27,589 nucleotides of DNA from positions 1 through 27,589 of the IMG/VR virus record IMGVR_UViG_3300032294_000831, one strand, 5' to 3'. The stretch is from a virus. A program made the translations under genes and the position numbers. Of the stretch, positions 1 through 27,589 are shown piece after piece (positions within the stretch are counted from its first letter, which is position 1; each line of letters begins with the position of its first letter). The notes beneath the pieces are model-generated. The model was not told where the DNA came from. It was given only the letters and a program-made list of their open reading frames with translations, and ran no database searches.

Positions 1-21
1 AAAAACAGAACGAGGCCGACA

Positions 22-516
22 TTGAAAGAAGTAATAATAACCGAACAAATGACGAATTGGGCTAAACTTGAGGCGCTGACGTTCTCGGCGCCCAATACGC
101 CGGTTCACGAGCTGGACCGTGAAAAGCGCGTTATGACCAATTTTATATGTAAAGCCGCCGTTCGGTATTCTATGCCCACGTGGTCATATAAAGGCCGCAA
201 TTTCTATACTGCCGCCAATAACTGGGTCTATGTTAAATCGTCTTTGTGCGGTCGCCCGCCAAACGACAATTACCATTTTTTCTGGGTCGAATCGGAATAC
301 CTAAGAGAAAAAAAGAGTGTTGATTACCTTATGTTTTCCTTCACTAATAACGACTTTTCCAAGGTCTGGCTGGCAGGTTATTTGTCTCTTGGCGAGTTCG
401 AACGCCGAGCAAAGCACATTCCGGCTAATACCATTTATGAGCGAGCCAATAAAAAGACCTACCAAAACCGCGTCGCCGTCCTCGAAATAAAAGTATCAGA
501 ATTAAATAAAATTTAA
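22..516 (+). CDS. Phage protein of unknown function, possibly PD-(D/E)XK-like
   Basis: 164 residues from a TTG start that has GAGG at 12-15, six bases upstream. The frame stays open to the left edge, so a start outside the window is possible; an internal ATG at 49 has no obvious ribosome site. No signal peptide or membrane helix is seen. The middle holds a hydrophobic strand after a Val-Asp pair (VDYLMFSF), then KVWLAGYLS and an EFERRAK helix, ending in a strand-like EIKVSEL. This layout resembles small phage proteins predicted to have a restriction-endonuclease-like fold, but I cannot point to a complete D...ExK site, so function is unassigned. It is followed by a fresh promoter, so it is probably not in the same unit as the next three genes. 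Confidence 0.7.
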   Translation: MKEVIITEQMTNWAKLEALTFSAPNTPVHELDREKRVMTNFICKAAVRYSMPTWSYKGRNFYTAANNWVYVKSSLCGRPPNDNYHFFWVESEYLREKKSVDYLMFSFTNNDFSKVWLAGYLSLGEFERRAKHIPANTIYERANKKTYQNRVAVLEIKVSELNKI

Positions 517-521
517 GTGTC

Positions 522-550
522 ATTTAATTGCTATAGTGTTGTGCTATAAT
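522..550 (+). promoter_or_regulatory. Extended -10 promoter
   Basis: A perfect TATAAT at 545-550 is preceded by TG plus one base (TGCTATAAT), the extended -10 form used by the housekeeping sigma factor. The -35 region about 17 bases upstream is weak (ATTTAA near 522-527), which extended -10 promoters tolerate. It lies after the stop of the first gene and 19 bases before the next start, so it would drive the three-gene plus-strand cassette to 2387. Confidence 0.6.
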
Positions 551-568
551 TAATCAGGGGGGTGGCTT

Positions 569-760
569 ATGCCTACTTGGTTAATTTATTTGCCTACGAT
601 TATTTCGACGGTGATCGAGCTCGTAAAGTTATGCCGCGAGCTAACTAAGGACGAAATAAAGGAAACAAAAGACGCATTAAAATCTATTCGCAAAAATGGC
701 GACGCTGATAGCATGAGACAACTTTGCGCCAAATTGGAGCACAACAAATGCGCAAATTAA
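569..760 (+). CDS. Small membrane peptide, possible holin
   Basis: 63 residues behind a strong ribosome site (AGGGGGG at 556-562). Residues 4-21 form one hydrophobic segment (WLIYLPTIISTVIELVKL); the rest is a charged, helical Lys/Glu/Asp-rich tail with two Cys near the end. One N-terminal membrane helix plus a charged cytoplasmic tail fits small phage holin-like proteins, but also any small membrane accessory protein; no holin family signature is certain. It is the first gene of the promoter-driven cassette, and its last 13 bases overlap the start of the next gene, so the two are probably translationally coupled. A second holin-like gene lies at 3472-3690 on the other strand. Confidence 0.6.
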   Translation: MPTWLIYLPTIISTVIELVKLCRELTKDEIKETKDALKSIRKNGDADSMRQLCAKLEHNKCAN

Positions 761-1515
761 TCTTGTTGTTTTTGTTAATGTCTTCGGTTTCTTTTGCAAA
801 TGAACCAACTACAAAGCTACCCCCCGAAACATATGAAATAGCAAAAAAATTCGGGGTTTATGACAAAATTGGTTTAAAACTGCTTAACAGAAAAAAAGCG
901 GCACAAATTGATATAGACAAGCACGCTCGGGCGAACGAGGCTATTTTGTCCGATATTAAAAGTGTTGAGGCTGGGCGCTTATTAGACGAGACTCTTGGCC
1001 GGATTGTCGACCGCGTAGTTGCTGTGTATGAGGCTCGTGGCGACCTGCAAACGGCGTCGCGTATTGAGGCCGAATATAGAATTAAGTTTTTAAACTTCTA
1101 TGAAAACGCTGCTATTAAAGAAATGGGCGACCATGAGTATTTAAGCGAATGGATCAAAACAATACACGATAAAATACACAATGAATTGGGCGACCAATTG
1201 TGTAAGTTTTTACATACGCATGATCTTTTTATAATAAATTTTGGGGTGCCAGTTATTAGGGCGCCCGAATCGTTTGACCTGCCAGAATATACGGACCACT
1301 TTGCTGGGCATATGGACGGGCCATATTATTTTATTCATCACGGCGTTGCAGGTGTTGTCACCTATTGGACTGTAAATGCGGTTTGTAGTGCCGGTACGGC
1401 GGGCATGGGCGCCGCTGTGTTTGCTTGTTCCCCTATTGCATCGCTCGCAGAATTTGCAATGGACAAACATTTAAGCCCAAAACTTGCGTTAAAAGTATGG
1501 ACGCGCTACCACTAA
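748..1515 (+). CDS. Secreted phage protein of unknown function
   Basis: 255 residues. I place the start at the ATG at 748, not the in-frame ATG at 724, because GGAG (735-738) sits at the right distance and it begins a textbook Sec signal peptide: MRK, a Leu/Phe-rich core, then SVSFA with likely cleavage before NEP. The mature part is first alpha-helical and charged (roughly residues 30-150), then becomes Gly/Ala-rich with Cys, HH and a hydrophobic stretch (residues 205-240, VAGVVTYW to FACSPIASL) that could insert in a membrane. I recognise no family. It ends 53 bases before the start of the secreted protease and is very likely co-transcribed with it, suggesting a shared periplasmic or extracellular job as partner, inhibitor or substrate; that is inference only. 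Confidence 0.7.
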   Translation: MRKLILLFLLMSSVSFANEPTTKLPPETYEIAKKFGVYDKIGLKLLNRKKAAQIDIDKHARANEAILSDIKSVEAGRLLDETLGRIVDRVVAVYEARGDLQTASRIEAEYRIKFLNFYENAAIKEMGDHEYLSEWIKTIHDKIHNELGDQLCKFLHTHDLFIINFGVPVIRAPESFDLPEYTDHFAGHMDGPYYFIHHGVAGVVTYWTVNAVCSAGTAGMGAAVFACSPIASLAEFAMDKHLSPKLALKVWTRYH

Positions 1516-1568
1516 AAAATTATCATATACCCCTCTTAATCCTATTTTTCATTTTTGTAGGGGGAATC

Positions 1569-2387
1569 ATGTTTCACTTAATTTTAGTCGTTCTTTTGTA
1601 TTGGCAAACTACTATTAGCGGCGCACTAGCCGACGAGGTTGCGCCACCCGTTGTTATGGTTGAAACGGTTAGCGGTTTAAAGGCGACCGGATACCGAGGT
1701 ATCTGGGACAAAAATAACGCACCCTATCGAACGATTGAAACGGGCTATAGAGAGTTACCAACATCATTTGATTACCGCACCGTTAGCGGCGTTTTAAACG
1801 ACGTACGGGACCAAGGAACCTGCGGTAGCTGTTGGAGTTTTAGCATTACAAGCGTTCTCGAAAGTTCTGTTGTCGTACAAACTACGCGCACGCTAACCGA
1901 CCTAAGCGAGCAACACATGGTAAGCTGTGATTATAAAAGCTACGGTTGCAACGGCGGGTTTATGGAAAGCGCCGATTTTGTTGTCCGCAACGGTTTGACA
2001 GACGAACAAGCGTTCCCATATACGGGACGACAAGTTCGTTGTAAACAGGGTTTAAAGACATTAGAAAAGGCTGCTAAATATTATTTGATTGGCGCTAAAA
2101 CTAGGACGCCAACTACTGCCGAAATTAAAACGGCTCTTGTTGAATATGGCCCGGTATTTGTTAGCGTCAAAGCTGGCGGAATGGGCTGGGCTGGAACAAC
2201 CCCAAAAGTTACTTCTTGTTCAAAACGAGGAACCTCTAACCACATGGTCGTTATTGTTGGCTATGACGAAAAGGGTTGGATTATCCGCAATAGCTGGGGT
2301 CCAACATGGGCAGACAAGGGTTACGCGCACATTGGTTACGGCTGCGACCTAATCGGCCAAGACGCTGGTTACGTTGTTGTTGACTAA
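1569..2387 (+). CDS. Secreted papain-family (C1A) cysteine protease
   Basis: 272 residues from the ATG at 1569, chosen because AGGGGGA (1560-1566) precedes it and it starts a signal peptide (MFHLILVVLLYW...ISGALA, cleavage near residue 21). Upstream in-frame ATGs at 1425 and 1497 overlap the previous gene and lack this context. The catalytic domain begins near residue 63 (LPTSFDYR, where mature papains start) and has all C1A hallmarks: oxyanion Gln82 and nucleophile Cys88 in QGTCGSCWSF, the GCNGG motif near 127-130, catalytic His225 in SNHMVVIVGYD and Asn241 in IIRNSWGPTWADKGYAHI. Only about 40 residues separate signal and catalytic domain, too short for the usual I29 inhibitory prodomain. 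Export plus an intact site suggests cleavage of envelope or extracellular proteins. C1A proteases are uncommon in phages; the target is unknown. Confidence 0.93.
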   Translation: MFHLILVVLLYWQTTISGALADEVAPPVVMVETVSGLKATGYRGIWDKNNAPYRTIETGYRELPTSFDYRTVSGVLNDVRDQGTCGSCWSFSITSVLESSVVVQTTRTLTDLSEQHMVSCDYKSYGCNGGFMESADFVVRNGLTDEQAFPYTGRQVRCKQGLKTLEKAAKYYLIGAKTRTPTTAEIKTALVEYGPVFVSVKAGGMGWAGTTPKVTSCSKRGTSNHMVVIVGYDEKGWIIRNSWGPTWADKGYAHIGYGCDLIGQDAGYVVVD

Positions 2388-2396
2388 TTGATTTTG

Positions 2397-2420
2397 TATG
2401 ATGATAATGGAATCATCATA
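2397..2420. repeat. Perfect 9-bp inverted repeat after the protease gene
   Basis: TATGATGAT and ATCATCATA flank a 6-base loop, starting nine bases after the protease stop codon. There is no T run behind it on the plus strand, so it is not a standard terminator by itself; it could protect the mRNA 3' end or bind a protein. Confidence 0.5.
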
Positions 2421-2443
2421 GAGATAGACTCCAAAGAAGTTTT

Positions 2444-2480
2444 AAAAAATGGCTTGGCAATTGCTGGGCCATTTTGTTAT
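2444..2480 (-). terminator. Terminator of the minus-strand unit (bidirectional)
   Basis: AAAATGGC (2446-2453) pairs with GCCATTTT (2468-2475); the loop contains the palindrome GCAATTGC. Read on the minus strand the stem is followed by six T residues (ATTTTTTAAA), giving a Rho-independent terminator downstream of the VRR-NUC gene. The plus-strand side also ends in TTTT. Confidence 0.6.
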
Positions 2481-2510
2481 AAATGTTACTGACAATATTT
2501 CATTTTTGCG

Positions 2511-2548
2511 TAAGGCCCTATTCAACGAATGGGGCTTTATATTTTTTT
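2511..2548 (+). terminator. Rho-independent terminator of the plus-strand cassette
   Basis: A 13-bp stem (2511-2523 with 2527-2539, two G-T wobbles, 3-base loop) is followed by TATATTTTTTTA. It terminates rightward transcription from the protease gene. Its right arm overlaps the stop codon of the convergent VRR-NUC gene, so the two units end across each other. Confidence 0.75.
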
Positions 2549-2866
2549 ACTCACGGCGTAAATAAATTTTAGCACATCCGTAGGCGTTCTGGCCACCTCG
2601 GCTATGCCGTTTGATTTTTTTATATTTTCAATCCACGCGGTTTGTTCGGGCCTTATTATCCCTTTAATGGTTTTTAATTCAAGCGCCCAGAATTGGCCGT
2701 CCGGCGTCAACCCTGCGAGGTCTGGGAATCCAGCTATAGGGCTTTTTCTAAAATGGGTTTTATTGTTCTTAGAATAAAGGGAAGGGCCGTTACTGACGCG
2801 CCACCATAAAAGCCCGCTGCGCTTTAGGTTGTCAGTTGCAAAACGTAATAGGTCCGCTTCCGTCAT
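2537..2866 (-). CDS. VRR-NUC domain nuclease
   Basis: 109 residues, the size of stand-alone phage VRR-NUC proteins, a branch of the PD-(D/E)XK nucleases. The core is visible: GFPDLAGL near residues 46-53, then FWALELKT near 59-66 (D49, E63 and K65 as the metal-binding D...ExK site), followed by RPEQTAWI and a last helix, the usual order for the family. Related proteins act in DNA repair, recombination or Holliday-junction-like cleavage; the role here is not shown. Its first 35 bases overlap the upstream LysR-type gene in another frame, which suggests coupled translation; only a weak AGGT precedes the ATG. Confidence 0.85.
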   Translation of the reverse strand: MTEADLLRFATDNLKRSGLLWWRVSNGPSLYSKNNKTHFRKSPIAGFPDLAGLTPDGQFWALELKTIKGIIRPEQTAWIENIKKSNGIAEVARTPTDVLKFIYAVSKKI

Positions 2867-3125
2867 GGTTTGGTAATGACCTGTCTAGCACTATCAGGGC
2901 TTCCCTAGCCGCTTTGGCTATTTCAGCGCCCTGAGCTGTTAATATTCGTTCTACGCCGCTTTTGGTTACAATCTCACAATCTAATAGGATTGTCATTTTT
3001 TTCATGCGCTGACTAATAGCGGCCTGTGACAAGTTTAAAAGCTTCGACGCTCCGGTCATGTTTAGACCCTCGGCCATTATGCCGAGAATAAAAAGGTCGT
3101 CGATATCAAGCCCGCGAAGTCGCAT
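2832..3125 (-). CDS. Stand-alone LysR-type winged-helix DNA-binding protein
   Basis: 97 residues with the N-terminal HTH of LysR-type regulators and nothing else: LFILGIMAEGLNMTGASKLLNLSQAAISQRMKKM is the expected helix-turn-helix at about residues 11-44, then the wing (EIVTKSGVERILTAQG) and the start of the linker helix (AAREALIVLDRSL). Normal LysR regulators have about 300 residues with a periplasmic-binding-like effector domain; this domain is absent, so it would bind DNA without an obvious ligand input. AGAGG lies seven bases upstream of the ATG. It is encoded just after a hairpin/terminator and overlaps the nuclease gene. It may regulate a phage promoter or the host; the target is unknown. 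Confidence 0.85.
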   Translation of the reverse strand: MRLRGLDIDDLFILGIMAEGLNMTGASKLLNLSQAAISQRMKKMTILLDCEIVTKSGVERILTAQGAEIAKAAREALIVLDRSLPNHDGSGPITFCN

Positions 3126-3138
3126 GGTACGCCTCTAT

Positions 3139-3166
3139 GACAAAAGCGGGGCCAGTTTCGGCCCCG
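3139..3166 (-). terminator. Hairpin terminator between late genes and the LysR-type gene
   Basis: On the minus strand CGGGGCC and GGCCCCG form a 7-bp all-GC stem around a 6-base loop (3147-3166), followed by CTTTTGTC. It lies between the end of the long structural unit and the ribosome site of the LysR-type gene, so it may end or attenuate transcription. The palindrome CGGCGCGCCG (about 3171-3180) is immediately upstream. Confidence 0.55.
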
Positions 3167-3194
3167 TAACGGCGCGCCGAACGCTGACCCGTTA

Positions 3195-3200
3195 ATTATA
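3195..3200 (-). promoter_or_regulatory. Possible -10 box for the LysR-type/VRR-NUC pair
   Basis: A perfect TATAAT is read on the minus strand just after the stop of the 86-residue gene. No convincing -35 is seen at 16-18 bases, so this is a weak candidate. If used, its transcript would pass through the GC hairpin before the LysR-type gene. Confidence 0.25.
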
Positions 3201-3461
3201 TTATGATAGTTTTTCCATCAGCTTTAAAGCTAATTCAAGCCCAAGCCCTGCAAGTTCTTTTAATTCTTGGTCGTCTGCCGAAGCTAATTCGTCTTTAACT
3301 TGACTTACGCCCTCAAGTCCGGGCTTCAGTGCGCTGATTAAGGCGGGAACGTGTCGAACGTCAATTAGTGTAACCTTGCCGTCTTCAAGGACCTTATCAA
3401 TTACGTCCATCGACTTTATAAGGCTTTCAAGTAGTTCTCGGCTTTCTTTTACGCCCGACAT
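3201..3461 (-). CDS. Small helical phage protein of unknown function
   Basis: 86 residues, strong ribosome site (AAGGGGG) before the ATG. It is almost all alpha-helical and acidic: a leading helix, then VLEDGKVTLIDVRHVPALISALKPGLEG, then a second helical half ending in LALKLMEKL. The short DGKVTLIDV turn followed by a Pro-containing hydrophobic helix resembles small conserved proteins I associate with phage late regions near lysis or fibre genes, but no function is established and I name none. No membrane segment or signal peptide. It follows the holin-like gene by ten bases and is the last gene before the minus-strand hairpin. Confidence 0.75.
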   Translation of the reverse strand: MSGVKESRELLESLIKSMDVIDKVLEDGKVTLIDVRHVPALISALKPGLEGVSQVKDELASADDQELKELAGLGLELALKLMEKLS

Positions 3462-3471
3462 AAAACCCCCT

Positions 3472-3690
3472 TTATTTTTTTCGTTCTACAATTCGTAATC
3501 GCACTTCGTGGTCGTCAAGCTTGTCATCAAGATATTCGGATTTTAATTTTAATTCTTGTTGCATTAGCTTAATGTTTACAGCAACGTCGTTTAAATTCTT
3601 TGACATACTTCGGACAAAATTAGCAACTAGGCCCAACATCGTCACGATTGCTGGGATACCTAGTGCCGAAATTATTTCCTTTAGTTCCAT
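3472..3690 (-). CDS. Holin-like membrane peptide
   Basis: 72 residues: a single N-terminal hydrophobic helix (residues 8-26, ALGIPAIVTMLGLVANFV) followed by a long charged amphipathic helix (roughly 30-70) with heptad-like Leu/Val spacing, ending in ERKK. This layout is that of small single-helix phage holins or XhlA-like lysis accessory proteins, and a lysis gene is expected just after the tail fibres. No endolysin is encoded beside it, so the lysis role is unproven. The ATG lies three bases after the fibre stop codon and has no strong ribosome site, suggesting reinitiation from the fibre gene. Confidence 0.65.
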   Translation of the reverse strand: MELKEIISALGIPAIVTMLGLVANFVRSMSKNLNDVAVNIKLMQQELKLKSEYLDDKLDDHEVRLRIVERKK

Positions 3691-3693
3691 AAA

Positions 3694-6600
3694 TTAAGCG
3701 GGTCCAAATAGTGTTATTTGCAACTCTCTTGTGGAAAATGCCGTCCAAAACGTTAAAAGCGAATCAGTTAAGGTTGCCAAATTTCCGGGCGCCGTATTTG
3801 TATTTAATCGAGCAAATCCGATTCCATATGGTTGGCCCAAATCGTCGGTAATTGTTATTGGGTCTAGCGGGTCCTCTATAAAAACAATGGCAAAAGGACC
3901 ACTATCGCCCACCAATGTCGGCGGCAAATCTACTTCAAATTCGTTCCAAACATTTAAACCGCTTGCAAACATACTAACAGGCATTGAAACCGTTTCGGCT
4001 AAAACAACATTATCGGGACGATCACCTGCGCCTTGAATTTGAATTTTAAAACTTCCCGTAGCTGTAGTGTTAACCGCACAAATAAATTTTACTTTACTAA
4101 TTATTTTTGGCTCCAATAGCTCAACACATTGCGCCACACCATAAGCGGGTGTCGCTTGACCGCTACTAGAAATTCTATTAAAAAGACCATTATAACTTGT
4201 TAGTGTGTTGTAAACCTCTTGAAGCGGCGGCGGCGGCGCCGGTTGTTCATCAACATAAAACTCCGTCCAAGATGATTCGGCTAATGCACTATAAACCTTT
4301 ATTCTAAATAGTCTGTTTATTTCTCCGTGAGGCGGCCTTGGCAATCCTTGAACAAGCGAAGGCGAAATGCCTAATGGCCCTATTTCATACGATTGAAACT
4401 CGTTCGCAATGGATTGCTGTATTTCATAGTTTTGCGCGTCGCCTGACCATGAAAACTCAATCCTTGCCTGTGTATCGTTTTGGTTTAAAACAGTAAAAGA
4501 ATTTATTACAGGTGGTGCAACATATTGGGCCACTTCAAACTCAAAAGGAATCGAGCTTCCCCAAGCGTTTGATAGAGTTACCCTAAAGGTTGCCGCAAAT
4601 GGCAATCTATCTATTTGAACCGCATAAGTGGGGCCATAAAATACAGTGCCCGCGCTTTGTTGAATCCACATTCCCATACTGTAGTATTCACAGACATAAT
4701 TTGTGGCATCGTTTTCGAAACTTACCATAGCGTTTGCTGGGGTCGTATTTCCGGATTCCATTGATACGTTTGTAATTACTGGGACCGCGCCCGATGGATA
4801 TGGCTCAATTAAAAACTGATACCATTCCGAAGCTAGCATATTGTTATATAATTGAATTCTGGCTTCAACTTGTTGCGCTTGTCTGCTAATGCTTATGATC
4901 GCAGGGTTTTGCAAATCACCGAATTGAGTTGTTTGTGTCACCCATTCATCAACAACAAAGTGTTGAATAACATAAGCATTTGCCGTACCAGTGTAAGACA
5001 CCGTCAAATTACATGGCGTAGCAACTCCGGGGTCAACTACGGCGCTTTGAATAACTGGGGCCGCTTCCGATGGAACCTTGTCTATGTGAAACTCTTGCTC
5101 GCTACATCCTGCGCCATTGCAAAGCTGTATTTTAAACTGATTATAAGGATTATCAAATGTAGGTCTGGAAACACTTGAAAACAATATTGGAGAACCGCCA
5201 GGCAATAAAGACGTAACATAATCCCAATTTAAAGTGTCAGAATTCCAAATTAATAACGAACAATCTAAAGCCGAACCTGAATAATCAACGGTTACATCAG
5301 CTAAAGTATCGCTAGTTAAACTTGAAAAAACGCTATTTATTGTTGGTGCTGTTGTTCCGCCCACTGGCAACACTACAAACATATATTTTTCTGGACCATA
5401 ATAATTCCACAATTCTACCATTTTAGGCTGTGGGTCTGAACCTTCTGGCGGTCTTGTAAAACTAATTTCTATTGGGCTGCTTCCTAAATGTTCGTTGTCT
5501 GAGTCCTGCATAAAGCCGCCCATAGACATGCTGTACACTACATAACGTGTTACAACATTGTTATAAGCAAACGACACCGTAATATTTTCGCTTGGATCAT
5601 CCAATCCTGTAACGCTTGTTATTGTTGCGCGAGCTGTCGGCAGTCCTAAAGATTCTTTTAGAGCCAATAGGTCTAGCGAAACGTCTTGTGTTAATGCGTC
5701 GTATAAAATTGGGCTAGTGGCTGATACTACGCCGCTAGGACCTGCGGGACCAACTTCGCCCTGTGGTCCCTGCAATCCCTGTTCTCCCTGAATTCCTTGC
5801 GGACCGGGTTCACCGGTATCACCTTTAGGACCTTGAATTCCTTGCTCGCCTTGTGGACCCTGTAATCCCATTTCGCCCTGAGGTCCCGGCGCACCTTGCT
5901 CGCCTTGAATTCCTTGGACGCCCTGAGGACCGATAGGGCCGGGCTCGCCTTGCGGTCCAGCGGGACCGGCGGGACCTTGAATGCCAACCGCACCCGATAG
6001 GTTTACCGACCAACTAGCAAATGTTCCGCTGCCTTGGTGGCTTGTCTTTTCAAAAATCAATTCGCCCGTCGCACCATCGTAATCGACGACATCGCCATAT
6101 TGTACATGGTCAATATCGTGCGCGACGATAATTGTCTGACCAATGGAATAATCAAGATTCAGGTCGGCAGTGATGATTGTTTCAATGCCGTTGTTAGCCA
6201 GCGTGAAACTGGAAGTTGATGTCGTAGCGTAACGGTCTCCGTCCATTCCCGCCGCACCTGTATCACCTTTTTCGCCCTGTGGACCTTGCAATCCTTGAAC
6301 GCCTTGAGGACCGGGTTCGCCCATGTCGCCCTTTTCGCCGGCAATTCCTTGCGGTCCTTGGGGTCCTTGCAATCCTTGTTCGCCTTGAGGACCCGGCACG
6401 CCTTGCTCGCCTTGAATTCCTTGAATTCCTTGGGGGCCAGTGTCGCCGGTTGCGCCTGTGTCGCCCTTTAAACCTTGAGGGCCTTGCGCGCCTGTAGCTC
6501 CTGTCAATCCTTGCGGGCCTTGTGGACCGGCTGGGCCGGCTGGGCCGACTGGACCGGACGCCCATGTCAAATCGCCTCGAAGAAATTGACTGGTCGTTCC

Positions 6601-8790
6601 AGTGCCGAGGCTTGCTTGTTTTGTGTCTAGCTGGCTTTTGTTTACCGCGTCGCCGCTGTCCGTTCCGTTTGCTAGGTTTATAATTTTAGTCGACGCAAGA
6701 TCGACAACGCGCGCTTTAAGTAAAATTTTACCTTGTACGCCTGTTCCTGTTGTTGCAATACATTCTAGCTCTATATTTCCACCGCTTGCATTGTTAGCAA
6801 GTCCGGCACCGTCTGGACTAATGTAAATAGCTTTACCGGCTGGCGACGCTCCGTAACTTGATTCGTAAGTCGTAATATACATATCGGTGCCGGTTGTTGC
6901 GTGTACATACGCAAAATTCCAGAACCATTGTTTACCCCAATCGCCCATGTTGTGGCTGTTGGTTGCGCCCGGTACTATAGCAGTGTTGACGGCTGTTGAC
7001 GCCAAATTGCTGAGGGCTGTGTTTGCTCCGCTGCTTTGTGGGTTAATTTTTACAAGATTTCCGCCGTTTTGAATTGTAGCGCCCGCCGCCGGCAAGCTGC
7101 TATCTGTTACGTCGGCGTATGTACTAGCGCCGTTAATTGTTAAGGCGTTCATCCAGAAGTTTCTAGCAAACAATGAACAACGGCGGTTAAAGTCTGTTAC
7201 CGTTGTTGTCAAAGTAACTGTATTTTGACAGAATCCGCCGGCGGCGTTAATTATAGTAGCCATTCCGCCGTTAGGGTGTTGCGTCATCGTAATAGTGCCG
7301 TAGTTTACGTTATTAGTGTAAACTCCGACGTTAATTCCGCTGACTGTCATGGCGCCAAATACTAGACACGAATCAAATTGGGCTTGGGCTATTGCATTGT
7401 TGTAGCCGTAAAGGTTTACAGTTGAGCTAAAAGAAACTTCATAAAAATAAAGTTTTCCGGCTGCCGAAGTTACTGTATTCCAGTTAAAATCGCACGCGCT
7501 GATAATTGCACATTGACTAAATCCCGAGCGGTTATCTACGCCGGAATTTCCTGAAAATGTTGCATCTAGCAAAATTGTAGTTGAGTTAGTGATCCTTACG
7601 CTGTCTCGACTTGCTCCGACGACAAAAACGTTTGGTTTTAATGTTAAAGCCGTTTCGCTATAAGCGCCTGCCGCGACGCTGATTACATAGCGTTTTGTAG
7701 GGCTTGCGTCAGTAATGCTAGTCATCGCCGCTTTAATTGTAGCGAATGGTTTTGACAAAGACCCGTCGCCCGTAACATCGTCGCCGCCTTTTGTAACGTA
7801 ACGAGTTTGAGCCACGACAACACTTGATAGCTTACTGTTAAATGTTGACCAATCCGCACTACTTAAATAGCCATTGCTTGACGCGCTGGCTTGTGTAATT
7901 GAAACGGTTTGGGTTAATGGCTCGTATTGAATTGGTGCGGTAGCGGCAACAACTCCGGAAGGACCGGCGGGGCCAGTTTCACCTTGAGGACCTTGTGGTC
8001 CGATTTCGCCCTGTAAACCCTGTGGTCCCTGCGGTCCAATTTCTCCCTGAATTCCTTGCTCACCCTGCGGACCAACGGGACCAACTTCCCCCTGAATTCC
8101 TTGCGGTCCTTGTGGTCCAATTTCGCCTTGTAATCCCTGTGGGCCTTGTGGTCCAATTTCGCCTTGTAATCCCTGTGGGCCTTGTGGACCAACTTCTCCC
8201 TGTGGGCCTTGAGGTCCAATTTCACCCTGTGGACCTGCGGGTCCCATAGGTCCAACTTCGCCTTGAGGTCCAGCCGGACCAACGGCGCCTTGTTCACCTT
8301 GAGGGCCTTGTGGGCCAACGGGACCAACTTCTCCCTGTGGCCCCATGGGTCCAGCGGGTCCAACAATTTGCCCAACATCGTCCCAAACTAATCCAGTCCA
8401 AACGTAAAGGTCGCCATCATCGTCGACAATATATGCGTCACCTTGTTGGTTTCCTTCCATAGGCAAAGCGGCTTCGGTGGGTACGCTTCCCTTTAGTTGA
8501 ATGCCAACACCCGGGGCGCCTTGCTCGCCTTGAGGTCCTTGCGGTCCGGCGGGACCTGTTTCACCCGTTGCACCGGCGGGACCAATTTCTCCCTGTGGGC
8601 CTTGAGGACCAGTAGGACCTGCGGGGCCTTGAACACCACTATAAGGTAAATCATTCCACGCCAAAACACCGTCACCAATTTTTGCTTGGTTTGTGTCCAG
8701 CTCTAAACCCATTTCGCCTTGTGCTAAAACTGGGTTGACCGATTGCCACTCAGCGGCAAGACCGCGACGAAATTGAATTACCGTAGCCAT
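3694..8790 (-). CDS. Giant multidomain collagen-like tail fibre with Mtd-type N-terminus
   Basis: 1698 residues, preceded by GGGGGAG. Residues 1-50 ([11 protein letters not shown]...[20 protein letters not shown]) match the major-tropism-determinant N-terminal domain that anchors fibres to the baseplate. Then: collagen Gly-X-Y (about 53-93), an inserted module [11 protein letters not shown]...[15 protein letters not shown] (about 93-143), collagen (about 145-280), a parallel beta-helix-like region (about 330-600; [20 protein letters not shown] is a typical pectin-lyase-like start), a FLRGDLTW motif, collagen (about 743-845), a small globular domain (about 855-930), collagen (about 935-1018), five Ig/FN3-like repeats of about 88 residues (about 1050-1515) and a beta-rich tip (about 1520-1698). 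Probably a trimeric receptor-binding or adhesion fibre; the tip ligand is unknown. Antisense ORFs here are shadows of the repeats. Confidence 0.9.
8111..8182 (-). repeat. 36-bp perfect tandem duplication in collagen region
   Basis: A 36-base unit beginning TGTGGTCCAATTTCGCC occurs twice without a mismatch (8111-8146, 8147-8182), equal to 12 collagen residues (four Gly-X-Y triplets). Most other collagen triplets use varied codons, so this looks like a recent slippage expansion. Confidence 0.8.
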
Positions 8791-11265
8791 TTAAATTACT
8801 CCCCCACCATTTATATTTGTGATTCCACCATACACTGACGACGGCGCACCACCGTCTAAATTACCAACACTAGGCAATGCCCATTCTAAATCACCGCGCA
8901 AAAACTTGTCACTTGGACCCGGTGTTATTGAAATGTTTTTAGTTAAAGCATCATAAGCCAATGGCGCTGTTGCCGACACTACGCCGCTAGGGCCTTCGGG
9001 ACCAATAGGTCCTTGAGGTCCAATCGGACCTTGTTCACCGGTATCGCCTTTTTCGCCCTGAATACCTTGAGGACCTTGTTCACCCTGCGGGCCCTGAGGG
9101 CCAACGTCGCCCGTATCACCTTTTTCACCTTGCGGACCTTGAGGACCTTCGGGACCAATAGGACCTTGTTCGCCTGTGTCACCTTTTGGCCCTTGAATGC
9201 CTTGAGGACCTTGGGGACCAATTTCACCTTGAAGACCTGCGGGGCCTTGTAACCCTTGGGGACCCTCTGGGCCTTGGGGACCAGTCGCTCCGGTTGCTCC
9301 GGTTTCACCTTGGGGGCCAGTCGCTCCGGTATCACCCTTGTCACCCTTGTCACCCTTTTCGCCCTGTGGACCCATAGGTCCAACTTCGCCCTGCAATCCC
9401 TGTATTCCGGGAACGCCCTGTGGGCCTTCGGGGCCCTGCGGGCCAGTAGCACCGGTGGCGCCTGTTTCGCCCTGTGGGCCAGTGTCGCCAGTGTCTCCCT
9501 TATCACCTTTAAGTCCCTGAGGACCTTGTGGTCCCATAGGGCCAATTTCGCCCTGTGGGCCCTGTACTCCGGGAACACCTTGTTCACCCTGTGGTCCTTG
9601 AGGGCCAGTGGCACCCGTTGCCCCAGTTTCGCCTTGTGGACCGGTATCTCCAGTATCACCTTTATCGCCCTTAGGACCTTGAGGTCCGGCGGGGCCAATG
9701 TCACCTTGGTCACCCTTTTCGCCTTGAATTCCTTGAATGCCTTGAGGACCTGCGGGACCCGCTTCACCCTGAGGCCCAGCGGGACCAATGTCGCCTTGAT
9801 CGCCTTTAAGACCTTGAATTCCTTGGTCGCCTTGAATGCCTTGAATGCCTTGAGGGCCAATAGGTCCAACGTCGCCGGTGTCACCTTTTTCGCCTTTTTC
9901 CCCTTGGATTCCTTGCGGACCCTGAGGTCCAACAATTTGACCAACATTATCCCAAGACGTGCCGACCCATACATATAAATCGCCATTTTCGTCGACAATA
10001 TATGCGTCGCCCAAAACGTTGCCAGTTAAAGGCAAATCTAATTCTGTAGGCACGCTGCCTTGAAGTTGAATTCCAACGCCTTGCTCGCCTTGTGGTCCTT
10101 GAGGTCCTTGTGGGCCGGTTGCACCTGTTTCCCCAGTATCACCTTTGTCGCCCTTAGGTCCTTGAATTCCTTGAATTCCTTGGGGTCCCTCTAAACCTTG
10201 TAAACCCTGCGGTCCCTGCAATCCTTCGGGTCCTTGCGGGCCCGTGGCACCTGTGTCGCCTTTTTCACCCTGCGGACCTTGAGCTCCGGTGTCACCTTTT
10301 TCGCCCTGCAATCCTTGAGGACCCATCGGGCCAATATCTCCAGTGTCACCTTTTGGCCCGGTAGCTCCAGTGTCACCTTTTTCACCTTGTAAACCTTGTG
10401 GGCCAACGGGACCAACGGGGCCAATAGGTCCTTGATCTCCAGTATCACCCTTTAAGCCTTGAACGCCCTGAATTCCCTGCGGCCCCTGCGGACCCATTTC
10501 TCCGGTGTCACCCTTGTCGCCTTTTTCTCCGGTTGCGCCTGTGTCGCCCTTTAATCCTTGCGGACCCTGTGGTCCGGTGGCGCCGGTGGCGCCAATTGGC
10601 CCCTGATCTCCGGTATCGCCTTTTAATCCCTGAACGCCTTGAATTCCCTGAGGTCCTTGAGGACCCATAGGGCCAGTATCACCGGTATCACCCTTAGCGC
10701 CGGTGGCGCCTGTGTCGCCCTGTAAACCCTGTGGTCCTTGAGGTCCAACCGCACCCGTTGCACCAATCGGGCCTTGGTCGCCTGTGTCACCCTTGTCGCC
10801 CTTTAATCCCGTAGCACCAATGGGACCTTGGGGACCAATAGGTCCTTGGCTTCCGGTATCGCCTTTTAATCCCTGAATTCCTTGGGGACCTTGCGGTCCT
10901 GTTGCGCCCGCCGGACCGGTTGCTCCGGTGGCTCCGACTGGGCCTTGAATTCCTTGTGGTCCCTGTGGACCTGCGGGCCCTTGCGGCCCTACTATTTTTC
11001 CTACGTTGTCCCAATCTGTACTCGTCCAAACATAAAGGTCGCCGTCAGAATCAACTATATAAGCATCGCCCTGAACGTTGCCGGTAATTGGTAAATCAGC
11101 AACCGTCGGAACACTTCCCTTTAGCTGTACGCCGACGCCCGGTTCACCTTGTGGACCTTCGGGACCAATAGGTCCTTGGGCGCCTGCGGGACCTGCGGGT
11201 CCAGTCGCTCCGGTATCACCCTTTGGGCCTTGTATTCCTGTACCAATAAATAAATCTATAGCCAT
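8791..11265 (-). CDS. Collagen-like tail fibre protein, almost entirely Gly-X-Y
   Basis: 824 residues, AGAGGT ribosome site. Only eight residues (MAIDLFIG) precede collagen. Collagen blocks run about 9-45, 95-393 and 443-757, rich in GPQGPQG, GEKGDTG and GATGPQG, the charged triplets that stabilise bacterial collagens lacking hydroxyproline. Two copies of an inserted globular module (VPT..DLP..GN..GDAYIVD..GDLYVW) lie at about 46-93 and 393-443; a third copy is in the next gene. The C-terminus has [12 protein letters not shown] and the Gly-rich end [20 protein letters not shown], a kind of ending seen in other phage structural proteins. About 650 collagen residues at 0.29 nm each would give a rod near 190 nm if fully triple-helical (inference). 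It lacks its own recognised anchor domain; the neighbouring 122-residue protein may supply one. Confidence 0.88.
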
Positions 11266-11290
11266 TTTGGCGACCTCTTTTTTTTATTTA

Positions 11291-11659
11291 TTATGCCACA
11301 ATTTGAAATTTTCCATAAGAAAGCCGGAACACCAAATCGTCTAAACTTTTAATTGTAATTTCGTAAGTAAACATTCCGACGGGCAAATCTAGCGTATCTT
11401 CGGCACTTACAATAAAATTAATTATGCCACGCCCGGCTTGTAATTCTGCGCGGTCATTATCTATTGTACATTCTAAAATTATTTCTTCTGACGCAAACGT
11501 CGGTTTAACTTCTAATCTAGGCAAGTAACCGGTTAAATTATCGGGCAAGTTTGAGCATTCTTGGTAAACGTAGCAATTAGCGACAAACGTTATTCCTTTT
11601 TCAAGGGCGCCGCTATAACGGTCTGTGTTTATAAAATTAAACACGTCGTTAGTGTACAT
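11291..11659 (-). CDS. Fibre-associated beta-sandwich protein, possibly BppU-like
   Basis: 122 residues. Short beta strands dominate: [29 protein letters not shown], a helix-poor loop [18 protein letters not shown], then [11 protein letters not shown] and [12 protein letters not shown] strand pattern ending in Y-E-I and G-K-F/I-X-V is typical of small phage proteins near fibres, including the N-terminal domain of BppU-type baseplate upper proteins, which hold receptor-binding subunits. I cannot confirm the family from motifs alone. The gene sits directly upstream of the collagen fibre that lacks an anchor, so an adaptor role is reasonable. The ribosome site is weak (CGGCGGT) and the gene abuts the 33-residue ORF, suggesting coupling. 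Confidence 0.65.
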
Positions 11660-11761
11660 TTAAACCGCCGGTAATACCGCTGGGGTTTGCTCTTGTTTTT
11701 TTTCTTCTGGCTTTTGTTCAGGCTTTTTGGGCTCTGGTTTTGGCATTTTGTCTCGTGACAT
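11660..11761 (-). CDS. 33-residue Pro/Lys/Glu-rich microprotein
   Basis: A very short ORF fills the gap between two genes exactly: its stop abuts the next ATG and its ATG is one base past the previous stop. AGAGG lies six bases before the ATG. The peptide begins MSRDKMPKPEPKKPEQ and ends TPAVLPAV; it is disordered in character and highly charged. A similar Pro/Glu/Lys-rich tail ends the preceding protein, but in a different frame, so this is not simply a broken C-terminus in frame. It could be a linker or assembly peptide, or a relic; no function is known. Confidence 0.5.
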   Translation of the reverse strand: MSRDKMPKPEPKKPEQKPEEKKQEQTPAVLPAV

Positions 11762-11762
11762 T

Positions 11763-12065
11763 TTAAACCTCTTTCTTTTTTCTTGCTTTTGACGCTTGCA
11801 AAACCGGTTCAACCACCGGCTCGACTACCGGCTCAACCACTGGCTCAACTACTGGCTCGGGCGGGGGCGGTGGTAAACTACCGTCTGGCATAAGACCGCG
11901 AGCCAGTCGTCCGTATTCTATAATAGGCAAAATTCGTTCGCCGATCGCTGGGTCGACTTCTATTTCTAGTTCTTGATCTAAAACTTTAGCCATGCCCAAA
12001 TCATCGCAAACGTGAGTACCTTCTAATGACCATTCGTGATCGCCGGGTAAAAGTTTTATTTTCAT
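11763..12065 (-). CDS. Small tail-region protein with VVEP repeat linker
   Basis: 100 residues, AAGGTG ribosome site. Residues 1-63 form a compact beta/alpha part (MKIKLLPGDHEWSLEG, then LDQELEIEVDPAIGERILPIIEYGRL). Residues 64-70 are a proline run, followed by about four VVEP repeats (12-bp tandem units) and a basic tail (KARKKKEV). The rigid Pro/Glu linker with a basic end would extend away from the globular part, as in adaptors. It lies between the collar protein and the collagen fibre genes, so a role in fibre attachment or assembly is plausible but unproven. I do not recognise the N-terminal domain. Confidence 0.7.
   Translation of the reverse strand: MKIKLLPGDHEWSLEGTHVCDDLGMAKVLDQELEIEVDPAIGERILPIIEYGRLARGLMPDGSLPPPPPEPVVEPVVEPVVEPVVEPVLQASKARKKKEV
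11806..11853 (-). repeat. Four 12-bp tandem units encoding VVEP
   Basis: Units of the form GGYTCRAYYACY (plus strand) occur four times in tandem with third-position variation, coding a Val-Val-Glu-Pro linker. Confidence 0.75.
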
Positions 12066-12067
12066 TT

Positions 12068-12733
12068 TTACACCTTAATAATGTAGTTGACGTATGCGTT
12101 TTTAGGTCTTGTTTCATTATCGCCGGAAATTGTTTGAGCTAAAGCAGTTCCGCTAACATTGTGAGAGTGAGCGCCTTGAGTGTCTGAACCGTGAGCAACG
12201 TTTCCTAGGTTTACGTTGTCATTATTCCACCCTGATCCCCAAGTGTTTCCGGCTGTTCCGTTGCCCCACATGTTTGGCCTAGTAATACTGTGCGAGTGAT
12301 TTCCCTGAACGTCTGTTCCTGCCCCCGATAATGAGCTGTTAGAGTTTGTTAATCCTGCTGTTGATTTAGAAGCATTAGGGTTTGTGTAGGGATTGCTTCC
12401 TGAACCGGCTTGAGCCCTTGCGCTCGCCATTCCCTGAATACTATTTACACTAGCCCCGGAATTTCCGCCGGAATTCATAGCAACCCTAGACGCGCTATCG
12501 GGGTCCCTAGCTGTTCCACCGTCAACGCCACGCATAAAAACACCGCGATAATCTGGAATGTTGAACGTTGTTGATCCATCGCCCGAACCACAACTACTAC
12601 TTAAAACCGAAAACAATCGACTATAAATTGTTCGGCTTACTGCTGAACCGTCACACAATAACCACCCGTTTGGTGCGGTTGTTCCGGCGAAGGGAAATAC
12701 TGTGCCTGTGGGGCATATTGCTAAGTAACTCAT
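12068..12733 (-). CDS. Tail collar domain fibre protein
   Basis: 221 residues from the ATG at 12733, which overlaps the previous stop as TAATG and has GGTGG upstream; the ATG at 12748 would lie inside the previous gene. The N-terminal part is a Phage Tail Collar domain: CPTGTVFPFAGTTAPNGWLLCDGSAVSRT, then LFSVL, GDGSTTFNIPDYRGVFMRGVD with the expected aromatic and Gly positions. The rest is Ser/Gly/Asn-rich with two His-Ser-His motifs (GNHSHSI, GAHSHNV) like the HxH iron-binding tips of T4-type fibres, ending in ETRPKNAYVNYIIKV, the common end of collar proteins. It is likely a short tail fibre or fibre tip that contacts the host surface. Confidence 0.9.
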   Translation of the reverse strand: MSYLAICPTGTVFPFAGTTAPNGWLLCDGSAVSRTIYSRLFSVLSSSCGSGDGSTTFNIPDYRGVFMRGVDGGTARDPDSASRVAMNSGGNSGASVNSIQGMASARAQAGSGSNPYTNPNASKSTAGLTNSNSSLSGAGTDVQGNHSHSITRPNMWGNGTAGNTWGSGWNNDNVNLGNVAHGSDTQGAHSHNVSGTALAQTISGDNETRPKNAYVNYIIKV

Positions 12734-13395
12734 TACACCACCATCCACTGAGTGCCGTCAGATACTACGCGCAAAGAATCCATACGGCTTAATTGTTGTA
12801 CTGATAATCCATCAATTAATGTTCCACTTGCGCCTACATTTAACAAAACGCCCGCGTTCATATTTGATTTTATAGTATATTCTTCTCCGCGATTATTAAC
12901 GCTAGCTGCGGGCAAGGTAATTGTAAACAACGTCGATCCTGTTGCTACGACAACAAAATCGTCTTTTGCAACTGTATAGTTTGCACTAACGCTGGTTATT
13001 TGGCGGCTATAAATTGTTTTCCAACTATTTGTTGTAAACGCTTGGTTGAGGTTGTTGTCTGCGCTGCTTAAGTATAGTTTTCCGCCGCTTTGAACGACGC
13101 TGCCGGTGTAATATGTTTCGGTCGCAAGCCACTCTGGGACACCTTGCTGAAACAAATACTTAAGCTGGCGACTAAATAAAAACTGCAATGCGTTCATATC
13201 CTGCAAAGCTGGCGCTTGGTTTAAAACCGTAGCACCGCCCCAACCGGCACCAAAAGCTGGCAAGGATTGAATGTCGTCTGGCTCTTTGCTAAATGCGGGC
13301 GCGCCTTCTTTTAATGAACCAAAAACGGCAACGACGTTCGTTGCTGGAACATCGCCGCAAAATAATTTTTGTAACGCTCTAGTTAGTTTTGCCAT
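12733..13395 (-). CDS. Tail fibre protein
   Basis: 220 residues. An N-terminal helix (MAKLTRALQKLFCGDVP) and the phrase SLKEGAPAFSKEPDDIQSLPAFGAGWGGA precede a LQDMNALQFLFSRQLKYLFQQGVPEWLATETYYTGSVVQSGGKLYLS stretch that is common at the start of phage fibres following the baseplate genes. The C-terminal 90 residues are beta-rich (FVVVATGSTLFTITLPA, GTLIDGLSVQQLSRMDSLRVVSDG), like fibre shaft or tip domains. Located directly after the DUF2612 gene and before the collar protein, it is probably the fibre that links baseplate to the distal receptor-binding parts. No chaperone is seen. Its receptor is unknown. Confidence 0.8.
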   Translation of the reverse strand: MAKLTRALQKLFCGDVPATNVVAVFGSLKEGAPAFSKEPDDIQSLPAFGAGWGGATVLNQAPALQDMNALQFLFSRQLKYLFQQGVPEWLATETYYTGSVVQSGGKLYLSSADNNLNQAFTTNSWKTIYSRQITSVSANYTVAKDDFVVVATGSTLFTITLPAASVNNRGEEYTIKSNMNAGVLLNVGASGTLIDGLSVQQLSRMDSLRVVSDGTQWMVV

Positions 13396-13397
13396 TG

Positions 13398-14150
13398 TTA
13401 TAATATCCTGTCTTCATATATTAACATATAATAACCATTCCAACCCGATTCGTATGTACTAAAACCCCAGCTATTTCCGTTATCAAATTCATAATCTACA
13501 AAACCAAAAATCGCTGTTGTATCGGGAATGGCAAATACTCCTGATATTCTAACGCCCATGGGCTTGGGTAGCAAGCCGGCATCAATAGCAATTTTAGCCA
13601 AGTTTGTTTGACTTGAATTAATCAAGTAAAGAATGCTCATATTTAAATTATCTAAACAAATCAGGCCGCTACCAAACGACGCCCAAAGAGCCGCCGAAAT
13701 GTCGGCCATCGTGTTAAGGCTTTCGTTTAATATGATCTTTAGCTTTAAAAGCGCCCTATATGTATCGTCATCTAAGTCCGTAAAACTAGTGTTAGCGTAT
13801 TGATACAAATAAAAGTTAGAGTCGGCATTTATGGCCGGGTCAATATAATCGGTATATCCTGCCTCACCAACCGCAGGAATGTCGTAAAGTCTTAGAGTAA
13901 AATAATAGCGATCCACGACGGTCGCTGTGCGCCGGCTAAAACCTATGTATTCACCTAAAACGTCTAGCTGTGGGCCGGTCGCTGTTTCTAAATTAAATGC
14001 TCTCTCTATTTCTTTTTCTACAACATCAACTATTGCGTTTTCGGCTAAAACCCCAACCGTCGCCCTAGCTCTTGGCGCGTTGACGTATTGCTCTAGCAAA
14101 AGGTTTTGATAGTGTTCTACGATTGCGGCTATTTCGGCTTCTGTCGCCAT
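13398..14150 (-). CDS. DUF2612-family baseplate protein (gpI-like position)
   Basis: 250 residues. The N-terminus fits DUF2612: a helix with YQNLLLEQYVNAPRARATVGVLAENAIVDVVEKEIERAF followed by ATGPQLDVLGEYIGFSRR (about residues 14-75). A middle FTDLDDDTYRALLKLKIILN and repeated short helices follow, ending in beta-rich GVFAIPDTTAIFGFVDYE and WGFSTYESGWNGYYM. In contractile phages this protein follows the gpJ-like protein and plays the part of P2 gpI, attaching fibres to the baseplate wedge. Order here agrees: gp25-like, gpJ-like, this gene, then fibres. Confidence 0.85.
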   Translation of the reverse strand: MATEAEIAAIVEHYQNLLLEQYVNAPRARATVGVLAENAIVDVVEKEIERAFNLETATGPQLDVLGEYIGFSRRTATVVDRYYFTLRLYDIPAVGEAGYTDYIDPAINADSNFYLYQYANTSFTDLDDDTYRALLKLKIILNESLNTMADISAALWASFGSGLICLDNLNMSILYLINSSQTNLAKIAIDAGLLPKPMGVRISGVFAIPDTTAIFGFVDYEFDNGNSWGFSTYESGWNGYYMLIYEDRIL

Positions 14151-14151
14151 G

Positions 14152-15330
14152 TCACACCACGATTATATCTATGCGCGATTCGCTGACTAAAAAACGACCT
14201 GCTATGCTTTGTGGATATAAATAACTTTCGTATGTTATGCCGTCGTAAGAAACTCCGCCGTCGACGACAACCGCATATTGGTCGGCGGCCCTTACCGCTG
14301 CCGTAATTGTCGTAAAGTCTGCCGGCTCGTAAATTGTATAGCTAATATTATCAAATAAATATTGTTTTATGTAATTTTCATCAATTAAATGTGTTGATTC
14401 TAAAGACGTAAGCGTCATTCGTATGTGTAAATTTTCATAAGTTGGGCGGGAAAATTTAATCGGTAATTTAAAACCATTTACTTGGTCGACTAATACAATT
14501 ATGTCGCCTTTCATACCGCACCCGGCGTTTCGCTTATTGTAAATAATTTGTGCTATATCGTCTTCGTCTCCCCCATCAACAACGCAAAAAATGCTGTGGC
14601 CGGGTATTCCGTTAGAATCAATAACTGACGTATCGTTTTCATAAACTTTAACGTCTATGACATTTGCCACGCCAGCTAAAGCGCCTTGTAAGCCGGGCAA
14701 ATAACCTTGAGACGGCAAGGCAACCGATTGCGCACGCCTAAGACGTAAAGCTACGTCCGACTCTTGATTCTCGCCCGTTGCAATTGCATTGTCTGGGTTA
14801 TTGACGCTTAGAACGCCGAGCGTGACTGTTTCTATAACCGTTATAGTATTCGGTATAGTCTCAATAACGCCGGGAACCTCGGCAATAAATTCTCGTATAT
14901 ACACGCCAGAACTTGGCAGGCTAGTCGTTACCTCTAGCGCAAATATGTTGGCCGCCAAATCTTTGACTTTGAAAGGCGCGTCGGGTGTTGTGTCTATACC
15001 GTATAACGTAACCGGCCTATCGACTGTTATTGTTACGTTAGTCCTTGTAAACGTGGCACCCTTTCGAGCTACGCCGTTAATAGCACACCTTTGATCCAAT
15101 ACAACGCCTACGGCAGTTTCAGGGCTAAAGCTGTTATAAACTTGGGTCATGCAATCTAGCGTGTCGCCAATAGCTTGCGCAAAAAGGTTAATCATTTGGC
15201 TATCTGGGCTATTAACATTTAAGTTAATAGTGTCGCCGTAGATAGTTTTAAATCCGTCCTCTAGCGCGGTCACTAACTCGGTAACTGTCTGCGTATGTAG
15301 TCCCGTCGAATCGACGTAATTATTGCTCAT
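14152..15330 (-). CDS. Baseplate J-like protein
   Basis: 392 residues from the ATG at 15330, which overlaps the stop of the gp25-like gene as ATGA; an upstream in-frame ATG at 15396 lies inside that gene. Features of the P2 gpJ / Mu gp47 family are seen: an N-terminal wedge helix with FKTIYGDTINLNVNSPDSQMINLFAQAIGD, VLDQRCAINGVARKGAT, and the hallmark GENQESDVALRLRRAQSVALPSQGYLPGLQGALAGVANVIDVKVYEN (about residues 185-235). A beta-rich C-terminal region includes GCGMKGDIIVLVD. It forms the baseplate wedge together with the gp25-like protein and contacts the DUF2612 protein. Confidence 0.93.
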   Translation of the reverse strand: MSNNYVDSTGLHTQTVTELVTALEDGFKTIYGDTINLNVNSPDSQMINLFAQAIGDTLDCMTQVYNSFSPETAVGVVLDQRCAINGVARKGATFTRTNVTITVDRPVTLYGIDTTPDAPFKVKDLAANIFALEVTTSLPSSGVYIREFIAEVPGVIETIPNTITVIETVTLGVLSVNNPDNAIATGENQESDVALRLRRAQSVALPSQGYLPGLQGALAGVANVIDVKVYENDTSVIDSNGIPGHSIFCVVDGGDEDDIAQIIYNKRNAGCGMKGDIIVLVDQVNGFKLPIKFSRPTYENLHIRMTLTSLESTHLIDENYIKQYLFDNISYTIYEPADFTTITAAVRAADQYAVVVDGGVSYDGITYESYLYPQSIAGRFLVSESRIDIIVV

Positions 15331-15680
15331 TTTAGAATGACCTCGCCGGCTAATTGGGTCGTGTAAATGGTCGTTACGAGGTATTTTACAACACAATTGC
15401 GGTTTTGGTCTAAACTTACTGAGACATTTTGCACGCTGGTAACGCCCTCAACCTTTATAATTGCCGCCCTTATATTTAAGTTAAGCAAATCAACACTGCG
15501 CTGGCCTAGTAGGCTAAACCAAGCAACGCCTTCGTCTGGTTCATAAAAACTTTCCTGATAGAAGGTTTGTAAGGCTGTTTTTATATCAGTTTCAACGGCT
15601 AGGTCGTTCCTAAAATAGCTTTGTTTGCCGGCACCAAATAGCCAATCATTATCGTCGTCAATGCCTCGAAAAAGCGTCAT
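15327..15680 (-). CDS. gp25/gpW-like baseplate wedge protein
   Basis: 117 residues, strong GAGGGGG ribosome site. It starts with DDDNDWLFGAGKQSYFRNDLAVETDIKTALQTFYQESFYEPDEGVAWFSLLGQR, followed by a helical LNLNIRAAIIKVEGVTSVQNVSVSLDQ and a beta end. This is the pattern of the small wedge proteins of T4 gp25 / P2 gpW type: a V..DI..ALQT helix, a Gly-Val-X-Trp turn and a GV.. beta pair. The classic C-terminal WEPR of gp25 is not seen, so the match is partly positional: it lies between the spike and the gpJ-like gene. It would start assembly of the wedge around the hub. Confidence 0.75.
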   Translation of the reverse strand: MTLFRGIDDDNDWLFGAGKQSYFRNDLAVETDIKTALQTFYQESFYEPDEGVAWFSLLGQRSVDLLNLNIRAAIIKVEGVTSVQNVSVSLDQNRNCVVKYLVTTIYTTQLAGEVILK

Positions 15681-16412
15681 TTAAACCCCCTCGTCAAGCA
15701 ATAAAGCTAATTGCGCCGCCGTAGCTGTTAGCTGTCCTGTTATGGTCGTCAATGTCGTTGTTAGGGCGCCCAAAGCCGCTATACTTGCGGGCGTTAGCGG
15801 TGCGGTTGTTGTTGGCGTTATCTGAACCGTTAGGCCCTGTAACACTGGTATAAGGCTTGTCTGCAAAAAAGGCGTTAGACCGCCGCTTAATGTAGTTAGA
15901 AGACCGTCTAAAATTAACCTTAAATTACCTAAATCATTTTTAATTAATAATCTATTAAGCCCGCCGTCGATTGCGAGTTTTTGCAGGGGCAAAGATTTTT
16001 TATTTGATTGGTTTCTAATGCCGACCAAACAAATTCCGTCGCTAAGACTGTGCGCCCTTGGTGTTGGCGGGACGTTGCTTTCGCCGGTTGCCCACCATGT
16101 GTCAATGTCTCGGTCGTTGAACAAAATTAAACACGTGTCGCCGGGAAGTATAGGCATACTAATTGAGCTAGTTCCACCTGTAAGAAAAAACACCGGGCAA
16201 TCTTGCAGCGGCGGGTATGTGACTACCTCGTTATTAGGTAATTGTCTTTTCATGCCGATCTGAATAGAGGCCGTATTTTTTGTCGGGTCATAGCTAATAA
16301 TCCGACCTACTTGGACGCAATTCATATTGTAAAAAACTTCGTCTTTGGTGCGGTCGAGCACGTCTTTGATTTGTACTTGTGAGGTCGGGCCTAATACCCT
16401 ATTAATCGTCAT
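15681..16412 (-). CDS. Baseplate spike protein, Gp138 N-terminal OB-fold (gpV-like)
   Basis: 243 residues; its ATG overlaps the hub stop as ATGA. Residues 30-135 match the Gp138 N-terminal OB domain of phage spikes: GRIISYDPTKNTASIQIGMKR, PLQDCPVFFLTGG, SISMPILPGDTCLILFNDRDIDTWW, then RAHSLSDGICLVGIRN. After it, KLAIDGGLNRLLIKNDLGNLRLILDG is a short beta-helix-like part and the last 90 residues are Thr/Leu/Ala-rich helices (LTTTLTTITGQLTATAAQLALLL). In P2 gpV/phi92 gp138 relatives this trimer forms the central spike that pierces the outer membrane. No His-rich metal-binding apex motif is seen, so the tip may be completed by another protein. Confidence 0.88.
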   Translation of the reverse strand: MTINRVLGPTSQVQIKDVLDRTKDEVFYNMNCVQVGRIISYDPTKNTASIQIGMKRQLPNNEVVTYPPLQDCPVFFLTGGTSSISMPILPGDTCLILFNDRDIDTWWATGESNVPPTPRAHSLSDGICLVGIRNQSNKKSLPLQKLAIDGGLNRLLIKNDLGNLRLILDGLLTTLSGGLTPFLQTSLIPVLQGLTVQITPTTTAPLTPASIAALGALTTTLTTITGQLTATAAQLALLLDEGV

Positions 16413-17326
16413 GTCGCCGCCGAAATGGTTTTAAAGTATTCGCTTATATTGCTCTTTATTATATTGTTTATAGTTAGACCTGATAACGTCAATGCCGTTT
16501 TTAGTTCGCCGCATACGGCTTCCGATATGGTCCCGCTATGGGTTATGCCTGTCAGTTTATATTGACCATTGTAAACAGGGATTGCGTCGCTTTGCAAAAT
16601 TACTTCCTGAGAGGGAACATATCGCGGCTCAAATAAGGTCGTAACTTCGACTTGAGTGCCAGTTCTCGTCGGCGCCTCTAAAATACCAACCGAACTATCA
16701 ATAATGTTTAAAGTTCCCGTTATGGCTTCGTCTTTTCCTAAAGCAAAAGCGGTCTGCGAATCTATGTAGAAATTTCCCCCGGTTAATTTATTAGCCAAAT
16801 CAACTGGGGCGCCAAAAAGAGTCGTGGCCCTTTGTGTTGTCTGATTAAATTGATCCCCAATAATAGCTCCGCCGATATTAAGCATAGAACTAGTAAGGTT
16901 TTGAACTAGGCTTTTTATTGGGTTTCCTGCGGGTGCGGTCTGGCTAACAAAGCTATTATTCAAAGCGGTCCCACCGTCCCAACATTCTATAATTGTTTTA
17001 TAGTTAGGACCTTCACGAACGCTATACGCTTGTTTTATGTGTCCCTTAAAACACTGGGCTAAAAAAGTGTTGGTTTCTTCTGTTCCGTAGCTGTAACCGG
17101 CGTAAAAAATTACTGGCAAATATTTGGCGGTGTCATAGAGGTCGTGGAATATAGACATTCTTGTCCGCTCGGCCAAATTATACACCGTGAAAGTCGCTGT
17201 ATTAAGAGAGGCAAGGTTTTGCCGGGTTACGGTAAACTCTAAGGTAATCGGGTCGACAATGTTTATTTCTTCGCCTTGGGCGCTTGTGACCGACAATAAA
17301 TATTGCCTTACAAATTTACGAGCCAT
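16409..17326 (-). CDS. Baseplate hub protein (gp27/gpD-like)
   Basis: 305 residues, GAGGCGG ribosome site, start overlapping the plug gene by 11 bases. The N-terminal half shows the hub pattern: beta strands with INIVDPITLEFTVTRQNLASLNTATFTVYNLAERTR, then VIFYAGYSYG, and KTIIECWDGG near residue 115. The C-terminal half includes TLFEPRYVPSQEVILQSDAIPVYNGQYKLTGITHSGTISE, common to phage hub proteins that hold the spike. It would form the trimeric hub between tail tube and spike. No lytic domain is fused, so any wall-degrading activity lies elsewhere. Confidence 0.85.
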   Translation of the reverse strand: MARKFVRQYLLSVTSAQGEEINIVDPITLEFTVTRQNLASLNTATFTVYNLAERTRMSIFHDLYDTAKYLPVIFYAGYSYGTEETNTFLAQCFKGHIKQAYSVREGPNYKTIIECWDGGTALNNSFVSQTAPAGNPIKSLVQNLTSSMLNIGGAIIGDQFNQTTQRATTLFGAPVDLANKLTGGNFYIDSQTAFALGKDEAITGTLNIIDSSVGILEAPTRTGTQVEVTTLFEPRYVPSQEVILQSDAIPVYNGQYKLTGITHSGTISEAVCGELKTALTLSGLTINNIIKSNISEYFKTISAAT

Positions 17327-17654
17327 ACAAGTCCGCCTCGATAGCGACGACTTCCGCAGAATCTAAAAGATATAGCTTTGTGTCTAATACAAAAGCATCG
17401 ACAACAACGGGGTCTATTGTGCTGTTGTTAAAGCACATGATACCAAACGGCAATATGTTTTTATATTGCCTTAGAATGTTTGGCGCCATGGTCAATTGTT
17501 GATTAGTTACCGAAAAGTCTTGCCACGTCAAATCAAAATACCAAGCGTATTGGTTAGGTTTAAACTGCAAAACAAGTTCGGCGGCACCAAAGTTGGTTAT
17601 GTTTATAAACATTTTTTGACGGTAGTCGGCTGTTATTCCAGTTATCTCTAGCAT
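17316..17654 (-). CDS. Baseplate plug protein (Pam3 gp18-like)
   Basis: 112 residues of two beta sheets: ITADYRQKMFINI, AAELVLQFKPNQYAWYFDLTWQDFSVTNQQLTMAPNILRQYKNILPFGIMCF, VVDAFVLDTKLYLLDSAEV. The run W-x-x-D-L-T-W, then PNILRQYKNILPFGI, is typical of the phage baseplate plug family known from the cyanophage Pam3 structure, which closes the hub channel before DNA ejection. The position between the Dit-like and hub genes agrees. It overlaps the hub gene by 11 bases and follows the Dit-like gene by one base. Confidence 0.85.
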   Translation of the reverse strand: MLEITGITADYRQKMFINITNFGAAELVLQFKPNQYAWYFDLTWQDFSVTNQQLTMAPNILRQYKNILPFGIMCFNNSTIDPVVVDAFVLDTKLYLLDSAEVVAIEADLYGS

Positions 17655-17655
17655 A

Positions 17656-18462
17656 TTACTGACCCAATTTTTTAAATGAGCTGGTTACTGTGTCAAACAA
17701 GCCGGCGGCTATACTTTGGTTTTTTGTGTTCCCTTGATTCTTTACTTCCGATCTTTGAGACGCTGGAACCGGCGCAAGGGCGACTTTTGTGGCTGATACG
17801 TCAATGCTGTTTATTTGTTTAAACGTGACTGTTACGGTTGTCATGTCTTTGGTTGTTTCGTCTTGGTTAAACGTCAAATTTTCTATTGCCATGTTGGTAA
17901 AATACTTCCACGGCGTGTTTATTGTGCAAAGAGTTCGGCCATAAAAATAACCTTCTAAAATACCGTATGCTTTTCCTTGCTTAGTTGTTGCAATCAAGTT
18001 TTTGTCGTAAAAAGTGTTTAAGTCGTTATAGACTTTTTTTGCCTGTTCTTTTTGCCTGTTCAATTCTTCGTAACCGGCTAGGTATTGCGTAGCGCCTTGA
18101 GCAAGTTCTGGCTGCATTCCGGGAATTTCCATAGCTCTTTGTATGGCTTGCTCGGCGGCGGCTGCGCCTTTAGATTTTTCCCAAATCAGCTCGGCTACAA
18201 TTCCGGTTAAAGTTATTTTGACCGGTTGAAAAGCTATGTGATCTTGTATGGATACGTTTGTTTCAGTATAGTGATCTGTTATTTCTGCGGTTAAGTTAAT
18301 AGTATCAGTTTGCGGAATGTCGAAAACAAAGCCGTTAATACCTTCCACTATCTTGGCGTTTTGACCTTGCACTACCGCACGCGCCGTCGTGCTTAGGTCT
18401 GTAGCTGCGCCGCCTATCTTTAAAACCGAGCTAGTTTGTGACAATAGAGCTAAAGCTGTCAT
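17656..18462 (-). CDS. Dit-like baseplate/distal tail protein
   Basis: 268 residues; start overlaps the tape-measure stop as ATGA. The N-terminal domain has the Dit-like strand order INGFVFDIPQTDTINLTAEITDHYTETNVSIQDHIAFQPVKITLTGIVAEL (about residues 42-92), where the E-I-T-x-H-Y...D-H-I pattern is typical of the Dit-like N-terminal family. A helical insert (AAAAEQAIQRAMEIPGMQPELAQGATQYLAGYEEL, about 100-150) precedes a second beta domain ending TTVTVTFKQI. The C-terminus is Ser/Lys-rich. In contractile tails such proteins form the first ring under the tube and hold hub and plug. Confidence 0.8.
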   Translation of the reverse strand: MTALALLSQTSSVLKIGGAATDLSTTARAVVQGQNAKIVEGINGFVFDIPQTDTINLTAEITDHYTETNVSIQDHIAFQPVKITLTGIVAELIWEKSKGAAAAEQAIQRAMEIPGMQPELAQGATQYLAGYEELNRQKEQAKKVYNDLNTFYDKNLIATTKQGKAYGILEGYFYGRTLCTINTPWKYFTNMAIENLTFNQDETTKDMTTVTVTFKQINSIDVSATKVALAPVPASQRSEVKNQGNTKNQSIAAGLFDTVTSSFKKLGQ

Positions 18463-19946
18463 CGTCCAGTATTTCCGTTTTGAAAGTAACCGTCAGTATT
18501 TTGACGCTTTAGTGCGTCGCTAACTTGTTTCGCAAAGGCTTCTGGGTCGTTTACACCGGGCACGCTAATGGTTATGTTGTTATTTACCGTTTGTGCTCCG
18601 CCCTGCGCAAAATTTTGACCATAAGGAACAAATTTGCTATCTGAACCGCCCTTGTCGGATTCACCAAACATTTTTAAAGCAAAAGGGTTTAACTTTTGAA
18701 AAAATTCTCCAATGTCTTTTAAAAATCCAAACTTTGTTATTTTTTCATCTATAAAATCAAACACATCACCAACAACTTTTTTAACTAATTCAAAACCGCC
18801 AGTTAAATAGTTTATAACCCTGCCAATAATAGAATCGCCGCCCTGCATGAATGTAATAAAGTCGTCGACAAGTAAAATTATTGCCGTTAATGCCGCTGTA
18901 ATCGGGAAAAAGTATGCGGCTATTCCTAGCGCAACAACCCCGATTATTTTCATGACGCTTTTTACACCGGAACCTAGTTTATTAAATCCGTCGATTAGGC
19001 TTCGAATAGCCCATCCCCATCGGTCGACCATGTAAATTATTTGCTTAGTTATTGGCAACAACAAAGCGCCGACTTTTTTTAAAGCTACTTGAAAACCGTC
19101 AAGGGCCTTATTCATGGCAATGTTAAATGATTTAAGCTCGGCTATTTCGTCTTCTGACAAAATTAAATTTTCTTCCGGTGCCGGCAAATCTTTCATGTCC
19201 CTTAAAAATCCTATAAAGGATTCGCTTAATCCGGCCTCTTTTGCCAGCTTTGTAAAAAACGGCGTCGACATATTGCCCATGGCTTTTTTAAGTTGGTCTA
19301 GCTGTTGGAATGGGTCTAATCCCGGTTTTATTCCCAACAATTGCCATGCGTCACTTCCACCCTTGCCCATGGCTATGTTTACGCTAGTCTCTTGTAACTC
19401 TTGTAATGCGCCCGATACCTCGTCGGCTTCTAATCCGCTTGCTGCGGCCTGTCTTTGTAGTCTTTGAAGGGCTTGAGTGTTGAGACCTGTTAGTTGGTTA
19501 AACCTAACTAAACTAGCTGCATATTCTGACGATTTTTTGGACAAAATTGTCATAGCGGTTGCAACGCCAACAATTTGAATTCTAACGCGATTCATTTTTC
19601 CAACACTATCGTCTAAACCTTGCACGAACATTTGATACAAACTCCGACCTTTTTTTGAGGCGGCGGCTTGCTTTTGCTGTTCTTGTTCAAGTTCTGATAA
19701 TGACTCGCCTAGCTTTACAATACTTTGGTCGGCTTTTTGGTTTGCTTTAAAAAGCTCTATTTCCTCTTTGGTTGTAGCGTTCATTTTTAACGCTATCTTT
19801 TCGAGCGTGTCGCCCATCTGTTCAAATATTTGTAATAGCTTTGTAGACGTTTCGGCGAGCTGGGACGTAACGGTCTCGAAGTTTTCGGCGGCGGCGGTGC
19901 CCGTGCTTTTAAAGCCAAGGCTAAAAAATAACTGACCTACTTCCAT
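18459..19946 (-). CDS. Tail tape measure protein
   Basis: 495 residues. GAGGTC lies nine bases before the ATG. An N-terminal helical section (TSQLAETSTKLLQIFEQMGDTLEKI, then ELEQEQQKQAAASKKG) is followed by a tape-measure-like core with YAASLVRFNQLTGLNTQALQRLQRQAAASGLEADEVSGALQELQE. Residues 332-367 form two hydrophobic membrane-type helices (VMKIIGVVALGIAAYFF and ITAALTAIILLV), as in tape measures that enter the host membrane. The end is Gly/Ser-rich with a beta NNITISVPGVNDPEAFAKQVSDALKRQ, typical of the C-terminus. At about 0.15 nm per residue it predicts a tail near 70-75 nm (inference). It begins inside the end of the frameshifted chaperone frame. Confidence 0.9.
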   Translation of the reverse strand: MEVGQLFFSLGFKSTGTAAAENFETVTSQLAETSTKLLQIFEQMGDTLEKIALKMNATTKEEIELFKANQKADQSIVKLGESLSELEQEQQKQAAASKKGRSLYQMFVQGLDDSVGKMNRVRIQIVGVATAMTILSKKSSEYAASLVRFNQLTGLNTQALQRLQRQAAASGLEADEVSGALQELQETSVNIAMGKGGSDAWQLLGIKPGLDPFQQLDQLKKAMGNMSTPFFTKLAKEAGLSESFIGFLRDMKDLPAPEENLILSEDEIAELKSFNIAMNKALDGFQVALKKVGALLLPITKQIIYMVDRWGWAIRSLIDGFNKLGSGVKSVMKIIGVVALGIAAYFFPITAALTAIILLVDDFITFMQGGDSIIGRVINYLTGGFELVKKVVGDVFDFIDEKITKFGFLKDIGEFFQKLNPFALKMFGESDKGGSDSKFVPYGQNFAQGGAQTVNNNITISVPGVNDPEAFAKQVSDALKRQNTDGYFQNGNTGR

Positions 19947-20529
19947 TCGCTTGACCTCATTAGCATTAGCTGGCTCTCATACTTGCCCTTAAACCTCAAA
20001 TAATCGTGGGCGTCTGCTATCAAGTCCGCCCTAGTTTGCATTAAAACTTCGGGGGGACCAAAACCGTTAGCCGATAGTTCCATTATAACAAAACGGTGCC
20101 AGTCCATGGTAATTTTTACGTCCGGGTATTCTTTTTTCTCGTTCTCAAGTTCATTTATAAACTTGAAACGAGACTCCCGAAAAAAGGTGCGACGTTCTCC
20201 CTAATGGCGTGCCATGCGCATAAGAGAAAATCAGCCCTTGCCTCTTTTTTCTCAAACGTCATGGAATCAATAACTTGGTCGTTATACCGGCATTTTTTAA
20301 AGCAAGTTTTAGCTGCTTCTAGCACCGGCTGACTTGCCAATAGGCTACAAATCGGCCCCTTAAAGTTTAAAACGTCAGTTTGACTAATCGCTTTAAAGTC
20401 CATTCCCTTTAAGTTTATTTCAGTCTTTTCGACTTCCTTCAGAATTGTTTGAGTTACAGCCCAAGCCGATTCATACGACAAGGGCTGTACATCAAACTTC
20501 GCACCGCTGGGGAGCGCAAAAGTTTCCAT
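19937..20529 (-). CDS. Tail assembly chaperone, -1 frameshift long form
   Basis: Joined product: the first 117 residues are those of the short chaperone, then ribosomes slip back one base at T TTT TTC (20185-20179) and continue for 80 residues to a TAG at 19937-19939. The extension runs RESRFKFINELENEKKEYPD, includes MDWHRFVIMELSANGFGPPEV and LIADAHDYLRFKG, and ends SSEWK, for 197 residues in total. The extension frame is closed by a TAG just upstream of the slip site and has no early start with a ribosome site (first ATG at 20107 gives only 56 residues), so fusion is the natural reading. This is the lambda G/GT arrangement placed just before the tape measure. The long form would bind the tape measure and recruit tube subunits. 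Confidence 0.85.
20138..20185 (-). promoter_or_regulatory. Programmed -1 frameshift site with stimulatory stem-loop
   Basis: The heptamer T TTT TTC (20185-20179) is in the correct reading phase of the chaperone gene. Six bases later an 11-bp stem begins: 20172-20162 pairs with 20149-20138, with one bulged G and a 12-base loop holding the 0-frame stop. Heptamer, spacer and stem together are the standard parts of a bacterial -1 frameshift signal. Confidence 0.85.
20155..20529 (-). CDS. Tail assembly chaperone, short form
   Basis: 124 residues, AGGTGG ribosome site. The protein opens METFALPSGAKFDVQPLSYESAWAVTQTILKEVEK and has a helical middle (DVLNFKGPICSLLASQPVLEAAKTCFKKC), then FEKKEARADFLLCAWHAIRENVAPFFG. 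The N-terminal beta start followed by helices, the size, and the place between tube and tape-measure genes are those of phage tail assembly chaperones (lambda gpG role). The last seven codons after the slip site (GSLVSSL) are used only when no frameshift occurs. The short form is expected in large excess over the long form. Confidence 0.88.
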   Translation of the reverse strand: METFALPSGAKFDVQPLSYESAWAVTQTILKEVEKTEINLKGMDFKAISQTDVLNFKGPICSLLASQPVLEAAKTCFKKCRYNDQVIDSMTFEKKEARADFLLCAWHAIRENVAPFFGSLVSSL

Positions 20530-20542
20530 TAGCTACCACCTA

Positions 20543-21022
20543 TTAGGCAATGGCTCTCGGCGCAATAGCGAACATCATAGTATACATCGATACAGCTTGT
20601 TCGACTTCACCTTCGACGTTCGACACACCTTCGACTAGCTTTGTAAATACGCCGCCGGTCAAAATGTAGGTATCGGCCACGACGGACGCTTCCGACCCGC
20701 CTTCGCTTGTTGCGACGCCTGTACCTAAATTTTTAATTAATTCGCCGGACATAAGTACAAATTTCGTTGGTGAGTTTCTATAGCTACTCAAGAGCGAGTT
20801 AAGATACTTGTCGTCATCCGACCCTCGGAGAACGCGTAACTCGACTGTAGCTTGATTACCCGACTCGTTGCTAGCGAAAATTGCATTGCCGTTTTTGCCG
20901 GTTTTAACGGTAACGATATCGGTCGCAAATGTTACTTTGCAAATATCTCCGCTAGGAAAGTCGGCCAATAGACGCCCGCTTATTTTAATTGTGTCTTGAC
21001 CTGTTAGTCTAAATACTGCCAT
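20543..21022 (-). CDS. Tail tube protein (DUF3277-like)
   Basis: 159 residues, AAGGGG ribosome site. Mostly beta strands: RLTGQDTIKISGRLLADFPSGDICKVTFATDIVTVKTGKNGNAIFASNESGNQATVELRVLRGSDDDKYLNSLL, then FVLMSGELIKNLG and VVADTYILTGGVFTKLVEGVSNVEGEVEQAVSMYTMMFA. The KTGKNGNAI segment and the LRVLRGSDDDKYLN phrase are characteristic of DUF3277-type tube proteins of small contractile phages. It follows the sheath gene by ten bases, as expected. The subunits stack as hexamer rings to form the inner tube through which DNA passes. Confidence 0.88.
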   Translation of the reverse strand: MAVFRLTGQDTIKISGRLLADFPSGDICKVTFATDIVTVKTGKNGNAIFASNESGNQATVELRVLRGSDDDKYLNSLLSSYRNSPTKFVLMSGELIKNLGTGVATSEGGSEASVVADTYILTGGVFTKLVEGVSNVEGEVEQAVSMYTMMFAIAPRAIA

Positions 21023-21032
21023 GGTTTACCCC

Positions 21033-22151
21033 TTATTGATTAATATAGACTAGCACGTCGCTAGTGTGGATTGCGCCCGCATACTTGACCGCAATTTGAA
21101 TTACTGGCGCTTTACGCAATGCTCTATCGGCTGGCAACTGGGTTGCTACACTCGAAGAGTAAATGTAATAGCCAAAATCTGCCACGTTTCTAATAAAGTC
21201 TTGCGGCGGTCCGAATGTGTCTGCCGAGGTCCATGCGCCCGGCGCTACGAATCCGTTGGCGACCGCTTGCTGGCATACCGACCGGTAAGCGCCTTTAAGG
21301 CCACCCATGCCCGCCTCAGTCTGGGGAATTTTCGTGCTAGTTTGCGCCAGAAAATTAAACCCACCAACTTGAAGGGCACCAACCAACCAATCAAGATTAT
21401 ACACATCATCATAAAACCCATTGGCACCATGACTAAGAACGCTAGAACGACCTGCAATGCTGACATATAGATCGGCCCCCACGTCTTTAGCTTTTTGCAC
21501 AATCGTTTGTGTTGCCGTAGTATCGGCACCGACTGTTAAAAGCTGTTTAAGGTTCATGGTCGTAGCTGTGTTAGTTGCAGCGAAGTTAGTGGACATTCCG
21601 CGAGCTGCGTAAGCCCATTTCATTTTCTCGGCGTCTGCGCTAATTCCATAGTAAAGACCTCGAACGTGTTGCAAGCTTTGGTCTTTGATATCCGCCAAAA
21701 GTCCGCCAGCGTCTAGGGCTGCGCTATCTGATTTCACTACAAAAAGTAGTTTGCGAGACGCTTCCGCTACCGCACCGGCGTCTAAAACGTCGCTGTCTGA
21801 AACGGCCATAGTTGCTGCTACGCCGCCGTAGTAAACAAGCCCTTGCGCTCTAATCATAGCTGCGTCTAGTTTTTCACCGGCCAACATTTTGCAAACAACA
21901 AAAAGACCGCCACCGGTCAGAATGTTTGGAGATTGGCTAAACACTGCCGCCGCTGCTTTATAAACATTACTAGACGTTCCCCAATCGGCTGCAACGTCTT
22001 GCGCCGAAGAATAGGCTGTCACTTCGCCAAGGCTTGCAACCGGTACGTCTGTAGTCAAACAAAGCAAGTTGTTTTGACTATAAGGCGCAAGCCCTGCGGG
22101 GGGCGCCAACACGCTGACGTTGATTACGTTACTAATATTAATTATCGACAT
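21033..22151 (-). CDS. Tail sheath protein (DUF3383-like)
   Basis: 372 residues, GGGGGA ribosome site, overlapping the terminator gene by 14 bases. The order of elements fits DUF3383 sheath proteins: an N-terminal beta region (INISNVINVSVLAPPAGLAPYSQNNLLCLT), VTAYSSAQDVAADWGTSSNVYKAAAAVFSQSPN at about 45-75, a central alpha/beta domain with RGLYYGISADAEKMKWAYAAR, and a C-terminal FNFLAQTSTKIPQTEAGMGGLKGAYRSVCQQAVANGFVAPGAW followed by APVIQIAVKYAGAIHTSDVLVYIN. It is much shorter than T4 gp18, so this is a minimal sheath. It polymerises around the tube and contracts on infection. Confidence 0.9.
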   Translation of the reverse strand: MSIINISNVINVSVLAPPAGLAPYSQNNLLCLTTDVPVASLGEVTAYSSAQDVAADWGTSSNVYKAAAAVFSQSPNILTGGGLFVVCKMLAGEKLDAAMIRAQGLVYYGGVAATMAVSDSDVLDAGAVAEASRKLLFVVKSDSAALDAGGLLADIKDQSLQHVRGLYYGISADAEKMKWAYAARGMSTNFAATNTATTMNLKQLLTVGADTTATQTIVQKAKDVGADLYVSIAGRSSVLSHGANGFYDDVYNLDWLVGALQVGGFNFLAQTSTKIPQTEAGMGGLKGAYRSVCQQAVANGFVAPGAWTSADTFGPPQDFIRNVADFGYYIYSSSVATQLPADRALRKAPVIQIAVKYAGAIHTSDVLVYINQ

Positions 22152-22656
22152 TTATATTTTCCCCCGTATTGGTTTCTATATCTAACTTGTACTTGTCGAA
22201 GTATTGACCTGCCGATATTTTACTATAAGCACGCAACACCTTCAAAGTAATGGTCTGTCTAAATAGTATAGCACTAGCTTCGAGTCCGCTGGTATCCTGA
22301 ACGCCGCCCGGGACTATACCAATTCTAAAGCCTATTTCGTCTTGCTTCTGTTGTGCGTAAATACTTGATAGGCTGCCAATCAATTCCGGCATACGCTCGA
22401 CCGCGCTTGTGTCATAGCTAAACATATTTACGCTAAGTAGCTCTTGCATCATTTGTGAAATTTCTTGGCCATAGCCGCCGTCTAATGGCGTGTAGCGGTT
22501 ATTATTGCCATAAGGTACTGCCGAAATATTGCCGACGACTACGAATAGCCCTTCGCTTGGCGGTATCTTTTTACGTTGGTTATATATCCATATTTGGTTA
22601 TCACATAACCCCATGTATTTCTGAATGATATCGCAGATAATTTGTGCGGTTATCAT
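22138..22656 (-). CDS. Tail/neck terminator protein (LIC_12616 family-like)
   Basis: 172 residues; start overlaps the preceding stop as ATGA. It shows the alternating pattern of phage neck terminator proteins: an N-terminal helix (TAQIICDIIQKYMGL), IWIYNQRKKIPPSEGLFVVVGNISAVPYGNNNRYTPLDGGYGQEISQMMQELLSVNMFSYD (about 22-80), ERMPELIGSLSSIYAQQKQDEIGFRIGIVPGGVQDTSGLEASAILFRQTITLKVLRAYSK. These phrases are typical of the family placed just before the sheath. It caps the finished tail and docks it to the head. Confidence 0.85.
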   Translation of the reverse strand: MITAQIICDIIQKYMGLCDNQIWIYNQRKKIPPSEGLFVVVGNISAVPYGNNNRYTPLDGGYGQEISQMMQELLSVNMFSYDTSAVERMPELIGSLSSIYAQQKQDEIGFRIGIVPGGVQDTSGLEASAILFRQTITLKVLRAYSKISAGQYFDKYKLDIETNTGENINVDN

Positions 22657-23003
22657 AGGTTTTCGTACCCCCGCACTAGCTCGTATTCCATGTAACCGTA
22701 TGCGCTATAGTCTTTTCGACCCATGACGCGGTAACGATATCCTTGGTCTAAAATTACAATGTCGTCGACTTCGAGCTGTAATGTGGGGTCGGCGTGAAGT
22801 TGATACCATTTCCAAGCCCTTTGACCTTCTGGCAAAATCATTAACTGCTTTGTTTGTAGCGGCTGCAATACGGCTTTGTAACGCTTGGTTAAAATGGATT
22901 CTACGGTTTTAAAATTCTCTTGGCTCTTACACACAAGCCCGACCATGATATGGTCCGCCCACCCTATAACTGCCGTCGTAAGTTGTGGAAGGTTTGGTCT
23001 CAT
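22653..23003 (-). CDS. Head closure / head-tail joining protein
   Basis: 116 residues, ATGA-coupled to the gene before and after. The N-terminus is helical (LPQLTTAVIGWADHIMVG), and the rest is a small beta barrel: YKAVLQPLQTKQLMILPEGQRAWKWYQLHADPTLQLEVDDIVILDQGYRYRVMGRKDYSAYGYMEYELVRGY. The ILPEGQRAWKW and YRVMGRKDYSAYGYMEYEL phrases recur in small proteins between connector and terminator in contractile phages. By place and fold it is likely the stopper or closure ring that seals the packaged head. Exact family name is uncertain. Confidence 0.7.
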   Translation of the reverse strand: MRPNLPQLTTAVIGWADHIMVGLVCKSQENFKTVESILTKRYKAVLQPLQTKQLMILPEGQRAWKWYQLHADPTLQLEVDDIVILDQGYRYRVMGRKDYSAYGYMEYELVRGYENL

Positions 23004-23485
23004 TCGACGACCTCATGCGTAACCGCACGTCTAAGGGCACCGGTCGACATAAGTATTTTGGCGCCCGGGTATTGTTGTTCTTTTCGTTCGCGGTATTCTG
23101 GGCTCAGTTCCGCCCACCCGGGACCTTGCGCCTCGAATGTTTCGTTGACGGCATTGACCCACCAAGCGCCTATTTTGTTGAGGACAAATGATTCGCCCAT
23201 CTTAGCCATTTCCCGGCCTATCTTGGCTCTATTTTCTTCTATAAACCCTATAAAATCAGCCATGCGGTTTTGATAGGTTGAGCGTAGAAAAGAACGCTCT
23301 GGAATACCTCTAGTCATGCTGCCGTATTCGTGGACGGCTGCTAGGGTGCCCATAGATAGACTTTCGCCTGACTCGGTTTGGTGTGAGGCGTTACCGGCCA
23401 ATATTCCGACCCTAACTTCGGCGTCTGATTCTACTGCCTTTTTCATTTCGACAAGTAGCTTTTTATTAAAATTGTATTTCATCAT
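23000..23485 (-). CDS. Virion morphogenesis / tail completion protein (gpS/HK97-gp10-like)
   Basis: 161 residues. The core VRVGILAGNASH, then LAAVHEYGSMTRGIPERSFLRSTYQNR (about residues 24-80), carries the A-x-x-H-E-x-G...I-P-x-R-x-F-L-R pattern of phage virion morphogenesis and tail completion proteins. The C-terminus (GWAELSPEYRERKEQQYPGAKILMSTGALRRAVTHEV) has the L-S-P-x-T/Y...L-x-x-T-G-x-L-x-x-S/A pattern of the same group. It probably joins tail to head. It is ATGA-coupled to the closure gene downstream. Confidence 0.85.
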   Translation of the reverse strand: MMKYNFNKKLLVEMKKAVESDAEVRVGILAGNASHQTESGESLSMGTLAAVHEYGSMTRGIPERSFLRSTYQNRMADFIGFIEENRAKIGREMAKMGESFVLNKIGAWWVNAVNETFEAQGPGWAELSPEYRERKEQQYPGAKILMSTGALRRAVTHEVVE

Positions 23486-23493
23486 TTTGCCAC

Positions 23494-23964
23494 CTACTCG
23501 AAGGTTGTCCAGCCTTGGTAGACTTGGACGTTTCCAATTAGTAGCGGCTTAATCATGGACAAATACTTTTGCCCGTAACGTGTAGTCGTAAAATTGCTTA
23601 GGTAAGGGTCTTGCGCCATCCAGTCGGGTAGCGTGTAACTTTCAGAGACGGAACCCACGGACCGGCTGTTTACTGGCGCATAGCCGGTGCTATTGACGCC
23701 TTGTTGTGCGGTCTGAATGTCATTAACTAAATAATGAGCGGTGAGATATAGGTAACAAACCTCTAACTGGTCATCGGTACTAAAAAGCCCGGGGTTAAAG
23801 TTTACAATCGCCTCTTTGAAAGCCTTTTGGATATCAAAGTCGGTAATGTAATCTTTAGGACACCCGGGTATGGGATATTCTGCGCCAAGAGGTTGCGCAT
23901 ATTCGAAGTCGCGGTAAAAATAAGCCTTAAAATCGCTTACAGTAATGTCTTGAGGCTTAATCAT
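23494..23964 (-). CDS. Head-tail connector/adaptor (DUF4054-like)
   Basis: 156 residues: mostly helical with an N-terminal VSDFKAYFYRDFEYA, then ITDFDIQKAFKEAIVNFNPGLFSTDDQLEVCYLYLTAHYLVNDIQTAQQG (about 40-90), SRSVGSVSESYTLPDW and a C-terminal TTRYGQKYLSMIKPLLIGNVQVYQGWT. The helix pair, the LYLTAHYLV segment and the VGSVSESY...YGQ-Y turn are those of DUF4054 adaptors, which dock under the portal. The place after the major capsid gene fits. Function by family and position. Confidence 0.85.
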   Translation of the reverse strand: MIKPQDITVSDFKAYFYRDFEYAQPLGAEYPIPGCPKDYITDFDIQKAFKEAIVNFNPGLFSTDDQLEVCYLYLTAHYLVNDIQTAQQGVNSTGYAPVNSRSVGSVSESYTLPDWMAQDPYLSNFTTTRYGQKYLSMIKPLLIGNVQVYQGWTTFE

Positions 23965-23983
23965 CCGTGACCCCTCATTCGTC

Positions 23984-24181
23984 TTAGAGGCGGCGCATTT
24001 CGCCCTTAAAAGACTTTTCCAAATAGACTGCGACGTCCTCTGTCACATCTATTGGCTCTTGGTGCTTTACCACACGTCCATCGGGTAATTGAATATCACC
24101 ACGGTACGACGAGAATAGCTTGATAAGTTTCTCGTCGCCCGTAGTTTCTTGTCTGACCGCTTCTTTCCTTGGTCTTGCCAT
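23984..24181 (-). CDS. Small capsid-region protein of unknown function
   Basis: 65 residues. A basic, disordered start (MARPRKEAVRQETTGDEK) is followed by a compact part: LIKLFSSYRGDIQLPDGRVVKHQEPIDVTEDVAVYLEKSFKGEMRRL. The second half looks like a small beta unit plus a helix. Small proteins of this kind often sit between major capsid and connector genes; no role is established. A frame-shifted minus-strand ORF at 24067-24252 overlaps this gene and the capsid end, but has no family likeness. Confidence 0.7.
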   Translation of the reverse strand: MARPRKEAVRQETTGDEKLIKLFSSYRGDIQLPDGRVVKHQEPIDVTEDVAVYLEKSFKGEMRRL

Positions 24182-24205
24182 AACTTCCCCCAGCGAATAT
24201 GCCGA

Positions 24206-25183
24206 TTATACGGCGTATTGGAAATATAGCAATTCTTTAGGACGTTGTGCAACTACTCCGGTGAATTGACCAAACGCTACGTTTTCCCATGTAAAGCCGT
24301 TTACTGTTCCAGCCTGTGTCATGGTGTAGTCGATTGGTAGGTCCATTTTAAGGGACGTTTCATCGTAGTTGTACATTGCGTAACGGTTGTTTACGCCGTC
24401 GAAGTTTTCTGCGTCTGCGTATGCGCAAGGCATAATCTTGAACGCTGCATTCATGGTTACGGACTTAAATGCTGCCTCGAGCAATTCCAGCTTAGTTTTC
24501 AGCGGGAAGGTCGCGTCTGGGAAGTTAATCAGTCCGTTCCAATCTTTTTCAGGCAATGCCAAGTGTGTCGGCCTTGCTGTACGGCTGGAGTTAGCTCGGT
24601 ACACTTCGTAAACGCTTCCAGCGAATGCGTTAAACTCAACCGCTGTCATGCTAGAGATTGGTTTGGTAATTGTGGTCAAGTTGACCGTTGCGTCCGCTTG
24701 GTTCAAAAGACCTTTAGAATCTTCGTAGCCAAGGAATGCGATTTTTTGGATACCAAGTTCCCACTCTTTGCGGCGAGCTGTTTCGCGTGCTTCGATTAGG
24801 CTAAATAGCGTGTTAGCGCGCATAGCTTCTTCTAGCTCGAAAATGTTGTACGCCATGCCTTTAGCCCATGAGTAAATTACTTGTGGGATTTGGTCGTAAG
24901 CGGCATCAACATGGGCCAAGCGGCTAGAGTTTGACGCGTTAGAAATAACGCCAGTATCAAAACCCTCACCCTTTAGGTAGGTTCTCCAGTTAATAATTTG
25001 ACGCTGATACGCGCCGTTTCCCATTACTACCGGTACATAATCTGCGAAAGCAATTTCGTAGAATTTCTGTACCGAGACTTTTTGAGCGACTGCGGTTAGC
25101 GTCGTGATTAGCTGTTGGTAACCGAGGGAGTTTTGGTTAATCCCACCGGTCGACGGATCATAAAATTGAAAAGGATTTTTCAT
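24206..25183 (-). CDS. Major capsid protein (DUF2184-like)
   Basis: 325 residues, AGGGGA ribosome site. The N-terminus has TLTAVAQKVSVQKFYEIAFADYVPVVMGNGAYQRQIINWRTYLKGEGFDTGVISNASNSSRLAHVDAAYDQI, then WAKGMAYNIFELEEAMRANTLFSLIEARETARRKEWELGIQKIAFLGYED, matching DUF2184 major capsid proteins of small contractile phages. A FPLKTKLELLEAAFKSVTMNAAFKIMPCAYAD stretch and the C-terminal FTGVVAQRPKELLYFQYAV complete it. It is expected to have the HK97 fold and form the shell. The order protease/scaffold, cement, capsid supports this. There is no long N-terminal delta domain, in line with a separate scaffold. Confidence 0.93.
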   Translation of the reverse strand: MKNPFQFYDPSTGGINQNSLGYQQLITTLTAVAQKVSVQKFYEIAFADYVPVVMGNGAYQRQIINWRTYLKGEGFDTGVISNASNSSRLAHVDAAYDQIPQVIYSWAKGMAYNIFELEEAMRANTLFSLIEARETARRKEWELGIQKIAFLGYEDSKGLLNQADATVNLTTITKPISSMTAVEFNAFAGSVYEVYRANSSRTARPTHLALPEKDWNGLINFPDATFPLKTKLELLEAAFKSVTMNAAFKIMPCAYADAENFDGVNNRYAMYNYDETSLKMDLPIDYTMTQAGTVNGFTWENVAFGQFTGVVAQRPKELLYFQYAV

Positions 25184-25195
25184 TGTTTTCCCCTA

Positions 25196-25651
25196 TTAAA
25201 CGACTGTTAAAACTAGGCAACGAATCAACTGACCCGCAGCGGTTGCTTTTTCCATAGCGATACCTACGACCGATTCATCCGGTCCAGCGCCTAGAACAAC
25301 GCCGGGGGTTGCAGGGTCATAAGTAAGGCGAGCTCCGGACGCTAGTGCGCTGCCGGCTTCCACCATTGCAATTGTGCCAAGGATTGCGACCTCTAGTTTG
25401 TCGCCTGACGCCCATGCTGCTTTGAGCGGGTTGGTCAGTACCATACCGAGGTACTTTGAAGCGCGGTCGACGCCCTTCTTAACTACCGATACGGCTGGCG
25501 CTACAGACGCGGCAACGTCTGCAAGCATGACGAATTCACCCGCGCTAATCAAATCAGCGGGGTCGGCGCTTGAATACTGGCAAGTGATCGACGAGCCGGA
25601 ATCAAGCGTCCCTTTCAATGTCGTGATAGTAAACTGGTTCTGGTTTAACAT
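25196..25651 (-). CDS. Head decoration / structural cement protein
   Basis: 151 residues, AGGGGGA ribosome site. It is beta-rich with Ala/Gly/Val/Ser: TLKGTLDSGSSITCQYSSADPADLISAGEFVMLADVA, a Lys-Lys-Gly-Val-Asp loop, ASKYLGMVLTNPLKAAWASGDKLEVAILGTIAMVEAGSALASGARLTYDPATPGVVLGAGPDESVVGIAMEKATAAGQLIRCLVL. The strand order ending in G-I-A-M-E-x-A-x-A-x-G-x-L-I-R-C-L resembles the phage cement/decoration proteins that trimerise on the capsid surface. It is found between scaffold and capsid genes, the usual place. Family assignment is by pattern and place. Confidence 0.8.
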   Translation of the reverse strand: MLNQNQFTITTLKGTLDSGSSITCQYSSADPADLISAGEFVMLADVAASVAPAVSVVKKGVDRASKYLGMVLTNPLKAAWASGDKLEVAILGTIAMVEAGSALASGARLTYDPATPGVVLGAGPDESVVGIAMEKATAAGQLIRCLVLTVV

Positions 25652-25671
25652 TTAAAAAATCCCCCTACTGA

Positions 25672-26292
25672 TTATTTTGAACTACCATAACGAGCGCGAC
25701 CCATATCGGTACGCTCGCGAAGGCTAACGAATTGTGTCGTCACTTCGACATCTTTACCATTTTCATAAGCCGCTTTAAGGCTGTTGAAACGAGCTGTTTC
25801 ATCCGCTGCATTACACTTGGCTTCGGCATCTTTACGAGCTTCGTCTTCGTGCTCTTTTGCTTTTTCTTTGTCTTTGGCTTCGTGCTCTTTAGCTTCGTCT
25901 TTGTCTTTAGCTTCGTGCTCTTTTTTGTCTTCTGACTCATGCTCTTTGGCCTCGTCTTTTGCTTCGTGTTCTTTGGCTTCGTCTTTGTCTTTAGCCTCTT
26001 GCATTTTTGCTTCACCTTCGGCGCTATGTTTTTTAGCGGCGTGGTATTCGCTGACAAGTTCGTGGACCTTCATTTTGCGCCCGTCGACTTCGACTTCGTC
26101 GTCGGCATTTAGAACGCGGGCCGCTGGCTTAGCTTCTTCTTCTTTTTTAGCCGCTTCCTTGGCTTTCATCGTTTTTAGTTCTTCGACAACTTTAGACAAT
26201 GGAACTTGACCATGTTCTAGCTCTAGAACTAGCTCCTCGTTCTCATTTGCCTTAACTTCCTCACGCACGGTGCGCCAAATTTTAGCGAGCAT
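25672..26292 (-). CDS. Nested scaffold protein from internal start
   Basis: In frame with the protease gene, Met182 (26292) is preceded on the minus strand by GGGGGA (26304-26299) at ideal distance, followed by an A/T-rich spacer. This would make a 206-residue protein holding only the scaffold region. Such nested scaffold genes are known from lambda C/Nu3 and many related phages. The Gly-Gly-Ile-Lys coding of the ribosome site falls exactly at the junction between the protease and scaffold domains. Expected to be made in large excess over the full protein. Confidence 0.75.
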   Translation of the reverse strand: MLAKIWRTVREEVKANENEELVLELEHGQVPLSKVVEELKTMKAKEAAKKEEEAKPAARVLNADDEVEVDGRKMKVHELVSEYHAAKKHSAEGEAKMQEAKDKDEAKEHEAKDEAKEHESEDKKEHEAKDKDEAKEHEAKDKEKAKEHEDEARKDAEAKCNAADETARFNSLKAAYENGKDVEVTTQFVSLRERTDMGRARYGSSK

Positions 26293-26835
26293 TTTTATTC
26301 CCCCAATGGAATTGGCTTTTGAATTTATTAATATGGTACTAGGGCTAACCTCAGGTTGTCTAGTGCCGGACGACTTGGAATTTAAAAAAACCGGGTCTTT
26401 AGCCATTTCGTATCGTGGATTCTTAACAATCGCTAAATGCTCATAGCGTGCGGTTAGCAGCTCCCGGTCATAGGGGACGTTGTTATAAGTCCCGCCGTTT
26501 TTATAATCATTGCCATACCAAGCGGTGCTTACTCCGTAGCCACTCTTTAAAAGCTGGACCGCCTCGTCATCGTCGACCACGAATTCGGCATACCATAGGT
26601 CGTCTGCGCTATCGTAATCAAACTTAGCTACACGCCCTACGACCTTTATGTCTTTAATGGATTGCCCGTCGATGGGAATACCCGGGTGTTCGATTACGAC
26701 CGGAATGCCGTAAGCTGTCTTAGCCAGTTCGTCTAGGCTATTCTGTGTGACTAGGATTGTCTCGTCTGGATAGCTGACAAGCCCCCTGCGCATACAAGGC
26801 ATTCTGATAGTTTTTCCTACTGCCATTTCGGCCAT
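25672..26835 (-). CDS. Prohead maturation protease fused to scaffold (DUF2213-like)
   Basis: 387 residues. Residues 1-150 are DUF2213-like: MRRGLVSYPDETILVT, AYGIPVVIEHPGIPIDGQSIKDIKVVGRVAKFDYD, then EAVQLLKSGYGVSTAWYGND and ARYEHLAIVKNPRYE. By analogy with U35-type proteases the likely catalytic residues are His50 (IEHPG) and Ser103 (YGVSTAWY), with Glu132/His133 region as the third position (inference). From about residue 180 the protein becomes a charged helical scaffold: MLAKIWRTVREEVKANENEELVLELEHGQVPLSKV, then a Lys/Glu/His/Asp/Ala-rich repeat at about 280-345 and a C-terminal capsid-binding-like end. The scaffold part also has its own start at residue 182 (next entry). It controls shell assembly and is then cleaved. 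Confidence 0.88.
   Translation of the reverse strand: MAEMAVGKTIRMPCMRRGLVSYPDETILVTQNSLDELAKTAYGIPVVIEHPGIPIDGQSIKDIKVVGRVAKFDYDSADDLWYAEFVVDDDEAVQLLKSGYGVSTAWYGNDYKNGGTYNNVPYDRELLTARYEHLAIVKNPRYEMAKDPVFLNSKSSGTRQPEVSPSTILINSKANSIGGIKMLAKIWRTVREEVKANENEELVLELEHGQVPLSKVVEELKTMKAKEAAKKEEEAKPAARVLNADDEVEVDGRKMKVHELVSEYHAAKKHSAEGEAKMQEAKDKDEAKEHEAKDEAKEHESEDKKEHEAKDKDEAKEHEAKDKEKAKEHEDEARKDAEAKCNAADETARFNSLKAAYENGKDVEVTTQFVSLRERTDMGRARYGSSK
25840..25998 (-). repeat. Imperfect repeats encoding Lys-Glu-His-Glu-Ala-Lys-Asp units
   Basis: Repeats of the form AAAGA(G)CACGAAGCCAAAGAC on the minus strand code for KEHEAKD/DEAK units of a charged single helix in the scaffold. Spacing is imperfect, with copies differing by deletions of 6-15 bases. 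Confidence 0.7.
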
Positions 26836-26836
26836 A

Positions 26837-27091
26837 TTACATTAACCCCAATCGGCTAAGTTTTTGTTTTAGTTCTTCCGCTTTTTCTGGGTGTTCTTTT
26901 AAAACTTGCTTATGAACGATTGCGGCATATTTTTTTAACGTCGACTCGTCTTTTTCTTTTAGAACGTCTGCCGCCATAGAGGTAAATCCCAACGATTTTA
27001 AAAGGGCCGATAGCGCATCTTGAACGCCGGCATTATCCGCCCGCCACTGACTCGAGTATTTGTTCTTTGTTAAGTCTAACATCGTTGCCAT
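26837..27091 (-). CDS. Small tagged head-region protein 3
   Basis: 84 residues from ATG at 27091 (MATMLDL) or 76-81 from the internal ATG at 27082 that matches its paralogues. Residues 4-18 carry the tag MLDLTKNKYSSQWRA, nearly identical to the tag of the gene at 27588. The rest is a helical body: VQDALSALLKSLGFTSMAADVLKEKDESTLKKYAAIVHKQVLKEHPEKAEELKQKL. No known family. It lies just upstream of the protease/scaffold gene in the head operon. Confidence 0.75.
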   Translation of the reverse strand: MATMLDLTKNKYSSQWRADNAGVQDALSALLKSLGFTSMAADVLKEKDESTLKKYAAIVHKQVLKEHPEKAEELKQKLSRLGLM

Positions 27092-27094
27092 TTG

Positions 27095-27292
27095 TTACCT
27101 CGGTGTGCTGTCTACTACTTGTTTAAACCTAGCCATAGCGTCGCCGCTTGTCTCGCCAAAAAATTGACCGACCTTTGAGCGTATACGCCACTGTAAACCC
27201 ATGTGCTGCAATTCATATTCTACGCCACGATATTGCCCGCGTCCATTGGTGCGGAAATTGGAGCTATAACGGTTGTGGGTTAGGTCGAGCAT
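27095..27292 (-). CDS. Small tagged head-region protein 2
   Basis: 65 residues. Start overlaps the previous stop as TAATG. It begins with a diverged copy of the same tag, MLDLTHNRYSSNFRTN, then a different short body: RGQYRGVEYELQHMGLQWRIRSKVGQFFGETSGDAMARFKQVVDSTPR. The body is basic and may fold into a small alpha/beta unit. No known family. Its position between the other two tagged genes argues for a shared role in head assembly or ejected cargo, as inference. Confidence 0.72.
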   Translation of the reverse strand: MLDLTHNRYSSNFRTNGRGQYRGVEYELQHMGLQWRIRSKVGQFFGETSGDAMARFKQVVDSTPR

Positions 27293-27588
27293 TATTTATA
27301 AACCGCCTGATATTCCCTGCGAGCTTTTTCTAATTCTTCTTTTACTTGACGAATTGCTGCGGAATCGCCTTTTGATTTTACTGCTTTTAATTTTTGTTCT
27401 AAATCATCGACTTTCTTTGCAAGCTTGTCTAAATCATATTTTTTAGGCTGTTCTTTAAATCGGTCTTTAACTTTTTTCAGTTGGTCGTCTTCTAAGTCTA
27501 TTACCTCTTTAGGGTGCGGTTGAATTTCAACACGAGCGTTATCCGCTCGCCACTGACTTGAATACCTGTTCTTAGTTAGGTCTAGCAT
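27292..27588 (-). CDS. Small tagged head-region protein 1
   Basis: 98 residues starting one base from the right edge, so the ribosome site is outside the window. The tag MLDLTKNRYSSQWRADNAR is followed by an acidic/basic coiled-coil body: VIDLEDDQLKKVKDRFKEQPKKYDLDKLAKKVDDLEQKLKAVKSKGDSAAIRQVKEELEKARREYQAVY. The body has clear heptads (residues 50-95). No known family. First of three adjacent tagged genes. The start is supported by the alignment of the tag with its two paralogues. Confidence 0.75.
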   Translation of the reverse strand: MLDLTKNRYSSQWRADNARVEIQPHPKEVIDLEDDQLKKVKDRFKEQPKKYDLDKLAKKVDDLEQKLKAVKSKGDSAAIRQVKEELEKARREYQAVYK

Positions 27589-27589
27589 T

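Follow-up and report, generated by a model that had tools for sequence, protein, structure and literature searches.

Why does a phage carry a papain-like protease with a predicted export signal in a small gene cassette of its own? The question is raised by the left end of a linear viral fragment of 27,589 bases, which is the entire IMG/VR record IMGVR_UViG_3300032294_000831 and is called the window below. Three plus-strand genes, P1, P2 and C1A, converge there on the minus-strand late operon, whose genes run from the right end down to position 2537 (Table 1). Related phage contigs are referred to by handles such as G001 and L020.

Layout of the cassette and its neighbours

The first-pass annotation described a promoter-driven, terminator-closed cassette opposite in strand to the late operon. 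All three plus-strand ORFs were confirmed, each preceded by a purine-rich ribosome binding site, and the opposite orientation is evident from the ORF map. The strong terminator is a real structure as well (−17.3 kcal/mol, z −4.3), yet it starts 122 nt past the C1A stop and lies beyond the span of 545–2387 that had been given for the cassette. An extended −10 motif is present as claimed, but its frequency is unremarkable, the window having 3 occurrences where about 1.2 would be expected (not significant), and a comparison of upstream regions showed that it is not kept in front of most related cassettes. The promoter is therefore only plausible.

Table 1. Cassette features and neighbouring genes at the left end of the 27,589-nt window.
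Feature	Position	Strand	Remarks
Edge-open ORF	1–516		upstream of the cassette; 0 matches in Pfam/PHROGs-type profile searches
Putative extended −10 motif	542–550	+	TGCTATAAT
P1	569–760	+	63-aa ORF; one predicted N-terminal TM helix
P2	748–1515	+	255 aa; ATG at 748; overlaps P1 by 13 nt
C1A protease	1569–2387	+	272 aa
Intrinsic terminator	2510–2540	+	14-bp stem, U-tract
VRR-NUC domain protein	2537–2866	−	Pfam VRR_NUC, 3.1e-7; end of the convergent operon
Stand-alone LysR-type HTH protein	2832–3125	−	Pfam HTH_1, 4.4e-7
86-aa family protein	3201–3461	−	recurrent near phage C1A (cluster 3, 8 loci)
72-aa protein	3472–3690	−	N-terminal TM and coiled coil; cluster 20, 4 loci

Several of the small genes recur in relatives. 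A P1 profile made from the window, L022, L023 and L049 found a relative at the corresponding position of L020 (1.6e-20), with weak matches in G001 (5e-4) and L021 (0.03). The profile of the 86-aa family was found in further contigs with C1A or P2, and that of the 72-aa protein also matches G001. A single TM segment is predicted in P1 and likewise in the 72-aa protein; no match to holin families was obtained for either, and the latter is holin-like by position only. The stand-alone LysR-type protein is a possible regulator. A similar small HTH protein is located between P2 and C1A in L021 (about 5638–5930, plus strand).

Some features further along the fragment were also recorded. Two very long collagen-like (Gly-X-Y) proteins of tail-fibre type (1698 and 824 aa) occupy 3694–11265 on the minus strand and have relatives in G002 and G008. 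Downstream of its tail fibre, G002, which is related to the window phage, encodes two neighbouring proteins with RCC1-like repeats and many WG and CCNY motifs (1748–4020, minus strand). At 26837–27588 of the window, again on the minus strand, three consecutive short ORFs, otherwise different, have near-copies of MLDLTKNRYSSQWRADN as their N-terminal motif.

Among 50,697 phage records, the best match of the major capsid protein is that of Bdellovibrio phage phi1422 (43.5% identity over 95%, E 1e-80), with the next matches at about 25% identity. In total, 19 morphogenesis genes of the window match phi1422 in the same order. These sequences place the window phage among the dwarf myoviruses of the phiPLPE-like type, with phi1422 as its closest relative. 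phi1422 itself was described as a lytic phiPLPE-like dwarf myovirus, of a group that infects diverse Proteobacteria (PMC3391216). The capsid match together with the collinear genes tips the balance slightly towards a Bdellovibrio-like host for the window phage as well. In contrast to the shared morphogenesis genes, neither C1A nor P2 was found by profile search in phi1422, the closest cultured relative.

The same cassette genes occur elsewhere. Phage G001 has C1A, a small TM gene, the 86-aa and 72-aa families and P2 in common with the window, whereas its terminase is closest to those of Acidobacteria and Thermus phages; the cassette therefore spans structurally different phages. Terminases of other C1A phages match Thermus, Halorubrum and Acidobacteria phages at 25–33% identity or give no useful match.

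A papain-family protease from a phage clade

The C1A product matches Pfam Peptidase_C1 (PF00112) with an E value of 3.4e-46 over profile positions 1–205 of 220. A PDB sequence search gave 174 matches with ficin and cathepsin K as the best, and identities to papain-family chains amount to about 26–32%. The AF2 model (mean pLDDT 93.9) retrieved 293 PDB structures at E ≤ 0.001, the papain family on top, with target-normalised TM values of about 0.83–0.90 to mature papain-family chains. Gln82, Cys88, His225 and Asn241 are invariant across 19 aligned phage relatives. By sequence and predicted fold the protein is thus a member of the papain family with the full catalytic set, a new member of an already known family. 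Its N-terminus reads as a hydrophobic leader ending near ALA with a plausible SPase I site, and we infer export by a signal peptide.

The I29 prodomain, a common but not defining feature of the C1A papain family, found no match in the Pfam search of the protein. The HMM search and the 19-sequence alignment thereby agree with the earlier description of a signal-peptide C1A protease that has an intact active site and no I29. In its place, a propeptide of about 40 residues stands between leader and mature domain. It carries a TG[YLFVM] motif, seen in 36 of 42 members of the phage clade but in 6 of 62 relatives from cells and absent from all 7 other phage C1A proteins; in the phage clade a median of 85 residues, leader included, precedes CGSCW. 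In comparison to MEROPS C1A and PF00112, the window protein shares the whole catalytic domain, the Gln/Cys/His/Asn set and the predicted papain fold; it differs by the missing I29, the short propeptide and its place in a phage-encoded clade. A protease for virion maturation or virion-borne entry would agree with the use of proteases in phage head maturation and with the vicinity of tail fibre genes, but the leader, the propeptide and a variable gene position that is not among the head genes render this role very improbable.

In PHROGs the only good match is phrog_16701 (4.9e-12), a weaker hit than that of Pfam, annotated as 'peptidase' with no link to P2 or lysis. A literature search on phage C1A or papain yielded nothing relevant. 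The distribution was then followed with a pair alignment of the window and G001 proteases (52% identity) as query. The scan of 2.9 million viral contigs of IMG/VR revealed 56 loci, one being G001 itself, and a cellular scan gave 80 loci with at most about 38% identity, one short match excepted. A quick ML tree places 42 of the 50 phage sequences in a single set of 46 (SH-aLRT 99), whose remaining four members are cellular and sit on a long branch. The statement that C1A proteases are unusual in phages is true of the described ones, of whose 50,697 records 22 match at E 0.01; IMG/VR, however, contains a clade of considerable size. The C1A proteins of Lak megaphages and of Thermoanaerobacterium phage THSA-485A are likewise phage-borne; they share only 23–30% identity with the window protein, and no P2 was detected for them in the phage collection.

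That the cassette occupies the left end of the linear window could suggest a contaminating island of host genes. This origin is ruled out by the well-supported phage clade and by the location of the same genes inside other phage contigs, namely G001 (at 31 of 50 kb), L020, L021 and L022.

P2, the partner of the protease

P2 begins with a hydrophobic leader, MRKLILLFLLMSSVSFA, with a plausible SPase I site on reading of the sequence, and we infer that it is exported by a signal peptide. Its family members are predicted to be exported too, with a lipobox-like leader in L025 and L042. The alignment contains the conserved blocks GD(H/Y/F)xPLSEW, NFAIPVVF and HF, and two invariant cysteines, Cys213 and Cys227, stand on either side of a turn within the hydrophobic C-terminal part. 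Searches of Pfam, NCBIfam, PHROGs and PDB gave 0 matches at a usable E value, in line with the first-pass annotation, which had assigned P2 to no known family. BFVD contains one relative (38% identity), to which no function is assigned there. Three members used as queries found no match in the phage collection.

The AF2 model of P2 is all-alpha and of moderate confidence (pLDDT 74). Foldseek retrieved nothing from PDB at E ≤ 0.001, and the best VIA-align result (Z 7.7, 3dby) falls short of what is meaningful for helical bundles. In host genomes (48 with cellular C1A, 284 and 398 of two phyla) 0 P2 genes were found, a count that lacks a positive control and is uninformative.

Clustering of all genes within 3.5 kb of C1A identified relatives of P2 as the commonest neighbour (14 of 56 loci). 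Depending on the relative, P2 sits upstream or downstream of C1A, and in L022, L041, L043 and L045 the two genes overlap by 4 nt, in either order. When P2 alone served as query, 8 additional contigs came up, and 4 of these contain a Pfam-confirmed C1A within about 4 kb that had escaped the protease scan. Larger distances occur as well: P2 and C1A are about 19 kb apart in G001 and far apart in the large phages G748 and G768 (104 and 152 kb). Overall, after near-identical contigs were merged by eye, about 23 lineages bear P2, and about 18 of them have C1A on the same contig, usually adjacent; the five P2 contigs without C1A are 10–35 kb long and may be fragments.

Conserved linkage of the cassette genes in other phages, proposed as a check on the first annotation, is thus found for the P2–C1A pair. 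On the sequence evidence P2 appears as a new, undescribed family and a conserved partner of C1A. The dependence is one-sided: most C1A phages outside the subclade of the window have no P2 recognised by profile search, so C1A does not need P2, while P2 is seldom found without C1A. For the view of the cassette as self-contained and separately controlled this means that the conserved pair stands, whereas P1 and other small genes are present in some relatives and absent from others, the order of P2 and C1A varies or the two lie far apart, and the promoter is only putative.

Lysis-gene context and possible function

In the relatives, C1A repeatedly adjoins endolysin genes of different families. Amidase_2 lies directly upstream in L044, L047, L050, L054, L055, L056 and L060 and is convergent with C1A in G001. 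M15_3 overlaps or is near C1A in L025, L036, L166 and L167, VanY is beside it in L020 and GH108 in L064, and GH24 directly follows C1A and a small TM gene in L024. Peptidoglycan hydrolase families account for approximately 15 of 145 genes near C1A versus 2 of 140 control genes from the same contigs at more than 3.2 kb from C1A (Fisher p 0.002), where both counts are approximate, the control value is at least 2 as counted among the families listed, and the seven amidase cases belong to one subclade. At several C1A loci no recognised peptidoglycan hydrolase is nearby. In the 27.6-kb window itself no endolysin was recognised by Pfam and further gene searches, so its connection to lysis rests on the relatives.

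Further candidate hydrolases are found in the same surroundings. Trypsin-like genes stand next to the C1A–P2 pair in L049 (4936–5790) and L064 (3699–4622, with leader). Six contigs (L047 at 7175–7975, L050, L054, L055, L056 and L060) encode a leader-bearing HExxH protein just downstream of C1A. These exported proteins have a conserved EGxADYYA motif; as their match to Pfam Peptidase_M48 is at best marginal, a metalloprotease role is our reading of the sequence. SNase-family genes belong to the near set and follow the HExxH gene in several contigs. Thioredoxin/redoxin-like genes near C1A in L040 (7427–7897), L058, L062 and L164 (11788–12501) possibly serve folding or reduction of the cysteine protease.

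Of the four functions named in the first annotation (lysis, superinfection exclusion, defence and alteration of the host surface), lysis is favoured by the endolysin adjacency in relatives, and the other three stand beside it as alternatives. The pair is kept together and is often found beside cell-wall-cutting genes, and it therefore probably aids breakage of the envelope late in infection. We accordingly lean towards the cassette being an accessory lysis or exit module of secreted envelope hydrolases, with somewhat better than even confidence. Counted against this assignment are the convergent orientation to the late operon, the absence of C1A and P2 from phi1422 and a predicted P2 structure that points to no function.

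An exported C1A and P2 could instead benefit the infected or lysogenic host, in the manner of a moron or lysogenic conversion, for example by digestion of nutrients or prey or in surface competition. The strand opposite to the late operon, the own putative promoter and terminator, an ORF in G001 that reads as a tyrosine-recombinase-like integrase and the SNase, HExxH and trypsin-like neighbours, which resemble a set of digestive enzymes, are compatible with such a benefit. The repeated adjacency to different endolysin families, with some very short or overlapping junctions, the reported lytic nature of phi1422 and the lack of a close cellular C1A copy (best about 38% identity) argue against it, and we consider it unlikely, at about one chance in five. 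Less probable still is a function in superinfection exclusion or receptor shaving, in which the protease would strip receptors from the surface and thereby prevent the adsorption of other phages or the trapping of progeny on debris. Export, separate regulation signals and the lipobox-like leader of some relatives, which would anchor the protein in the envelope, would suit this function, but it has no known receptor and does not predict the endolysin linkage.

In the favoured lysis module, the protease would be synthesised in zymogen form, with a mini-propeptide, and would become active in the periplasm or outside the cell. There it could cut outer-membrane, peptidoglycan-linked or surface-layer proteins of the envelope and, in the case of a predatory host that grows within its prey, also the bdelloplast layer. 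Meanwhile the phage endolysin would cut peptidoglycan, and the virions would escape. For P2, which has a lipobox in some relatives, the most probable place of action is at the outer membrane next to the protease, where it would serve as a tether, an activator or a disruptor of the membrane; of all steps this one is the least certain.

Lysis by phages of Gram-negative bacteria is described as the work of holin, endolysin and spanin, and to our knowledge proteolysis has been described as minor in it. C1A genes of relatives are found within cassettes of this kind, next to endolysins and small TM genes, and their loci differ by the addition of one or more exported proteases and P2. We regard the C1A–P2 pairing as new and as a variation on the known phage lysis module. 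A survey of viral lytic proteins published in 2025 (PMC12596118) is silent on papain-like proteases, and a search of the literature on lysis by Bdellovibrio phages found nothing. A more far-reaching and tentative idea, to which we give less credence than to the accessory module, is an unrecognised exit system of Gram-negative phages. In it, C1A and the dedicated P2, both exported and in some phages accompanied by trypsin-like or HExxH proteins and a nuclease, would dismantle envelope protein, or the bdelloplast in phages of predators.

A conserved exported protease with a new partner, located by unrelated endolysins in phages of unrelated structural type, would add proteolysis to the means of envelope disruption. 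If the host is Bdellovibrio-like, how a phage leaves a host that itself lives inside another cell becomes a testable question.
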